From Leucothrix arctica (GTDB taxonomy: Bacteria > Pseudomonadota > Gammaproteobacteria > Thiotrichales > Thiotrichaceae), in NCBI RefSeq assembly GCF_003172895.1, contig NZ_QGKL01000019.1, forward strand, positions 1 to 64,000: DNA of 64,000 nt, read 5' to 3'. A program made the position numbers and the translations under genes. Each line of letters begins with the position of its first letter. Within the stretch, counting starts at the first letter, position 1. Below, one piece after another: positions 1 to 64,000 of this stretch. The notes under the pieces were generated by a model. That model was not told the origin of the DNA, ran no database searches, and saw only the letters and a program-made list of their open reading frames with translations.

Positions 1-241
1 GTGTAACTAAGCTTCGCTGACCTGCTGACCCTCCACTTAGGCCAAACCAGCGCTTGAGCTCCGCGATCAGTTTAAGGCGTTGTGGTGAAACAGTTTTAGA
101 TGGTTTGCACCAGTAACGGTAACTACTTCGGTTGACCGCCAATACTCGACATAAACGGCTGACACTGTGGCTCTCTTGCTGCTGACGGATCAGCGCAAAC
201 CTTTGATTGAGTCCTGCATCAAGAGAGCTGAAGCCTTTTTT
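1..241 (-). CDS. IS3-family transposase orfB, 5' part
   Basis: The -1 frame relative to orfA stays open from the A6G slippery run down to base 1. It encodes the N-terminal helical region of an IS3 OrfB, with recognisable pieces such as SRLCRVLAVNRSSYRYW and GGSAGQRSL, the segment that precedes the DDE integrase core in this family. No good independent start is evident, so it is most likely made as an OrfAB fusion by frameshifting. The catalytic DDE residues are outside the window, so activity cannot be judged. Confidence 0.8.
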
Positions 242-501
242 AGGATGTCGTTATCGCCTTCCAACCGTTTGATTTTACGTTCAAGCTCACGAATTTTAAG
301 TTGATCAGAGGTCAGTGGTGCAGCGCTAGAAAGCTGACCGTTACGCGCTTGTTTAAGCTGTCTTGCCCATTTATCGACCGTCGATTTTCCTAATCCTAAA
401 CTCTCTGAGACGTCCTTAACATTGCGCCCTTTATCGACGACCTCTTGAGCAACTTCAAGGCGGAACTCGGGTGAGTAGGTTGGTCTGGTTCGTTTTGTCA
501 T
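190..501 (-). CDS. IS3-family transposase OrfA
   Basis: A 103-residue OrfA of normal length. Residues about 8-60 form a helix-turn-helix of the transposase_8/IS911 kind (SPEFRLEVAQEVV, then VSESLGLGKSTVDKW) that binds the terminal repeats. Residues about 65-95 (IRELERKIKRLEGDNDILKKA) are the leucine-zipper-like coiled coil used for OrfA/OrfAB multimerisation. The reading frame closes at 190, after passing the A-AAA-AAG run where ribosomes can shift to orfB. Confidence 0.88.
   Translation of the reverse strand: MTKRTRPTYSPEFRLEVAQEVVDKGRNVKDVSESLGLGKSTVDKWARQLKQARNGQLSSAAPLTSDQLKIRELERKIKRLEGDNDILKKASALLMQDSIKGLR
235..241 (-). promoter_or_regulatory. Probable -1 ribosomal frameshift heptamer
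   Basis: On the minus strand the sequence A AAA AAG lies in the orfA codons CTA AAA AAG for the ILKK segment. A -1 slip leads directly into the open orfB frame. This is the standard signal that IS3/IS911 elements use to make OrfAB. I did not identify a stimulatory hairpin with confidence. Confidence 0.75.
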
Positions 502-571
502 ATTTACACCTGCTTAGTTAAAGTGAGTTTATCACCTCTAATCAGGTGGCCAAATTTAGTGTGCCACTACA

Positions 572-590
572 GTAGCGGTTTGTTATGCGC
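572..590 (-). repeat. Truncated attC-like site beside the IS
   Basis: Directly after the stop of the NTF2-like gene the minus strand reads GCATAACAAACCGCTAC and then runs straight into the IS end. TAACAAACSGC is typical of the first core of Vibrio-type attC repeats. The remainder of the site would lie on the far side of the IS, outside the window. The call rests on one half-site and is therefore tentative. Confidence 0.4.
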
Positions 591-604
591 ACTGAAGAAC
601 AAAT

Positions 605-970
605 TTAATTTTGCTCACCAGTACCAACAAATCCCACCATACGGGATACTAGGTCTCCGTCTTTTTCCACAAAATACTGACCGAGTTGAACTTGTTCTGA
701 GCCATCAGGCCCCATTCCTCCGAATGCCACGGTGGCACGAGTGACACCCGCGACCGTATCAGTCTTAATAACTTTTGCTGACCAACCTGGGGCATTTGCG
801 GTAAACATGCCTAAATAGTTATTTAATGCTGCGATACCATTTACAGTTTCGGATGTACGAGGATCATCGTACTGTATAGCTTCTGTCACAGAGCTATTTA
901 ATTGAGTAAGTCGTGCCTCAGTTTCCTGAATTTGCCAAGCGTCAAAAAAGATTGTGATGCAATCTGTCAT
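605..970 (-). CDS. NTF2/SnoaL-like small protein
   Basis: A 121-residue protein with the cone-shaped NTF2-like fold pattern: an N-terminal helix (FDAWQIQETEARLTQL), a second helix around 'IAALNNYLGMF', and C-terminal beta strands that include WSAKVIKTDTVAGVTRATVAF and QVQLGQYFVEKDGDL. Members of this superfamily are often small-molecule-binding enzymes or orphan proteins, so no reaction can be assigned. It is a single small gene on the same strand as its neighbours and bounded by inverted repeats on both sides, the layout of an integron cassette. A good Shine-Dalgarno (AGGAGAGG) precedes the ATG. Confidence 0.6.
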   Translation of the reverse strand: MTDCITIFFDAWQIQETEARLTQLNSSVTEAIQYDDPRTSETVNGIAALNNYLGMFTANAPGWSAKVIKTDTVAGVTRATVAFGGMGPDGSEQVQLGQYFVEKDGDLVSRMVGFVGTGEQN

Positions 971-1009
971 ATTCCTCTCCTAATTTTAGTTTGTGGGTAA
1001 CACGGCAAT

Positions 1010-1110
1010 ATTACGCCTTAATAACTGGCGTGTAGGTTGGTATTATTTTTGCACCTTTTCTTTTGCAAAAATGATGACAACCGTAATATACCCAGTTGAT
1101 TAACTTGTTA
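1010..1110 (-). repeat. Candidate attC recombination site (cassette end)
   Basis: A roughly 100-base imperfect inverted repeat fills the space between the GNAT stop and the NTF2-like gene. The minus strand starts with TAACAAGTTAATCAACTGG, whose TAA is the GNAT stop codon, and ends with CCAGTTATTAAGGCGTAAT. The arms pair except for an extra C, a bulge like the extrahelical bases of attC. An inner 18-base stem (GTTGTCATCATTTTTGCA against TGCAAAAATAATACCAAC) has a 10-base loop. The right core, GCGTAA, departs from the usual GCGTTA. Confidence 0.5.
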
Positions 1111-1572
1111 GTTAATTTTTTCCATGACAAAATTCGTCAGCTTTTCATCTTGAACTTCAAAATGTTTTTCCTCAACTACTTTGAAGCCAAGGTGCTCATA
1201 AAATGTACGAGCGGTAAGGCTCACTTCTGAATAAAAGCGTGAAATTCTTTCTAAACTTCCGATTGCAAAGATATGTTCCATCAATGCTCGCCCCACACCA
1301 ATGCCTTGATATTCTGAATGGCAGAAAAAATGATCAATATAGCCATTATTTTGTAAGTCAGCGAAGCCAACAACTTTGCCATTCAATTCAGCTATGAAAG
1401 GATTCATATCACTTACGCGTTTCTGCCATAATTTCATATCGTAATTATCAGGAGCCCATGCTTTTGTTTGAGCAACGGTATAGTCTCGAATGTTAATATT
1501 CCGGATCGTATTGAATTTAATAGCCCACGTAATAGCAGCATCCCTAGTTTCATAATTTCTAATTTTAATCAT
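1108..1572 (-). CDS. GNAT-family N-acetyltransferase
   Basis: A 154-residue acyl-CoA-dependent acetyltransferase. The core signature is visible at about 75-105: FFCHSEYQGIGVGRALMEHI, where the QGIGVGRA loop binds the pyrophosphate of acetyl-CoA. The N-terminal segment (IRDYTVAQTKAWAP) is the common YafP-type start, and the C-terminal FYEHLGFKVVEEKHFEV is the usual last motif. I chose the ATG at 1572 because GGGGA lies at the right spacing and the alignment to the family begins there; an upstream ATG at 1602 would lie inside the attC-like repeat. Substrate unknown. Flanked by attC-like repeats, as acetyltransferase cassettes often are. Confidence 0.85.
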   Translation of the reverse strand: MIKIRNYETRDAAITWAIKFNTIRNINIRDYTVAQTKAWAPDNYDMKLWQKRVSDMNPFIAELNGKVVGFADLQNNGYIDHFFCHSEYQGIGVGRALMEHIFAIGSLERISRFYSEVSLTARTFYEHLGFKVVEEKHFEVQDEKLTNFVMEKIN

Positions 1573-1589
1573 AAATCCCCAGTGATTAG

Positions 1590-1657
1590 CTAACGCCCGC
1601 ATTTGCGGCTGGTTTGGAGCGTAGCGGAAAACCAGTCCGGCAAAATGTCGCCTATTA
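1590..1657 (-). repeat. Candidate attC recombination site
   Basis: Starting at the stop codon of the HEPN-like gene, the minus strand has TAATAGGCGACATTTTGCCGG, then an inner stem TGGTTT / AAACCA around a short loop, and ends with GCAAATGCGGGCGTTAGC. That end matches the GGGCGTTAGC end of Vibrio cholerae repeats. The outer arms pair imperfectly with bulges. The next gene starts about 20 bases after the GTTAGC cut site, as in gene cassettes. Confidence 0.55.
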
Positions 1658-2671
1658 TATTTTTACCCACGCCTCATCTTCAACGTACTTATGAAGTTCT
1701 AACAGAATCTCCAAGTTCTCACCCCGTATATAAACTTCATGGTCTGGTGCGATATCTGGAGGCAGCTTCATTATTGATTGGATCACGGAGCTAAAATCCT
1801 CTAGCGCATGTAAGGTATTGAGGATAGCGTAAGAGATAACAGATCGAACAGAACCAAGCCCATTTGGCTTCAAATCTGCAGACTTCCAAATATGTAGATC
1901 CCTGAACGGCTCAACTTTAGTGGATATGGCAAACCCATCATTCATTATGTATAGAGACTGTATGCTATTGCCACCGTGCGAGATTTTGTCCCTATATGAT
2001 CTAAGCCATGAGAAGAACATCCCATTTCGTCCGTAAAACTCGGCTAATGCCATTGGGATTTGAAACCTCTCGGCCAACTCTTCAGCAGTAGAAAGCTTGT
2101 TATCGAAGAATACCATCTTGGAAAACGTTGGTTTCAACTTCTTAGTTGTGAGACTAGTATCAATATACTTAAACCTAGACCATATCTTCATTATAACTTC
2201 TTGAAGAAGGTCAAATAGGCTCCTACAGACCTTAAAAATATACTCCATTTCTGTGGTTACAAACCTGCGTGCAACCTTTTTATTGTCACTGCGCCAAATT
2301 TCATGAAAGAGGTTTATTTTAGTAACGCTAGCAGATAAATTATTTATGTCTTCTAGAATTCCATTTTCAAAATGGACTAGATCTTTATAGTAAGCTCTCT
2401 TGATTATTAAGCTGATAAAGCCTATGTGGATATCTGTCGAACTAGCAGGCTCTTTAGAAAAGTAACACGCATCAGCCACGTCGACTACTTTCATGGGCAG
2501 CAAGCCTTTCTCAGTCGAAATCCATGCTTCCCAATTTGATTCACCCAAGTAGCATGGCTGCATTGGAATAACTCGATCATCAAAAGAGTCTACTTTTAAA
2601 TATGACACTTTTTCTATGTCAGTCATTGATGCCTGCACACAATCTCCTAAAACATAACAGTTCATTAACAA
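1655..2671 (-). CDS. HEPN-like hypothetical protein
   Basis: A soluble protein of about 336-338 residues that I do not recognise by name. Near residue 230-240 it has SYRDKISHGGNS, an R-x4-H motif followed by G, the signature of HEPN domains (helical proteins that include RNases of toxin and abortive-infection systems). The rest is mostly helical with few charged clusters. The 2671 start would be TTG; the ATG at 2665 is an equally good alternative. It is the longest of the minus-strand genes in the cassette-like stretch and ends exactly at an attC-like repeat. RNase activity is inference from the motif only. Confidence 0.5.
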   Translation of the reverse strand: MLMNCYVLGDCVQASMTDIEKVSYLKVDSFDDRVIPMQPCYLGESNWEAWISTEKGLLPMKVVDVADACYFSKEPASSTDIHIGFISLIIKRAYYKDLVHFENGILEDINNLSASVTKINLFHEIWRSDNKKVARRFVTTEMEYIFKVCRSLFDLLQEVIMKIWSRFKYIDTSLTTKKLKPTFSKMVFFDNKLSTAEELAERFQIPMALAEFYGRNGMFFSWLRSYRDKISHGGNSIQSLYIMNDGFAISTKVEPFRDLHIWKSADLKPNGLGSVRSVISYAILNTLHALEDFSSVIQSIMKLPPDIAPDHEVYIRGENLEILLELHKYVEDEAWVKI

Positions 2672-2693
2672 GGTCTTAAACCCTTGTTTTTTT
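2667..2693. repeat. Short hairpin with T-run at gene start
   Basis: AACAAGG, an 8-base loop and CCTTGTT form a perfect 7-bp stem followed on the plus strand by a run of T. It resembles a terminator for plus-strand transcription, yet no plus-strand gene precedes it. On the minus strand it covers the possible TTG start of the HEPN-like gene, so it could also affect translation. Confidence 0.4.
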
Positions 2694-2922
2694 GGTAGTG
2701 CACTCTAGGAATACGCTATAAGTCATTAAACTATATCATTTTAAACGCCATAATTGACAATTAAGTGACCTATTATCAGGTTTCAAACCTCTATAATTAT
2801 TCACTTTTTGTTATAATTTCAAACAACCTAAAACCTATTTCTCGGTAAAACAACTCTCTCAATTTAGCCCGCTAAATGTGGCCAAGTGGGAAGCCCCCAC
2901 AAAGCCATCACCCCAGCTCATT

Positions 2923-3363
2923 TTACCACTGGTTATAAGCTAAAAACTTACCATTCATAGTAACAACGACACGATCACCCTTAGGGTTTTTCTCTTTATC
3001 TACACTCAACTCAAAGTCGATCGCACTCATGATGCCGTCGCCAAATTTTTCATGAATAAGCTCTTTAAGCGTGTCGCCATAAACACCCGTAATCTCATGA
3101 AAACGATAGATCAATGGATCTGTCGGTGCTTCTGTAGAAAAGTCTTTTCTAGGAATCGCCTGTAGTGCCACTGAAACATCTGGGCCTAAACCTAGAAATG
3201 CACATAATTTATCAGCAGCTGCCTCTGGCGCACTGTTCATACCAAGGCAGCAAGATGTAATAAATACCTCAGACATGCCAACAATGTTAGAAATCTCTCC
3301 CCACGTTGTGTTTTTTGCCGCCTTAGTTGCCATGATCACTTCAGTCATTTCTAGCTTATTCAT
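2923..3363 (-). CDS. cynS: Cyanate hydratase (cyanase)
   Basis: Cyanase converts cyanate plus bicarbonate to ammonia and CO2, which detoxifies cyanate and supplies nitrogen. The protein is about 146 residues, close to the usual 150-156. The N-terminal helical domain (about 5-75) is followed by the C-terminal dimer domain that carries the catalytic triad: Arg in PLIYRFHE, Glu three residues on, and Ser in GIMSAIDFELSV, matching Arg96/Glu99/Ser122 of E. coli CynS. An ATG at 3363 with AGGAA upstream is preferred over GTG at 3366. It stands alone, without cynT or cynX or a visible CynR. Confidence 0.95.
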   Translation of the reverse strand: MNKLEMTEVIMATKAAKNTTWGEISNIVGMSEVFITSCCLGMNSAPEAAADKLCAFLGLGPDVSVALQAIPRKDFSTEAPTDPLIYRFHEITGVYGDTLKELIHEKFGDGIMSAIDFELSVDKEKNPKGDRVVVTMNGKFLAYNQW

Positions 3364-3537
3364 CACTATTTCCTATAGGTTGGTTTTATCATTTAGACCA
3401 CAAGCACCATAACCGTGCGTGCAGTTTTCACTGGATACATATTGGGATGAAGATCTTAGATAAATAGCGATCTAACAAGCTTCAACACCAGACCCTTTAT
3501 CAGATGCAAGGGCTATGCCAATGAAACTGTTCCACTA

Positions 3538-3617
3538 TTATCTTTCTGGAATACCACTAAATTATTGATACTAAATGCGTTATAAATAGAGTTATCCCAT
3601 ACTTATCGTTTAGGAAG
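3538..3617 (+). promoter_or_regulatory. Promoter block A, shared with 4085-4163
   Basis: This block, 54 bases before the DCC-family gene, matches the block before the desaturase gene over about 75 bases: TTTCTGGAATA, then CTAAA, TGATA, a TTATAAATA-like stretch and finally AGGAAG. TGGAATA followed about 16 bases later by TGATA could be an ECF-sigma type -35/-10 pair. The rest of the 300-base gap after cynS shows nothing else I can name. Confidence 0.5.
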
Positions 3618-3670
3618 TCTTTTAAGGCTTGCCGCTTCACACTGTTCCAAACACCTAAAGAGAAATTAAA

Positions 3671-4054
3671 ATGGATATTGAAACAAATACAGCAGCGCCA
3701 AAAGCGACGGTCTACCATGACGGCGAGTGCCCTTTGTGCCAAAAAGAAGTGAAGCTGATGCAGAAAATTGACGTCTCTAAAGCGATTAGATGGGTTGATA
3801 TCAACAAGGATAAACAGGCACTAGAAGATGCAGGGATCACCTTCCAACAAGCAATGGATCGGATACACGTTGCCGACGAGTCACAACAACTACATACGGG
3901 TGTCGCAGGCTTTATGACGGCATGGCAATACTTACCCTACTACCGACGAATAGTGCCCGTGATTAAACACACACCTTTATTACTGCCGTTAATGGAACGT
4001 GTTTATAACCTGTTTGCCAAGTACCGACTGCGTCTAACCCGAAGACACTCCTAA
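3671..4054 (+). CDS. DCC-family thiol-disulfide oxidoreductase (DUF393)
   Basis: A 127-residue protein with the family hallmark near the start: VYHDGECPLCQKEV, in which D-G-x-C-P-x-C forms a thioredoxin-like redox motif. The middle (MDRIHVADESQQLHTG) and 'AWQYLPYYRRI' are typical of DUF393. The biochemical substrate is not established for the family. It precedes a desaturase gene that shares the same promoter block, so joint control is likely, perhaps in a membrane-lipid or oxidative stress response. No signal peptide is seen. Confidence 0.85.
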   Translation: MDIETNTAAPKATVYHDGECPLCQKEVKLMQKIDVSKAIRWVDINKDKQALEDAGITFQQAMDRIHVADESQQLHTGVAGFMTAWQYLPYYRRIVPVIKHTPLLLPLMERVYNLFAKYRLRLTRRHS

Positions 4055-4084
4055 GCGGTGTTTAATGACTTATTTATTCCAATA

Positions 4085-4163
4085 TTACCTTTCTGGAATA
4101 ATGCTAAAACACTGATAGTCATTGATTTTTAATAAAACTATTACATAACTATAGTTCAGGAAG
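4085..4163 (+). promoter_or_regulatory. Promoter block B, shared with 3538-3617
   Basis: Second copy of the block, 57 bases before the desaturase ATG: CCTTTCTGGAATA, GCTAAAA, CTGATAGTCA, AATAAAACTA and CAGGAAG. The order and spacing follow block A with about one gap. Conservation over so long a stretch outside coding DNA suggests a shared promoter and operator or a duplicated 5' leader. Confidence 0.5.
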
Positions 4164-4220
4164 CCTCACCTTTCAGAGGTCATTTAAACTCCTTAAATCG
4201 TTAATTATTAAGGTGTACAA

Positions 4221-5018
4221 ATGACCTCTCATACAAGCGCTAACCCTACAAAACCCAACGTCTCTTGGGCTGACCTACGTGCTTATAAGCACTGGGAAAT
4301 CATTAAAGAATTATCACTACCGCTACCGTGGTTAGCCTTATCACTATGGGCGACGAGCAACGGCTGGTATCCGGTAACGATCATCGCGGCTTTCTATTTC
4401 TTTTTGACGGGGTTGCGTGTCACACACAACGCATTTCATTATTGCCTTGGTCTTTCTAAGCTCGTGACTGACTGCGTTATGTTTGTCTTGAGCGTGCTCA
4501 TGTTGGGGTCACTACATGCCGTGCAATACACGCATTTGTTACACCACAGACACTGCCTAACAGCGCTAGACGTAGAAGGTGCAGTTGCAAAACAAGGCTT
4601 CTGGGAGACACTATATAAAGGCCCACTCTTCCCTATTCACACTCATAAGGCAGCGCTGGTAGGAAGTAAAGGCACACAAAAACGTTGGATCAAATTAGAG
4701 CTACTCGCCAACATACTTTGGCTGTGTACTATCTGGTTTTGGTGGGATAACGAGCTCCTTCAAGTTCACAGCGTATTGATGTTGGTGGCTTACTGCTTCT
4801 CAGCGTTCTTTGCAGTTTGGACGGTGCATCACGACTGTGACCATGAAAGCTGGGACAACTCGCGTACGTTACGCTCTCAGTGGAAGTGCTTGGTGTTTTA
4901 CAATATGTTTTACCACATTGAGCATCACCTCTACCCACAAGTACCAACGTGCCACTTACCCGAACTGGCTAAACGCCTAGACGCAGCAGGTTATACAACG
5001 CACAAGCGAGTCATCTAA
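4221..5018 (+). CDS. Membrane fatty acid desaturase
   Basis: A 265-residue integral membrane di-iron desaturase that inserts a double bond into an acyl or related lipid chain. All three histidine boxes are present: HNAFH (about 71-75), HLLHHRH (about 105-111) and HIEHH (about 233-237). Hydrophobic segments around 30-65, 85-100 and 160-200 fit the four-helix topology. It is shorter than classical acyl-CoA desaturases (about 300-400), similar to small carotenoid-ketolase or acyl-lipid-type members, so regioselectivity and substrate are open. Its TAA overlaps the next gene's ATG by one base, indicating translational coupling. Confidence 0.85.
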   Translation: MTSHTSANPTKPNVSWADLRAYKHWEIIKELSLPLPWLALSLWATSNGWYPVTIIAAFYFFLTGLRVTHNAFHYCLGLSKLVTDCVMFVLSVLMLGSLHAVQYTHLLHHRHCLTALDVEGAVAKQGFWETLYKGPLFPIHTHKAALVGSKGTQKRWIKLELLANILWLCTIWFWWDNELLQVHSVLMLVAYCFSAFFAVWTVHHDCDHESWDNSRTLRSQWKCLVFYNMFYHIEHHLYPQVPTCHLPELAKRLDAAGYTTHKRVI

Positions 5019-5830
5019 TGAATGCGATCAAGCAATTATTGATTCAACCATTTATGACTTGGAGTCTGTCGTCGCTTCTTGTTTGTTGGATAGTCGGGAT
5101 TGGCTTTCTACTCGATCAGCAGCAACACCTTAACTTATCATCGCTGTGTTACGCCTATTCACTGGCCAGTGTCTGTGGTGTATTGGCCGTGGTAATTTAT
5201 AACCTGTTACGCACCGAGTGCTGGTTTAGGATAACGATGATCCTTGTGATTGCAGCGGTAGCTTGGCGAGTGAGTTTTTTTCCTATTATTGTCTTAGCAG
5301 GCTACATGACTACCTTGACTGAAAACGTGTTTTTCATGTTTTCAATAAAATCGCTGATCTACCCTGCACTACTGTTAAATGTGATGCTGCTTCATGCATT
5401 GGTTATGGTTGTTGCCATAGCCGTCGTACAAGGCTCGAGGAGTCGCCTCAAACGCTACTTACTCATACTAGTGGCACTGCCTTTCGGCTTACTCGCTGGT
5501 ATCGTGTCTTTTGTAAATGATAATGACTGGGAAGTGTTGCCATTTAGCCTTGCTGGTGAGCAGTCGGTGACTGCTGAAGTCAGTTTGCCACATAGTAACC
5601 CTTATGCGCCCTTACTAGCGCAGGACGGATACAACTGGCGACAGATAACATTACTTTACGCAGCGTCAGCGACGTATAGTTTGATACCAAGCGACGGGCG
5701 TTGGACGCAGTCTGTTAAGGGTACTTTAGAGCAAGATTTACGAGGTGTTGAGGCGTTTGAAAGTCGGTATTTTACTTTGAGTCATTTCAATGCGTTTTGG
5801 TTGGCTGGCAGTGTTAACTGCTATGCCTAA
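5018..5830 (+). CDS. Membrane protein coupled to desaturase, unknown function
   Basis: I do not recognise this 270-residue protein. It has about five hydrophobic helices in the first 165 residues (around 13-32, 42-62, 70-95, 112-138, 147-165), followed by a soluble C-terminal part of about 100 residues that contains SLPHSNPYAPLLAQDGYNW. It begins on the last base of the desaturase stop codon (TAATG), so it is almost certainly co-translated and may help the desaturase or serve as its electron or lipid partner. That role is inference from position only. Confidence 0.55.
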   Translation: MNAIKQLLIQPFMTWSLSSLLVCWIVGIGFLLDQQQHLNLSSLCYAYSLASVCGVLAVVIYNLLRTECWFRITMILVIAAVAWRVSFFPIIVLAGYMTTLTENVFFMFSIKSLIYPALLLNVMLLHALVMVVAIAVVQGSRSRLKRYLLILVALPFGLLAGIVSFVNDNDWEVLPFSLAGEQSVTAEVSLPHSNPYAPLLAQDGYNWRQITLLYAASATYSLIPSDGRWTQSVKGTLEQDLRGVEAFESRYFTLSHFNAFWLAGSVNCYA

Positions 5831-5866
5831 TACTATGCCCAAGTTAGAAGACCCATCGCATTTTTA

Positions 5867-5901
5867 GTTTGGCTCTCATACGCAAAGCGAGAGAGCCAAA
5901 C
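5867..5901. terminator. Hairpin between convergent genes
   Basis: GTTTGGCTCTC and GAGAGCCAAAC make a perfect 11-bp stem around a 13-base loop, midway between the plus-strand operon end and the minus-strand gene end. There is no long T-run on either side. It probably acts as a shared terminator or mRNA 3' end stabiliser. Confidence 0.65.
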
Positions 5902-5939
5902 ATTAGCTTAGTGTGTTACGAGTAACTTAAGCTAACTGC

Positions 5940-6443
5940 TTATTTAGCAGTAATCACTTTCATTACCAGTTTACCGTTTGGCTTAATCGGGCCATCTTCT
6001 TTAGCACCTAGCGTGTATTCAAAGCGACCTGTTTTCATGCCACCTTTCTCTGCATGAACCATCAGCATTAGCATTTCACCAGGCTTCACAGTTTCAGTAA
6101 GAATAGCCACAACATCATTGTTTTTACCCATACGTAGCGGCGCGTAAGCAACCACAGGGCCCGGCTTCATCGTGCTATCTGTACGGTGTACGACTAACCA
6201 GCCGTTCTCACCTGCGACGATTTGCTTTGCGCTCACAATACCATTCGCCACTGACTGATCTTCTGCCATTACAGATGGCGTCATGTCATGCATTGCATGG
6301 TCAGTGCCTTCCTTCATAACAAGCTCAGCAGCCATTTCCATTTTATGAGCATCAGACTCACCCATTGAATGACTACCTGCTAGTGCAGATCCGCTGATAG
6401 TGATAAGTGCTGCTACGCTAAGTGTTGAGATTAAAGTTTTCAT
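5940..6443 (-). CDS. Secreted DUF7282-like protein
   Basis: A 167-residue exported protein. Residues 1-22 are a clear signal peptide (MKTLISTLSVAALITISGSALA). Residues about 23-60 are rich in His and Met (GSHSMGES, HAMHDM), which hints at metal binding. Residues about 65-165 contain GWLVVHRTDS, GPVVAYAPLRMGKNNDVV and a terminal beta strand, the layout of the DUF7282 beta-sandwich, a domain of unknown role. It is alone on the minus strand behind a hairpin. A periplasmic copper-binding role is possible but unproven. Confidence 0.65.
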   Translation of the reverse strand: MKTLISTLSVAALITISGSALAGSHSMGESDAHKMEMAAELVMKEGTDHAMHDMTPSVMAEDQSVANGIVSAKQIVAGENGWLVVHRTDSTMKPGPVVAYAPLRMGKNNDVVAILTETVKPGEMLMLMVHAEKGGMKTGRFEYTLGAKEDGPIKPNGKLVMKVITAK

Positions 6444-6522
6444 GGTGCCTCCGCGGCTTAATAAATTGGCTTACAACTTAAGGCACGAAGCGTCGGAGGA
6501 AATAGTTTCAAAAAGAATTCAT

Positions 6523-6843
6523 TTATTTTGAATAACTTTGTTTTTTACTGATTTTGTAGCCGCCAAAAAACCAAGCCAACGCTGCACCCAACAAAATCAC
6601 GGGGATGAGAACGAATACTTTCAGCTTTGAATTAATATCACTTAAACCTAGATAGCCCACAACTCCCTCAACATAGGGGAAGAAGGAAAAAGTTGCGATT
6701 AGGGTAAAAAGTAATATTACATAGACCAAAGCATTGGCTTTCAAAGCAGTATTGCAGTTTGAACAGTTAGTTTTGAAGGCACTAAGACCTTGAGCCCAAG
6801 TGATAAAGTTAATCGCCTTTATTCTACAGCTTGGGCATTTCAT
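6523..6843 (-). CDS. Small zinc-ribbon membrane protein
   Basis: A 106-residue protein that starts with two CxxC knuckles (MKCPSCRIKA at 3-6 and NCSNCNTAL at about 27-30), which probably bind one zinc, followed by two transmembrane helices at about 40-60 and 76-95 and a basic tail (KISKKQSYSK). No known function. It is a single gene with its own upstream spacing. The knuckle-plus-two-helix design is common in uncharacterised inner-membrane proteins. Confidence 0.6.
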   Translation of the reverse strand: MKCPSCRIKAINFITWAQGLSAFKTNCSNCNTALKANALVYVILLFTLIATFSFFPYVEGVVGYLGLSDINSKLKVFVLIPVILLGAALAWFFGGYKISKKQSYSK

Positions 6844-6914
6844 AATTTGAGACTCTGCTTGTGTGGGTGTTGGCTAGTTAAAAGTTAGATATAAATCTCT
6901 GTTAACATTATCCG

Positions 6915-7976
6915 CTAATGACTCGCCAAGCTCTCCGAATAAGCATCACTCTGCCTATACTCCCCAGGCGTCATCCCCGTCCAACGTTTGAACGATCTAA
7001 AGAACGCCGATGGCTCATCAAAGCCCATCAATCCAGCCACATCAGTAATCGATAGCTGTGGTGAGTTCATATAATCAATAGCCGATTGACGACGACAGTC
7101 ATCCTTAATCTTTTGGTAGGTGGTGTCTTCTTCAAGCAAACGACGTCGCAGTGTCGACACCGACATATTCAGCGTCTTAGCGACTTGCTCAGCACTCGGT
7201 GGCGCTAAACTAAAGTCACGCCCGATCAGTGCAACGACCTGCTCTCGCAAGCTGCTGTCTTCACTCCCGACCATTACCAACAACTGGTAAGGCGCAGCTT
7301 TCAAAAAGGCGTGTAGTGTCTTTTCGTTTTGTACAATCGGGTAGTCCAAATAGCGTGATGGAAATACAATGACATTGCCATGCTGCTTAAACTTAACATC
7401 TGAGCGGAAACGTGATCGGGTATTTGACAGTGACTCTTTCTCAGAAAACTTGAAATAAGCCGCTTTCAGTATCACTCGTTCGCCAATCAACCAACTTATA
7501 AAATGATGCCACATGGACAAAGACGTGGTGATTTCTGCCGGTGACTGGCTGTTAAAAAACGCCTCAGACTTTTCAGGGTCACTGCTATTTAATGTAGAAA
7601 ACGACACCTTGGCATAACGACCACGACGTACCATGTCCGGCTTAATACGTGCGCCACGACAGATCTCATGAAAGTCGCTGGCACGGGTAATCGCTTCACC
7701 CAAAGTACGACTGTGAATAATCGCTAAACACATCATGCGGAACGTACCGTTAGGTACTTTGCCCACGCTAATCATGCCGAAGTATTCGTCTTGTGCGATG
7801 TACATCACACGCAAATACAACGCACTGAATAACTCAGCAGATATGCTTTTAGACTGACGCACATCTTCAGGGTCGATGCCGACATAGGCCATCAATTCAC
7901 TGGTGCTATAACCCTGCTCTCGAACTTGCGCCAACAGGTGCTTAACGTAACTTGCGGGTATTGTTGCTTGTGCCAT
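6915..7976 (-). CDS. AraC-family transcriptional regulator
   Basis: A 353-residue regulator. Residues about 10-200 are the arabinose-binding-like sensor domain used by OruR/ArgR-type AraC proteins, with YSTSELMAYVGIDPEDVR near the start. Residues about 250-345 hold the two HTH motifs, ending FDEPSAFFRSFKRWTGMTPGEYR. I chose ATG 7976 because the domain begins there and the preceding gene stops one base upstream (TAA-T-ATG). An upstream in-frame extension overlaps that gene and is unlikely. Coupling to an LprI-like gene suggests the two are transcribed together. A decayed copy of its 3' end lies at 20215-20311. Confidence 0.88.
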   Translation of the reverse strand: MAQATIPASYVKHLLAQVREQGYSTSELMAYVGIDPEDVRQSKSISAELFSALYLRVMYIAQDEYFGMISVGKVPNGTFRMMCLAIIHSRTLGEAITRASDFHEICRGARIKPDMVRRGRYAKVSFSTLNSSDPEKSEAFFNSQSPAEITTSLSMWHHFISWLIGERVILKAAYFKFSEKESLSNTRSRFRSDVKFKQHGNVIVFPSRYLDYPIVQNEKTLHAFLKAAPYQLLVMVGSEDSSLREQVVALIGRDFSLAPPSAEQVAKTLNMSVSTLRRRLLEEDTTYQKIKDDCRRQSAIDYMNSPQLSITDVAGLMGFDEPSAFFRSFKRWTGMTPGEYRQSDAYSESLASH

Positions 7977-7977
7977 A

Positions 7978-8748
7978 TTACGGACGTCGCACTGGTCGAA
8001 TGATTTTTGCATCGCTAACAATAACCAACATGTTGTTCTCCGCACAGTCCACATTCTCAACCGCACAGGTCGCACCTGATACACTACCAAGCTTATAAGT
8101 CAGTGCTACTTTCTTATCTAATAACTGACTTTCACGCTGACAAAAAGCACTCGACGATACTTCCGTAAAAGACTTACGTTTCTCATCTTTCAGGTCTAAG
8201 AAACACGCATTTTCACCCAGTGAAAAACCAATAATCGTTGCAATTTTAAGACCATTATCAGTGACAGCAGCTCCACCACCCGATTGCTTAGCTTTTGCGA
8301 TAGCGCTGGCGTCCGGCAAGGTATCTAAGTAACTATATAGCTGCATCACTCGCGCATTCATCATCAAGCTTCGAAGCTCAACAATACGCAGATGTTCTTT
8401 ACTCTGTGGCTCAACAGGCCCATAAGCGCGATCCATCCACTCATATTCGTTTTGGCGCTGCTTCTGCCATAGGTGCTGTGACTCAGTCATTTTGGCGCGC
8501 TGCGACGGTTTCATTTTCGTCATTACAAGATTAAATGCACGCTCCATCTCGCTATTTAACGCACGTTCAAGTGAGTTATAAGCAAATATCTGTGCAGGTG
8601 CACTGTCAGCACGGTCAGTAATCACTTCGCGTATTGGACTCATCCGCTCAAAGAAACCTTCCATTTCACTGTCGGCAGCACTTGCTACTTGAGCGTTAAA
8701 ACTCAGTAGAGCGAGTGGCAAGATTGTTAACATTAACAGGCGACGCAT
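7978..8748 (-). CDS. Secreted LprI/DUF1311-like protein
   Basis: A 256-residue exported protein with a signal peptide (about 1-24, ending ASAADSE). The segment LNSEMERAFNLVMTKMK through SQHLWQKQRQNEYEWM has the pattern of the LprI N-terminal domain (DUF1311), found in periplasmic lysozyme-inhibitor-like proteins. Four cysteines in the C-terminal half (for example ENACFLD and SAFCQRES) could form disulfides. It is followed one base later by an AraC regulator gene, so the two form an operon. Lysozyme inhibition is not shown by the sequence. Confidence 0.6.
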   Translation of the reverse strand: MRRLLMLTILPLALLSFNAQVASAADSEMEGFFERMSPIREVITDRADSAPAQIFAYNSLERALNSEMERAFNLVMTKMKPSQRAKMTESQHLWQKQRQNEYEWMDRAYGPVEPQSKEHLRIVELRSLMMNARVMQLYSYLDTLPDASAIAKAKQSGGGAAVTDNGLKIATIIGFSLGENACFLDLKDEKRKSFTEVSSSAFCQRESQLLDKKVALTYKLGSVSGATCAVENVDCAENNMLVIVSDAKIIRPVRRP

Positions 8749-8827
8749 AATGAATTCTCTTTAGTTATTTAGATTGGGGGATCTAGTTGTTTCCAGTATA
8801 GACGAAAAATACGTGAAAAAATTCCAT

Positions 8828-8866
8828 AAAAAAAGGCGTCACCGCTAAAAACAGTGACACCTTTTT
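8828..8866. terminator. Bidirectional terminator downstream of peroxiredoxin
   Basis: AAAAAAAGGCGTCAC, a short loop and GTGACACCTTTTT form a stem with flanking A and T runs, so it can terminate in both directions. On the minus strand it follows the peroxiredoxin stop at 8911 and isolates it from the LprI-like gene. Confidence 0.8.
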
Positions 8867-8910
8867 GAAACAACGCTCAAACAGCGTTGAATCCCTTATC
8901 TAATAACAGC

Positions 8911-9567
8911 TTATGAAGGCTGCTTTACATAACGTAGGTAAGGCTTAAGAGTCTTGAAGCCTGCTGGGTACTTTTCTTTAGCAGCATCGTCAGACACTGT
9001 TGGTGGAATGATTACATCGTCACCGTTAACCCAGTTTACTGGTGTTGCAACGCCGTGCTTCTCGCCAACCTGAATCGCTGTCAGTACGCGAAGGATCTCG
9101 TCGAAGTTACGACCAGCACTCATTGGGTAAGTCATCATTAGCTTGATTTTCTTGTCTGGGCCGATGATGAATACAGTACGTACTGTTGCGTTAGTTGCTG
9201 CTGTACGTGCGTCGCCTGACTCTTCGTCAGTCTCTAGCATGCTGTAAAGCTTAGCAACGTTTAGGTCTGTATCAGCGATCATTGGGAAGCCAACAGCAGA
9301 GCCTTGAGTCTCTTCGATGTCTTTAGCCCAAGCGTCGTGGTTGTCTACAGCGTCAATACTCAAACCGATAAGCTTTGTGTTTAGTGCAGCAAACTGAGGT
9401 GCTAGCTTTGCAGCGTAACCTAGCTCAGTTGTACATACTGGCGTGAAGTCTTTTGGGTGTGAGAAGATGATTGCGTAGCTCTCACCAATCCACTCGTGAA
9501 AGTTGATAGTGCCTTGAGTTGTTACAGCGTCAAAGTTTGGAGCTACATCATTAATACGTAAAGACAT
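8911..9567 (-). CDS. 1-Cys peroxiredoxin (Prx6 type)
   Basis: A 218-residue thiol peroxidase that reduces hydrogen peroxide and organic hydroperoxides. The active-site motif is [14 protein letters not shown], with the peroxidatic Cys at about 45. The AhpC/TSA domain (about 5-135) and the C-terminal 1-cysPrx domain (about 150-210, with KHGVATPVNW) are both full length. No resolving Cys is seen, as expected for the class. It has its own promoter region and terminator. A degraded second copy, with its upstream flank, lies at 20430-20842. Confidence 0.93.
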   Translation of the reverse strand: MSLRINDVAPNFDAVTTQGTINFHEWIGESYAIIFSHPKDFTPVCTTELGYAAKLAPQFAALNTKLIGLSIDAVDNHDAWAKDIEETQGSAVGFPMIADTDLNVAKLYSMLETDEESGDARTAATNATVRTVFIIGPDKKIKLMMTYPMSAGRNFDEILRVLTAIQVGEKHGVATPVNWVNGDDVIIPPTVSDDAAKEKYPAGFKTLKPYLRYVKQPS

Positions 9568-9894
9568 GTGATTTCTTCCTATAGAGCAGTTATTTCGTGG
9601 AAGCCATTCTACCGATAATTCGCATGCTGAAAAGCACTAGAATTATGATCATTCAGCAATTTAATATCTTATAAACTGATACTAAATATCGAAAACATGA
9701 TTAAATTGGCTATACCATATTTAACGGCTGACCAACAGGTGTGGAAGTATCCAATGCGATGATTACAGATGAGCTAAAAGATGAAAATACCTTAGGTTTA
9801 TCCCGATTAGTTGATTGTGAAAGAAGCGGCACATAGAAAGCTTGAACTGCTCTCATTAAAAGACTTTAAACATCAATTGAATGGGCCCTTATCA
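9568..9894. other. Intergenic region upstream of peroxiredoxin
   Basis: About 330 bases without a convincing gene. The first 120 bases hold the peroxiredoxin promoter region and are duplicated at 20843-20960, with only a few base changes. Around 9760-9830 a short plus-strand reading frame (ATGATTACAGATGAG onward, 26 codons) may be a relic, but I cannot match it to anything. Confidence 0.5.
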
Positions 9895-11379
9895 TTAGAT
9901 TTGGGCTTTTTTTGGCTTAAGCACATCACGAATAATCAACAAGCCATCACGCAACTGCTCCTCACTCAACAAAACGAAGCCCAACTTTATAAACCGTCCC
10001 CCTTGCTTATTATCCGCAAAAAACACCAGCCCCGGCTCAATCACAACACTGTACTCTCGCAGCGATTTTGCCAGCGTCTTCGTATCTATCGGTTCAGGCA
10101 GCTCAACCCACAAATTCAACCCACCGGTTGATTTTGTCACTGTCCACTCGGGTAGCAATTCTGCAATCAATCGCTGACAGGCTTGCCAACGTTGTTTTGC
10201 CACTTTCCGCATCGTGCGTATTTGCTGGTCATAGCCACCATTTTTAATGAAATGTGCCAGTGTACGCTGCTCATGACCTGATAAATTTCTCAGCTGATAA
10301 CGACGAATATCTCTTAGTGCAGAGATAGCTTCCTCATGCGCTACAATAAAGGCGATACGGCAAACAGCCCCAAGGTATTTTGAAAAGCCACTAATATAAA
10401 TAACATTATCCAAACCCTGTGATGCAACAGGCGGTGAAGAACGTCCAACAAACCTCATCTCTGCATCATAATCATCTTCAATAATACACGCACCTAAACG
10501 CTTAGCTAGTTGAAGTAAGCGCCCTTTTCTAGGTGTCGACATGCTGATATTGCTAGGCAGTTGGTGGCTAGGCGTCGTATAGATAAGTTCGGTATTGTCA
10601 GGAATATCTTCTAATTTAATTCCGCCTTTATCCAAACCGATTGGCGCAATCGCAGCACCCGCACGAAGAAAAGTATGGCGTGCATCAGGATAACCAGGGT
10701 CTTCCACCGCAACCGGCGTTCCCTCTTTAACTAACAACTCAGAGATGAGATACAAAGCGTGCTGAGTACCCGCAGTGAGAATGATATTCTCAGGTAACGC
10801 TACAATCCCCCTTGGCGCCAAAACCTCAGTGATAATTTTTTCTACCAAGAACGGATCATCAGCACCAAAGTTGTCATACAAACTAAATGAGCGGCTCTCA
10901 GCCTGTAAAGCTTCACGAGACGCTTTAATCCAAGCAGAGCTAGGAAAACTATCTTTTGGGATTGAGGCGGTTATAAAGGGATAAAGTAATTCTGAATCAT
11001 TGGTCGAGCGCTTCACTTGCGCTGGGTTACCCGGTGTCGCTGTGTTTTTCGCACGACGCATCCAATCTTGTGATTTTCCTCGAGATGCCGGTGGCTCCGT
11101 GACCGTTTGTTGCACCGCTATCTCAGGGTTTACATAGCGACCTGAGCGAGGCTTTGTATAGACAATGCCTTGCGCTTCCAGCTCATCATAAGCCATCAGT
11201 ACCGTATTTAAACTAACGCTTAATTGATCCGCGAGGTTACGTGTCGAAGGCAGCTTTGACTCTTGAAAGTATCCAGCGCTAATCGCTTTATCCAGCCCTT
11301 GCTTAATCTGCATAAACAAAGGCGTGCTAGAAGCTCTATCGGTTTGAATATAGTTTGCTACAACTTCAACACTCGGCAT
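9895..11379 (-). CDS. MocR/PdxR-type GntR-aminotransferase regulator
   Basis: A 494-residue MocR-family regulator. Residues about 15-80 form the GntR winged helix (LPSTRNLADQLSVSLNTVLMAYDEL). Residues about 130-490 form a fold-type I aminotransferase domain that binds PLP as effector, with the PLP lysine in YISGFSKYLG and the EDDYDAEMRF segment typical of the family. MocR proteins sense PLP or amino compounds and control neighbouring amine genes. It sits right behind the class III aminotransferase on the same strand (76-base gap), so the 11.4-20 kb catabolic cluster is its likely target. Confidence 0.9.
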   Translation of the reverse strand: MPSVEVVANYIQTDRASSTPLFMQIKQGLDKAISAGYFQESKLPSTRNLADQLSVSLNTVLMAYDELEAQGIVYTKPRSGRYVNPEIAVQQTVTEPPASRGKSQDWMRRAKNTATPGNPAQVKRSTNDSELLYPFITASIPKDSFPSSAWIKASREALQAESRSFSLYDNFGADDPFLVEKIITEVLAPRGIVALPENIILTAGTQHALYLISELLVKEGTPVAVEDPGYPDARHTFLRAGAAIAPIGLDKGGIKLEDIPDNTELIYTTPSHQLPSNISMSTPRKGRLLQLAKRLGACIIEDDYDAEMRFVGRSSPPVASQGLDNVIYISGFSKYLGAVCRIAFIVAHEEAISALRDIRRYQLRNLSGHEQRTLAHFIKNGGYDQQIRTMRKVAKQRWQACQRLIAELLPEWTVTKSTGGLNLWVELPEPIDTKTLAKSLREYSVVIEPGLVFFADNKQGGRFIKLGFVLLSEEQLRDGLLIIRDVLKPKKAQI

Positions 11380-11455
11380 TAATATCTTCCCGATTCAGGT
11401 ACTCATAGAAATCACTTTATACAGAAATTGAAGCGTACTTTCAGCACAGGAGTGA

Positions 11456-12739
11456 CTAGATTAGCAATTCATGTGAAATCTGCTCAACCGCTTCCACGAT
11501 CGCTAAAAGCATCCCGTCACACTCTTCAACACTAATATTCAAGGGAGGATTGATACGTATAACACCATCCGCAGCAGCCACAATACAGCCATTCTCCTGA
11601 CATTGTTGCGCAACCTTCTCAGCAATATGAGGTGCGGTGTGACCATTGTACTCACAAAACTCTAACGCCCACATATGCCCAAAACCGCGTACTTCAAATA
11701 TCGTTGGTTGATGAATAAGTTGCTCAAACTTAGCATGAATTAATTGAGAATTAACCGTGACCTGTTGACATAAACCATCACGCTCAACAATTTCGATCGC
11801 TTTCAACGCAATACTGCAACCAACAGGGTGCCCAGCCATGGTAATAACCATTTTAAGTGGCACTTTATGTGCCCTCAAATCATCATATATCGCTTTATCA
11901 ACCGACACCGCAGCCAAAGGGAAACAACCAGCAGTTATACCCTTGCCCATTGTCACAATATCAGGTCGAATACCCTCCTGTTGAAAAGCAAACCACGTAC
12001 CTGAGCGTCCAAAGCCAGTGATGACTTCATCAACCACCAACGTTATTTCATGCTTATCACACAAGGTGCGCAGTAGCTTAAGATAACCCTTAGGTGGCAC
12101 GATCACACCACCCGCAAAACCGATTGGCTCAACGAATAAACACGCAATTTTATCAGCACCTATCGTGCTAATACTCTGTTCAAGCTGCTGCTCGATTTCA
12201 TCTAGTGTATACGTCGCGCCAGTGTCCGCATTACGCGCACTTGAGACATGGATGAACTCAGGACTATCAGGCCTACCTTCGACGCGAAAGGCCTCAAAGC
12301 CTGTCACAAATTGCGCTTGCCCTAAATTACCGTGGTAACTACGATCCAAAGATAAACACACCGTCTTTTCAGGCTTACCCAATGCGCGCCAGCGTCGTCT
12401 AGCGATACTCAGTGCGGTTTCATTGGCAGACGAACCACTCAGTGAATACTTTGTCATGAAGTCCCCACCTAACAACTCATCTAACTTAGCTGACAAGGCA
12501 ATGCTGGCTGGACTCAAATGCTCTGGCGAGCAATAAGACAATGTTTCCATTGCCTCCGTCATGCTTTTCACTAATTCAGGGTGTGCATGTCCTAAGTTTA
12601 AGCAGCTATGTCCCGACACTGCTTCATAGGCAGGCTTGCTCCCCTGAATATTGACCCAGCCACCCTTACCAGAAGTAATAATGGTTTCTGGCATTTCATT
12701 ACCTTCAAAGTCCTCTATCCACTGTGACAATGCGCTCAT
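11456..12739 (-). CDS. Class III PLP-dependent aminotransferase
   Basis: A 427-residue aminotransferase of the omega-amino-acid / ornithine type. Visible are the SGSSANETALSIARRR phosphate-binding region, DEVITGFGRSG with the Asp that contacts the PLP ring nitrogen, and MGKGITAGCFPLAAV with the Schiff-base Lys. It would transfer an amino group from an amine, or from an omega- or D-amino acid, to a keto acid; the exact donor cannot be read. It follows an amino-acid ABC transporter by 25 bases and precedes a MocR regulator, so it acts on the imported substrate or on a breakdown product. Confidence 0.88.
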   Translation of the reverse strand: MSALSQWIEDFEGNEMPETIITSGKGGWVNIQGSKPAYEAVSGHSCLNLGHAHPELVKSMTEAMETLSYCSPEHLSPASIALSAKLDELLGGDFMTKYSLSGSSANETALSIARRRWRALGKPEKTVCLSLDRSYHGNLGQAQFVTGFEAFRVEGRPDSPEFIHVSSARNADTGATYTLDEIEQQLEQSISTIGADKIACLFVEPIGFAGGVIVPPKGYLKLLRTLCDKHEITLVVDEVITGFGRSGTWFAFQQEGIRPDIVTMGKGITAGCFPLAAVSVDKAIYDDLRAHKVPLKMVITMAGHPVGCSIALKAIEIVERDGLCQQVTVNSQLIHAKFEQLIHQPTIFEVRGFGHMWALEFCEYNGHTAPHIAEKVAQQCQENGCIVAAADGVIRINPPLNISVEECDGMLLAIVEAVEQISHELLI

Positions 12740-12764
12740 GGTTAATCCTTACAACGTAATATTA

Positions 12765-13517
12765 TTATGACTCTGCATGAAAATGAGAGAGAAACGCTTT
12801 AGTACGATCATCCTGTGGATTATCTATCACCTGCTTTGCCGGTCCATCTTCAACCACAACTCCATCTCTCATAAAGACCACTCGGTTAGCAACTTCTCTA
12901 GCAAAGGCCATCTCATGAGTCACAACAATCATGGTCATTCCTTCATTCGCTAGCTCTTTCATGACCGACAGTACTTCACCTACTAGTTCTGGATCGAGCG
13001 CGGATGTTGCTTCATCAAACAGCATCACATCTGGCTCCATCGCAATCGCACGGGCAATGGCAACACGCTGCTTTTGGCCACCTGATAAAGATGAAGGATA
13101 CATATCAGCCTTATCACTCAGACCTACTTTCTCAAGCTGAGCTATTGCAAGCTCCCTTGCTTTGATCTTATCCATCTTAAGGGCAGTTTTCGGGCCTTCC
13201 ATGACATTGTCGAGTACCGTCATGTGTGGGAAGAGATTAAAGTGTTGAAATACCATCCCTGTTTTCTGACGAAACACTGCCAAGTCTTTTGGTTTCAGTT
13301 TTGCGCTAGACTCACCAAACACCATTCGGTTTTTACCAATTTCTAAACGGCCATTGTCTGGCGGCACTAGCAAATTCAAACAACGTAGCAGCGTAGACTT
13401 ACCTGAACCTGACGGCCCAATCAAAGCAACCACTTCGCCCTTTTCGATACGAAGCGTGATATTACGTAGCACCACTAAGTCATCAAATCGTTTTTCGATA
13501 GCGTCAATTCTAATCAT
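12765..13517 (-). CDS. Polar amino acid ABC transporter ATPase
   Basis: A 250-residue GlnQ/HisP-type ATPase that powers import. Walker A is [12 protein letters not shown], the Q-loop lies in [10 protein letters not shown], the signature is [14 protein letters not shown] and Walker B is [13 protein letters not shown], followed by the H-loop in [17 protein letters not shown] start it at ATG 13517 (MIRIDAIEK), because AAGGA lies eight bases upstream; an in-frame ATG at 13526 lacks spacing for a ribosome site. It follows the permease gene by a few bases in the same operon. Confidence 0.92.
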
Positions 13518-13528
13518 AACTGGCATCC

Positions 13529-14191
13529 TTAGTGTTTTACGCCGTGCTTCGACTCTAGATGTCGAACCAGCATGGTTAAAGGAAACAGAATCGCGAAATA
13601 AAGCAATGCAACTGTCGTGTACACCTCTAATGGTCTGAAGTTTTCATGGGCAATAAGCTTGCCTTGATACAACAGATCAGGAATCGCTAATACCGATACT
13701 AACGAGGTATTTTTAAGATTAATGATCGACTGATTCATCAGTGGTGGAATCATTTTTCTTAAGGCTTGAGGCAATATAACGCGGTGTAAAATTTGTCCTG
13801 GCATTAAGCCAATCGCCTCACCCGCTTCGCGTTGACCAGGGTCAATACCTTGGATGCCCGCACGTATTATTTCTGAGTAAAAAGAAGCACCATACAAACT
13901 GATCGATAAGAACGCTGCCATCATCGCTGAAATTTCAACGCCAATTAAGATGGGCAACGCGTAGTAAAACCAAATCAACGCAACCAGCAGTGGTGTGCAG
14001 CGAAATAGCTCAATCATTGATATTGAAATAGCTCGAAATGCAAAATGGCGTGAAAGGCTACCGATTGCATTAATTGTCCCTAGTATCATGCCAGCAATGA
14101 CAACTGCCACTGCTAGCATAACCGTTAGACCTAAGCCGTTGAGTAGGAGATCTCGATACTCCCAAACAGATGAAAAATCCCATTCATACAT
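13529..14191 (-). CDS. Polar amino acid ABC transporter permease
   Basis: A 220-residue HisM/GlnP-type inner-membrane permease with about five hydrophobic helices. The EAA loop that contacts the ATPase is visible at about 130-155 ([20 protein letters not shown]). The N-terminal RNGLGLTV-like start and '[18 protein letters not shown]' are typical of this family. Only one permease gene is present, so the channel is probably a homodimer. It lies between binding-protein and ATPase genes with very short gaps. Confidence 0.92.
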
Positions 14192-14213
14192 AGTCTTTAG
14201 GTCCTATAGTATT

Positions 14214-15050
14214 TTAAAATTTTACGTTAGAAGGAAAGTCTTCTGCTGTAACACCGACTAAAGACATATTTCGTTTAACTGTCTCATCTACGAAACCGCT
14301 TTCGCTATTTTTCGCAAGCCAATCGTTAACGTAGTCGTCAAGACTAGTCTCATCACGTTTTTGGAAGCCTGCATGAGAGGTTGTGTACTGAACCGGTGAT
14401 GGTGCAACCACTGTTCCTAAACGGGAATTTTTCTTTACCGCAGGAAGACTCAACATCAATACAAAGCACTGTGCATCGGCTCGACCAGACTGTAATGCTA
14501 TAGACGCTTCACTCACATTGTCAAAACGCAAAATGGTCGCCTTTGGCAGCATTTTTGTCACTGTTGCGTCATGTGCAGAACCAGCATCAACAGCGATCTT
14601 AACTTCTGGTTTATTGTAGTCTTCCCATGTTTCAAACACAGAGTCTTTGTTAGCAACTAAGGTGAATGCATTGTTAAACACAGGGCTAGAGAAATTAATG
14701 ACTTTTGCGCGTGCTGGCGTTGGGTTTAGACCAAACATCAGATCAATTTTATCCGCCTGTAGGTCAAGTACTGAGTTACCCCAAGTCGTCGTGACAATTT
14801 CTAACTCAACACCAAGGTCTTTAGCAAGCGCAGTACCAATGTCGATGAACATACCTTTCCACTCGCCTGAGCGTAAGTCCTTCTGAAACGTTGGTGCAGC
14901 ATCCGTCACACCGCCAATTCTCAGTTTTCCTGACTTTTTAACAGCCTCTAAGGTACTCATAGTTGTCTCTGCAAATGCACTGCTTGTGGTAAGTAGTGTT
15001 GCTGCAATCATGCTTGCCAATCCGGCTTTTAATATGTCACGTCTATTCAT
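14214..15050 (-). CDS. ABC transporter substrate-binding protein, amino-acid type
   Basis: A 278-residue periplasmic solute-binding protein of family 3. The N terminus MNRRDILKAG has the paired arginines of a Tat-like signal, followed by a hydrophobic stretch ending SSAFAET. The mature part begins with STLEAVKKSGKLRIGGVTD, the standard start of this family, and includes GMFIDIGTALAKDLGVELEIV and the usual second lobe. It would deliver an amino acid or related compound to the permease and ATPase encoded downstream. Ligand unknown; the linked genes suggest an amino compound that yields glyoxylate. Confidence 0.9.
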   Translation of the reverse strand: MNRRDILKAGLASMIAATLLTTSSAFAETTMSTLEAVKKSGKLRIGGVTDAAPTFQKDLRSGEWKGMFIDIGTALAKDLGVELEIVTTTWGNSVLDLQADKIDLMFGLNPTPARAKVINFSSPVFNNAFTLVANKDSVFETWEDYNKPEVKIAVDAGSAHDATVTKMLPKATILRFDNVSEASIALQSGRADAQCFVLMLSLPAVKKNSRLGTVVAPSPVQYTTSHAGFQKRDETSLDDYVNDWLAKNSESGFVDETVKRNMSLVGVTAEDFPSNVKF

Positions 15051-15078
15051 TTTGCTCTCCAGTAGTTAGTAGTGTTTA

Positions 15079-15097
15079 GGGCACTTATCAGGTGCCC
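15079..15097. repeat. Hairpin in leader of binding-protein gene
   Basis: GGGCAC and GTGCCC form a 6-bp stem with a 7-base loop, about 30 bases before the binding-protein ATG. There is no T-run, so it is more likely an mRNA-stability or translation element than a terminator. Confidence 0.4.
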
Positions 15098-15135
15098 TTC
15101 GGGTCTTACTTTTGCTGAATCTAAGCTTACTATAA

Positions 15136-15153
15136 TGCAGATGTAACACTGCA
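15136..15153. promoter_or_regulatory. Candidate operator upstream of ABC genes
   Basis: TGCAG and CTGCA arms separated by 8 bases lie in the 144-base gap between the GlcG-like gene and the binding-protein gene, the only sizeable gap inside the cluster besides that behind LysR. It may be a regulator site (LysR or MocR) for an internal promoter. The arms are short, so chance is possible. Confidence 0.3.
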
Positions 15154-15194
15154 AAAAGGTACAGAAACAAGTTTTTTGATGGTTACAGATTTAT

Positions 15195-15638
15195 TTAGAC
15201 AGAATCGTTAGCGCTGTTTGTTTCAGCTAAAAAATACTCTATTCCAGCACTAGCGCAACTCATGTCCTGCTGAGGCGTTCCAGAGCTTAGACCGATACCG
15301 CCAACAACCTCACCATCAACGTAAATGGGTAGTCCACCCCCCACGATACAAAGCCTTCCAGCCAGTGCCGTATGAATACCAAAGACAAGGCTTCCAGGTA
15401 CACAAGCTTCGTTGTATTCATGAGTCGCTTTACGTGCTGCTGAAGCTGTAAATGCTTTATCCTGAGCAATGGTAATGCTGGTTACTTTGCCGCCATCCAT
15501 GCGTTCAAAAGCAACCAAAGAGCCCGACTCATCAGTAATAGCAATACACATTGGAATACCTATTTTTGTGGCTTTTTCACGGGCACCTTGAATGAGTAGT
15601 TGTGCATCGGCTTGGTCTAAACGGTTAACAGATAACAT
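15195..15638 (-). CDS. GlcG/HbpS-like heme-binding-family protein
   Basis: A 147-residue member of the HbpS/GlcG (DUF336, PduO-C-like) family. Recognisable parts are ARE..IGIPMCIAITDESGSLVAFERMDG, split here for length, and the glycine-rich 'GGLPIYVDGEVVGGIGLSSG' near the C terminus. GlcG is encoded beside malate synthase G (glcB) in the glycolate operon of enterobacteria, and the same pairing is seen here, 31 bases after glcB. Its biochemical role in glycolate or glyoxylate use is not firmly established. No signal peptide. Confidence 0.85.
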   Translation of the reverse strand: MLSVNRLDQADAQLLIQGAREKATKIGIPMCIAITDESGSLVAFERMDGGKVTSITIAQDKAFTASAARKATHEYNEACVPGSLVFGIHTALAGRLCIVGGGLPIYVDGEVVGGIGLSSGTPQQDMSCASAGIEYFLAETNSANDSV

Positions 15639-15669
15639 GTCTTTTTCCTTAAAACTGAGGTGATATTAT

Positions 15670-17838
15670 TTAAGCTTTAGTTTCACGACGCATTGCGTGA
15701 AGTAGCGGTTCGGTATAACCATTTGGCTGCTCACAGCCTTGGAAAACTAGTGCAGAAGCGGCTTTAAAGGCGATACTTGAGTTAAAGTCTGGCGACATTT
15801 TTTTGTAGTTTGCATCTGAAGCATTTTGACCATCTACCACGGCAGCCATGCGCTCTAACGACTCTGTTACTTGGCTTTCAGAACAAATACCGTGAAACAA
15901 CCAATTGGCTAAATGCTGACTTGAAATGCGCAAGGTAGCCCGATCTTCCATTAGGCCCACATGGTTGATATCAGGTACTTTAGAGCAGCCAATCCCTTGA
16001 TCTATCCAGCGCACAACATAACCAAGAATACCCTGCGCATTGTTATCTAATTCAAACTGGATCTGCTCTTCAGATAAATCCATCCCATTAAGTAATGGTG
16101 CTGTTAGCAATGGCGCTAAGTCTGTTTTCTCTCGTGTCGCTAACTCAGCCTGCCTATCAACAACATTTACTTGATGATAGTGCGTAGCATGAAGCGTTGC
16201 AGCCGTTGGTGAAGGCACCCATGCACAGTTTGCCCCTGACATTGGCGCAGCCATTTTAGTCTCCATCATTTCTAGCATTTCATCGGGCTTAGGCCACATA
16301 CCTTTACCGATTTGTGCCTGACCTCGTAAGCCACACTCTATGCCAATATCCACATTACGATCTTCGTATGCAGTAATCCAAGATTGTTCTTTAATGAGCG
16401 CTTTAGGTAACACAGGGCCCGCTTGCATACAGGTATGAATCTCGTCACCCGTACGATCAAGGAAGCCTGTATTGATAAATACCAATCGCTCCTTAACTGC
16501 ATGAATACAAGCTTTTAAGTTAACTGAAGTACGCTTTTCTTCATCCATCAAACCGACTTTTAAGGTATATGGTTCAAGCCCTAACACATTCTCAACTGCT
16601 GCAAATAAATCGTTAGTAAACGCTGCTTCTTCAGGCCCATGCATCTTAGGCTTAACGATATAAATGCTACCTTTTTTGCTGTTTTGAAATACGCTGTTTT
16701 TTTGCAAGTCATGAACAGCACAGAGCGATGTCACTAAGGTATCCAAAACCCCTTCTGGTATTTCATCATTATTACTATCAAGTACCGCGTCCGTGGTCAT
16801 TAGATGTCCAACATTTCTAACGAGTAGCAGGCTTCTTCCAGATAGGTTGTACTCCGCACCATTAGCGGTTACATAAGCTCGGTCTGGGTTCAGACTACGC
16901 GTGATCATCTGTCCCCCTTTCTCAAACTTCTCTTCCAATGTACCTTTCATAAGGCCTAACCAATTACGGTAAACCACTACTTTGTCTTGTGCATCGACCG
17001 CAGCCACAGAGTCTTCACAGTCAATAATCGTACTAATGGCTGACTCAAGCAGTACATCTTTTAATGCTGCTTTGCCAGTCTCTTCTGAAGGATCAAGCAA
17101 TAGCTCAATGTGAAGATCATTATTTTTAAATAACAACACCTGAGTATTATCACGCTCAGCAACACCAACAAACTTCTCTGGATCTTTAAGCTGAGTGATT
17201 GAACCATCCACTAGCTCAGCCAATATTGAACCAACACCCTGTCCCACCTTGAACTCGTAGTTAGATACATTTGCATGAACACCATCTGCCAATGGTATTG
17301 CCTTATCTAAAAACTCAGACGCCCATTGAATAACTTGACCGCCTCGTATCGGGTCGTACGCTTTGCCCGGTTTTTTATCTTTAGCGAACGGGATGACATT
17401 AGTGCCATACAAAGCATCGTACAAACTTCCCCATCGAGCATTTGTCGCGTTCAATGCAAAACGCGCATTATTCACGGGTACTACTAACTGCGGACCTGCA
17501 ATAGAGGCTATCTCGTCATCGACCTTATTCGGTGAAATACTGAAGGGCGCAACCTCATCAGTGACTAGGTAGCCTATCTCTTTTAAAAATGCTTGGTATT
17601 CTTCGGTATCAATTGCCTGTCCTTGTCGCTCAACGTACCAGTTATCTAACGCTGTCTGTAGCTCATTTCGCTTAATTAATAAGGCTTTATTACGCCCGCT
17701 AAATGACTCAAGAATAGACGCTAAACCTTGCCAAACAGTCTCTTCATCGATACCTGTACCCGGCAAAACTTCACTATTTATCAGGTCATATAAACCTGCA
17801 TCAATTTTAAGTCCGCCTTTGGTAACTCGCTTACTCAT
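15670..17838 (-). CDS. glcB: Malate synthase G (copy 1)
   Basis: A 722-residue enzyme that condenses glyoxylate with acetyl-CoA to give malate and CoA, the full length of isoform G. Family landmarks are [32 protein letters not shown] near the start (seen in pieces such as [13 protein letters not shown]), [29 protein letters not shown] and [17 protein letters not shown]. It sits between a DadA-like oxidoreductase gene and the GlcG-like gene, so it is the likely sink for glyoxylate released in this pathway. A second, clearly diverged copy is in the urate cluster at 44563-46734. No isocitrate lyase is nearby. Confidence 0.96.
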   Translation of the reverse strand: MSKRVTKGGLKIDAGLYDLINSEVLPGTGIDEETVWQGLASILESFSGRNKALLIKRNELQTALDNWYVERQGQAIDTEEYQAFLKEIGYLVTDEVAPFSISPNKVDDEIASIAGPQLVVPVNNARFALNATNARWGSLYDALYGTNVIPFAKDKKPGKAYDPIRGGQVIQWASEFLDKAIPLADGVHANVSNYEFKVGQGVGSILAELVDGSITQLKDPEKFVGVAERDNTQVLLFKNNDLHIELLLDPSEETGKAALKDVLLESAISTIIDCEDSVAAVDAQDKVVVYRNWLGLMKGTLEEKFEKGGQMITRSLNPDRAYVTANGAEYNLSGRSLLLVRNVGHLMTTDAVLDSNNDEIPEGVLDTLVTSLCAVHDLQKNSVFQNSKKGSIYIVKPKMHGPEEAAFTNDLFAAVENVLGLEPYTLKVGLMDEEKRTSVNLKACIHAVKERLVFINTGFLDRTGDEIHTCMQAGPVLPKALIKEQSWITAYEDRNVDIGIECGLRGQAQIGKGMWPKPDEMLEMMETKMAAPMSGANCAWVPSPTAATLHATHYHQVNVVDRQAELATREKTDLAPLLTAPLLNGMDLSEEQIQFELDNNAQGILGYVVRWIDQGIGCSKVPDINHVGLMEDRATLRISSQHLANWLFHGICSESQVTESLERMAAVVDGQNASDANYKKMSPDFNSSIAFKAASALVFQGCEQPNGYTEPLLHAMRRETKA

Positions 17839-17882
17839 TACTTCTCCTACTTGCCGTTAATGGCTTAATTTTGATTAGCCTA

Positions 17883-19127
17883 TTAGCTAAAACGTTCTGG
17901 TGAGAATCCAGCTAAATCAACCGATGGCTCAACACCATCAATTATCTCTGTTACTAGACGACCAGTAATTCCGCTCAGTGTTAGCCCGATATGGCTATGA
18001 CCAAATGCTAAAACAACATTTGGATGATTTGCCATCGGGCCAATCACTGGTACTGAGTCTGGGGTTGATGGTCGGCTGCCAAGCCATTCTGAAGTGAATT
18101 CTAAATCACCACCTATCATCACTTTTGCTGATTGTTTGATATTATCAAGTTGTCGTTGCACGGGCGGTTTATCAATATCTGCAAACTCAGCAATACCCGC
18201 AATACGAAGTCCTTTGTCCATCGGTGACATAAAGACAGATTTGTCTAACCAAGCAACGGGACGGTTTAAGGGCATACTTTCATCATTATCTTTTATCATG
18301 ACGTGGTAGCCACGCTCACTCACTAGGGGAAGCTTTAAACCTAACTGAGCCACCAATCGCTTTGATGCACTACCTGCCGCAATCACTAATTTATCAAAAT
18401 GCTGAGCACCTTGTGTCGTATGAGCGGTTATATATTCATCATTATCACTGACCGCACTCACCTCGTCTTGAACAATCACGCCACCGTTTTCTTGGAAATA
18501 TTTTGCGTAACTACGGCTAATATCGATCGGGCTAACCGTAAATTGAGTATCAGGGTAATAAACGCCGCCTGCATAAAAAGGGGCAAGCTTAGGCTCCATA
18601 TCACGGATCTGAACTGCATCCATAAACTCTAGGTTTACACCTTGTTGCTGCCGCTCAAGCATATCGCCTGTTTTTGCGTTTTCGACACTTTCAGCATCCG
18701 AATACAAGGCGAAACTTCCCTCACTGCGTATAAACGATTGAGCACCTGTTAAATTCAAAATCGTCTGATCAGCATCGAAGGCTTTCATCTGTATTTGCGT
18801 CAGCGAATCACGACCTTGCTCATATTTAAAACATGACTTGTAATAATGCCAACCATAGGTACTCATATTTAAGCCGTAACTAGGTGCTATCGCTAAAGGA
18901 CTTTCAGGATCCATTAGCATCTTAGGTACTTTTTTTAGCATTGAGAAACGCGTAAATGGTAAGCGAGAAAAACCAGCTAATACCCCTGCATTCCCAAAAG
19001 AAGCACCTTCTCCCGGTGCCTGCTTATCAATAATAGTCACCTTATAGCCTGCTCGTTGCAGCCATACCGCAGATGATAAACCGATGATACCTGCACCAAT
19101 AACTAAAACATGAGTTCGCTTCGACAT
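17883..19127 (-). CDS. FAD-dependent D-amino acid dehydrogenase-like oxidoreductase
   Basis: A 414-residue flavoprotein of the DadA/DAO superfamily. The N terminus carries the Rossmann dinucleotide motif VIGAGIIGLSSAVWLQRAGY, and the C-terminal end HPNVVLAFGHSHIGLTLSG is the usual FAD-contact motif. These enzymes oxidise D-amino acids, glycine, sarcosine or other secondary amines to imine, which hydrolyses to a keto acid and an amine. Because malate synthase is next (44 bases), glyoxylate is a plausible product, which favours glycine or an N-substituted glycine as substrate over D-alanine. That is inference. Confidence 0.85.
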   Translation of the reverse strand: MSKRTHVLVIGAGIIGLSSAVWLQRAGYKVTIIDKQAPGEGASFGNAGVLAGFSRLPFTRFSMLKKVPKMLMDPESPLAIAPSYGLNMSTYGWHYYKSCFKYEQGRDSLTQIQMKAFDADQTILNLTGAQSFIRSEGSFALYSDAESVENAKTGDMLERQQQGVNLEFMDAVQIRDMEPKLAPFYAGGVYYPDTQFTVSPIDISRSYAKYFQENGGVIVQDEVSAVSDNDEYITAHTTQGAQHFDKLVIAAGSASKRLVAQLGLKLPLVSERGYHVMIKDNDESMPLNRPVAWLDKSVFMSPMDKGLRIAGIAEFADIDKPPVQRQLDNIKQSAKVMIGGDLEFTSEWLGSRPSTPDSVPVIGPMANHPNVVLAFGHSHIGLTLSGITGRLVTEIIDGVEPSVDLAGFSPERFS

Positions 19128-19241
19128 AGCTTTCGCTCTCTGTGATCAACTAACTAAATCATAGAGTTAGCGGGTCAGGAAAGACAAGTTAGTAATTCCT
19201 TTCACCCTAAAGCTTTTGGTTATACCCGAGTTTTTTTGACT

Positions 19242-20153
19242 TTATTTTAGGCTGAGTAAGGCTTCTCGCAGATATGCAACAAAAGTAGTTGCTAGCGTTG
19301 ATAATGGCATGTGGGATGGCGTAACAATCGTAATGGAAAAAGTGACTTCAGGGCGAAATGGAAGGAAGACTACACTTGCTTGCTTAGCGCAGTTATTGCG
19401 GTAATTTTCGACAGTAATAGGGTCGATAATGGCACACGCTAAGCCATTTTCCACAAAGGTCAGTTGCGGCAAAAAATACTGTGTTTCAAACCGTTTCACC
19501 ATGGTCAGTGTCTGCATTTCAAATAGATCTGACAACTGTTTAGTAATCGCATGGGACTCAGCTAATACCGCTAGCGGTTTGTTATGAAGGTCTTCGACAG
19601 TGACAAAAGGCTTAGACGCTAAAGCATCATTTGCAGGGACAGCACAGACGCATTGGTAGTCTATTCTTTCATGGTTGATTAGAGACGAGCCTGTATTTTC
19701 AGTCGGTAAAAAATCGGCAATACCGACATCATAACGCTGCGCCGACACGAGCTGCTGCACTTGCTGAGAACTATGAGAAAACAATGATACATCGACATGT
19801 TCACGCTCTTTTACAAACTGACTGATTAGTTGAGGCAGAAAGAATATTGAAGGGCTAAGCATCGCAACAACATTAATTCGACCGATTTCAAGGTTACGAA
19901 TGCGTTCGACATTACTTTCTAGGTTTTCGATTTGATCTAGAATCTTCGTGGCTTCTTCAAGAATAAACTGAGCCTCTGGGACGGGATATAGACGACCATC
20001 ACGTCTTTCAAACAGAGGCATGCCAACTTCTGCTTCCAAACTCGTTATTTGAGAGCTAATGGCAGGCTGAGTTCTAAATAAGTTATTAGCCGCCTTAGAA
20101 ACTGAACCTGTGACTATCACTTCTTTAAAGGCACGAAGTTGCATTATATTCAT
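19242..20153 (-). CDS. LysR-family transcriptional regulator
   Basis: A 303-residue LysR regulator. Residues about 2-62 are the winged HTH (MQLRAFKEVIVTGSVSKAA, then RTQPAISSQITSLEAEVG and LFERRDGRLYPV). Residues about 90-295 are the periplasmic-binding-like effector domain. It lies upstream of the DadA-like gene on the same strand with a 114-base gap, an unusual codirectional arrangement for LysR but one compatible with control of the downstream cluster. The DNA before its start contains only decayed gene copies. Confidence 0.9.
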   Translation of the reverse strand: MNIMQLRAFKEVIVTGSVSKAANNLFRTQPAISSQITSLEAEVGMPLFERRDGRLYPVPEAQFILEEATKILDQIENLESNVERIRNLEIGRINVVAMLSPSIFFLPQLISQFVKEREHVDVSLFSHSSQQVQQLVSAQRYDVGIADFLPTENTGSSLINHERIDYQCVCAVPANDALASKPFVTVEDLHNKPLAVLAESHAITKQLSDLFEMQTLTMVKRFETQYFLPQLTFVENGLACAIIDPITVENYRNNCAKQASVVFLPFRPEVTFSITIVTPSHMPLSTLATTFVAYLREALLSLK

Positions 20154-20214
20154 CGCTATTAACCACTTAATTTAGATTTGATAATTGTATGTAGATGAGC
20201 TTAGTAATTTTCCA

Positions 20215-20311
20215 AACTCTCAGAATAAGCCTTGCTCTGCAGATACTCCTCAAGCGTCATCCACGTCCAGGGTTTGTACGACCTAAAAAGTGCAGAAAAC
20301 TCATCAAAGTA
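20215..20311 (-). pseudogene. Remnant of AraC-family regulator 3' end
   Basis: The roughly 97 bases match the last codons of the AraC gene at 6915-7015: both have the GAATAAGC..CTCTGC..ATACTCC..GGCGTCATCC..GTCCA series on the plus strand, and both end at ..CTCATCAAAG. Many substitutions destroy the frame. After it the similarity stops, and about 120 bases of unmatched AT-rich DNA follow before the peroxiredoxin remnant. Confidence 0.75.
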
Positions 20312-20429
20312 CTTACATAAAAATACTACATTCTCACTTAGCAATACATGAAATTAAAACTATTAAGTACTTTGTAAATTTTCTTAGCTTAGCAGGCATG
20401 CAGGATTTTATAGTGTGTCAATAGTCGAT

Positions 20430-20842
20430 AAAAAAATCATCACCGTCAACCAAGTTTACTGAAGTTGCAACGCCGTGCTTCTCGTCAACCTGAATTGCTT
20501 TAAGTACGCGTAAGATCTCGTCGAAGTTACGACCAGCGCTTATTGGGAAACCAACAGCTGTACCTTGTATTTCTTCGATATCTTCAGCCCACACCTGGTG
20601 GTTGTAAACTGGGTCAATACTCAAGCCGATAAGCTTAGTATTAAGTGCAGCAAACTAAGGTGCTAGCTTTGCAGTGTAACCTAGCTCAGTTGTACATACT
20701 GGCGTGAAGTCTTTTGGGTGTGAGAAGATGATTATATAGCACTCACCAATCTACTCGTAATAGTTGATAGTTGATAGTTGATAGTGCCTTGAGCTGTTAC
20801 AACGTCAAAGTTTGGAGCTACATCATTAATACGTAAAGACAT
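20430..20842 (-). pseudogene. Degraded duplicate of 1-Cys peroxiredoxin
   Basis: The start (MSLRINDVAPNFD, ATG at 20842) and several internal stretches match the intact gene at 8911-9567, including VCTTELG-region DNA and the KHGVATSVN end. It has lost about 160 bases between two ATTGGG repeats (the intact copy has these at about 9122 and 9281), carries an in-frame stop in the AAF/ALNT region and is shifted by a 7-bp repeat expansion. It lacks the last 30 or so codons. It cannot make a peroxiredoxin. Confidence 0.9.
20761..20784. repeat. Three tandem AGTTGAT units
   Basis: The intact peroxiredoxin gene has a single AGTTGATAG here; the decayed copy has three AGTTGAT units in a row, adding 14 bases and shifting the frame. 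It looks like replication slippage. Confidence 0.75.
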
Positions 20843-21041
20843 GTGATTTCTTCCTATAGAGCAGTTAGTTCGTGAAGCCCTTCTACCGATAATTCGCATG
20901 CTGAAAAGCACTAGAATTATGATCATTTAGCAATTTCATATTTTATAAATTGATACTAAGTTTACTAAGCATCTTTTTATTGCTTATTAAAATTCAAAAC
21001 TATCACAGCACTCTCTAACTGTTTCATTTTGAAAATATTCA

Positions 21042-21869
21042 CTAAGTGTGTTTTTCAGTATCGAACCATGAATAGAAATGGTCGTACTTCATTCGCACTT
21101 TAGCTGGTGTTATATTGAGCTTCTTGAGGAGTTCTGTTGGTCTAAGCACTTCTACATCTATTTTAAGTTTTTTACTTTTATTTTTTAGAGAGTTTGTAAG
21201 TCTTTTTTCTAGGGTAAGAAATACATCCAAGTCATTTCTCTCTGCTGTCCAAACATGAAATGCATCAGGTAAATTTTCATCACTTTGAAGCTGATTGCAA
21301 AGGTCTTTGAAGTGCTCAATTTCTTCAAAACTCTTTTTCTCAAAATTTGTGAGACCTATTACATTAGCATTTTCTAAAATTAACTTAACTGATTCATCCC
21401 TAATAAATTTTAGATCTACAAAGAACGGAATCTGATTGAAGTTACTAACATTTTCATTTCGCTTCTTATCTTTCTTGCCACCCTTCAGAACATACTCATT
21501 AAAGTTGATTGTATGCTTAAGTTTACTTCTCTCTATCGGAGATGGACATGTTGCAATATCACAACCACGTAAAGCATTAAATTGCTCAATTGTTGGTCTT
21601 CTTCTAGACCTTTCCCAGATGAGTTCCGTTGAAGTATATGGGACTATTTTCCCTTCTTTTATCAGAAGGCCTATCGTAAAAATTGCATCTACTTCTTCCT
21701 GGAGGTCAAGATCTAAAAGTTGTGGCTTTTTCCTAAAGCCATCAATGACATCTTTAGACCCATTAAGAAAGCCTAAATCTACTTCTTGAGTGCTTCTCAC
21801 TGCATATTCCGCATTACTCAGCACATTATTGTCTAATAATATTTTTATTGGCTGCTTTATGAGTGACAT
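21042..21869 (-). CDS. PIN-like domain protein
   Basis: A 275-residue protein of unknown function. The start IKILLDNNVLSNAEYA has the Asp-Asn-Asn pattern of the first PIN-fold acidic residue. A second acidic site is likely at 'ENLPDAFHVWTAERNDLDVFLTL', where Asp/Glu/Asp spacing fits the third and fourth PIN positions. The middle (about 115-150) is basic and lysine-rich (KGGKKDKKRNENV). This fits a large PIN-like RNase rather than a compact VapC. No antitoxin gene is next to it. The upstream flank includes the decayed peroxiredoxin copy. Confidence 0.55.
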   Translation of the reverse strand: MSLIKQPIKILLDNNVLSNAEYAVRSTQEVDLGFLNGSKDVIDGFRKKPQLLDLDLQEEVDAIFTIGLLIKEGKIVPYTSTELIWERSRRRPTIEQFNALRGCDIATCPSPIERSKLKHTINFNEYVLKGGKKDKKRNENVSNFNQIPFFVDLKFIRDESVKLILENANVIGLTNFEKKSFEEIEHFKDLCNQLQSDENLPDAFHVWTAERNDLDVFLTLEKRLTNSLKNKSKKLKIDVEVLRPTELLKKLNITPAKVRMKYDHFYSWFDTEKHT

Positions 21870-22083
21870 AAACCTTTCTCTTGTTTAGTACGTGTAATAC
21901 GAGCAGAGATGCTACAACTATGGTACTTCTTAAGTTCTCACAAACTTTGTGCTACAACCAATCATATTTTGCATAAAAATCCTTCAACTAAACAAACTTG
22001 AGTAATAAAACTAAAAATACCATTCTAAGTATCTCAAAATCAATAATACACCTCTATATTCTACTTATTATCAATGATCACCA

Positions 22084-22100
22084 ATACCTTCAAAAGGTAT
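22084..22100. repeat. ATACCTT/AAGGTAT inverted repeat
   Basis: Two perfect 7-base arms around CAA lie 69 bases before the PIN-domain gene, in a 299-base gap otherwise free of features. It could be an operator or part of the promoter. No conclusion about the binding protein is possible. Confidence 0.35.
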
Positions 22101-22168
22101 ACGCCTAAATAAACGCTCACCTCATGATTCTGCTAATATCCGTCACAGTAAACACTTAGGAAGTCTCA

Positions 22169-22546
22169 ATGCTACTCGTTGAAAGCAACATCTTTATTTA
22201 TGCCATTTTACCCGAGCATAAAAAGCTTCTAAATTGGCTGGTGAAACAACACTTTGCCGTCGCTGAAACGACGCTAGTGGAAGTACTTGGCTTTCATCGT
22301 TTACCCGCTGAAGACGCACAGTCGCTAGAGCATCTATTTAATATTGCAACGATACTGCCAATGTCACGTGCGATTGTGGATCAGGCAATAGCGCTAAGAC
22401 AACAACGTAAAATGTCATTGGGTGACTCACTCATCGCAGCGACGGCGCTAGATCATGGCATTTCATTGGTAACTCGCAACACGAGTGATTTTGAGTGGAT
22501 TGAAAGTTTAGTGTTTGAAGATGTCAGTCACTTTTTTGAAAACTAG
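22169..22546 (+). CDS. VapC-like PIN domain protein
   Basis: A 125-residue single PIN domain of normal VapC length. The end ISLVTRNTSDFEWI and the middle KMSLGDSLIAATALDHG are the conserved third and fourth blocks. The first block reads MLLVESNIFIYAI, where the usual Asp of (L)DTN is Glu, which may lower or change metal-dependent RNase activity. A ribosome site (AGGAAG) precedes the ATG. I found no antitoxin reading frame in the 290 bases upstream, so it is either a solitary VapC or a relic of a toxin-antitoxin pair. Confidence 0.8.
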   Translation: MLLVESNIFIYAILPEHKKLLNWLVKQHFAVAETTLVEVLGFHRLPAEDAQSLEHLFNIATILPMSRAIVDQAIALRQQRKMSLGDSLIAATALDHGISLVTRNTSDFEWIESLVFEDVSHFFEN

Positions 22547-22617
22547 CAACACGTGTAACACTGGCCATCGAGCTTCATAGAAACGCGATAGCCAGTTTTG
22601 AGTAACCAATAGTCACG

Positions 22618-24048
22618 TTAAGGGCAAGCAGATACCAAGCTTAAATTACTCTCATACCAAGCACGATCACAGTGCTTACGTTCCTGCTTATTGACCCAAC
22701 TCTTCCAGTTTTGTACTTCTGTTACACCTATCCGCTCCGCTGACTCAGCGTCATTCACTAAGCCTTTCACATCACCCAAAATATCCGCAGACATTTGTCT
22801 CAACTCATACAGCCCGACTCGGCTATCACTTGACTGTGACAATGCGACATTAGTATTAAAGATGATGCGCTCTACAGGGGTGACGGTGGCAACGCCGTAA
22901 CTACAAAGTGCTGCAAACGCGATAAACTTGAAGACATCTTTGCGTTCTTTTGAAAAGCTTGCAGCGAGAAGATAGGCAAATACCAACAATGCAAATAACG
23001 AGGTGTAACTAGCAAAGTACTTCTCGTAGCTGAAGCCATACCAGTAAACATAAAGCCCCATGCGCCAAGCAGCTGACAGTAGCAATAACCCAGAAGCCAC
23101 GATAAACACACGCAAGATAATCTGTGCAGCAGCGCCCGTGTTTTTATAAACAGCAAAGAACAACCCAGTATTTAGAATCGTTAGAAAGAACAACTGCCAA
23201 AAGCCCGACTTAACAATCTTCTCAGTAGCGGTAAAGCTTTCAGGCAAGCTGCCGATCAATAAATAGTCCAGTTGCAGCCATAAAAACAGACCATAAATCA
23301 GCAGCACTCCTCCCATCACGATACCAACCACCACGTCGTCGAGTGAAATAATGACCTTCTCTTCAGTAAACTCAAAAGGTGATTTCCAAGCGTGAAGCAT
23401 GGCTAACAACAGCACACACAGGATGACAATACACAGCACCTTAGCAATCATGGCGAAGTTCAATGAGCCAAAGAAGTTGATGAATATATCGGACGTTAGC
23501 GATGCAAAATTATCATCCGCCGAGCCTAGTAATATCACCACAAATACGGCTAATGGCGCGAGTAATAACAACCCTTTGAAGATACGTTTGTTTAAGTTTT
23601 TGTCTTGCTTGCCTTTAACAAAAGCAATTCGACTTCTGCAATAATAAACCGCCTCACCGAGATGACGTAAAGGCGTGACACAACGCTTAACTAAAGTCTT
23701 TAGCAGTTGTAATCCCCAGAAGCTTTGCTTGCCATTAGTTAGTTGGCTGTATGCGTAAAAAACCCCAACTGATGCGGGTAGCACGATGCAGGTAATGATT
23801 TTTAACCACGGGTTTTCATAGAGTGAAAAACTCATCGCCATTAACGCTAATGGCACAACCCATACCCAGTCTCGTTTCCACCTTAGCAAAGGATTATTTG
23901 CCCATAACAAACCGCCGAGACCAAACCAAAAAGCGGTAGTATTGAAGCCGAGCGCATAGACACCTTCTGACCAAAAATTCCAGTGCCCTAACACTGCAAA
24001 AACAGCGATCGTCACGATGCTTAACATCGTCTGGTTATTAAATTTCAT
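22618..24048 (-). CDS. DUF4153/DUF4173-type membrane protein
   Basis: A 476-residue polytopic membrane protein with about 11 hydrophobic helices spread from residue 10 to 385, then a soluble tail with RVGLYELRQMSADIL and an Asn/Trp-rich end. The layout and motifs fit the DUF4153/4173 group of inner-membrane proteins with no assigned function. I start at ATG 24048; the preceding codon (GTG) could also serve. It is a lone gene with no clear operon partner. Confidence 0.6.
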   Translation of the reverse strand: MKFNNQTMLSIVTIAVFAVLGHWNFWSEGVYALGFNTTAFWFGLGGLLWANNPLLRWKRDWVWVVPLALMAMSFSLYENPWLKIITCIVLPASVGVFYAYSQLTNGKQSFWGLQLLKTLVKRCVTPLRHLGEAVYYCRSRIAFVKGKQDKNLNKRIFKGLLLLAPLAVFVVILLGSADDNFASLTSDIFINFFGSLNFAMIAKVLCIVILCVLLLAMLHAWKSPFEFTEEKVIISLDDVVVGIVMGGVLLIYGLFLWLQLDYLLIGSLPESFTATEKIVKSGFWQLFFLTILNTGLFFAVYKNTGAAAQIILRVFIVASGLLLLSAAWRMGLYVYWYGFSYEKYFASYTSLFALLVFAYLLAASFSKERKDVFKFIAFAALCSYGVATVTPVERIIFNTNVALSQSSDSRVGLYELRQMSADILGDVKGLVNDAESAERIGVTEVQNWKSWVNKQERKHCDRAWYESNLSLVSACP

Positions 24049-24163
24049 CACTCATATTTCCGATATGATTTTAGGAATATTTAGAGTAATGAACAGCTGT
24101 GCACATGCCGTGGACTAGATATGGCGATTCTTTGTATTTTTTGTGCAGACGGCTAGAAAAGCA

Positions 24164-25030
24164 TTAATGAGTGTCACTATGATGAAGCGCAAGCACCTCA
24201 GAAACACCGGGTAAAGTTATGCCTAATGCCTTTGCGCGCTCACAACTGCACCGTAAATCCATTTGCATACCTTTGATCTCTGCACCGGATACTAAAGAAA
24301 CGTTATCACCCGCTTCAATGCACCAGTGCTTCATCATCGCGAGTCCAAATACAGCGCGACTCATAACCTCATCACCCACCACATTCATCGTGCCTGTAAT
24401 ATCCGTAAACTCAGTGGCCAATCGACACAGTGCATGAGACAAACTATCCACCCAAACAGGCTGTCGTAATACGTCGTCAAATAAGGTTAACGGCTCCCCT
24501 CGTTTCAGCCGTTCACGAAAGCCCTGCGTGCCACGATCAATCTTATCCAGACCATAAATCAACGATGTTCTTACCGCGACTGACTCAGGCAATATTGATA
24601 ATACAGCCTGTTCTCCTGCCACTTTTGATGTGCCATAAAGGTTGCTTGGATCAGGAATAGCATGATCAGAATACGGTGCCGCGTTACCGCTATAACCAGA
24701 TTCGCTAGAGACAAATACAAGCCGAATACCTAATCGTGACGCCACTTCAGCCAACGTCGCTGATGCATGGTGATTCACGCCAACCATCATCTCATCACCA
24801 CAGCCTGGGTTAATAGCTGCAGCGTGAATAATGGCGGTTGGACGTACTTTTTCAACTACGCGCTTGATGGCGTCTGCATCCAATAGATCAAGTGATAAAG
24901 CATCTGCGGGTTGATAAACAGACTCAGCCTTTCGTGCAGTACCCACCACTTCGCCATAGCCTGTGGCAATAGGAATTAGACGATGTGCAAGGTAGCCACT
25001 GGCTCCGGTGATTAGGATTTTATTTGGCAT
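24164..25030 (-). CDS. Extended SDR, RmlD/epimerase-like
   Basis: A 288-residue NAD(P)-dependent sugar-nucleotide-type reductase or epimerase. The Rossmann glycine motif is KILITGASGYLAHRL, and the catalytic YxxxK is in LYGTSKVAGE, preceded by the Ser of FVSSESGY. RmlD-like proteins reduce dTDP-4-keto-rhamnose, but related enzymes act on many sugars and terpenoids. There is no rml or other sugar-nucleotide gene nearby, so the substrate is unknown. The reading frame is intact and the length normal. Confidence 0.82.
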   Translation of the reverse strand: MPNKILITGASGYLAHRLIPIATGYGEVVGTARKAESVYQPADALSLDLLDADAIKRVVEKVRPTAIIHAAAINPGCGDEMMVGVNHHASATLAEVASRLGIRLVFVSSESGYSGNAAPYSDHAIPDPSNLYGTSKVAGEQAVLSILPESVAVRTSLIYGLDKIDRGTQGFRERLKRGEPLTLFDDVLRQPVWVDSLSHALCRLATEFTDITGTMNVVGDEVMSRAVFGLAMMKHWCIEAGDNVSLVSGAEIKGMQMDLRCSCERAKALGITLPGVSEVLALHHSDTH

Positions 25031-25183
25031 TCACTTAAACTTTATTTGGGTACTGGTAATGGGATTATTTTCACTTTAAGGTATAGCACTGATTGTAATT
25101 TATGCATATTAACATGCGATATATTCATTGTATAAACGCGGGTCAAACAACTGTGTGCTATGTAATTTCAAAGGGTAAAAAGG

Positions 25184-26159
25184 ATGATTAAGCAGTTAAC
25201 TACACTGAGCATGTTAGTGTTATTACTCAATGGCTGCGCGCTAAATGCAGTGCCTAAGCAGCCAGTGTCAGTGAGTAGCTTAGCGACTGCTTATGATTAC
25301 CAATTGCTAGACCCTGAGTATCGTCCTATTTCCTTAGCTCAAATGACCGCGGCTGCCTCAAAAGCGGATGTCGTGTTTATTGGCGAGTACCACGGCAACC
25401 ATGCTTCTCACTTACTGCAAGCTGAGTTACTAGCAGCGCCCGATGATTTTGTCGATGGAGCAGTTTGAGCGCGATCAGCAAGAAATCCTCGACTTATACC
25501 TCGACAATAAAATCGGTGAACGCCACCTCATCACTAAAGCTCCAACATGGAATAACTACAAAGCCAGCTATCGACCACTTGTTGAGTATGCTAAACAACA
25601 TAAGATGCCTGTTATCGCAGCCAACGCACCCGGCGATATTATTCGCTGTATCGGTAAAACAGGGAGTAAGTACTTAGATAAACTGCCCGCTAAAAAGAGG
25701 CAACTTGTCGCAGCAGAAGCGTTTATTGACGTTGACGGCTATTCAGATAAGTTTTTTGGCGTAATGGGTCTAACGGGACATGTAAAAACGACTAGTCGCC
25801 TCTATCAAAGCTATCAAGCACAGTTGGCGCGTGATAACACGATGGCCGAGTCGATTAACCAAGCATTGAAACAATCACCAAATGCTCAGGTGATACACCT
25901 CAATGGGAGTTTTCATAGTGCTGATCACTTGGGTACGGTGGGTGCATTAAAGCGTTTAAACCCAGCGATTAATGTTGTTGTGATCACGCCCGTTCATACG
26001 GGGCAATTGGTTGACTACAAGAAAAAGCATCAACTAAAGAATGACTATTTTTACTTATTAAACCAGCAGCCAAAAGACTTTGTGAGTGTGAAGAATATGA
26101 AAGTAGCGCATAAGGCTATGTTTGCTAAGTCGGCAGAAAAGGCTAAGTTGTGTGAGTAA
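25184..26159 (+). pseudogene. ChaN-family heme-binding lipoprotein, frameshifted
   Basis: The first frame (25184-25468) encodes a lipoprotein signal ending LLNGC (Cys about 18) and FIGEYHGNHASH, the start of a ChaN/DUF399 domain. The second frame (from about 25441 to 26159) continues with ILSMEQFERDQQEILDLYLD and KMPVIAANAPGDIIR, exactly the next ChaN block. One base too many near CGCCCGATG separates them, so a 90-residue truncated lipoprotein would be made unless the frame is restored. Homologues bind heme and take part in iron uptake. It may be a recent pseudogene or a sequence error. Confidence 0.8.
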
Positions 26160-26179
26160 TAGCAACGAATAAGATAAAA

Positions 26180-26653
26180 TTACACCTCGACGCTATTCCC
26201 TAAGCTCAATAACAAGTCTCTGTCCAAGTTAGACGCCATTTTTGCGCCTATCTTTAAAAACTGAGTAAGTTCGTCATCGCTTATCCCTGCTTTCATGCCT
26301 GCTAGCATCTTTAAGTCTGAAGCTTCTAAAAGCTTAAAGCACTCCACGCCCTTTTTCGTCAACGTTAACAGCTGACTGCGCTTATCGTCGGGGTTCGGTG
26401 CTTTTGAGACTAGCTCCTGCTTGACTAACTGCTTTAACAATCGCGTTATTTGCGCTTTATCCTTTCTAAAATAAATGGCAAGTGCGTTAGGTGTGCAGTT
26501 TTCAACAGTGTGAATATTGCGCAAAACCACAAAGTGAGACGGACATAAATCCAAATCCAAGTCTTTCATCGCGTGAGTCATCGACTTTTTCAAGCTACCG
26601 ACTATTTGAATAAAGGTATTTTGTAACTCTAATTCGTAATTAATCATTTTCAC
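26180..26653 (-). CDS. MarR-family transcriptional regulator
   Basis: A 157-residue winged-helix repressor. The DNA-binding part is ALAIYFRKDKAQITRLLKQLVKQELVSKAPNPDDKR in two pieces, with the wing KRSQLLTLTKKG typical of MarR. N- and C-terminal helices (about 5-30, 120-150) make the dimer. Its targets are not evident: the frameshifted ChaN gene converges on it from one side and glgC is codirectional upstream. The ligand is unknown. Confidence 0.85.
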   Translation of the reverse strand: MKMINYELELQNTFIQIVGSLKKSMTHAMKDLDLDLCPSHFVVLRNIHTVENCTPNALAIYFRKDKAQITRLLKQLVKQELVSKAPNPDDKRSQLLTLTKKGVECFKLLEASDLKMLAGMKAGISDDELTQFLKIGAKMASNLDRDLLLSLGNSVEV

Positions 26654-26781
26654 CCCTTTAACTAGTTATCCTGTCTACTAGGTTAGCTAAAGTTCTCACT
26701 GTAAGTAGTTGATAATATCAACTCTATCTCATAATTAAATACCGTGCTATCTCACACGGTATTTAATTCTTCACATATACA

Positions 26782-28041
26782 CTAGTCGTCGAGCGCTGCG
26801 ATCATGGCTTTTGTGATCAAGCAAATGCCACCTTCGGTACGTCTAAAGCGCTTGGCATCTAACTCAGCGTCTTCACCGACCACCAGCCCTTCAGGGATCT
26901 CAACGTCACGGTCAATCACAACATTGGTCAAGCGAGCATGGCGATTAATCACCACATAAGGCATCGCAATCACTCCTGTCAACACGGAGTAAGACCGAGC
27001 ACGTACACCTGTGAAGAACAAACAACGCTCGATCTGTGCACCAGAGATAATGCAACCACCAGACACCATAGATGAGATAGCGTTACCACGACGCCCCTCC
27101 TCGTTATGAATAAACTTAGCGGGTGGGGTTAACTCAGAGTACGTCCAAATAGGCCAACTTTGATCATAAATATCAAGCTCAGGCACGAAGTCAGTCAGAT
27201 CAATATTGGCTTGCCAAAACGCATCAATCGTACCCACATCACGCCAGTAAGGCTTAGGCTCAAACTCACTACGCACACATGAGCGACTAAATGGGTGAGC
27301 ATATACCTTACCCTTTTTGACTAAGTCAGGGATGATATCGTGCCCAAAGTCGTGGGTAGAGTCAGGATCTGCCGCATCCTTGCGGAGTAACTCAAACAAA
27401 AATTGCGCTTCAAAGACATAAATACCCATACTCGCCAAAGCTTGGTCTGGGTCATTGGGCATTGCTGGTGGGTTTTCTGGCTTCTCGACAAAATCTAGCA
27501 CGAGATCATTTTCATCAACACTCATCACACCAAAGCCACTCGCTTCTGAGCGAGGTACTTCAATGCACCCTACCGTCACGTCAGCACCACTTTGTACGTG
27601 CTGATGAATCATTAACGAGTAGTCTTGTTTGTAAATATGATCACCCGCGAGAATAAGTACGTATTTGATATTATAATCTTCAATAATATCAATATTTTGA
27701 GTGACAGCGTCTGCAGTACCTTTGTACCAGTTATTGTCATCCATACGCTGTGATGCGGGTAAAATATCGAGTGATTCATTGCGCTCTGCGCGAAAGAAAC
27801 TCCAACCCCGCTGTAGGTGGCGGATCAGGCTGTGGGCTTTGTATTGCGTCGCAACACCGATACGTTTAATGCCGGAATTGACTGCGTTTGATAGGGCAAA
27901 ATCAATGATTCTAGACTTACCACCAAAGTAAACGGCTGGCTTTACTCTTTTTGCGGTTAATTCCTGTAAGCGGCTGCCTCGTCCACCCGCTAAAACAAAC
28001 GCCATGGTTTGTTGTGCGACACGCTGAGACTCTGTTCTCAT
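26782..28041 (-). CDS. glgC: Glucose-1-phosphate adenylyltransferase
   Basis: A 419-residue ADP-glucose pyrophosphorylase that makes ADP-glucose from glucose-1-phosphate and ATP, the committing step of glycogen synthesis. The start [29 protein letters not shown] has the nucleotidyltransferase signature in two pieces, and [21 protein letters not shown] and [11 protein letters not shown] are diagnostic. The C-terminal left-handed beta helix (about 310-419) is present. Length is normal. No glgA, glgB or glgP lies within view, so it is separated from the rest of the pathway. Confidence 0.95.
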
Positions 28042-28433
28042 GCTTATCTCCTCCTTGTTAGATCCGACTAGTAACCAGCTCGGCTATAAATATTGCTGCT
28101 ACTTTGCATAGCAGTACAACCTCTAAAGCGCTTTATCTTGATCTATTGTCTTTCAATAATTCATAAGCTGTAGACACTTAAAGCATGAACTATGTACTTA
28201 CAATAACGCCTTTTTAACTGGGAAAACAACCACTAAAAAAGATTTTAAAAATATGTACGATTTTTATCTTTAATTACTAAAAAACAAGCTATTAGCCAGA
28301 AACAGCACAATTTCGTGGCATAAAGCCTACTGTAATTTTTAAAAACAAGTCACCCAACTTATATAGTTGATAAATCTTAAATTCCATAATAAGATATATA
28401 TATCTTAAAAAACGATAATTAAAAGAGACCACT
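28042..28433. other. Divergent intergenic region
   Basis: A gap of about 390 bases between glgC (minus) and the cytochrome gene (plus). It is AT-rich with several A and T runs, for example near 28240-28280 and 28390-28425, and must hold both promoters. I see no ORF, hairpin or repeat that I would name. Confidence 0.6.
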
Positions 28434-28904
28434 ATGAGACTTCTTACTTTTTCTGCCCTTCTTCTTTCAGCTGCTTTATCTGCTGGCTGCGCCAGTGAAG
28501 CCGAGAGCATTAACGATTCCAGCGCTGAAAAAGCACCCGAAGTAGTTAAAATGTCTCGTGGAAAAGAGGTTTACCAAACCAACTGTATCGCTTGCCATGT
28601 CAGTGAAGGTAAGCCGACTATTGCCCCGCCTATTTTTGCAGTAAAAAACCATGTTATGGATAAATACCCGGAGCGTGCAGATTTTGTAAAACGTGTTGCA
28701 GAGTGGATTAAAGCACCAGATGCAGACGATGTCATAATGCGTGGCGCTGTAGGAAAGTTTGGCCCAATGCCACCGTTAGCGCATCTCAGTGATGAGGATG
28801 CTAAGGCTGTAGCAGAATTTATATTCGATAGTGATATGGCGCTACCGGACTGGTATGCAAAGCACTATGAAGAAGAGCATGGTGAAGCACCAAAAGCTCA
28901 TTAA
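28434..28904 (+). CDS. Cytochrome c lipoprotein
   Basis: A 156-residue c-type cytochrome. The signal ends LSAGC, a lipobox with Cys at about 19, so the protein should be anchored to a membrane on the periplasmic side. The heme motif is CIACH (about 51-55), and the likely Met ligand lies in FGPMPPLAHLSD near residue 104. After the heme domain there is an acidic, His-containing tail (HYEEEHGE). It is a single gene with a downstream terminator. It may feed an oxidase or act as a redox shuttle; the partner is unknown. Confidence 0.85.
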   Translation: MRLLTFSALLLSAALSAGCASEAESINDSSAEKAPEVVKMSRGKEVYQTNCIACHVSEGKPTIAPPIFAVKNHVMDKYPERADFVKRVAEWIKAPDADDVIMRGAVGKFGPMPPLAHLSDEDAKAVAEFIFDSDMALPDWYAKHYEEEHGEAPKAH

Positions 28905-28926
28905 TTTAATAAGTTCTATTAATAAC

Positions 28927-28965
28927 AGCTCCGTCAGGCAAGGTCTTCCTTGACGAAGCTTTTTT
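28927..28965 (+). terminator. Rho-independent terminator after cytochrome
   Basis: AGCTCCGTCAGGCAAGG, TCTT and CCTTGACGAAGCT form a stem with two small mismatches, followed by TTTTT. It lies just after the cytochrome stop codon and before the convergent DUF1566 gene. Confidence 0.8.
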
Positions 28966-28988
28966 ACTTATTCCAACCGATCAATTAG

Positions 28989-29540
28989 TTATTGAGGAAG
29001 CTCTTCAATAGGCTCTAGAATAACGGCATCTTTAACCAAAAGAACCGATAGACGACTGTCACTTTTGAATACATTTCTCGAAACACCATCTTGAAATAAC
29101 GTCGCCCAAGCACGCCTGTTATCAACCTGACCTAAGTAAAGACGGTTAGGTGTTGACGACCATAACGTTGGAGAAATTGCTTCAATCGGAAATACGTTCA
29201 AGTTGATACTAGGGTTACCGCAAGAGTGCTCAACAATACTGCCAAGCTCCTTGATATTAGGTAAGCGCCAGCCTTCACTGACAGATTGAAGTGCGCCTTT
29301 CCAATTAACTGATATAGCATTGCCGTCGCACTGACTTAACTCAGTATTCCAGTTTTGACCTTCTAAACAACGCTTCCAAACAAGACCCGTTTTAGTGTCA
29401 AATGCTTGGTCATCGTTAATTTCAAAACGACTGCTCGGTGTCGTCACTTCAACGCTATCGTTACACATTTGTTCCGCATAACCCGTGTTGAAAGTGAGTG
29501 CTGCTAAAATTGCCACACTGATAGAATATAAAAACTTCAT
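28989..29540 (-). CDS. Secreted DUF1566 (Lcl C-terminal) protein
   Basis: A 183-residue exported protein with signal peptide (about 1-22, ending NTGYAEQ). Residues about 45-170 form a DUF1566/Lcl_C domain, a fold with many short beta strands: KTGLVWKRCLEGQNW, GWRLPNIKELGSIV and LWSSTPNR are its typical pieces. In Legionella the related domain is part of a collagen-like adhesin, so a surface or adhesion role is possible. The gene lies 15 bases after the larger DUF1566 gene, so the pair is one operon. Confidence 0.8.
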   Translation of the reverse strand: MKFLYSISVAILAALTFNTGYAEQMCNDSVEVTTPSSRFEINDDQAFDTKTGLVWKRCLEGQNWNTELSQCDGNAISVNWKGALQSVSEGWRLPNIKELGSIVEHSCGNPSINLNVFPIEAISPTLWSSTPNRLYLGQVDNRRAWATLFQDGVSRNVFKSDSRLSVLLVKDAVILEPIEELPQ

Positions 29541-29555
29541 GTCTTTTTCCTTTGC

Positions 29556-31031
29556 TTATTGCGGCAAGTTAACTATGTTAATACTAAGACTCGATAGTGG
29601 CTTGCTGACTAAGCGTACTGAACTAAGCGAAAATTTCGGATGTAGCGGGGTATGTCCATCATAAAAAGCGACGGCTTTTATGTAGTTGTCCAGAGAAAAA
29701 CCACTTGAACGAACGCTAATTGCTGACGTTGCATAAAGAGAATACGCCGTGTTCGGGAAGTAATCAGAGTCAATGGTCGGTACGCTACCATCGTAATTAA
29801 TAATCGACTGTAAGTCAGATGGGTTAGGTAACTCCCAATTACTGATACCACAATACGATTCAGCATTTACACGGTTTGTGTACGCCTCAGTATTACAGTA
29901 AGTCTCTGGTTGGCCATCAACATATCCAAAGCAACGGTTAGGGAGTGAAGCATGCCTCAGCGAACCCGGAGTAGCTCCGCCATTTTCTGAATCGTCAGTA
30001 TTGTAATAAGTATATTGATCATCTGCGCTATGTAAGCCAGCCGCACCAAAACCCGCTGACTGCCCTGCTTTGTTTTCCCAGATTAAGCCTGTCACATTAT
30101 CTTTAACGCATGACCACGTTGTCGCACTCGCATCTAAGCTTTCACCCGTAGCGCTTAACTTGGTAAAACTAAACCCTGAATGACCATCACTATCGTCATT
30201 ATCCGTAACATCACGACCACTAAGTGCATCTTGATTGGGTGGAATGATATCACCTTGCGCATCAGTCCCTGAGCAACTTGTCAGATCATTATTATGCTCA
30301 ACAACCTCACCTTCTGGGAAGTCCCCACAAAGCACTGTACCCGTATCATTAAGCTGTCCGATAATGACTTCTGAAGGCTCAGTCACGTTTACCGTTACTT
30401 TTGCTGCATTGGTTTGCCCCAACACATTCGTCATCACATACCAAAACTCGTCCGTTCCCGTATAACCAGTGTATGGCGTGTAGTAAAGCTCATCACCTTG
30501 TATAGCGATGCGACCCCAGCCGACAGAGCTAGTGTTTACGCTTTTAATGGTTAGACCAAGCCCCGTGTCATTAGACAATACATCAATTTTTATTGGCGTA
30601 TTGATCGTCGTATTAGCGCTGTCAGCAACCGACTGTGGCCAACCTTGTGATACTGGCTCACCCAAAATAACTTCTACTTTACCAGCGTTAGTGCGGCCAA
30701 TAGCATCTGTAAATACATACCAAAAACTGTCTGACTCAGGCCATGTATCAGGGGTACCTAGTTTGGTGTAGCTTACTGTTTGATTGTCAGGGTTAATGGT
30801 AATTTGACCGCCATTTGTACTCCACGCATTCACAGACGTTAGCGTTAAACCTGCGCCGATGTCGTTCTCAAGTACTGAAATAGTGATTGGCTGATTATCA
30901 GACGTTGTAGCAATATCTTTTATAGCAATCGGCCATTCCGCCGGTGCTTCTTCTGCACTAGCTGTCAGGGGTGCTAAACCACAGAGTGAAGTGAGTATTG
31001 CTCGACACAATACTTTCTTAAGTAGCCTCAT
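29556..31031 (-). CDS. Secreted protein with two Ig-like repeats and DUF1566 domain
   Basis: A 491-residue exported protein with signal peptide (about 1-26, ending TASAEEA). Residues about 35-130 and 131-225 are two tandem repeats of a cadherin-like Ig fold (ISVLENDIGAGLTLTSVNAW versus IDVLSNDTGLGLTIKSVNTS, each ending in a FWYV-x-T stretch). Residues about 225-490 carry a DUF1566 domain with TGLIWENKAGQSAG, NWELPNPSDLQSII and LYATSAISVRSS. Cell-surface adhesion or matrix binding is a reasonable guess. It is upstream of a second DUF1566 gene in the same operon. Confidence 0.8.
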   Translation of the reverse strand: MRLLKKVLCRAILTSLCGLAPLTASAEEAPAEWPIAIKDIATTSDNQPITISVLENDIGAGLTLTSVNAWSTNGGQITINPDNQTVSYTKLGTPDTWPESDSFWYVFTDAIGRTNAGKVEVILGEPVSQGWPQSVADSANTTINTPIKIDVLSNDTGLGLTIKSVNTSSVGWGRIAIQGDELYYTPYTGYTGTDEFWYVMTNVLGQTNAAKVTVNVTEPSEVIIGQLNDTGTVLCGDFPEGEVVEHNNDLTSCSGTDAQGDIIPPNQDALSGRDVTDNDDSDGHSGFSFTKLSATGESLDASATTWSCVKDNVTGLIWENKAGQSAGFGAAGLHSADDQYTYYNTDDSENGGATPGSLRHASLPNRCFGYVDGQPETYCNTEAYTNRVNAESYCGISNWELPNPSDLQSIINYDGSVPTIDSDYFPNTAYSLYATSAISVRSSGFSLDNYIKAVAFYDGHTPLHPKFSLSSVRLVSKPLSSLSINIVNLPQ

Positions 31032-31179
31032 AGTAACGCCTTTGATTAATAATTCGGGGGTGTACTTTGAGACAATACTATTGAAGCAACTTTTACGTCG
31101 TAGGGGTAAATACCAAAGGTATGGTGAGACTGACTAGAGGTGATGGCTGATTATTTAATTATCTAGAAATACATACCGC

Positions 31180-31602
31180 TTATGCTTTTCTATAGATGAG
31201 CCGATAGACCACATTTAGCTCTTCATAAAACTCAAAACCTAGTCGCATATAAAAGTTATACGCAGCCGTATTAGACTTGAATACACACAGTTTTATTGTC
31301 TTTAGAGGTGTTGATTCAGCAACAGTCATTAGGTGCCTCATGATCGATGAGCCAAGACCTTGAGATTGGTATTCTGGCAAGATTTGCAGATCGTATAAAT
31401 ACAGATGTCTTTCCCTAAAAGCATAAGCAAAGAAACCAGCAACCGCACCTTCTCTTGTAATATGAAAGTGCTCAATAGTAGCTAATAATTCGTAGCGCTT
31501 CTGCCGCTTCCATTCTAAGTCATTCTCTTGGTAATACCCGAGCATGAGTTGCTCAGATATATTGAGGGATGTTTCGAAGTCATTGCTTGGGATGAAGCTC
31601 AT
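31180..31602 (-). CDS. GNAT-family N-acetyltransferase
   Basis: A 140-residue GNAT enzyme. Motif A is LQILPEYQSQGLGSSIMRHLM, with the QSQGLG acetyl-CoA loop, and the end NFYMRLGFEFYEEL is motif B. Residues about 50-75 form the central strands. Length and motifs are complete. The substrate cannot be predicted; it stands alone between a secreted-protein operon and the 8-oxoguanine deaminase gene. Confidence 0.85.
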   Translation of the reverse strand: MSFIPSNDFETSLNISEQLMLGYYQENDLEWKRQKRYELLATIEHFHITREGAVAGFFAYAFRERHLYLYDLQILPEYQSQGLGSSIMRHLMTVAESTPLKTIKLCVFKSNTAAYNFYMRLGFEFYEELNVVYRLIYRKA

Positions 31603-31717
31603 GAACCTGACCTTAAATCAAAGAGATTCAGCCAAAGCTATTACTATTAAACTACACTTATAACTTAATCTTAAATATAGATACTAATGATTTTCATTAA
31701 CTACTTATCAATAATGA

Positions 31718-33070
31718 TCAACCATTTACCAAAATCTTAGCCAACTCGTTATGCCTTGATACCAACAGTCCCAAATCAACCGTCGTCAAACGCCCTTCAT
31801 CAACCACCACTTTGCCATTCACAATGCTGTAATTCACCGTCGGCGTAGCGCAGAAAATCAATGCCGCCAGAGGGTCATGCAAACCACCTGCAAAACCAAT
31901 CGCATTCAAATCATAAGCAATAATGTCAGCACTCATACCCGGTGCAAGATAACCAATATCATCACGGTTTAACACGCTCGCACTACCCCGAGTCGCAACA
32001 GTTAACGCTTCACGCGCTGTCATCGCTGCTGGGCCAAAACCGACACGTTGCAGTAGCATCGCTTGACGCGCTTCCGACATCATATGGCCACTGTCATTTG
32101 ACGCACTACCATCAACACCCAACCCAACTTTGACACCAGCATCCAACATCTTACGTATAGGAGCAATACCCGACGCTAAGCGCATGTTAGAACAAGGACA
32201 ATGCGCGACACCTGTGCCTGTGCGACTAAACAATTCAATCCCATGATCATCCAACTGTACGCAGTGCGCATGCCAAACGTCTTCACCTACCCAACCTAAG
32301 TCATCAACATATTCTGCGGGCGTCATGCCGAACTTTTCTTTACTGTAAGCAATGTCGTTGGCGTTTTCTGCAAGGTGTGTATGCAAACCAACCTTGTATT
32401 CACGGGCTAATAACGCAGCGTCACGCATTAACTCTCGGCTGACCGAAAATGGCGAGCATGGCGCAACACCAACACGTGTCATCGCATGTCGGTTTGCATC
32501 GTGATAACTCTCAATCACACGCTGAGTGTCTTTCAAAATAGCCGCTTCGTTTTCTACCAAATGGTCAGGCGGTAAGCCACCGTCACTCTCCCCGACACTC
32601 ATGCTCCCTCGACACGCATGAAAGCGCATTCCGATAGTTTCAGCGGCTTCAATACTATCGTCTAGCGTACATCCGTTAGGGTAAATGTATAAGTGATCGC
32701 TTGAGGTCGTACAGCCTGACAGTAGTAATTCTGCCATTGCCGTTTGAGTCGATACATTAATCATCTCAGGCGTTAAGCCACCCCAAATCGGGTATAGGGT
32801 TTGCAGCCATGTGAACAGCTCCGCATCTTGCGCCAACGGTACTGCACGGGTCAGACTTTGATACATGTGGTGGTGGGTATTGATCAACCCCGGCAAAACA
32901 ACATGGTCAGTCATGTCGATGACTTGATCAGCCTCTTGCGGTAAATCATTGGTTTTACCAACCTGCTCGATCACGTTGTCACGAATGAAAATCGAGCCTT
33001 GGCTAATCTCTCGTTGCTCATTATCGAAGGTAGCAACAAGCTCTGCGTTCTTTAAAAGTAGTGTCGACAT
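31718..33070 (-). CDS. 8-oxoguanine deaminase
   Basis: A 450-residue amidohydrolase that deaminates 8-oxoguanine to urate. Metal ligands are visible in GLINTHHHMYQS (HxH), GLHTHLAENAND, AHCVQLDDH and GLGVDGSASND, as in the guanine-deaminase/AtzA branch. The insertion SSDHLYIYPNG is characteristic of the 8-oxoguanine subgroup. The urate produced would enter the PuuD pathway encoded 7 kb away, so this is a feeder gene. It is followed (upstream strand order) by a VOC gene, 31 bases before its own start, which may share the transcript. Confidence 0.85.
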   Translation of the reverse strand: MSTLLLKNAELVATFDNEQREISQGSIFIRDNVIEQVGKTNDLPQEADQVIDMTDHVVLPGLINTHHHMYQSLTRAVPLAQDAELFTWLQTLYPIWGGLTPEMINVSTQTAMAELLLSGCTTSSDHLYIYPNGCTLDDSIEAAETIGMRFHACRGSMSVGESDGGLPPDHLVENEAAILKDTQRVIESYHDANRHAMTRVGVAPCSPFSVSRELMRDAALLAREYKVGLHTHLAENANDIAYSKEKFGMTPAEYVDDLGWVGEDVWHAHCVQLDDHGIELFSRTGTGVAHCPCSNMRLASGIAPIRKMLDAGVKVGLGVDGSASNDSGHMMSEARQAMLLQRVGFGPAAMTAREALTVATRGSASVLNRDDIGYLAPGMSADIIAYDLNAIGFAGGLHDPLAALIFCATPTVNYSIVNGKVVVDEGRLTTVDLGLLVSRHNELAKILVNG

Positions 33071-33101
33071 GATTAGCCTTTTTTAAGAATTCTTTGGAGG
33101 T

Positions 33102-33512
33102 TTAATTATACTCATAAAGCTCAAGCGGCAAGCCATCTGGATCACTGAAAAAGGTATATTTTTTGCCTGTATATTCATCCACTCTTATCGGCTCAACAGC
33201 CACGCCACTGGCCACCAAATGATCAGCAAACTCCTCTACCGATTCAATAACAAACGCCAAGTGCCGCAAGCCCCTCGCCTCAGGGTAACTAGGTCTTTCA
33301 GGGCAACCTTGAAACGAAAACAACTCAATCTGGTTTCCATTGGGCAATTCAAGGTCTAACTTGTAAGAGTCTCGTGCTGCACGATAGTTTTCTGCAATTA
33401 CCTTTAACCCCAATACCTCAGTATAGAAATGCTTAGACACTTCATAATCAGAACAAATAATGGCCGCATGATGAATACCTAATAGCTTGTTATTCGGCGA
33501 TGACAGAGACAT
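33102..33512 (-). CDS. VOC-family protein, GloA2/YaeR-like
   Basis: A 136-residue glyoxalase/bleomycin-resistance fold protein. It starts LLGIHHAAIICSDYEVSKHFYTEVLG, has GLRHLAFVIESVEEF in the second half and ends FFSDPDGLPLELYEYN, giving the paired beta-alpha-beta modules of the VOC superfamily. The His, His and Glu ligands expected for a metal site are present. The exact reaction is unknown; similarity is closest to YaeR-type lactoylglutathione-lyase-like proteins. It is likely cotranscribed with 8-oxoguanine deaminase. Confidence 0.85.
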   Translation of the reverse strand: MSLSSPNNKLLGIHHAAIICSDYEVSKHFYTEVLGLKVIAENYRAARDSYKLDLELPNGNQIELFSFQGCPERPSYPEARGLRHLAFVIESVEEFADHLVASGVAVEPIRVDEYTGKKYTFFSDPDGLPLELYEYN

Positions 33513-33570
33513 ATTGAAAACTCCAACTAAATTTCAGTGGTTAGAAAATTAACATACAAACTCGGTTACA

Positions 33571-35355
33571 TTGAGTCAAAAGAATAACTACTATAGACCG
33601 ATGGACATTCTTATACGTGAATATGGTCGGATAATCTGGCAAAAACGCTTAGCAGCTTTCTTCATACTACTGGGTATTACGGGCGCTATTGGGTTGGATA
33701 TTTTAACCCCGCTAATCTACAAAAATATCGCTAATGGATTGGCGCAGCCATTCACGCCTGAAATCCGCACAATGCTGATAGAAAACCTCATGTGGTTAGG
33801 TGGCATTTTCATTGTTGTCTGGCTCTGTTGGCGACTGGTTGAATTTAGCGTCATACCATTACTAGCTGGCGGCATGAAGATGCTAGACAAGCGCTGCTTC
33901 AATGTATTACTCAAACAACGCTACTCTTTTTTTGAGAGCAACTTCTCAGGAAGCATGGTTAAGCAGGCTGGCCGTTTTGTAAAGTCCTTCGAAACGATTA
34001 TTGACTGGTTACTGTTTCAGTTATTCAGCAACTTACTGTCTATCACCCTCGCCTTTGTGGTTTTCTGGTATCAACAGCCAGAGTTTGCGTTGTACTTCCT
34101 TGCCTGGGCCGTCATTTTTATTAGTTGGAGTGTCGGCTTTTCTATTTGGAAATTGAAGTTTGATAAGCGCGTAGCCGAGTGGGACTCTAAAATTGGCGGC
34201 GCATTTTCTGACAGTATCAGCAATATATTTATCGTTAAAAGCTTTGCGTTAGAGCGTGAAGAGCAATCAAAGGTCAATCACTTTGCCGACGAGACCTTTT
34301 TAAAACGTCGTACTGCTTGGACAATGATGTTTATATCATTTGCCGTACAAGGGATTTTGGCGTTTTCAATCGAGTTGATTCTGATCTACTTAATGATTGG
34401 TAAATGGGAGTCAGGGGCATTCGAGATCGGTGTATTTGTGCTGTTTCAGGCTATTCTAATCAAGCTAATCCATAGCTTGTGGGACTTTGGTCGTAACTTC
34501 CAACGCTTCTTTAGTGCCTTGGCCGATGCCAGTGAAATGGCTGAAGTATTCCGCAATACCGAGCTAGATGTCGACGAGAACCAAACAGCCGCTCACCGCA
34601 TCAATAGTGGTCATATTCGTTTTGAACAGCTTAACTTTAATTACTTAGGCGCTTCTGGTCAGTCAGGTGGCTTATTTAAAGGCTTCAATTTAGACATTAA
34701 AGCAGGCGAAAAGGTCGCCCTAGTTGGGCACTCAGGCTCAGGGAAAACGTCTTTGACGAAGTTACTGTTTCGTTTTATCGAGCCTCAAAATGGCAAGATC
34801 AGCATCGACGGAAACGACGTGCAAGACTTCACGCTAGAATCATTACGGACACAAATATCACTGATTCCTCAGCAGCCTGAGTTATTTCACCGCAGCATCC
34901 GCGACAATATCGCGCTGGGTAAAAACATCAGCGACGAGAAAATATTGGATGTACTTAACAAGGCTGGCGCATTGGAGTTTGTTGAGGCGATGCCTAACAA
35001 GCTAGATACCATGGTCGGTGAGCGTGGAGTCAAGTTATCGGGTGGTGAAAAGCAGCGGGTAGCGATTGCCAGAGCCTTTTTGGATGATGCAAAAGTGGTG
35101 GTGTTAGATGAAGCAACCAGTGCTTTAGACTCAATTACAGAGCAAGCGATACAGCAAGCTCTGTTTAAATTGATTGAGGGTAAAACGTCGATAGTCATTG
35201 CGCACAGACTATCGACTATTTTGCGTATGGACCGCATTATTGTTCTTGATCACGGTGAAATCATCGAACAAGGAACGCACCAAGAGCTACTGCAAAAACA
35301 AGGTCGTTATTACCTAATGTGGCAACACCAAAGTGGTGAGTTTATTGGTAGCTAA
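33571..35355 (+). CDS. ABC exporter, fused permease-ATPase
   Basis: A 594-residue half-transporter of the MsbA/lipid or multidrug exporter type. Residues about 20-330 contain six hydrophobic helices, including an intracellular region with RVAEWDSKIGGAFSDSISNIFIVK. Residues about 345-590 are the ATPase: Walker A in GHSGSGKTSLTKL, signature [14 protein letters not shown], Walker [14 protein letters not shown] and H-loop IAHRLSTILRM. The annotated start is TTG; ATG at 33601 is an alternative. It would dimerise to export a hydrophobic substrate that is not identifiable. A single gene, divergent from the VOC gene. Confidence 0.9.
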   Translation: MSQKNNYYRPMDILIREYGRIIWQKRLAAFFILLGITGAIGLDILTPLIYKNIANGLAQPFTPEIRTMLIENLMWLGGIFIVVWLCWRLVEFSVIPLLAGGMKMLDKRCFNVLLKQRYSFFESNFSGSMVKQAGRFVKSFETIIDWLLFQLFSNLLSITLAFVVFWYQQPEFALYFLAWAVIFISWSVGFSIWKLKFDKRVAEWDSKIGGAFSDSISNIFIVKSFALEREEQSKVNHFADETFLKRRTAWTMMFISFAVQGILAFSIELILIYLMIGKWESGAFEIGVFVLFQAILIKLIHSLWDFGRNFQRFFSALADASEMAEVFRNTELDVDENQTAAHRINSGHIRFEQLNFNYLGASGQSGGLFKGFNLDIKAGEKVALVGHSGSGKTSLTKLLFRFIEPQNGKISIDGNDVQDFTLESLRTQISLIPQQPELFHRSIRDNIALGKNISDEKILDVLNKAGALEFVEAMPNKLDTMVGERGVKLSGGEKQRVAIARAFLDDAKVVVLDEATSALDSITEQAIQQALFKLIEGKTSIVIAHRLSTILRMDRIIVLDHGEIIEQGTHQELLQKQGRYYLMWQHQSGEFIGS

Positions 35356-35366
35356 TGCGAGAACGA

Positions 35367-36125
35367 TTAATTTCTTGCTCTTGCCAACTGCTGCTGTCTA
35401 GCCTTTTGCTGAGCAAGGTATATCGCTCTTGCACGCTGGTGCTGCAATTGCTTTTGACGCACGCGTTCTTGTTGCTGCGCTAGGATTATTTGGCGTTTTC
35501 TGGCTTCAGCATTTCGCAAGTTCTGCTGTCTGATCTGCGCTTGCTTTTGCAGTTGCAACTGACGCTGCTGTGCTTGGCGCTGATTAGCGTTATTGTCATC
35601 AACCCACAGTGCTTGGTAAGCGTCTGGAGGAATAGCCATGATAGTGTCGCCAGTATTATCGGTTTGTACTGGACTAGGTGCAGCTGCTGGCGCTGCATTT
35701 TGCTGATTATCATCTGACCAAAGCGCTTGATACGATCCAGATGAGATATTCATTTTAGTTTCGCGAGTCACTGCCTGAACTGGCTTAGACGTGGTCGTCG
35801 CAATCGTATATGACTGCCCTGTTTTGAGCTTTCTAATCAACTTAAAACGTCGGTTAAAGAATTCAACCATTTGTTGGTTTTTAGCGGTCAGTACACCTGC
35901 TCCGCATTCAGACGCGGTATTCATTAGTGAAATAGTACTGTTTAAACCTGTTTCAAGCTGCTTACAATCAGTCTTACATTCTGAATACTGTTTAAGGCGA
36001 ACGCTTGTGGTCTCAACGGTTTGACCGAGTGAGCCATTTGTCCATTCACAGCCAGCGTAAACGTTTGACGTTGCTGCAATCGTGATCGCACTAAAAAGTA
36101 CGACTTTATTTATTTGGTATTTCAT
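35367..36125 (-). CDS. Secreted glutamine-rich protein, unknown function
   Basis: A 252-residue exported protein that I cannot place in a family. Signal peptide about 1-24 (ending NVYAGCEW). Residues about 25-110 contain six cysteines and hydrophobic heptads. Then come two copies of a YQALWxDDN motif (SYQALWSDDNQQN, AYQALWVDDNNANQ). The last 75 residues are almost all Q, R, K, A and N, probably a long charged helix. It is convergent with the ABC exporter gene (11 bases between stops). A periplasmic or surface role is possible. Confidence 0.6.
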   Translation of the reverse strand: MKYQINKVVLFSAITIAATSNVYAGCEWTNGSLGQTVETTSVRLKQYSECKTDCKQLETGLNSTISLMNTASECGAGVLTAKNQQMVEFFNRRFKLIRKLKTGQSYTIATTTSKPVQAVTRETKMNISSGSYQALWSDDNQQNAAPAAAPSPVQTDNTGDTIMAIPPDAYQALWVDDNNANQRQAQQRQLQLQKQAQIRQQNLRNAEARKRQIILAQQQERVRQKQLQHQRARAIYLAQQKARQQQLARARN

Positions 36126-36361
36126 TTTAACCCCTGAAGAGAAAACGGCGTTGTTGTTGTAATTTCCGTTTATCTTAAGACATATTATGGCGCTTTATCA
36201 TTGAAGGCACAACATTATACGATAATGTGTACCTTCTCAAAATAAGCCTAGATGAATGCCATTTTTTCCGATAATTACTAGCCTTTATTGCTATTTTATA
36301 CCTCAATAATTAGAAGCATAGCGACAGTAAATTAATGGATGAAACCTATAAATTGACGACG

Positions 36362-36967
36362 TTATAGCGATTGATATAGAAGCCAAACTGCAATACCAAT
36401 TAGCATAAGCCCAAAGACTTTACTTTGAACTTGAACCGCATAACTAGACGCAAACTTCTTAGCCATCCATGAGCCGCCAAACGACCACGTCATATGAGTG
36501 CATAAGTTAAGCACCAATAGCGCTAAACTCAGCGACAGCACTTCATAGATTATTGACTCATCTTTATCCAAAAACTGAGAGTACATTGTCATGACAATTG
36601 TTATTCCCTTGACGTTTAACGCTTGAGATATCACGCCATCCATAAAAGTGAGCTGACCTTCCAGTTCCTTTGTTTGAATGCCCTTTCGAATTAAAAACTT
36701 ATAACCCAACCAAAGGATATACAAAACCCCGCCTATTTGGACGATGAAAAAAAGCTTGGGGTATTTCAGTACAATTGCTGACAAGCCGAAGCCTGCAAGC
36801 AACGCATAAGTCGTATAAACGAGATCAAGCCCTAGGATAAAAGGGATAGATTTTTTGAAACCATTTGACGCACCACAAACCGCGCATAAAACATTTCCCG
36901 GGCCGGCACTAAACACCAGTGGGAAGATAATCCCCAACCACAAGACAAACTCAGACAGTGAACCCAT
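36362..36967 (-). CDS. LysE/RhtB-family exporter
   Basis: A 201-residue membrane protein with six hydrophobic helices in the LysE pattern. FSAGPGNVLCAVCGASNGFKKSI is the conserved first-loop motif in two pieces (GPGNV is the typical P-G box). These proteins export amino acids or related compounds, for example lysine or homoserine. It is the last gene of the minus-strand ureide operon, 32 bases after allA, so the cargo could be an amino compound or a pathway metabolite such as an ureide or urea-linked product; that is inference. Confidence 0.85.
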   Translation of the reverse strand: MGSLSEFVLWLGIIFPLVFSAGPGNVLCAVCGASNGFKKSIPFILGLDLVYTTYALLAGFGLSAIVLKYPKLFFIVQIGGVLYILWLGYKFLIRKGIQTKELEGQLTFMDGVISQALNVKGITIVMTMYSQFLDKDESIIYEVLSLSLALLVLNLCTHMTWSFGGSWMAKKFASSYAVQVQSKVFGLMLIGIAVWLLYQSL

Positions 36968-36999
36968 TGATCAAACCTTTAGCCTTAAAGTGACTGTCA

Positions 37000-37521
37000 T
37001 TATTTCGGGATATCTAAGTGAACATCGACGTCAGGAAAGTGAAATTCCTCATAATTATTCCCTTCACCACCACGGTCAATCATTAACATTTTGATGCCAT
37101 CAGCCAGTGGTGCCATCGGCATATGCCAGACGCTACGGTTGTAGTTGATCCCTTGCTTGCCATTGGTAATAAACGCACGAATATCGCTAGGCTCAATATG
37201 GTCTTGTGCAGGTGCTACCGCGACAATCATCGGTGTATCATCCATCGGAATAAACGCTTGGCTACCCAAAGGATGACGCTCCAAAAACACGATATGATAT
37301 GGCAATGCTGTGGCTTTATTGCAGATCGCAATATTGATTAATGGACGCCCGCCCTCTGGCGTGACATCAATCGTTGCGAGATCATTAAACCGTTCAATCA
37401 ATCCACCGTTGATACTAAAGTGGTTTTCACTGTTCGGGTCTGCTTCGATAACGTCGCCAAACGGGGCAAAGCCTTCAGCCGTTAATGGCTCAGCGACTAG
37501 CTGTATTTTCTTTTTTTCCAT
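37000..37521 (-). CDS. allA: Ureidoglycolate lyase
   Basis: A 173-residue AllA-type lyase that cleaves (S)-ureidoglycolate to glyoxylate and urea. The start KIQLVAEPLTAEGFAPFGDVIEAD, NGGLIERFNDLA and the end 'NYEEFHFPDV' are diagnostic in pieces. The enzyme is a dimeric cupin-like protein; His and Glu active-site residues are in the FLERHPLGSQAFIP and 'GINYNRSVWHMPMAPLAD' segments. Full length. It follows allantoicase on the same strand and gives the glyoxylate used by the divergently encoded malate synthase. Confidence 0.93.
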   Translation of the reverse strand: MEKKKIQLVAEPLTAEGFAPFGDVIEADPNSENHFSINGGLIERFNDLATIDVTPEGGRPLINIAICNKATALPYHIVFLERHPLGSQAFIPMDDTPMIVAVAPAQDHIEPSDIRAFITNGKQGINYNRSVWHMPMAPLADGIKMLMIDRGGEGNNYEEFHFPDVDVHLDIPK

Positions 37522-37636
37522 GATCAGTCACTCAAAATGGTGTTTGTTGTTTTTTCTGTTTACCAATGCAGGTGCGTCTACTCTGTATTAGCCACATGCA
37601 TTGGCAATCTCGAAGCTGATGATGCAGCCGGACTAG

Positions 37637-38644
37637 TTAATCAGTCACAACCTTACCGAACATGCGCAAACGACTAATACCGCCATCAGGAAATGTGTTC
37701 AAACGAATGTGAGAGATTTTACCCAAGGCAATGATCTCTTTTTCAAAACGCGCAATCGCATCCATGGATAAGGACTGAGGGGGTAACAGTTCACGCCAGA
37801 AAATACTCTGAGGCACTAAAGACTCATCCGTACCATAGTCAACGAATGCCGCTTGTATCGAGCATTGATCAGGGAAATTACCTTTAAAGTGGGCGGTATC
37901 GACTTCAATCGTTTCAATTTCACCTGCACAGGCTAGTTCAAAGATAGCCCAGTCATTACCCGGCTCACGACGACGACGCGTTTCCCAACCATCACCCATA
38001 TTGACACCACGGCCAGGGTTAATGATGTTTGTCGCAGCACCAAAATGCTCATCGTTAGTCACTACCGCACGGCCACCGTTGAGTGCCGACACTAAGTCAA
38101 TACTGCCTTCTGCTGCTAACTTATCCCAATCATGCTGTAACTGACCGTAAACACGTAAACGTGCAATACCACCGTCTGGGTAAATATTAAGGCGAATATG
38201 CGTAAACGTAGCGTCAGTATCCAGCTCAAATTTACGTTGTGAGTTACCTTCTAATGGCGTTGAAACCACCAACTCAGTCCATACTATGTCATCACCCAAC
38301 ACATCATCGGTGCTTGAAGCGCAAGCATCAATAGACGCTGCCGCTGGGTAGTTACCTGTAAAATGAGACGTATCGACCAAAAACGAATGTAACGTCGCCT
38401 TACCGCCCAGTTTGATGATGCAGTAGTCATAACCTTCGTGACGCTTTCGACGCGTTTCCCAGCCGTCCATCCACTTGCCGTTGTCGTCAAACTTACCGTC
38501 AATAAATACCGCTGGCTCAGGCTTGATCAAACGGGCTTTATCCGCAAAAAAATCATCCGTAGCATAGATAACTTCAGCACCTAATCGTGGGTCAGCTAGG
38601 TTAGTGGGCTCTGAGAAAATAAGCGTATTTGTGTGTGAACTCAT
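37637..38644 (-). CDS. alc: Allantoicase
   Basis: A 335-residue allantoicase that hydrolyses allantoate to (S)-ureidoglycolate and urea. It has the expected internal duplication: MDGWETRRKRHEGYDYCIIK in the first domain (about 50-75) and MGDGWETRRRREPGNDWAIF in the second (about 215-240), the two lobes of the beta-jelly-roll pair. The C-terminal HIRLNTFPDGGISRLRMFG mirrors HIRLNIYPDGGIARLRVYG earlier. Length is normal. It is located between uraD and allA, with 115- and 39-base gaps. Confidence 0.95.
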   Translation of the reverse strand: MSSHTNTLIFSEPTNLADPRLGAEVIYATDDFFADKARLIKPEPAVFIDGKFDDNGKWMDGWETRRKRHEGYDYCIIKLGGKATLHSFLVDTSHFTGNYPAAASIDACASSTDDVLGDDIVWTELVVSTPLEGNSQRKFELDTDATFTHIRLNIYPDGGIARLRVYGQLQHDWDKLAAEGSIDLVSALNGGRAVVTNDEHFGAATNIINPGRGVNMGDGWETRRRREPGNDWAIFELACAGEIETIEVDTAHFKGNFPDQCSIQAAFVDYGTDESLVPQSIFWRELLPPQSLSMDAIARFEKEIIALGKISHIRLNTFPDGGISRLRMFGKVVTD

Positions 38645-38683
38645 ATTATTTTTGTCCTTCGCGGGTGTTATTCGTTTTAGCGC

Positions 38684-39208
38684 TTATGTGTTGGCAATAT
38701 CGTCAAGTCGAAACAACGCAATCTTATTTATTTCGCTAATCGCTTGCTGATATTCAGCATCCCATTCATTGTGAATGCGTTCTTCAAAAGCCGCTAAAAT
38801 GATGTGTCGGTTACTCCCCTTTACCGCTTTGATAAAAGGAAACTTAAATTTGTCTTTATAAGCTGTGTTTAATGCCTGAAAGCGCGCAAACTCTTCGTCG
38901 CTGCACTGATCAATGCCTGCACCTGACTGCTCTGAAGTCGACTCTTTAGTCAACGTTCCTTCCGCTGCCGCTTTACCCGCTAAATCTGGATGCGCATTTA
39001 TCAACGCCAACTTTTGTTCTTTGCTAGCACTCGCCAACACCGTTTTAAAACATTGACTGAGTGACCCAACATCGTCTTGTTCAGCCGTGAGTCCATTTGC
39101 AAACACGGCCTCAGCAATCCATACAGAATGCTCATACACGCCACCGAATATTTCGATAAAACGCGCTTCAGTCATCAGGCTTGGTTTTTCATTAAATAGA
39201 CAACTCAC
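38684..39208 (-). CDS. uraD: OHCU decarboxylase
   Basis: A 174-residue 2-oxo-4-hydroxy-4-carboxy-5-ureidoimidazoline decarboxylase that completes conversion of urate to (S)-allantoin. The catalytic His is in LINAHPDLAGKAAAEGTL, and the following SEQSGAGIDQCSDEEFARFQALN, split here, is the conserved substrate-binding helix region. Length is normal for the family. It is 6 bases downstream of puuE and clearly in the same operon, between puuE and allantoicase. Confidence 0.95.
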   Translation of the reverse strand: MSCLFNEKPSLMTEARFIEIFGGVYEHSVWIAEAVFANGLTAEQDDVGSLSQCFKTVLASASKEQKLALINAHPDLAGKAAAEGTLTKESTSEQSGAGIDQCSDEEFARFQALNTAYKDKFKFPFIKAVKGSNRHIILAAFEERIHNEWDAEYQQAISEINKIALFRLDDIANT

Positions 39209-39214
39209 GATAAA

Positions 39215-40138
39215 CTATCCTTTATACGGATGCTCTTGCATCCAGTGTTTTGCGATATCAACACGACGACAGATCCAAACACGCTCATGTGATTCGATAT
39301 AATCTAAGATTCGTTGCAGCGCTTTAAAACGTCCCGGACGGCCCATCAAACGACAGTGCAAACCAATGGATAACATCTTAGGTGACTCTTCACCCTCTTC
39401 GTACAACACATCAAACGCGTCTTTTACGTACTGAAAGAACTGCTCACCACTGTTAAAACCTTGGGGTGTCGCAAAGCGCATATCGTTTGTATCAAGCGTA
39501 TAAGGCACCACTAAATGCGGCACAGTTTTATCGTTACTTTTGGTGACTTTTGTCCAAAACGGCAAGTCGTCACCGTAGTTATCTGAGTCATACAAAAAGC
39601 TACCGTTATCTGCAACAAGTCGACGGGTATTCGGACTGTCACGCCCCGTGTACCAACCCTGTGGCGCTTCGCCTGTTAGGTCTTTTATGATCTGAATCGC
39701 TTTCTCTAAGTGCGCTTTTTCAGTCGTCTCGTCCATGTCTTGATAATGCAGCCAGCGATAACCATGACACGCAATCTCATGCCCTAAATCAACAAACGCT
39801 TTGGTCACTTCAGGGTGTCGTTCCAACGCCATCGCCACGCCAAAAATAGTCAGTGGCAATTCACGTTTTTCAAACTCTTTTAAGATACGCCATACACCTG
39901 CACGAGAGCCGTACTCGTAAATAGACTCCATACTCATATGACGATCAGGAAACGACTCTGCCCCAACGATTTCTGATAAGAATCGCTCAGAACCAGCGTC
40001 ACCTTCTAGTACATTGTTCTCGCTACCTTCTTCGTAGTTCAGTACAAACTGCACAGCTATTTTTGCTTTATTAGGCCAGTTAGCATGCGGCGGGTTACGA
40101 CCGTAACCAACTAAATCTCGTGGATATTCATTGCTCAT
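39215..40138 (-). CDS. puuE: Allantoinase, PuuE type
   Basis: A 307-residue polysaccharide-deacetylase-fold allantoinase that opens the allantoin ring to allantoate without a metal cofactor, unlike the AllB type. The start PRDLVGYGRNPPHANWPNKAKIAVQFVLNYEEG, given in two parts, and GHEIACHGYRWLHYQDMD are diagnostic. GWYTGRDSPNTRRL and SIGLHCRLMGRPGR are also typical. Full length. It sits 21 bases after puuD and 6 before uraD on the minus strand. Confidence 0.95.
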   Translation of the reverse strand: MSNEYPRDLVGYGRNPPHANWPNKAKIAVQFVLNYEEGSENNVLEGDAGSERFLSEIVGAESFPDRHMSMESIYEYGSRAGVWRILKEFEKRELPLTIFGVAMALERHPEVTKAFVDLGHEIACHGYRWLHYQDMDETTEKAHLEKAIQIIKDLTGEAPQGWYTGRDSPNTRRLVADNGSFLYDSDNYGDDLPFWTKVTKSNDKTVPHLVVPYTLDTNDMRFATPQGFNSGEQFFQYVKDAFDVLYEEGEESPKMLSIGLHCRLMGRPGRFKALQRILDYIESHERVWICRRVDIAKHWMQEHPYKG

Positions 40139-40159
40139 TTCAATCAGTACTCTTCTTAA

Positions 40160-41425
40160 TTAACGCGCTTGAGATAAAAACCAAGCATTAATAACGTCAC
40201 GTTCTTCAGCCGTCATTTTCGTCATATTGGCGATCGGCATAACTTTAGTCACCACCGACTGTTGGTGTATTTTTATGGCATGAGTAGTAACTTGCTCAGC
40301 CGTGTCCATCAAGAAACCAGAAGGCGCAGAGCTAAAGCCCGCCATCGTTGGTGATGCGCTATGGCAGACCGTACAACGTTGTTGAATGATTGGCATCGCT
40401 TGGTCAAGAAGAGCCTCTGTTGACAGCGCAACAGTTCCATTCACATCAGACTTGCTCACCGCAACTGGTTTAGGTGGCGATGTGATTGCAAAACTAAGAA
40501 TGAGCAAAATAGCAAATGCAATGGCTAATGGAATCAATGAGGCCGTCTTCTCTTCCCCACTCACAAAACCACGCTCAGCATTTTCTCGTGCGGCAAAGTG
40601 ACGTTGCACAAAGTAAATTCGAATCAATCCACCGGCTAGCGTGATCCCCACCAATACGACCCAGTTCCACTCGTGACCAAACGTCATCGCATAGTGGTTA
40701 CTGATCATGACAAACAGTACTGGCAAGGTGAAGAATGTGTTGTGTATTGAACGTTGTTTGGCACGCATACCGTGGATAGGGTCAACTGGCTCGCCTTTGC
40801 TAGCCGCTTCAACCATCGCACGTTGACCCGGCATGATAACGAAGAACACGTTACCCACCATGATTGTTCCTAAAATCGCGCCGAAGTGAATGTAAGCACC
40901 GCGACCACTAAATAGCTCGCACAAGCCCCATGAGGTAAAACATAACAGCACAAAAATTATTGCACCGAGTACCTTCTCGTTTTCTCCGAACTTTGATCGG
41001 CAAAGCACATCGTAAGTAATCCAACCTTGGACGATCACTGCAATACTTAAAACAATTGCGAAAGTTTTTGATAGGTCTGCAACAGATGAATCAATCAGGT
41101 AAAACTCAGCACCGTACCAATAGATAAGCGCGAGCATAAACATACCCGTGATCCACGTGGTGTACGCTTCCCACTTGAACCAATGCAGGTTCGCAGGCAT
41201 CACCGAAGGGGCAACCTTGTACTTTTGTGCGTGGTAAAAGCCACCACCATGAACTGACCAAAGCTCACCACCGACACCTTTGTCGTTGTCACCGTCTTTT
41301 TTAGGCGACTCAAGATGGTTGTCTAACCATACAAAGTAAAACGATGCGCCAATCCAAGCGATACCAACGATCATGTGTAACCATCGGCCTAGAAGATTTA
41401 ACCATTCAATAAGATGTGCTTCCAC
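40160..41425 (-). CDS. puuD: Urate hydroxylase (oxidase) with cytochrome c domain
   Basis: A 421-residue integral-membrane urate oxidase that converts urate to 5-hydroxyisourate and passes electrons to the respiratory chain. Residues about 1-310 have about eight transmembrane helices, starting LNLLGRWLHMIVGIAWIGAS. Residues about 345-421 are a cytochrome c domain with heme motif CTVCH and a likely Met ligand in KVMPIANMTKMTAEE. This replaces the soluble uricase. It lies in the centre of the operon between uraH and puuE. Confidence 0.95.
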   Translation of the reverse strand: MEAHLIEWLNLLGRWLHMIVGIAWIGASFYFVWLDNHLESPKKDGDNDKGVGGELWSVHGGGFYHAQKYKVAPSVMPANLHWFKWEAYTTWITGMFMLALIYWYGAEFYLIDSSVADLSKTFAIVLSIAVIVQGWITYDVLCRSKFGENEKVLGAIIFVLLCFTSWGLCELFSGRGAYIHFGAILGTIMVGNVFFVIMPGQRAMVEAASKGEPVDPIHGMRAKQRSIHNTFFTLPVLFVMISNHYAMTFGHEWNWVVLVGITLAGGLIRIYFVQRHFAARENAERGFVSGEEKTASLIPLAIAFAILLILSFAITSPPKPVAVSKSDVNGTVALSTEALLDQAMPIIQQRCTVCHSASPTMAGFSSAPSGFLMDTAEQVTTHAIKIHQQSVVTKVMPIANMTKMTAEERDVINAWFLSQAR

Positions 41426-41516
41426 ATTTCACCCTTTCAGCCCTGCTGATTTATACGTCTAACTTATTTAATAACAAATTTAAACTGCCACATCATCGTG
41501 GATGCGACTTGGCCTA

Positions 41517-41873
41517 TTAGCTGCCGCGATACGTCGAATAACTCCACGGCGACACCAAAAGTGGCACGTGGTAATGATCTAGGTTTTGAATACCGAAGCA
41601 AATCGGTACGTCAGATAAAAATGGTGTGTCGCTGCTGTTATCTGCTGCAAAGTAGTCTGCAACTTTAAAGACGATCTTCCAGTAGCCTAGAGCAAATTCG
41701 TCTTCGTTTAATAGGGGTGTATCAGTACGGCCATCATCGTTGGTGATGACTGTTTTAACCAACTCGGCACTGGCATCATGTGCCGCACCTGACATTTTGT
41801 AGAGACATATTTCAACGCCTTTAGCAGGACAACCATTAGCCGTATCAAGTATGTGTGTAGTAAGTATGTTCAT
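41517..41873 (-). CDS. uraH: 5-Hydroxyisourate hydrolase
   Basis: A 118-residue transthyretin-related protein that hydrolyses 5-hydroxyisourate to OHCU, the step between PuuD and UraD. The N-terminal LTTHILDTANGCPAKGV contains the active-site His, RTDTPLL the Arg, and the C-terminal end is YRGS, the family signature. The length is typical. It is separated from the permease gene by a hairpin and lies 91 bases ahead of puuD. Confidence 0.96.
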   Translation of the reverse strand: MNILTTHILDTANGCPAKGVEICLYKMSGAAHDASAELVKTVITNDDGRTDTPLLNEDEFALGYWKIVFKVADYFAADNSSDTPFLSDVPICFGIQNLDHYHVPLLVSPWSYSTYRGS

Positions 41874-41901
41874 AGTCGCTCTATCATTTATAACCCTACT
41901 A

Positions 41902-41928
41902 GGATGGCCACTAAAACAGCGACCATCC
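41902..41928. repeat. Intercistronic hairpin permease-uraH
   Basis: GGATGGCCACT and AGCGACCATCC pair with two mismatches around AAAAC. There is no T-run. Situated between the permease stop and uraH start, it may adjust the ratio of permease and enzyme mRNA or mark a partial terminator. Confidence 0.5.
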
Positions 41929-41951
41929 CAATAGGAGTAAGGACTTAATTA

Positions 41952-43322
41952 TCAGGCTTTTTCTTCGTCTGCCGCTTCTTCAGGAAGTACTAAATTAAGT
42001 ATTATCGCGATGAATGCAGCAGGTAATAGACCTGAGCTTAGTAATATTTTAGCAGTAGCTGGTAAGTGCTGTAGTGCACCTGGCTCTAGCTGTAGACCTA
42101 GACCAATTGAGATTGCTAGTGCAAAAATCATCATGTTGCGCTTGTTCCATTTAACCTCAGACAACATAGAAGCACCCGCACTCACTACCATACCAAACAT
42201 AACGATAACGCCACCACCCAACACTTCGATTGGGATAGATGAAATAACCGCACCGACTTTAGGAATGAAGCCACAGATGATAAGGAAGATCGCACCGATT
42301 GTTGCAACGTGACGACTCATCACACCTGTCATCGCAATCAAACCCACATTTTGTGAGAACGATGTATTTGGTAATGCGCCAAAGAAACCAGAGATCATTG
42401 TACCTAGACCATCAGCATACGTTGCACCTTTGATTTCAGCTTCTGTTGCTTCACGACCTGCACCACCTTTAGTGATACCTGTGACATCTCCAACTGTTTC
42501 GATCGCAGAGATAACACCCATCAAGCAAAAACCGATAACCGCTGCAAAGCTAAACTCAAAGCCAAACTTAAACGGTACTGGCATTGCGAAATCTGCTGCT
42601 CGGCTAACATTGTCTAAGTTAACCATGCCTAAGAAGTAAGCGACTATGTAACCAATAATCAAACCGACTAAAACCGCTGCTGAAGACAAGATGCCTTTGG
42701 CAAAAAACTTTAATCCGTAAGTACTAACGATGACAATAATCGCGACAGACCAGTTTTGTAAGCTCCCGTACTCTGGCTTACCAATCGCAGGAACACCACC
42801 CGCCGCATACTGAATGCCGACCTTAAGCAGTGCCAAACCGATCATTGTTACCACCAAACCTGTTACCAATGGCGGTAATGCAAAACGGAAGCGTCCAATG
42901 AAGGGTGCCAGTAAGGTATGAAATAAACCACCGGCTATGACACCGCACATTAAGACGCCCATCCCATCGACGCCCTTACCTGCTACTAGCGGAATCATGA
43001 TTGGGATAAACGCGAAGCTAGTCCCTTGAACGATAGGCAGTCTTGCACCGACAGGTCCAAAACCAATAGTTTGAAAGAGCGTTGCGATACCGGCGAATAG
43101 CATCGACATTTGAATCATGTAAATAAGGCTTGGGAAGTCTGCGGAGTTGGACCCAAACCCGAACCCTGCTGCACCCGCAACAATAATGGCAGGTGTGACA
43201 TTACTAACAAACATGGCTAGAACATGCTGTATCCCCAATGGTACGGCTTGAGCCATACCCGGAAAGTAATTGGGATCACGTAGCTGTGCTGGCGTCCCTA
43301 TTGATGAATCTGCTTTTGACAT
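41952..43322 (-). CDS. Purine (urate/xanthine) permease, NCS2 family
   Basis: A 456-residue nucleobase:cation symporter with about 12-14 hydrophobic helices. Typical motifs are VPLGIQHVLAMFVSNVTPAIIV near the start (in pieces), LPIVQGTSFAFIPIMIP and FGALPNTSFSQNVGLIAMTG, of which QNVG is the substrate site. It is nearer the UacT/xanthine-urate branch than the UraA branch because its genes are in a urate pathway. It leads the minus-strand operon, so urate or xanthine uptake would supply the enzymes below. Confidence 0.93.
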   Translation of the reverse strand: MSKADSSIGTPAQLRDPNYFPGMAQAVPLGIQHVLAMFVSNVTPAIIVAGAAGFGFGSNSADFPSLIYMIQMSMLFAGIATLFQTIGFGPVGARLPIVQGTSFAFIPIMIPLVAGKGVDGMGVLMCGVIAGGLFHTLLAPFIGRFRFALPPLVTGLVVTMIGLALLKVGIQYAAGGVPAIGKPEYGSLQNWSVAIIVIVSTYGLKFFAKGILSSAAVLVGLIIGYIVAYFLGMVNLDNVSRAADFAMPVPFKFGFEFSFAAVIGFCLMGVISAIETVGDVTGITKGGAGREATEAEIKGATYADGLGTMISGFFGALPNTSFSQNVGLIAMTGVMSRHVATIGAIFLIICGFIPKVGAVISSIPIEVLGGGVIVMFGMVVSAGASMLSEVKWNKRNMMIFALAISIGLGLQLEPGALQHLPATAKILLSSGLLPAAFIAIILNLVLPEEAADEEKA

Positions 43323-43401
43323 AACGGCTCTCTCAAATAGTAATAAGTCTGTTAATGCTTAAGGTAAATACTACCTAAGTATCGAAATGCAAAAACCAAG
43401 C

Positions 43402-43422
43402 CAAAATTTGAATTTCACTATA
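43402..43422. promoter_or_regulatory. Candidate RpiR operator, site 1
   Basis: AAATTTGAATTTCACTATA matches site 2 at 43597-43617 in 18 of 21 bases when aligned in the same direction. Its AAATTTGAATTT core is near-palindromic. It lies close to the permease start on the divergent spacer, fitting control by the RpiR regulator. Confidence 0.45.
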
Positions 43423-43596
43423 AATGAGCAATTAACCGCTTGGGATTTAGCTGCTCACGCTAACACCATCTATCAGATACGTATATATATTAGTAACATA
43501 AAGATCAAAACAGTGCGCAACGCACCAAACAAGAGCAAAATAAATAGATTGACAATATATCTTAAGCGTTCGATATTAGGTTAAATAAATTCATTA

Positions 43597-43617
43597 TGAA
43601 ATTTTAATTTCACTATA
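43597..43617. promoter_or_regulatory. Candidate RpiR operator, site 2
   Basis: TGAAATTTTAATTTCACTATA contains TGAAAT/ATTTCA arms and repeats site 1 at a distance of 195 bases. It lies 66 bases before the regulator start. The remainder of the 360-base spacer is AT-rich with no other clear element. Confidence 0.5.
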
Positions 43618-43682
43618 TATCAAGAGATCTTAAACCATAGGATGTCGTACAATCATCGGTCGGATTATTATTAAAGATAGCC

Positions 43683-44543
43683 ATGACTAAAAAGAAGCAC
43701 ATCACTCTAGAAAGTATTATTGCGCAGCACTACGACACACTGCCAACAGCAGAGCGTAAGTTGGCTGATACTGTACTCGAGTTTCCTGGGGAGCTAGCAT
43801 CCTATACGGCGACAGAGTTAGCTGAGATTGCTGGGGTTTCAAAAGCCGCTGCAACGCGCTTTTTTCAACGCTTGGGCTTTAGTAATTTTGAAGAAGCTAG
43901 ACGACTTGCACGTGACTCTAAAAACTGGGGCTCACCACTCTACTTACAGACCAAAAATGAGCTGAATGAAACGACTGACCAGCACATTCCGCAGTACGTT
44001 GAAGAGGAGACCCAAAACCTCCAACAAACCTTCAACCACGCTGCGCTGAATGATCTTGATGAAATTTGTCATGCCCTTATCGGTGCAAAACGCGTTTGGT
44101 TATTAGGCTATAGAAATAGTCACTATGTGGCTGCTTATGCGCGCTGGCAGTTTATTCAGTTTAGACCCAATGTATTCTTACTACCGTCCAATGGTGGCGA
44201 AACAATGGCTGAGCATATCGCTGACATCCAAGAAGACGACATTGTCATTGTGATTGGTGTGCGCCGACGGGTTAACCAACTATTGAATATTATGCAGGCG
44301 ATCAAAAACACCAAGGCCCCTATTCTGTATTTGACAGACCCTACGGCCAGCAAAACATCCGCTTATGCTAAATGGACGATTAAGATCCCTGTTTCTAGTG
44401 GTTTTCTGTTTGATAGCTACACTTCATTAATGAGTTTTACACGATTTCTAGCGATTGAGAGCTTCCGCATTTCTGGCGAGAAAGGCCGCAATCATTTAAA
44501 AAACATTGAAAACATTCACGACGACCTAAACGAATTTGAATAG
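43683..44543 (+). CDS. MurR/RpiR-family transcriptional regulator
   Basis: A 286-residue regulator. Residues about 1-80 are the RpiR HTH domain (LPTAERKLADTVLEFPGELA, then TELAEIAGVSKAAATRFFQRLG). Residues about 125-260 are a SIS domain, usually sensing sugar phosphates (KRVWLLGYRNSHYVAAYARW, DDIVIVIGVRRR). Similar regulators are encoded beside ureide and hydantoin genes. It is divergent from the urate operon and 19 bases before malate synthase, so it probably controls both sides, perhaps responding to a ureide intermediate; that is inference from position. Confidence 0.88.
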   Translation: MTKKKHITLESIIAQHYDTLPTAERKLADTVLEFPGELASYTATELAEIAGVSKAAATRFFQRLGFSNFEEARRLARDSKNWGSPLYLQTKNELNETTDQHIPQYVEEETQNLQQTFNHAALNDLDEICHALIGAKRVWLLGYRNSHYVAAYARWQFIQFRPNVFLLPSNGGETMAEHIADIQEDDIVIVIGVRRRVNQLLNIMQAIKNTKAPILYLTDPTASKTSAYAKWTIKIPVSSGFLFDSYTSLMSFTRFLAIESFRISGEKGRNHLKNIENIHDDLNEFE

Positions 44544-44562
44544 GTTGATAGAGGACTAAATT

Positions 44563-46734
44563 ATGCAAACCATCCAGAAGAACGGCTTAACCGTCGCGCA
44601 AGTACTGTACGACTTAATCAACGACGATATTTTGCCAGGTACTGATATTCGTACGGATGATTTCTGGCTGTCATTTGAGACAATAATTAATGACCTCTCC
44701 CCCATTAATAAGCAATTATTAGAGAAGCGTGAACACATACAGCAGCAAGTTGATGGGTGGCATCGTGAACATAGTGGGCAACAACACGATAGCGTCGCTT
44801 ATAAGCAGTTCCTCAATGATATTGGTTATATCGTTCCAGAAGGCGACACGTTCTCTATCACTAGTGAAAACGTTGATGCGGAAATTGCCACAATTGCTGG
44901 GCCACAACTGGTAGTACCTGTAATGAATGCGCGTTACGCACTGAACGCGGCTAATGCACGCTGGGGAAGTTTGTACGACGCGCTTTACGGCACTGACGTC
45001 ATTGATGATAGTAATGGTGCAGAAGTCACTAAAGCTTATAACCCTGTTCGTGGAGAGCAAGTTATTGGATATGCCAAAACATTTTTAGATGAAGCGGCTC
45101 TGCTTGTGACTGGCTCGCATAAAGATGCAACGGCTTACAGCGTCGTTGACGGCAAACTACACATTACCCTGACTGACGGCACTACAACATCGCTGACTGA
45201 TGAAGAGAAATTCGTGGGTTATAACGGTGCTACAACTTCACCTAATACGGTTGTATTAAAAAACAATGCCCTACACATCGAGCTTTCAATCGACCCGAGC
45301 AAGCCGATTGGACAACAAGACTCTGCTGGCATTAACGACATTATCTTAGAGTCTGCTATTACCACTATTCAAGATTGTGAAGACTCAGTAGCGGCGGTAG
45401 ACGCGGAAGATAAAGTACAAGTCTATAAAAACTGGCTGGGCCTAATGAAAGGCGACCTGACTGAGGTGATGCAGAAGAATGGCAAAACCATCACTCGTGC
45501 CTTACACCCTGACCGTGAATACCTATCACCGACTGGCGACTCATTCACTGTATCTGGACGAAGCTTGCTTTTAGTACGCAACGTTGGCCATTTGATGACT
45601 AATAACGCCATTATCGATAAAAATGGTAACGAAGTGCCTGAAGGCATTATGGATGGCATGCTCACTAGTTTGATCGCCATGCATGACTTAAAGGGTAACA
45701 GTCCTTACAAGAACTCTACCGCTGGCAGTGTTTACATTGTTAAACCCAAAATGCACGGGCCTGAGGAAGTTGCGTTTACTGACACCTTATTTACACACGT
45801 AGAAGATGCGTTAGGACTTGCCAGAAACACACTTAAAATGGGCATCATGGACGAAGAACGACGTACCACAGTGAACCTTAAAGAATGTATTCGTGCCGCT
45901 AAATCTCGCGTTATCTTCATTAATACTGGCTTTTTAGACCGCACAGGTGATGAGATTCACACCAGTATGGAAGCAGGTGCGTTCGTACCAAAAGCTGAAA
46001 TGAAAGATCAGGCGTGGATTAGCGCTTATGAAGATTGGAATGTTGATATTGGTTTAGAGTGCGGCTTAATGGGACATGCGCAAATCGGTAAAGGTATGTG
46101 GGCTAAGCCTGAGGAAATGCAGCAGATGATGGAAGCGAAGATAGCGCATCCATTAGCGGGTGCAAATTGTGCATGGGTTCCCTCTCCAACGGGCGCAACC
46201 TTACACGTGATGCATTACCACAAAGTGAAAGTATCTGATCGCCAAAAAGAGCTAGCAACACGTCCGCGTGCCAGCCTAGATGACATCCTCACTATTGCGA
46301 CCATGCCTAGCACAAGAATGCTAAGTGCAGAGGAAGTCCAAAAAGAGCTGGATAATAATGCTCAGAGTATCTTAGGTTATGTGGTTCGCTGGATTGACCA
46401 AGGCGTAGGTTGCTCTAAGGTGCCTGACATTACCGACACTGCACTCATGGAAGACCGTGCGACATTGCGCATTTCTAGTCAGCACATGGCTAACTGGATA
46501 CACCATGGTATTTGCACTGAAGAACAAGTGACTGAAACACTTAAGCGTATGGCGGCGATTGTTGATCAGCAGAATGCCGATGATGCTGAGTACACAACTA
46601 TGGCACCGGACTTTGAAAACAGCATTGCTTTTCAAGCGGCGGCGGAACTGATTTTTAAAGGTAAGGAGCAGCCTAGTGGATATACGGAGCCGATGTTGCA
46701 TAAAAGACGGTTGGAGAGGAGGCAGAGTTTATAG
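44563..46734 (+). CDS. glcB: Malate synthase G (copy 2)
   Basis: A 723-residue malate synthase G that joins glyoxylate to acetyl-CoA. Landmarks: [61 protein letters not shown] and [23 protein letters not shown] ribosome site precedes the ATG. It is linked to the RpiR regulator and divergent from the urate operon, whose final product is glyoxylate. Compared with copy 1 the sequence differs throughout, so it is a distinct paralogue and not a recent duplicate. The dedicated pairing of one copy to each pathway is notable. Confidence 0.96.
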
Positions 46735-46768
46735 CTAGCATCAGATGTACTAACTCAGATTTGATCTG

Positions 46769-46796
46769 ACAGTTACCCTCTTTTATGGGTACCTGT
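46769..46796. terminator. Hairpin between malate synthase and ATPase genes
   Basis: ACAGTTACCC and GGGTACCTGT pair with one shift at the base of the stem, around a T-rich 8-base loop. It lies between convergent gene ends. There is no strong T-run, so termination is likely but not certain. Confidence 0.5.
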
Positions 46797-46887
46797 TAGA
46801 TTGGACTTAATCTAGTACAGCATAATAGTTCACGACCTTAGTGCTAGTAACAATACTATGAGTCAGACCATATTACTCACTTTAAGC

Positions 46888-48056
46888 CTAGTTGTTTTTA
46901 TCAGGCCACTTCCACATCGGCTCATCTAACATACCTTGACCAACCACAGTGGTTTGCCCCAAGTCCTTCTCTAAAGCAATCGAGTTGCAGTCTTGTGCTT
47001 GTTCTAAGGCAGCAATCAACCTTGGCGCGTGTGACACTACCCAAACCTGAGTCGACTCAGACGCTTTGATAATGAGGCGTGCTAATGAAGGCAATAAATC
47101 AGGATGCAAACTAGTCTCTGGCTCGTTTAACACCATCAACGGGGGTGGGCGTGGCGTTAACAATGCAGCCACCCACAGCAAATATCGAAGCGTGCCGTCA
47201 GACAGCTCAAAACCCGATAACGGACGCAATAATCCATACTGGCTAAACTCAACTGAAAAGCGACCACCCTCTTGCTTCAGAACACTTAACTCCGCCCCTG
47301 GAAACGCGTCGCTAATCGCATCGGATAAGGCTTGTGAATCACCTATTTCCTTTATCGTTTGAAGCGCTGCCGCCAAATCATGACCATCACTCGCTAGTAC
47401 AGGTGTCCGCGTACCCAACTGAGATTGCCGCGCAGATGCATCGACATCCGTTCGGAAGTGATCGTAGAAACGCCAGCCACGGATATTCTCTCGTAAAGTC
47501 ACCACTTCTGGTGTTCTAACAGGGTCAGCTACTTGACTAAATAAGCTATCAAAGGTGTTTGCATGGCGAGTAATAACATCCCAGTTACGGCCAGATCGAG
47601 ACTTGATAACTGAGCCTTCTCTCTCTATTAGCGAGCTTGCTGGACGATACGAATGGCCTGCCCAAATACACTCTTTCTTGATCTCAGGGTCTAGCGAAAA
47701 GCAGAAAGTGATGGGGTCGGTAAACCTAAAGAAATCGAATAGCCAAAATCATCACCTGAGAAGCCTAATCTCAGTCTAGCTCTATTTTTCATAGGGCCGC
47801 CCTGAACGGGCACTTCGCCGCTTTTCATTCTTTTATTGATGTTTTCAGGGCCAGCCCAAAAGGTAGAACCTAAGCCACCCTCTTGTGCTAAGGCGCTAAC
47901 AACGCCACCTTGCGCGGTTTCGGCTAGTAAACGAAGGGCTTTGTAGAGGTTAGATTTTCCACTCGCGTTCGCGCCTGCGACCACGTTTAAGTTACTTAGT
48001 GGGATGACTAGGTTTAGTAGTGATCGGTAGTTGCTGATTGAGAGTGTTTTTATCAT
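46888..48056 (-). pseudogene. AAA ATPase (AAA_21/OLD-like), frameshifted
   Basis: The N-terminal piece (48056-47691) begins MIKTLSISNYRSLLN and has Walker A in VVAGANASGKSNLYKALR, typical of RecF/OLD-type ATPases. The frame then breaks at a CCCC run near 47716. The next frame continues FCFSLDPEIKKECIWAG and ends with LRYLLWVAALLTPRPPPLMVLNEPETSLHPDLLP (given here only as landmark LNEPETSLHP, Walker B) and VVSHAPRLIAAL. Adding one C restores a single protein of about 390 residues. Such ATPases occur in defence modules and as solitary genes. It may be a recent pseudogene or a sequencing slip. Confidence 0.85.
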
Positions 48057-48110
48057 AAGGCTTGGCCGAAACAACATTTATTACTTTAATAAATATAACT
48101 TACTATGAAA

Positions 48111-48452
48111 TCAGCTTTGCCCCTTCCAGCTTTTAATTGCTCCTATTATGAAGCTTGCGGCTGGATGGTTAAGGGCTTGACCCAGCGCATCAATACTCCC
48201 ATCCTTAAGTGAACCCATAATTTTTTCAGCTAATGATCGATCATTCTCTATATGCTCAATTACCTTAGTCGCTGCTTCCATGTGAGCGAGAGATGTGGAG
48301 CTTTCTTCTGGTATCAGCTTCCTAATTTCTAATGCAATTTCATTAATTTGTTGGTTATTTGTAGTCGTATCATTTGTATGCGTAACACCACCTTGAACAT
48401 TTCCGACGACAATATTTGAATTATGTACACTGCCTATTTTTACTTTACTCAT
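48111..48452 (-). CDS. Small protein with N-terminal NSNIVVGNVQGG motif
   Basis: A 113-residue protein I do not recognise. Its first 25 residues contain SVHNSNIVVGNVQGGVTHTN, followed by a Thr/Asn/Gln-rich linker (about 25-38) and helical segments (about 38-110) such as STSLAHMEAATKVIEHIEND. The same motif ends the neighbouring DUF6232-like protein. Motifs of this NSN-x-VxGNV type are common at the ends of proteins in bacterial conflict systems and may mediate partner pairing. It is encoded 13 bases after the DUF6232-like gene and before the AAA ATPase gene. Confidence 0.5.
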   Translation of the reverse strand: MSKVKIGSVHNSNIVVGNVQGGVTHTNDTTTNNQQINEIALEIRKLIPEESSTSLAHMEAATKVIEHIENDRSLAEKIMGSLKDGSIDALGQALNHPAASFIIGAIKSWKGQS

Positions 48453-48465
48453 TATCCGCCCTGAT

Positions 48466-49056
48466 TTATATATTATTTACAACATCACCATCCACATTAC
48501 CACCAACAAAGTTAGAGTTATTAACTGACTCAATAGTAAAGTTATTTTCCTGGATTACTTCAGTCGTTTTAAAATTATAAGTTACCGCTCTTTTTCTGCT
48601 TTCATCATCAGATATGACTTGATACAAACTTGTAACAATGTCTTTTATAAAAAGCTCATTATTACTAATAAAAGTCTGATTTTTACCGCTATTTAGTTCG
48701 ATACTTAATCCATACTTAAACGTCTTTGTGTATGGCACATGGGATTTATGGCAAAGGTATGATACCAGAATGAGAATAATGCCTATAAGTCCAGCCATGA
48801 GCATAACGTAGTCGTTATATAAATCCTTGAACTTATAAACTAATAGCGCAACCAAAAATAGGATTATTACACCAAGCACCCACAATAAATTAACCCATTC
48901 TGGTAACGGGTTCTCATGGCTTTTACTACTTGAGCTTAGCTGCACAGAGGTTATATTTGAAATTTGGTATATTGTATTATCGAAGATCAATGCATTACCC
49001 CTTACCTTAAGGACATTGACCTCTAAAATACTTTCTTTATCGTGTTGATTTGACAT
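48466..49056 (-). CDS. DUF6232-like membrane protein with NSN motif tail
   Basis: A 196-residue protein. The start VNVLKVRGNALIFDNTIYQISNITSVQL, in pieces, has the DUF6232 opening. Two transmembrane helices lie at about 58-76 and 84-102 with a very short loop. A beta-rich C-terminal domain (about 110-165) follows, and the end is ESVNNSNFVGGNVDGDVVNNI in which NSNFVGGNVDGDV matches the start of the next protein. The function of DUF6232 is unknown. With the following gene it forms a compact pair with a shared motif. Confidence 0.6.
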   Translation of the reverse strand: MSNQHDKESILEVNVLKVRGNALIFDNTIYQISNITSVQLSSSSKSHENPLPEWVNLLWVLGVIILFLVALLVYKFKDLYNDYVMLMAGLIGIILILVSYLCHKSHVPYTKTFKYGLSIELNSGKNQTFISNNELFIKDIVTSLYQVISDDESRKRAVTYNFKTTEVIQENNFTIESVNNSNFVGGNVDGDVVNNI

Positions 49057-49154
49057 TAGACTGTTTTTCTAACAGCTGAATTAAGCTGGGCAGTATAAGA
49101 CAATACAGACAATGTGTAACCAAAGAAAACACTAACCCATGCTTTTTGGCTTAC

Positions 49155-49683
49155 TTAACGATCGATAAAAATATATGTTTGAACACTACCCGCCCTAAAT
49201 AATTGACTATCATCTAGAACAGATAAGCTGTGAAACTCTATAGAAGCATCTGTTAGATTAACTATGAGCTTCTTCTTTGGGTCTTCGTACGGTGATTTAT
49301 CAAGCTCATTACTATCATCACCGTCTTTTCTATGGCTAAACTTCTCCACCAGCTTTTCCGTACCCTCATAACACAGGTAAGCACCACCAACCATTAGCAC
49401 TGGCGCAATCAAGAAGGGAAGAAAAGCACTTAGCAACAATGCTAGCGGCAGCAGTATCACGACTTTGCTAAACAACGACCCCTTTGCGATACGCCAGATA
49501 ATCGGAAGCTCACGTGCTGGATCAAGCCCAATAACGTAGGCGGGTGTTACCGCCATCTATCACTACGCTAGCAGATTTTGACCCTGCCCGCATAACAGCA
49601 ACGCCAATATCATCGAGAGAGGCAGTAGCCAGTTTGGCTATCGCTGCTACATCGTCAAATAATGCTAAAATTCCACTGGCCAT
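49155..49683 (-). pseudogene. DUF808 (YedI-like) membrane protein, truncated
   Basis: The start codon at 49683 opens MASGILALFDDVAAIAKLAT and GSKSASVVID, the N terminus of DUF808. The frame then breaks near GATGGCGG, and the next frame continues AVTPAYVIGLDPARELPIIW and RIAKGSLFSKVVILLP, again DUF808. The usual protein is about 300 residues; here similarity ends at KSPYEDPKKK and about 38 unrelated residues follow. So there is both a frameshift and a missing C-terminal half. The break point borders the DUF6232-like pair, which may have been inserted here. Confidence 0.85.
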
Positions 49684-49896
49684 TTCTATTATTCGCCTTT
49701 GAACTAGTTATTTGTTCAAGCACATACTGACTGATCAGAGCGCATGAGTTGACGTTGTAAAACCGCAATACGATCAGCAGTACTGCTGGTGCTCCACTCT
49801 GACAGTAACCACCCATAAAGCCCCAAAAAAGCCAAATAAATTTTATGTCGCCTGTTGAGCATCAATAGTTACTAATACCTGTGAGAAAGTATTGTA

Positions 49897-49932
49897 GACA
49901 TTAATGATACGTTATAACATATCATTAATGTC
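49897..49932. promoter_or_regulatory. 36-bp palindrome with Zur-like core
   Basis: GACATTAATGATA and TATCATTAATGTC are perfect 13-base arms around CGTTATAACA, itself palindromic apart from one pair. The centre resembles the TGTTATAACA core of zinc-uptake regulator sites, and it lies 58 bases ahead of a COG0523/metal-ABC operon. A Zur or Fur-family operator is the best reading. The long arms exceed the usual Zur box of about 20 bases. Confidence 0.65.
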
Positions 49933-49989
49933 GCCCCAAAGTGCAATCAAGACAAACCATTTCGTTTATCTCAAAAAAGGACAACAACG

Positions 49990-51339
49990 ATGTCAGCAAC
50001 GAGTTCCACTATCCCAGTCACTGTACTCACAGGATTTCTAGGTTCAGGGAAAACCACCCTACTCAACCGTATTTTATCCGAGAACCACGGAAAACGAATC
50101 GCAGTCATCGAGAATGAGTTCGGTGAGATCGGTGTCGACAACGACTTAGTCATCGGCGCTGAAGAAGAAATATTTGAAATGAACAACGGTTGCATTTGCT
50201 GCACAGTCCGTGGCGACCTGATCCGCATTCTTAGTAACTTGCTGAAACGTCGTGACAAGTTCGACCACATTATGATCGAAACCACAGGAATGGCTGACCC
50301 TGGCCCAGTCGCACAAACATTTTTCATGGATGATGAGTTGCGTGAAGCAATGAGCCTTGATGGCGTGGTGACCTTAGTTGATGCTAAACATGTTTTACTC
50401 CACATTGACGACAGTGACGAAGTCAAAGAGCAAATCGCCTTCGCTGACGTGATCTTGTTGAACAAAGTTGACCTCGTTTCAACGACAGAGCTAGATCAAT
50501 TAGAAGCGCGTATTCACGCGATGAATTCGGCTGCAAAGATCTATCGTACACAAGACGCAGCCATAGATATGGATAACGTGCTGAACCTCGGAGGCTTCGA
50601 TCTAGATCGTGCCCTTGAAGTCGACCCTAAGTTTATGGAACCCGAATATCCGTTTGAATGGAGTGGATTGTATGCGCTTGAGGCCGGTGACTACCGATTT
50701 CTTCTGGGCGCAGGTCCAGACCCAGCAATGAATATGAATTTTCGTTCCGCAGAAGCCGCAAGCGAGACTGCGATGCGAGAAACAGTCGAGAAAGCCGTAC
50801 TCGTTTTCTCCGATAATGAAGTCGAGCTGCAAACAGGTGCGGTGATCGAACCCAGCGAACAATTGAGTCAAATCAATCTAGAAGGCGATCAACTAGAGTA
50901 CATACTGCGCGTACCCGCAGCTGGCGCTTATACCCTGTTTACTGAGCATCATCCTGATGAATTTGAAGCCTACATTACAGATGCTCAGGGTAATCGAGTA
51001 GAAGCGAGTTTTGAGCGTGAGTACAAGCCAGACCATGAACATGATGAAGACGTTACATCCGTAGGCATTAATACACAGGGTGATTTAGACCTAGACAAGT
51101 TTCAAGAATGGTTGCGAGTATTACTGGCTGAGCAAGGCGCTGATATCTTTCGCATGAAGGGTATATTGTCTTTTTCTAATTCAGAAAAACGTTACGTATT
51201 TCAGGGTGTTCATATGTTGTTCGATGGACGCTCTGACCGTCCTTGGCGCGAAGGCGAGCGTAACAATTCACTCATATTCATTGGGCGAAACCTAGACCGC
51301 GAAGCGCTAAATGCAGGGTTCAATTCATGTCTGACATAG
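49990..51339 (+). CDS. COG0523/CobW metallochaperone GTPase with inserted domain
   Basis: A 449-residue G3E GTPase. Walker A is GFLGSGKTTLLNR (about 14-26), the metal motif is GCICCTVRGDL with CxCC, and NKVD gives base specificity. GTPases with CxCC bind Zn(II) and deliver it or keep it for enzymes. Uncommon is a segment of about 150 residues (about 205-355) between the GTPase and the C-terminal CobW_C domain: EWSGLYALEAGDYRFLLGAG, TLFTEHHPDEFEAYIT and YKPDHEHDEDV, of which the last is a His/Asp-rich possible metal site. It heads an operon behind a Zur-like palindrome, so zinc starvation is the likely trigger. Confidence 0.88.
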   Translation: MSATSSTIPVTVLTGFLGSGKTTLLNRILSENHGKRIAVIENEFGEIGVDNDLVIGAEEEIFEMNNGCICCTVRGDLIRILSNLLKRRDKFDHIMIETTGMADPGPVAQTFFMDDELREAMSLDGVVTLVDAKHVLLHIDDSDEVKEQIAFADVILLNKVDLVSTTELDQLEARIHAMNSAAKIYRTQDAAIDMDNVLNLGGFDLDRALEVDPKFMEPEYPFEWSGLYALEAGDYRFLLGAGPDPAMNMNFRSAEAASETAMRETVEKAVLVFSDNEVELQTGAVIEPSEQLSQINLEGDQLEYILRVPAAGAYTLFTEHHPDEFEAYITDAQGNRVEASFEREYKPDHEHDEDVTSVGINTQGDLDLDKFQEWLRVLLAEQGADIFRMKGILSFSNSEKRYVFQGVHMLFDGRSDRPWREGERNNSLIFIGRNLDREALNAGFNSCLT

Positions 51340-52379
51340 ATCTTTCAGAATATGATAGCGAGTTGGTCTCAGAATTGTGGAGTATAGAATTAGACGATTA
51401 CATTATCGACCTAGCGATATCGCCTGATTCAAACAAACTGGTCGCAGCGACCGTCGAAGGCTCGGTTTTTCTAATCGATAATCAGGGTGATTCTGCTCAG
51501 TCGACGTTGATTGGACAACATGCTAATGGCATCAACTCGGTATCTTGGCGTAGTGATGGCGCCGAGTTCGCAACAGCAGGACAAGACGGGCTGGTAAAAA
51601 TTTGGGATGGCATTTCAGGAAAAGTACTCAGCACCCTCGAGGCTGGCAACAGTTGGGTTGGGAAAGTTGTTTACAATCATCATCGCAATATATTAGCCAC
51701 AGCTGCTGGCAAGCACCTGAAGTTATGGGATGAACAATATGAAATCATCTACGAATCTTCTGATCACGCGAGCACTATTGCTGATGTCGCATGGAGCCCT
51801 AATGGGTCAGAAATAGCAGTCGCAGCATACGGTGGCGTTACTCGACACAAACCTGACCAAAAGAACTCGATAAAAAAGTACACGTGGAAAGGCTCAAGCC
51901 TTGCGATGGCTTGGAGTCCTGATGGAAAGTACATTTCCACTGGCGAACAAGATTTGACCGTTCACTTTTGGAACGTTAAAACCGGAGAAGATGCTCAAAT
52001 GTCTGGGTTTAGCAGCAAAGCACTTGAGTTAAGTTGGAGCACCAATGGCCGATGGTTAATAACCGGTGGTGGTATAGATATCTGTTTGTGGGACTGTAGT
52101 GGTAAAGGGCCTGTCGGTCGAACACCTCGCCAATACGCTGGACATTACAACAAAGTCACTCAGCTAGGTTTTCAACCTGATGGTGATTTGCTGGCTTCGA
52201 CCGATGCCGATTCGTTTCTCTTTATGTGGGATCCAATTAAACACGAAAAAATCATTGGAGGCGCTAAGTTTTCAGCCCCCGCAAGCTCCTTGCAATGGTC
52301 CCATGAGGGCAAGCTTGCCATAGGGCATGAGAATGGCAAAGTTAGACTCCTTGAGGTCAATTCGATCGCTGAAAAATAG
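51327..52379 (+). CDS. WD40-repeat protein
   Basis: A 350-residue protein formed almost wholly of WD40-type repeats (seven or so): ISPDSNKLVAATVEGSVFLID, SWRSDGAEFATAGQDGLVKIWD, WSPDGKYISTGEQDLTVHFWN and similar units. It would fold into one beta-propeller for protein binding. It has no signal peptide, so it should be cytoplasmic. It overlaps the end of the COG0523 gene by 13 bases, showing tight coupling. WD40 proteins occur next to COG0523 and FecBCD-like transporters in some bacteria, but their job there is unknown; a docking role for the GTPase is possible. Confidence 0.88.
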   Translation: MSDIDLSEYDSELVSELWSIELDDYIIDLAISPDSNKLVAATVEGSVFLIDNQGDSAQSTLIGQHANGINSVSWRSDGAEFATAGQDGLVKIWDGISGKVLSTLEAGNSWVGKVVYNHHRNILATAAGKHLKLWDEQYEIIYESSDHASTIADVAWSPNGSEIAVAAYGGVTRHKPDQKNSIKKYTWKGSSLAMAWSPDGKYISTGEQDLTVHFWNVKTGEDAQMSGFSSKALELSWSTNGRWLITGGGIDICLWDCSGKGPVGRTPRQYAGHYNKVTQLGFQPDGDLLASTDADSFLFMWDPIKHEKIIGGAKFSAPASSLQWSHEGKLAIGHENGKVRLLEVNSIAEK

Positions 52380-52425
52380 CATTTATCCCAACCACTGCTG
52401 ACACACAAATACTAGGTTATACCCT

Positions 52426-53244
52426 ATGCTAAAAATACCCTCTAAAACCTCAAGTGTAAGTATTGAGTCAGCCGCTACGCTATCGGTTGAAAATGTCAGT
52501 TGGTCATCCGCAAAAAGCGAGCGGATGATCCTTTCTCCGATCAGTTTCAGTTTGGAACCGGGCCGTATTCTTGGGGTGACAGGGCCTAACGGTGCGGGTA
52601 AATCAACACTACTTCGGCTGCTCTACCGTTACCACATGCCCAATACAGGCTCTGTAAAGATCAATGGTGTAGACATTTGGTCTATACCCGCACGTGAAGC
52701 TGCGCGTACCGTTGCGGCTGTTTTACAAGAACAACCAACAGACTTTGCTTTAACGGTACATGAAATCGTTTCACTGGGTCGCATACCTCATCGTAAAGGT
52801 TTTAGTGCTGCACATGGAGCGCACGATACCAACATCGTACTCAACACCTTGGACCGATTAGAACTAAGTCATTTTGCAAACCGTCAATTCGGCACACTAT
52901 CGGGTGGAGAGCGTCAGCGTGTCATGGTTGCTAGAGCATTAGCGCAAGAGCCAAAACTGATGGTTCTGGATGAGCCGACCAATCATCTTGATATACGCCA
53001 CCAACTAGAAGTACTGGAACTCATCCGTGACTTGCCATTGACCATCGTGACTTCACTACACGACTTAAATATGGCCACCTCAGTCTGCGACGATGTCTTG
53101 ATTTTGAAGGATGGCCGCTCATTAGGTTTCGGCACACCAGAAACCGTTTTCTCAGAAGAAACAATTTCAAACGCATTCCGTGTCACGGCAAAGCGAGACC
53201 GTCTTGTCTCTAGCAATGCCAAACACCTTAGCTTCAATCTTTAA
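52426..53244 (+). CDS. Metal/cofactor ABC importer ATPase, FecE/HmuV type
   Basis: A 272-residue ATPase of the iron-siderophore/B12/heme branch. Walker A is GVTGPNGAGKSTLLRLLYRY, the Q-loop is at AAVLQEQPTDF, signature LSGGERQRVMVARA and Walker B LMVLDEPTNHLD, then H-loop SLHDLNMA. The first 20 residues are an extra tail before the fold begins. It pairs with the FecCD-like permease and FecB-like binding protein that follow. The order ATPase, binding protein, permease is unusual but complete. Confidence 0.9.
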   Translation: MLKIPSKTSSVSIESAATLSVENVSWSSAKSERMILSPISFSLEPGRILGVTGPNGAGKSTLLRLLYRYHMPNTGSVKINGVDIWSIPAREAARTVAAVLQEQPTDFALTVHEIVSLGRIPHRKGFSAAHGAHDTNIVLNTLDRLELSHFANRQFGTLSGGERQRVMVARALAQEPKLMVLDEPTNHLDIRHQLEVLELIRDLPLTIVTSLHDLNMATSVCDDVLILKDGRSLGFGTPETVFSEETISNAFRVTAKRDRLVSSNAKHLSFNL

Positions 53245-53261
53245 ATAAATAGGAAAAACTT

Positions 53262-54203
53262 ATGAAACGCTTAATGATAGGGATGATTTCATCCCTCGTT
53301 GTCTGTGCAGATTTAGCGATGGCAGCGACAACTGTCAATAGCTGTAACCGAACGGTGACATTCGAGGAACCACCTAAGCGCGCCATCTCAAATGATGTAA
53401 ACCTTACTGAAATGATGCTGGTGCTAGGCTTAGCTGATCGTATGGTGGGCTATACGGGTATTTCAGGCTGGAAAACACTGGATGAAAAAATGCGAGCAGG
53501 CGTTAAGGCACTCCCCGAGCTATCGGCCAAGTACCCTACAAAAGAAGTACTAATAGGCGCCGATGCAGACTTTTTCTTTGCAGGTTGGAATTACGGCATG
53601 AAGGTCGGCGGTGAAGTCACGCCTGAAACGCTCGCGCCTTTTGATATCAAAGTGTATGAGCTGACAGAAAGCTGCACACACATCATGGAAAAAGGTAAAG
53701 CGACTATCGATGATATGTATGCCGATATCACCAACCTCGGTGCGATTTTCGATGTAGAGGAGAAAGCGGCGGAATTAGTGAAAGGTTATAAGTCTGAGAT
53801 TGCGTCATTCACTGACAGTCTTGAAAAAGCAGACAAGCCACCACGCGTGTTTGTTTATGACAGTGGAGAAGATGCCCCCTTCACCGCTGGACGATACGGG
53901 ATGCCAACGGCGTTAATCGAGGCCGCTGGGGGACGTAACATCATGCAAGACTTTGACAAGAGCTGGGCAACCGTTACTTGGGAAGAAGTGGTCGAGCGTA
54001 ACCCCGAGATTATTGTGATTGTTAATTATGGCAAAGTGACCGCTGAACAAAAACGCAAATACATGATGTCTAACCCTGCCTTTGCAGAACTAGATGCAGT
54101 TAAAAATGATCGTTTCGTGACACTTGAATATGTGGAAGCGACACCAGGGCCTCGTAACATTCAGGCCATTAAAACCTTAGCAAAAGCGTTCTCGAGTAAA
54201 TAA
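53262..54203 (+). CDS. FecB-like periplasmic metal-complex binding protein
   Basis: A 313-residue type III binding protein with signal peptide (about 1-22, ending AMAATTV). Core landmarks are FEEPPKRAISNDVNLTEMMLVLGLADRMVGYTG in pieces, the helix backbone at about 125-165, and NPEIIVIVNYG near 250. The first residues after cleavage include NSCNRTV, a conserved cysteine with another at TESCTHI, likely a disulfide. It would bind a metal chelate or cofactor. The operon context with COG0523 points to zinc or cobalt complexes rather than iron; that is inference. Confidence 0.9.
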   Translation: MKRLMIGMISSLVVCADLAMAATTVNSCNRTVTFEEPPKRAISNDVNLTEMMLVLGLADRMVGYTGISGWKTLDEKMRAGVKALPELSAKYPTKEVLIGADADFFFAGWNYGMKVGGEVTPETLAPFDIKVYELTESCTHIMEKGKATIDDMYADITNLGAIFDVEEKAAELVKGYKSEIASFTDSLEKADKPPRVFVYDSGEDAPFTAGRYGMPTALIEAAGGRNIMQDFDKSWATVTWEEVVERNPEIIVIVNYGKVTAEQKRKYMMSNPAFAELDAVKNDRFVTLEYVEATPGPRNIQAIKTLAKAFSSK

Positions 54204-54206
54204 CCC

Positions 54207-55247
54207 ATGACTGAGAGAGCAATAGAAACAAATAAATCCACTCGACCCATACTTGCTATTGCTGGGGTGCTAATACTATTGATCTCTCTCTCCATCGCTG
54301 TGTCTGTGGGAGCCGTTTCAATCTCTACGGGCACAGTGTGGGGGATTTTTCTCAATAAAATTTCTCCAGAACTGGTCGAGCAGACATGGAGTAAAGGTCG
54401 AGAGTCTATCGTGTGGGAAATTCGTTTTCCACGTGCGCTATTAGCCGTGATGGTGGGAAGTGGGCTTGCTTTAGTGGGTGCAAGCCTACAGGCTGTGAGT
54501 CGTAATTCTTTGGCTGACCCTCACCTGCTTGGCATATCCTCAGGCGGTGCCTTTGGGGCTATTTTCGCACTGTTACATGCTGGAATGTTTTTAGGGTTAT
54601 TGACTGTTCCACTGATGGCGTTTGTTGGCGCGCTATTAGCCACGCTTATTGTATTTAGCGTATCAAGGCTAGCTAATGCCTCCAGCGCTGATCGATTAGT
54701 ACTGGCAGGTGTCGCTGTGTCCTTTATTGTCATGGCGGGCGCAAACGGCCTTATTTTTCTAGGTGATCCAAAAGCAGCTCATACCGTCATTTTCTGGATG
54801 CTGGGTGGTCTTGGTCTCGCACAATGGGATCAATTGATGTACCCACTGGTCATATTGATTGCTAGCGGCGCATGGCTAACGAGTCGTGCTAATTCACTCA
54901 ATGCAATGACCGTTGGTGACAAGACAGCAACGACGCTTGGCATCTCTGTGGCACAGTTCCGTATTACCGTCTTCGTGGTTGGTGCATTGATTACAGGGGT
55001 GATGGTGGCCTTTTCTGGGATTATCGGCTTTGTAGGTTTGATGGTGCCTCATGCCGCTCGGATGTTAGTAGGGGGTGACTACGCACGAGTGCTCCCTGCA
55101 TCAGCATTGATCGGTGCAATCTTTCTCCTTTGGGCAGATATTATCGCACGAACGGTGATGGCTCCCGAAGACATGCCAATAGGCATTGTCACAGGACTTA
55201 TCGGTGGTGTGTTTTTTGTTTGGTTACTAGGACGACGAAAGGCCTAA
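54207..55247 (+). CDS. FecCD-family ABC importer permease
   Basis: A 346-residue polytopic permease with about ten helices. Family landmarks are REIRFPRALLAVMVGSGLALVGASLQ (in pieces), NSLADPHLLGISSGGAFGAI, GFVGLMVPHAARMLVGGDYARVLPASALIGAIFLLWAD (in pieces) and 'EDMPIGIVTGLIGGVFFVWLL' at the end. These are the BtuC/FecD signatures. It starts 3 bases after the binding protein, ends the five-gene operon, and is followed by a 220-base gap. Confidence 0.92.
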   Translation: MTERAIETNKSTRPILAIAGVLILLISLSIAVSVGAVSISTGTVWGIFLNKISPELVEQTWSKGRESIVWEIRFPRALLAVMVGSGLALVGASLQAVSRNSLADPHLLGISSGGAFGAIFALLHAGMFLGLLTVPLMAFVGALLATLIVFSVSRLANASSADRLVLAGVAVSFIVMAGANGLIFLGDPKAAHTVIFWMLGGLGLAQWDQLMYPLVILIASGAWLTSRANSLNAMTVGDKTATTLGISVAQFRITVFVVGALITGVMVAFSGIIGFVGLMVPHAARMLVGGDYARVLPASALIGAIFLLWADIIARTVMAPEDMPIGIVTGLIGGVFFVWLLGRRKA

Positions 55248-55470
55248 TCGCCAAACAAAACACTTTACCGTCTTATCGAGAACATATTCTAGGTTGATGT
55301 AGGGGAAATTTTAAGGCCAAAAAACAACCCAATAGTTATACTGCGTCGCTATGACACAACAACTATTAGATAATGAAAAAGCACTTAAATAAATATCCAC
55401 TTTCATTAGACATCTAAGTAGTTCATGATTTGTATAACGCCCATATTGTTAGCTAATTGGTACCCTTAAA

Positions 55471-55962
55471 ATGAAGCAACCCGAATATTGGAATGATGTT
55501 CTTGTCTCTTTGCGGCAAATTATCAGAGCGACAGACATTCATTCGAAACAAATGATTAAGAAATCGGGACTCACCATCCCTCAGATCATGGTACTTAAAG
55601 CGGTCGATGAACTAGGTGATGTTACTATCAAACGCATATCTGCCGAGGTTTCACTGAGTCAGGCCACTGTCACAACCATACTAAATCGCCTAGAAGAGCG
55701 TAAAATCGTTGAGCGTGTTAGAAGCTCTATAGACAAGCGCATAGTCAATGTCAGACTTGCAGAGAAAGGCTCACTGGCTCTGGTTGATGCTCCCTCGCTA
55801 CTGCATGAAAAGTTTATTGAAAACTTTGAATCACTTGCGCAATGGGAACAAACCCAGATTGTATCCTCACTACAAAGGGTCGCGAGCATGATGGATGCCG
55901 AAGAAATTGACGCTGCACCGATGCTTGATATAGCAAATTCAGACAAGTTAAGCGCACAATAA
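55471..55962 (+). CDS. MarR-family regulator (EctR-like)
   Basis: A 163-residue MarR winged-helix protein. The HTH spans ISAEVSLSQATVTTILNRLEERKIVERVRS in two pieces, and the wing is in SIDKRIVNVRLAEKGS. The end SLAQWEQTQIVSSLQRVASMMDAEEIDAAPML, given in parts, is typical of EctR-like MarR proteins that control ectoine and other osmolyte genes. It is 113 bases upstream of a betaine-type binding protein, and a perfect 14-bp palindrome lies in that gap, so it probably represses this transporter. Confidence 0.85.
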   Translation: MKQPEYWNDVLVSLRQIIRATDIHSKQMIKKSGLTIPQIMVLKAVDELGDVTIKRISAEVSLSQATVTTILNRLEERKIVERVRSSIDKRIVNVRLAEKGSLALVDAPSLLHEKFIENFESLAQWEQTQIVSSLQRVASMMDAEEIDAAPMLDIANSDKLSAQ

Positions 55963-56051
55963 TCAATTTTCATACGGGTTTATAAATTATATCATGTTGA
56001 ACCAATAGATTAATTTGAACACTAATGATTAGACCTGTAACCTACAGAACA

Positions 56052-56065
56052 ATTTTGATCAAAAT
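56052..56065. promoter_or_regulatory. Perfect palindrome ATTTTGATCAAAAT
   Basis: A 14-bp perfect palindrome just before the Shine-Dalgarno of the binding-protein gene, a good place for a MarR-type repressor. It is 90 bases after the MarR stop. A TTGAAC pair (near 55996 and 56012) also lies in this gap. Confidence 0.45.
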
Positions 56066-56074
56066 GGAGTTCTT

Positions 56075-57103
56075 ATGCGAAATAAGCTTTTACTTTCGAT
56101 TTCACTAATTTCAATGCTTTCTTTTTCTGGTGCATACGCAGCAGACACTGAAAAGAAAACAGCTACAGAATGTGGTGATGTAACGATTGCTGAAATGAAC
56201 TGGAAGTCCGCTTCTTTAACTGCTCATATCGATAAATTCATTTTGACTAACGGTTACGACTGTAAAGTTGAAATGGTTCCTGGTGGAACTGAAGCAATCG
56301 GTACATCTATGGTTGAGAAAGGCGAACCAGACATCGCACCTGAGCTTTGGGCTAACGCGATGAAAGAAGCTATCGACAAAGGTGTTGCTGAAAAACGTCT
56401 TCGCTACGCAGGTAAGTCTCTATCTGACGGGGGTGAGGAAGGTTTTTGGGTTCCAAAGTACATGGTCGATGAAAACCCTAAGATGGCAACTATCGAAGGT
56501 GTTATCGAAAACGCTAAGCTATTCACTCATCCAGAAGACAAAAGTAAGTCAGCATTTTATGGCTGCCCTGCTGGTTGGAACTGTGAAATCTCAAGCGGTC
56601 ACTTATTTAAAGCGCTTAAGCTAGGTGATGCTAACTTTGATCTAGTTGATCCCGGTTCTGCTGCTGGCTTAGACGGTTCTATCGCAAGAGCATTTGAGCG
56701 TAAAATTCCTTGGTTCGGTTACTACTGGGCACCGACAGCTATCTTGGGTAAGTACGAGATGGTCAAAGTTGACTTCGGTTCTGGCATAGATAAAGAAGAA
56801 TTCTTAAACTGTACTTCTTCTAAAGATTGTAAAGACCCTAAAGTAACAATGTACCCACCATCTTTGGTTACTACTGTTACTACTGAAGGCTTCGCAATAC
56901 GTGCACCAGAAGCATTTGACTACCTTAGCAAGCGTTCATTCACTAATGCTGACATGAACGTTGTACTAGCTTGGATGGAAGAGAACCAGGCAGATGGTGA
57001 AGTTGCAATGGAGCACTACCTAGAAGAAAATGAAGCGGCTTGGACTGCTTGGGTTTCTGAAGATGTTGCTACAAAAGTAAAGAAAGCACTTAAAGCACTT
57101 TAA
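56075..57103 (+). CDS. Betaine-type ABC transporter binding protein (ProX/OpuAC)
   Basis: A 342-residue OpuAC-type periplasmic binding protein with signal peptide (about 1-22, ending GAYAADTE). Landmarks: CGDVTIAEMNWKSASLTAHI, EMVPGGTEAIGTSMVEKGEPDIAPELW (pieces) and PWFGYYWAPTAILGKYEMV, with Trp and Tyr residues of the aromatic quaternary-amine cage. Ligand candidates are glycine betaine, proline betaine, choline, carnitine or TMAO; DMSP is possible in a marine bacterium. The order binding protein, permease, ATPase also occurs in the TMAO transporter TmoXWV, so TMAO must be kept as an alternative. Confidence 0.88.
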   Translation: MRNKLLLSISLISMLSFSGAYAADTEKKTATECGDVTIAEMNWKSASLTAHIDKFILTNGYDCKVEMVPGGTEAIGTSMVEKGEPDIAPELWANAMKEAIDKGVAEKRLRYAGKSLSDGGEEGFWVPKYMVDENPKMATIEGVIENAKLFTHPEDKSKSAFYGCPAGWNCEISSGHLFKALKLGDANFDLVDPGSAAGLDGSIARAFERKIPWFGYYWAPTAILGKYEMVKVDFGSGIDKEEFLNCTSSKDCKDPKVTMYPPSLVTTVTTEGFAIRAPEAFDYLSKRSFTNADMNVVLAWMEENQADGEVAMEHYLEENEAAWTAWVSEDVATKVKKALKAL

Positions 57104-57114
57104 GTAACAATGAG

Positions 57115-57141
57115 AGCCGGTGATTATTCACCGGCTTTTTT
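57115..57141 (+). terminator. Attenuating terminator after binding-protein gene
   Basis: AGCCGGTGA and TCACCGGCT form a perfect 9-bp stem with a TTAT loop, followed by six T. It lies 11 bases after the binding-protein stop and before the permease gene of the same operon. This arrangement gives more binding protein than membrane parts. Confidence 0.85.
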
Positions 57142-57211
57142 GTTTCTAAATTTTGGTCTTTTCAATCACTGAATTAGACACCTATATATACCTCTAAGGA
57201 TTACGTTTCAT

Positions 57212-58102
57212 ATGGCTGAAAAATCTTGGCTTACTGACTTCCCTCAAATGGATCGCGATGATCTTGTTGCTATTAGAAAATCCTTAGACGGCACCTACCG
57301 CGATTTTTCTCGTGAATATGGTGAAATGATAGAAGGGTTCTTCGACCCTCTCCTACAGTTTCTAGTTGCGTTTGAAAAGCTACTCGTCAACTCACCTTGG
57401 TGGGCTGTCCTAATCGCTATTATCGGACTTGTGTATTTGGTGAGTCGTTCTTGGAAACTAAGCGTCGGTATTACTGTTGCTATGTGCGCAGTCGGTTACT
57501 TTGGTATGTGGGAAGACACAATGCGTACCCTGAGTATTATTACCGTCTCCACCCTAACCTCTATTGTATTAGGTATCCCCATCGGCATACTGATGGCGCG
57601 GTCAAACCGAGTACAATCGATCGTGACCCCCACTCTGGATATCATGCAAACCATGCCCGCGTTCGTTTATCTCGTTCCAGTGGTTATGCTATTAGGTATC
57701 GGAAAAATTCCGGGCCTGATCGCTGTTGTTATCTATGCGATTGCCCCAGTTATTCGCCTAACCAATCTTGGTATTCGAATGGTTGACTCAGAAGTACTGG
57801 AAGCCGCTACTGCTTACGGTGCTACACCTTTTCAACGCTTGATACGTGTACAGCTTCCACTGTCTTTGCCTAATATTATGGCGGGTGTTAACCAAACGAT
57901 TATGATGGCACTGTCTATGGTAGTTATCGCGTCGATGATCGGTGTTAAAGGTCTTGGCCAGCCGGTACTTAAGTCGATTACAAACCAGTACTTCACAATG
58001 GGTCTACTGAATGGTCTAGCCATTGTTGTTTTGGCTATTATGTTTGACAGAACGTCGCAGGCTTATGCAAAACGTACTAACAACCGAGTGAGCAGCCACT
58101 AA
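57212..58102 (+). CDS. Betaine-type ABC transporter permease (ProW-like)
   Basis: A 296-residue permease. The N-terminal 60 residues are cytoplasmic and charged (DRDDLVAIRKSLDG), then helices occur at about 63-80, 84-100, 115-135, 150-190, 240-262 and 270-290. The ATPase-contact loop is in EAATAYGATPFQRLIRVQLP. It resembles ProW. An in-frame ATG follows a GGATTACG stretch acting as ribosome site. It ends one base before the ATPase start. Confidence 0.9.
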   Translation: MAEKSWLTDFPQMDRDDLVAIRKSLDGTYRDFSREYGEMIEGFFDPLLQFLVAFEKLLVNSPWWAVLIAIIGLVYLVSRSWKLSVGITVAMCAVGYFGMWEDTMRTLSIITVSTLTSIVLGIPIGILMARSNRVQSIVTPTLDIMQTMPAFVYLVPVVMLLGIGKIPGLIAVVIYAIAPVIRLTNLGIRMVDSEVLEAATAYGATPFQRLIRVQLPLSLPNIMAGVNQTIMMALSMVVIASMIGVKGLGQPVLKSITNQYFTMGLLNGLAIVVLAIMFDRTSQAYAKRTNNRVSSH

Positions 58103-58103
58103 C

Positions 58104-59303
58104 ATGACTCAAGCAACTGAAGTAAAACCACTGATTCGTGTTAAAAACCTTTACCAGCTTTTTGGTAAGGATGCTAAAAAACACATACACCTTGTCCATG
58201 AAGGTAAGAGCAAAGACGAGATCTTGGCGCAAACTGGCCACACGCTAGGGCTTAAAGATATCAACCTTGAGATCAACAAAGGCGAGACTTTTGTGATCAT
58301 GGGCTTATCTGGCTCGGGTAAATCAACATTGATTCGTCACTTCAATCGTTTGATCGATCCTACTGAAGGCAGTATTTTAATTGATGATGATCAGGATATT
58401 TTGACACTATCAACTAAAGAACTGCAGCACCTAAGACGTAAACGTATGTCTATGGTGTTTCAGCGCTTTGGCCTAATGCCTCACCGCACGGTACTTGAGA
58501 ACAGTGCTTACGGCCTGTCCGTACAAGGCGTAAGCAAAGCTGAACGCAACAAGAAAGCGACAGAATGGTTAGAGATCGTTGGCCTTAAAGGCTACGAGAA
58601 ACAGTACCCGTCACAGCTATCGGGTGGTCAGCAGCAGCGTGTTGGCTTAGCGCGAGCATTTTGTACCGATGCTGACATTCTACTAATGGATGAGGCTTTC
58701 TCAGCACTTGACCCCCTGATTCGAAGCGAGATGCAAGATCAGCTGGTAGAGCTACAAGAGACGTTGAATAAGACCATTATATTCATCACTCATGACTTGG
58801 ACGAGGCGCTACGCCTTGGTGATCGAATTGCTATATTGAAAGATGGTGAGCTGATTCAAGTCGGTACGCCAGAGAAGATCTTACTTGAGCCAGCAACAGA
58901 CTATGTTGAAGCGTTCGTTAAAGACGTTAACCGTGCACGTGCATTAACCGTAGAAACGGTTATGAAGCCTGCAAAGCATCGTATTACTGAAGAGTCTATT
59001 GCTGGTGCATTGGCTCAGATGAGAAAGATGCCTGAAGATTATGGTTACTACTTTAATGATGATGGTTATCAGGGTGTCATTCTTCAAGAGACCCTTGAAG
59101 CAGCAACTAAAGATGGTAATACGGGTAACGTTAGTGATGAGTTTATGGAAGATATCGACAACATCTCACCTAGCGACATTTTAGAGTCGGTTATTCCTGA
59201 AACGTTGAATACTGACTACCCACTTCCGGTAGTTGATGACAAGGGCAAGCTACAAGGCCAGTTATCTCAGTCTAGTGTTGCGGATGTTTTATCTAATCCG
59301 TAA
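58104..59303 (+). CDS. Betaine-type ABC transporter ATPase with CBS domains
   Basis: A 399-residue ProV-type ATPase. Walker A is [17 protein letters not shown], signature LSGGQQQRVGLARA and Walker B ILLMDEAFSALD, with ITHDLDEALRLGDRI. Residues about 285-395 are a CBS pair that senses ionic strength in the OpuA/ProV family (AKHRITEESIAGALAQM and TDYPLPVVDDKGKLQGQL). The N terminus has an insertion KHIHLVHEGKSKDEI typical of ProV. It ends the operon before a strong terminator. Confidence 0.92.
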   Translation: MTQATEVKPLIRVKNLYQLFGKDAKKHIHLVHEGKSKDEILAQTGHTLGLKDINLEINKGETFVIMGLSGSGKSTLIRHFNRLIDPTEGSILIDDDQDILTLSTKELQHLRRKRMSMVFQRFGLMPHRTVLENSAYGLSVQGVSKAERNKKATEWLEIVGLKGYEKQYPSQLSGGQQQRVGLARAFCTDADILLMDEAFSALDPLIRSEMQDQLVELQETLNKTIIFITHDLDEALRLGDRIAILKDGELIQVGTPEKILLEPATDYVEAFVKDVNRARALTVETVMKPAKHRITEESIAGALAQMRKMPEDYGYYFNDDGYQGVILQETLEAATKDGNTGNVSDEFMEDIDNISPSDILESVIPETLNTDYPLPVVDDKGKLQGQLSQSSVADVLSNP

Positions 59304-59350
59304 GTGATGTTTGGGCAGTAATAATTTGTTCGTTGCTGCCCTACTCATCA

Positions 59351-59378
59351 AAAAAAGCCCGCAACTGCGGGCTTTTTT
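59351..59378. terminator. Strong bidirectional terminator
   Basis: AAAAAAGCCCGC, AACT and GCGGGCTTTTTT form a perfect stem with A and T flanks. It lies between the ATPase gene and the convergent minus-strand gene. Confidence 0.9.
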
Positions 59379-59398
59379 ATACCTTTATTTTTAACAGC

Positions 59399-59725
59399 TT
59401 AACTGGTTTGTTTGATGCTGTGCAAAGTAACTTGAGGGTCATTACCCACACTGTGCATAACCTTTCTGGCATGTAGGTCTAACTGAATATTTACATTGCG
59501 CGAGCTATCTTGCAGGTAAATAGACCAGTCATCTCGGGTTATTTCTTTGTAGGAGGAAATATTTTCCCCTTGTTCATTTTTTTCAATCCAGACTTGGTTT
59601 CTGGTTTCTCGAAAGGTCCCACTTTCAGTACGCACCAAATTGACATTTTGGCCAGTGACTATCTCAGTACTGGCAGGAAAGTAGATCGTACCGAAAAAAG
59701 CGTAATTTGCAGGAAAAGCATTCAT
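59399..59725 (-). CDS. Hypothetical 108-residue protein
   Basis: A small soluble protein that I do not recognise. Its composition is beta-rich with an N-terminal hydrophobic segment (NAFPANYAFFGTIYFPAS), a polar central region (VWIEKNEQGENISSYKEITRDDWSIYLQDSS in pieces) and a C-terminal half with LDLHARKVMHSVG. No signal peptide or motif. It converges with the betaine operon behind a terminator. A coding role is supported by a good start region and ordinary codon use only. Confidence 0.45.
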   Translation of the reverse strand: MNAFPANYAFFGTIYFPASTEIVTGQNVNLVRTESGTFRETRNQVWIEKNEQGENISSYKEITRDDWSIYLQDSSRNVNIQLDLHARKVMHSVGNDPQVTLHSIKQTS

Positions 59726-60054
59726 AATGTTTACCTCAATAGTTTGATTTCAGTGATCAGCGTTGTTGGCTGATATGTCCATATTACGAGGCAGCAGAAT
59801 TCAGCCACAGAAAAGTAATAAGGCTCTAGTAAAGGTAACATACCGCAAGTTACATCTTCATTTAATTAAGACATTTAATATTTAAATATTTATAAAATAG
59901 TATATTAATACAACAAAAAAAACATTAATAGTAATTTATCCCCTATTATCTATAATTAACCTGAACACACTCTTAAACTGAGTAAAAAGGTTGCTGAATG
60001 AAATGATCAAGCTATTTAGTGTGACTTCAGTATCCAAGTAATTAACGACCTGGA
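59726..60054. other. AT-rich intergenic region
   Basis: A gap of about 330 bases that is strongly AT-rich around 59870-59960 (long A and T stretches). It should hold the promoter of the minus-strand 108-residue gene near 59726-59800. No ORF, repeat or hairpin is convincing. Confidence 0.6.
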
Positions 60055-60678
60055 TCAAGCAACAATACTTAGCAATTCCGAAAATGAAGTAATCATAGTG
60101 ACGTCTGAGTGCTGAGTAGCACGCCCATGAAGGTTATAAAATATAGGTCGCATATTTGCTGCCTTAGCCGCAGAAATCCCTGTATCACTGTCTTCTACAA
60201 CGATGCATTGATCAGGCGAGTAGCCTTCTGTAGCTGCTGCATGAAGAAATAACGTTGGGTCAGGTTTCCAAGCATTCACATCGTATGCACTATAAATACG
60301 GTCATCGAAATAACCCGACAGTCCACAACTTTCAAGAGACCGCGAGGTTTTAGCTTTAGGTGCGTTGGATGCGATACAACTATGGTTTTTTAACTGCTCG
60401 AGAACATCAGCCACTTCAGGGTTAACCGTGATCAAAGAGCCTGACAACTCAGTCTCACGCTGTCGAAACTGATCGACGATATCAGCAGGTAATTGTAGAT
60501 TATAACGTTTACCAATATCAGCAATAATGAAGGCTAGCTTCATACCACGGTATTGATTGAGTATTTGCTTGGGAGATATAGCGGTCGTTTGAATGACATC
60601 ATGAATAGCTTGAGCAACACAGTGTTCGCTATCAACCAAGGTGCCATCCATATCAAAAATAACAATTTTCTTATTCAT
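60055..60678 (-). CDS. HAD-superfamily phosphatase, beta-PGM/Gph-like
   Basis: A 207-residue HAD hydrolase of the phosphoglucomutase/phosphatase subfamily. Motif I is FDMDGTLVDSE, motif II is CIASNAPKAK, motif III the Lys in WKPDPTLFLHAA, and motif IV is VVEDSDTGISAAKAANM, with D-x-x-D. A four-helix cap is inserted after motif I. Substrate unknown; it could be a phosphoglycolate or sugar phosphate. A stand-alone gene with no operon clue. Confidence 0.88.
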   Translation of the reverse strand: MNKKIVIFDMDGTLVDSEHCVAQAIHDVIQTTAISPKQILNQYRGMKLAFIIADIGKRYNLQLPADIVDQFRQRETELSGSLITVNPEVADVLEQLKNHSCIASNAPKAKTSRSLESCGLSGYFDDRIYSAYDVNAWKPDPTLFLHAAATEGYSPDQCIVVEDSDTGISAAKAANMRPIFYNLHGRATQHSDVTMITSFSELLSIVA

Positions 60679-60727
60679 GCAAAAACCTAGTGTGGTGAAT
60701 GACTATTCTCATAGACGAATCACCACT

Positions 60728-61357
60728 CTACCAAACTTTCCACCATTTTTTTTCACTAGGTAAACAAGCTATCAAAGGAGCGGTATCAACATCATCTATT
60801 TTAAAGTTAGTCCACTCAGCGGGTGAGTTTTGGTAAACCTCAACGCCTAAACCCAGCTTATGGTTATATAGATCCATATCATCTGCTCCAAAGACATAAC
60901 ACTCTTCTTCACCAGCCTCAGAAATATCAGTGCCAATTTTGTCTGCTTCAAAGTCAAACTTCACACCCGAATCAATGGAAATCTCTCCGTCACCAAACTC
61001 AATTTCTCTTAACAGCTCACCCTTGTCGTGACACAACCAAGACCCTGCGGAGGCTGTACTCTGATAGATATTGACGATAACGATTCCGTTAATTTTTTCA
61101 GAAAGAATAGCGGATAGTTTTTTCATTTTATTAAAACTATTGAAATGTATTTCTGTTGTTTTATAGGTAGCTTGAGTACACGAAAAAATCGATGGGTGTT
61201 CAACACCCACTAAAAAGCTGTCACGTTCGATCTGAGTGAGAGCTTGGCCTGTAACATTGATGGTGAACTCATGATCCATGTCGAATAGAGTTTCTTCTAA
61301 AAAAGTGACGATATCATCTTCTTTAGCTTTTACGCAGATCTTACATACCGTTGACAT
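60728..61357 (-). CDS. Hypothetical 209-residue acidic protein
   Basis: I do not recognise this soluble acidic protein. It has no signal peptide. Features: an N-terminal CxxC (VCKICVKA) that may bind metal, an alternation of beta strands and helices through the first 110 residues, and a C-terminal acidic region with VDTAPLIACLPSEKKWWKVW as its aromatic end (the WWKVW tail is eye-catching). It lies 49 bases ahead of the HAD gene on the same strand, so the two may be cotranscribed. No family assignment. Confidence 0.45.
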   Translation of the reverse strand: MSTVCKICVKAKEDDIVTFLEETLFDMDHEFTINVTGQALTQIERDSFLVGVEHPSIFSCTQATYKTTEIHFNSFNKMKKLSAILSEKINGIVIVNIYQSTASAGSWLCHDKGELLREIEFGDGEISIDSGVKFDFEADKIGTDISEAGEEECYVFGADDMDLYNHKLGLGVEVYQNSPAEWTNFKIDDVDTAPLIACLPSEKKWWKVW

Positions 61358-61643
61358 AAGGTAAGTCCCAATAGTTTAAGCTGAGGATATTTCCACCACT
61401 TACTACTAAGTTAAGTGATGTCCTAAGAATAATTTGGGCTTTGTAAAAGGCGACTAAGTTCGCGTCAACCCTACCCATAAAACCCTATTCATGAAAAGCT
61501 GGATACTATCATTACAATATGACTTAATCAGGAAGGTGTAAGTAAAGCTTTGTAAAGGCTTAAACTTTTAACTGTCACGCTAGTCGCGCTATATTTAGAT
61601 AATTAAAAATGCCACGGCAAGCACACCACCAATGCATTGAGAC

Positions 61644-62081
61644 CTACTTACTTTTCCCCAAAAATACCTTAGATGGATCAACCAAAAACTGCGAGCCTAG
61701 TGCTTCTCGACCAAACAACATCAAATTACTCATATCCGAGCGATCGGTCAGCGTAATCTCAATAGACCACTCAAGGTCACTAAGTACTACTAGCGTTTCA
61801 ATCACATAACGCTGCTCAGTCTCACCATTAGACGACTTTACCTTTCTAATATCGCTAATAGGCGCTTGGCAATTAATAACCGTCTCGACATTGTGAACAT
61901 CAGGATGAAGGTCAAAGCTCACAAATGGCTTCCCATCCTTCACTGTTTTAACAATATTATCTGCATGTAAAGACGATGTTTTAGCGCCCGTATCAACACG
62001 TACCTGTAAATCTGAAATATTAAGTGCAGGCAAGCCAATTGACTCTAATCGCCCAATGATTATTTTATCTTTAGATTTCAT
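61644..62081 (-). CDS. Retropepsin-like ATP-dependent zinc protease (RimB-like)
   Basis: A 145-residue protein of the DUF785/RimB retropepsin-like group. The aspartyl-protease-like active motif is VRVDTGAKTSSLHADN (DTGAKTS), and the C-terminal DMSNLMLFGREALG is the second conserved block. RimB acts with RimK on glutamylated ribosomal protein S6 in pseudomonads. I choose ATG 62081 (MKSKDK), which has AGG upstream and starts just after the preceding gene ends; an upstream in-frame ATG would overlap it. It is third in the rimK operon. Confidence 0.85.
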   Translation of the reverse strand: MKSKDKIIIGRLESIGLPALNISDLQVRVDTGAKTSSLHADNIVKTVKDGKPFVSFDLHPDVHNVETVINCQAPISDIRKVKSSNGETEQRYVIETLVVLSDLEWSIEITLTDRSDMSNLMLFGREALGSQFLVDPSKVFLGKSK

Positions 62082-62082
62082 A

Positions 62083-63111
62083 TTAAGACCTATTATCACC
62101 CGCATCAGGCAACAGTAACTCCTGAACGTTTTCTATATGCTCTGCGATCTCTTGATCACTTTCATCAAAATACGCAATATGGAACATCGCTTCCCCTTCT
62201 TGAACAAGAGGAATGTTTTGTTTACCGATCAATATACCTGAACGTGATGCAATCACTGAATCAAGCACCTCACCATACGGGCTGCCAATTTCAGCTAGCA
62301 CCTGCCCTTTCGTAATTTGATCACCCAAGTCCACGATATTATTCACAATACCACTGGCGTTAGCTCTCACCCACTGACTGCCGTTAGCAATAAAAGGCGT
62401 TCTCTTTTTCTTAGCGGTACTTTTTCTCTTCATGCCAAGGTGCTGCAAGATATTAACAATCCCCTTCATACCCGCTCGAATAGAAAACTCATCAAAACGT
62501 AATGCTTCACCTGCTTCATACAGCAAGATTTTTGTTTCATTCTTCACCGCTGACTCTCTCAGTGAGCCATCAACAAGATTAGAATTTAACACTACTGGTA
62601 CACCAAAAATCTCAGCCAATTCCTTAGTCTCAGAACAGGACATATCTGCTCTGATCTGAGGTAGGTTGGAGCGATGAATCGCACCAGTATGCAAATCAAT
62701 ACCGTAATCACAGTGCTTCACAATTTCATTCAAGAAAATATGAGCCACCCGCCCCGCTAAAGAACCTTTAGCGGAGCCAGGGAAGCAACGATTTAAATCA
62801 CGTCGGTCTGGCATATAACGACTTTGATTAACCACGCCATAAACATTCACCATTGGCACTGCAATAAGCGTACCGTTAGAAATTTTCAGCTTATTTTGGC
62901 TAATCAATCGTCTAATAATCTCAATACCGTTGAGCTCATCACCATGAACCGCAGCACTAATAAAAATAGTAGGCCCCGGCTTTTTAGCACGAATAATATG
63001 AACAGGGAGAGACACCTCAGCATCTGTGTACAACTTCGCTACAGGTAGCTCAATTTTTCTTTGTTCCCCCGGTAATATTTCAAACTCACCAATACGTAAA
63101 ATGTCCATCAT
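62083..63111 (-). CDS. Succinylglutamate desuccinylase/aspartoacylase-family hydrolase
   Basis: A 342-residue M14-related zinc hydrolase. The N-terminal zinc motif is AAVHGDELNGIEIIRRL (H-x2-E) and the third ligand is in DYGIDLHTGAIHRSN. The C-terminal 100 residues contain a biotinyl-lipoyl-like beta domain (ANGSQWVRANASGIVNNIV, LGDQITKGQVLAEIGSPYG). Members cleave acyl- or aminoacyl-amides, and this gene is next to rimK in many marine gammaproteobacteria; here it may remove or tune glutamate tails. It is 14 bases after rimK and 1 base before the protease gene. Confidence 0.85.
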   Translation of the reverse strand: MMDILRIGEFEILPGEQRKIELPVAKLYTDAEVSLPVHIIRAKKPGPTIFISAAVHGDELNGIEIIRRLISQNKLKISNGTLIAVPMVNVYGVVNQSRYMPDRRDLNRCFPGSAKGSLAGRVAHIFLNEIVKHCDYGIDLHTGAIHRSNLPQIRADMSCSETKELAEIFGVPVVLNSNLVDGSLRESAVKNETKILLYEAGEALRFDEFSIRAGMKGIVNILQHLGMKRKSTAKKKRTPFIANGSQWVRANASGIVNNIVDLGDQITKGQVLAEIGSPYGEVLDSVIASRSGILIGKQNIPLVQEGEAMFHIAYFDESDQEIAEHIENVQELLLPDAGDNRS

Positions 63112-63125
63112 TCAATATCCTGTTA

Positions 63126-64000
63126 TTAACCTGTACCGCGAGTTTTTGTGCTGTGTGGCTTTGCATTCTTTTCTAAGAACTCAAACACCATTTTAGCCAC
63201 ATCTTTACCCGTCGCTTTTTCAATACCTTCCAAGCCTGGAGAAGAGTTAACTTCCATCACCATCGGACCATTTTGCGAGCGAAGTAAGTCTACACCACAT
63301 AAATTTAGCCCCATGATTTTAGCAGCATTAACCGCTGTTTCACGCTCTTCTTTAGACAACTTAACAACTTCTGCAGAACCACCACGATGTAGGTTTGAAC
63401 GGAACTCACCTTCAGCACCTTGACGCTTCATCGCAGCAACAACCTTACCGCCAATAACTAAACAACGAATGTCTGCACCACCTGCTTCTTTAACAAACTC
63501 TTGAACCAAGATATTCGCCTTTAAGCCCATAAATGCTTCGATGATTGCCTCTGCTGACTTAGCAGTATCAGCCAATACCACACCGATACCTTGAGTACCT
63601 TCTAATAGCTTGATAACGACCGGCGCACCACCTACATTCTTAATCAAGTCTTTAACGTTGTCAGACTTACTAGCGAAACCCGTACGTGGCAAACCAATAC
63701 CTTTTCGAGACAACAACTGCAACGAACGAAGCTTGTCACGTGAGCGACTGATTGCCACAGACTCGTTGATATTAAACGTACCCATCATCTCAAACTGACG
63801 TGCAACGGCAGTACCGTAGAAAGTCACTGACGCGCCAATACGAGGAATGATTGCATCGTACTCAGGTAGTTCTTTACCGTGGTAACGTACTGTTGGACGA
63901 CTACTTGTGATGTCCATGTAGCAACGTAATGTATCGATAATATCAACTTCATGACCCATTGCTTCACCTGCTTCTTTCAAACGGCGAGTGGAGTAAAGGT
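63126..64000 (-). CDS. rimK: RimK alpha-L-glutamate ligase, 5' end cut
   Basis: An ATP-grasp ligase that adds glutamate residues to ribosomal protein S6. The reading frame runs off the window at 64000: upstream of [21 protein letters not shown] the codons read LYSTRRL, so about 10 N-terminal residues are missing. Landmarks are [35 protein letters not shown] (ATP-grasp glycine loop), [18 protein letters not shown] and [18 protein letters not shown]. Otherwise full length. It leads the three-gene minus-strand operon. Confidence 0.96.

Follow-up and report, generated by a model that had tools for sequence, protein, structure and literature searches.

The window analysed here comprises 64,000 nucleotides of Leucothrix arctica (NCBI RefSeq assembly GCF_003172895.1, contig NZ_QGKL01000019.1, positions 1 to 64,000), and the locus described lies between positions 46888 and 49683, with all of its genes on the minus strand. 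A DUF6232 membrane protein of 196 aa is encoded at 48466..49056, and the gene for a small partner of 113 aa (48111..48452), an open reading frame with cyanobacterial relatives, starts 13 nt downstream of it. The pair is followed by an ATPase gene of the AAA_21/AAA_15 type (46888..48077), which a frameshift near 47.69 kb divides into two frames; an earlier note on this DNA had likewise read it as frameshifted. On the other side of the pair lies the frameshifted remnant of a DUF808 gene (49155..49683), likewise described as truncated in the earlier note; its Pfam match ends at profile position 126 of 302, and it is regarded as the edge of an insertion and not as part of the module. The GC content of the pair is 33-37%, as against 41-50% in the flanks shown and 39.6% just upstream.

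The membrane protein was correctly named at the outset: it passes the cut-off of the DUF6232 family (PF19744, E 8e-9) with 36.4 bits versus 27.4 bits in Pfam, and scored 37.2 bits in the genome search. Its AF2 model (mean pLDDT 60.6) consists of strands, two long helices and again strands. The helices (residues 53-75 and 82-105) lie in hydrophobic sequence and form a predicted membrane hairpin (48742..48900, minus strand). The C-terminal tag, residues 175-194 (48475..48534, minus strand), was delimited by its alignment with the partner's tag and falls within residues 171-196, where pLDDT is below 50. The AF2 models of the two tagged proteins were built from 2 and 4 sequences, and their confidence is low to moderate. 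The best VIA-align match of the DUF6232 model had a Z value of 8.4 (82 residues, rmsd 3.6); the PH-like fold is put forward as a suggestion because Z values of such size may reflect merely a common arrangement. The majority of the 50 matches listed are PH or PH-superfamily chains, part of which we take to be such and the rest of which are so identified by title. The model thus suggests a PH-like beta domain that is split by a two-helix membrane hairpin and ends in a disordered, tagged tail. Foldseek returned no match at E<=0.001 for either model, and the best E in a PDB sequence search was only 0.015. Among PADLOC 2.0.0 models, CARF_TM alone matched the DUF6232 protein (E 0.018), and no amyloid-motif family was present among the Pfam matches of the window proteins. 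A limited literature search on DUF6232 found no paper.

The small partner consists of an N-terminal tag, residues 6-25 (48378..48437, minus strand; defined by the tag alignment, with pLDDT below 50 at residues 4-28), and a predicted helical adaptor domain of five helices, residues 28-112 (48117..48371, minus strand). The mean pLDDT of its AF2 model is 71.6, and the tags of both window proteins are disordered in the models. Searches at up to E=1 gave no match for the protein in Pfam, NCBIfam or PADLOC. A member of the same family from another locus (L007) matched DnaB_bind in Pfam with 21.4 bits versus a cut-off of 20.6 bits, which is implausible. Pfam includes the EADs, and no EAD family was found among its matches to the small protein or to this member. 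The VIA matches of the small-protein model were uninformative (best Z 5.0, helical). A profile of the helical domain, made from seven members, has matches in 60 of 120 genomes sampled from one cyanobacterial order. At the 30 loci displayed, the domain occurs by itself or terminally in pentapeptide, NACHT, Roc-COR, TPR, AbiTii and other proteins, with fusions to NACHT (L125), AbiTii (L134), Roc-COR (L140), COR (L121) and a long TPR protein (L139). It is widespread in cyanobacteria, where NACHT, NB-ARC, Roc-COR and AbiTii proteins carry it as a fusion or adjoin it. Judged from sequence, the helical domain is a putative general adaptor domain with no credible match in Pfam or NCBIfam, and the present analysis gives a first lead for this widespread domain without a Pfam family.

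Residues 175-194 of the DUF6232 protein align with residues 6-25 of the small protein over 20 residues without gaps, 12 residues being identical (M and W left out of the count). The alignment scores 54, compared with a mean of 25.5 (sd 4.8) for shuffled sequences, and none of 500 shuffles reached 54, which bears out the statement of the earlier note that the end of one protein and the start of its 113-residue neighbour carry the same motif. Outside the tags the scores are those of the background (rest of the DUF6232 protein 25, rest of the small protein 24). The same codon is used for 3 of the 12 identical residues versus 3.9 expected; same-codon use is thus at or below chance, and the tag match is therefore held at the protein level.

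The gene pair was found at 30 loci including the window, the other 29 of which are cyanobacterial. A scan with the small protein yielded three cyanobacterial loci, in one of which (L002) a DUF6232 gene lies immediately upstream. Both proteins also have matches in two plasmid records of Trichormus variabilis, and the pair was read in one of them; being of equal length, the records probably represent the same plasmid. In genome samples, DUF6232 itself turned up in 9 of 292 from the cyanobacterial phylum, in 33 of 243 from the order (the samples overlap) and in 17 of 398 from the phylum of the window, 8 of these above the cut-off. The regions fetched contain 56 DUF6232 ORFs, of which 30 are tagged and accompanied by a partner, one long DUF6232 ORF (L091) has no tagged partner, and 25 have neither tag nor partner. 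The tagged form with partner is a long DUF6232 protein, 166-266 aa as read, and the 25 untagged ORFs are mostly 116-159 aa. The small partner follows at 13 nt in the window and at 4-145 nt in the other pairs. Pairs were recognised partly by the tag score of listed neighbours, the weak cases L082, L083 and L061 being retained; the neighbours scoring 58-67 in L092-L094, being tandem paralogues of DUF6232, were left out of the partner count. Two scans of viral contigs yielded no relatives. The DUF6232 and small-partner genes are thus a conserved pair, and the proposal that shared end motifs mark partner proteins, together with the conserved neighbourhood that it called for, is supported by a two-protein module at 30 loci.

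A three-component defence island including the AAA ATPase, as the earlier note had proposed, finds some backing in the window, where the ATPase adjoins the pair on the same strand, and in PADLOC, where HEC-01A is among the models matching the ATPase (ATPase-Toprim_I-B matches short stretches of it only). This proposal is hardly credible, however, since intact relatives of the ATPase, 71-73% identical, stand as orphans among unrelated neighbours in five genomes (G001, G003, G006, G021 and G045) in which the small protein was not found (G001 and G006 being 56% and 64% complete), a search of the ORFs at the remaining 29 pair loci found no ATPase relative, and the window ATPase is broken whereas both tagged genes are open. 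The ATPase was rejected as a third component and is judged a bystander. Its description as OLD-like holds broadly (AAA_21/AAA_15) and not for the nuclease part, as neither ATPase piece has a Toprim match in Pfam at E<=1.

The pair sits in DNA that looks newly arrived, as had been supposed: its GC content is low, the DUF808 gene is cut, and the long, tailed DUF6232 form was found in one of 369 genomes of the class, which is the genome of the window itself. In another genome of that search (G501) the match covers just a part of the profile. The small protein was found in one of 57 related genomes searched, again that of the window, and the window copy is therefore best read as a singleton that was probably acquired horizontally, a lone pair without the usual HTH/NLR neighbour. 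When synteny was followed through the CobW gene, the best match in the other six genomes of the genus was about 43-50% over part of the gene, for which reason no empty site was seen. A search for target-site repeats gave nothing beyond two inverted pairs and short direct repeats in two copies, and promoter- or terminator-like sites showed no excess over shuffled sequences.

Across the 30 pairs the tags differ between loci and are matched on average within a locus, which rules out a single fixed tag sequence and corrects the picture of one constant motif given by the earlier note. They are rich in Gly, Val and Asn, with patterns such as I-x-I-x-G-x-V-x-G-x-V. The mean score of a tail against its own partner is 74.8 versus 36.4 against foreign partners (a mean as high as this did not arise in 20000 permutations); in 17 of the 30 pairs the own partner ranks first. 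After removal of 10 redundant pairs (20 pairs retained with body identity below 60%), the means are 71.5 and 33.1, again with 0 of 20000 permutations, and the own partner ranks first in 14 of 20. Similarity between tails and similarity between N-termini covary beyond the similarity of the bodies (partial r 0.43, 0 of 5000 permutations). Weak matches are those of L082 and L083, whose own partners rank 9th and 8th of 20. For 12 of the 20 non-redundant pairs, some other DUF6232 tail resembles the tail of the pair at least as closely as the partner does, and common descent therefore explains much of the tag similarity.

The codons bear on a further explanation, by which the tags are functionless, low-complexity Gly/Val/Asn ends that slippage or gene conversion has copied from one gene to its neighbour. 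An excess of same-codon use in L007 (19 of 21), L075 (17 of 22) and L077 (27 of 27, a parallel repeat in both genes) agrees with such copying, and the total over all pairs tested is 147 of 273 versus 99.6 expected. Same-codon use, however, falls short of expectation in the window, L062, L069 and L088 and roughly equals it in L090 (8 versus 7.9), and the residues are still matched; in addition, composition-preserving shuffles made for each pair failed to reach the observed score in any of 500 trials for 17 of the 20 pairs (the exceptions being L082 with 5, L083 with 4 and L065 with 1 of 500). A functionless tag is accordingly very improbable. Given these two codon-level histories, copying between the genes seems to occur, and matching also outlasts silent-site divergence.

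A divergent HTH gene stands head to head with the DUF6232 gene at 21 of the 30 pair loci versus 1 of 22 other fetched loci (13 cyanobacterial and 9 proteobacterial; L089 and L109 gave no DUF6232 ORF). It encodes an HTH-NB-ARC protein in L061, an ATPase_2-like protein with NB-ARC just below the cut-off in L063, HTH with pentapeptides in L066 and L075, and HTH without a family over the cut-off in L065. The HTH/NLR gene is not obligatory, because it was not found beside the pair in the window and eight other loci (L002, L007, L062, L074, L077, L088, L090 and L096); its absence is uninformative in L074, where upstream sequence amounts to 145 nt only, and L088 has an HTH-like ORF in the divergent position by eye, unscored. 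In L002, a NACHT-TIR gene is located about 0.9 kb upstream of the pair.

This neighbourhood could also reflect membrane-tethered regulation, in which the tag is a stable dimerisation strip and not a switchable polymer, holds the small protein at the membrane, and lets the pair control the divergent HTH gene in an anti-sigma-like or stress response. The frequency of that gene (21 of 30 pairs) fits such an arrangement, as do HTH proteins without NB-ARC that carry just pentapeptides or nothing recognised, and weak sigma-factor-like HTH matches. We consider it unlikely, as no HTH gene was found by the pairs of the window, L002, L007 and L077, and the helical domain occurs with NACHT, Roc-COR and AbiTii proteins; L061 and L067, which are about as near (31-32% identical), do have the HTH gene.

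Matched tags also occur where DUF6232 is not involved. At 44 small-domain loci other than the DUF6232 pairs (45 were submitted, L184 giving no segment), a segment of up to 60 residues preceding the helical domain was compared with every non-overlapping ORF of the locus. Forty loci had been picked from the matches of the helical-domain profile, mostly as short open frames and not as DUF6232 pairs, and five (L003, L008, L009, L116 and L118) had been seen earlier, three of them already suspected of being matched; L116 and L163 are the same place, and both are misses. The best neighbour match beats all 43 foreign segments at 14 of 44 loci (about one expected); 19 loci score at least 50, and 25 have no matched neighbour at a score of 50 or more. 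Without the five loci previously seen, 11 of 39 are ranked first and 15 of 39 score at least 50. The neighbours ranked best include a NACHT-peptidase S26 protein (L003), a NACHT-HEAT protein (L197), an LRR-Roc-COR protein matched at its C-terminus (L182), a DUF4062 protein (L170) and a TRADD-N-pentapeptide protein (L177). L173 is also among the 14, and its neighbour may be a duplicate because it itself holds the helical domain. Second-ranked neighbours include NACHT-peptidase S26 (L162), NACHT (L009) and NB-ARC proteins (L191, L195). The module is therefore wider than the earlier note supposed.

These neighbours also weigh on a toxin-antitoxin interpretation, according to which DUF6232 is a small membrane toxin neutralised by the 113-residue protein through tag pairing. 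Two short genes at close spacing (13 nt in the window, 4-145 nt in other pairs), recognition that is specific and matched on average, the low-GC setting and a related pair on a Trichormus plasmid are all in keeping with it. The small domain, however, is widely fused into large proteins including NTPases, unlike usual antitoxins, and elsewhere the tag-matched neighbour is an NLR or a GTPase, so that this interpretation appears improbable, more so than membrane-tethered regulation.

On balance, we favour the interpretation that the two genes form a matched-tag signalling module, in which the tags co-assemble and thereby couple a PH-like membrane protein to an adaptor of the STAND network. More generally, matched tags at gene pairs suggest that the proteins signal in plug-and-socket fashion, in a module akin to the immune-type signalling of bacteria. 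The tags would be unfolded alone and would co-assemble as beta structure, possibly amyloid-like, with tag identity deciding which two proteins meet. DUF6232 would be the membrane end, an effector or a membrane sensor whose PH-like domain is anchored by the membrane hairpin, and the small protein would be the adaptor linking it to a sensor. In many cyanobacteria, this sensor is perhaps the divergent HTH or HTH-NB-ARC protein, which would trigger the assembly; clustering of DUF6232 would then lead to a membrane change, or to a stress or cell-death response. The analysis provides a first lead for the long form of DUF6232.

A broader version of the matched-tag module, which we hold more tentatively and with some doubt, is that one promiscuous cyanobacterial helical adaptor with private, locus-specific N-terminal tags wires many separate signalling pairs per cell. 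Each tag would be matched in its own partner (DUF6232, a NACHT/NB-ARC NLR, a Roc-COR GTPase or others), with selection and local gene conversion keeping the two in step. If this is true, the tags would work as orthogonal plugs whose number can grow; some would be amyloid-like, and an NLR would not be needed in every case. The natural variation of the tags, matched per locus, offers many ready specificity swaps. The question whether bacterial signalling amyloids exist outside NLR-dependent pathways is raised in a passage of a 2021 review (PMC7889193); the window, where a small adaptor accompanies a tagged membrane protein and no NLR adjoins them, makes the question, as worded there, testable with two short peptides.

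Several known systems were compared with the pair. PADLOC 2.0.0 assigned neither tagged protein to a known anti-phage system, the small protein having no match at all, and the combination of ATPase and Toprim that characterises OLD-type nucleases is lacking in Pfam matches at E<=1. The window protein belongs to DUF6232 (PF19744) by profile score, and among the fetched members of this family the tagged tail and the partner go with the long form only. According to excerpts of PMC7889193, PMC8086366 and PMC12261475, BASS (Dyrka et al. 2020) are motifs of Bell-effector/NLR gene pairs; their reported hosts are filamentous actinobacteria and cyanobacteria, and their reported associations are with NLRs, CHAT and TIR domains. 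As in BASS systems so described, the genes are adjacent, and a short motif in the C-terminus of a membrane-type protein is matched in the N-terminus of its partner; the window pair shows this feature. In contrast to those systems, the C-terminal tag is carried by DUF6232 (predicted PH-like, with a membrane hairpin), the partner is a putative small helical adaptor with no NLR, and the tags are not the same at different loci. In the window the motif-bearing partner is not an NLR, and the tag-matched neighbour of the small domain elsewhere is sometimes a NACHT or NB-ARC protein; as to the effector domain, the window protein matches DUF6232 and PH-like chains. Because it shares the gene-pair and motif features and not the NLR feature, the pair was not filed as a BASS system on the description available in these sources. 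The EADs and the bacterial Death-like/TRADD-N adaptors are characterised in portions of PMC7159879 and PMC8195603 as small, mostly helical, terminal adaptor domains of many effector and STAND proteins, with a proposed action through homotypic contacts in multicellular bacteria. By that account, the helical domain described here is similar to them in being small, terminal and common to effector and core NTPase proteins, and differs in that the choice of partner appears to be set by the variable, short tag preceding it. The matched-tag pair may thus be said, by analogy, to resemble both the BASS/NLR pairs and the EAD adaptors.

In the locus L077 (5485-6583), one short Ser-Gly-Asn-Val repeat is expanded alike in the tail of the DUF6232 protein and in the N-terminus of its small partner. 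The tag codons of the DUF6232 tail and of the partner N-terminus were identical at all 27 positions compared (27/27), which points to growth of the repeat in parallel in the two genes.

Tags were also found in other arrangements. In two loci, a tag-matched small adaptor adjoins a NACHT protein (L003, 6333-8804; L162, 1822-4386) whose C-terminal part matches a signal peptidase-like family (Peptidase_S26). On a Fischerella plasmid (L008), the protein encoded at 2924-3793 has a tag in common with the small adaptor of the next gene; this protein is distinct from DUF6232, has a hydrophobic N-terminus and yielded no family in the Pfam search. In L116 (907-1857), a tag-like stretch occurs twice in a single protein, in two similar versions, and the later one directly precedes the helical adaptor domain of this protein. 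Three fetched loci (L092, L093 and L094) each contain three DUF6232 genes in tandem, and tags and small partners are absent from these tandem genes.

In the window, a repeat search detected a near-perfect palindrome (49897-49932; two 18-nt arms, 94% complementary) directly upstream of a CobW-family gene at 49990, followed by ABC-transporter-like genes. The palindrome is presumably similar to the operator of the Zur zinc regulon.
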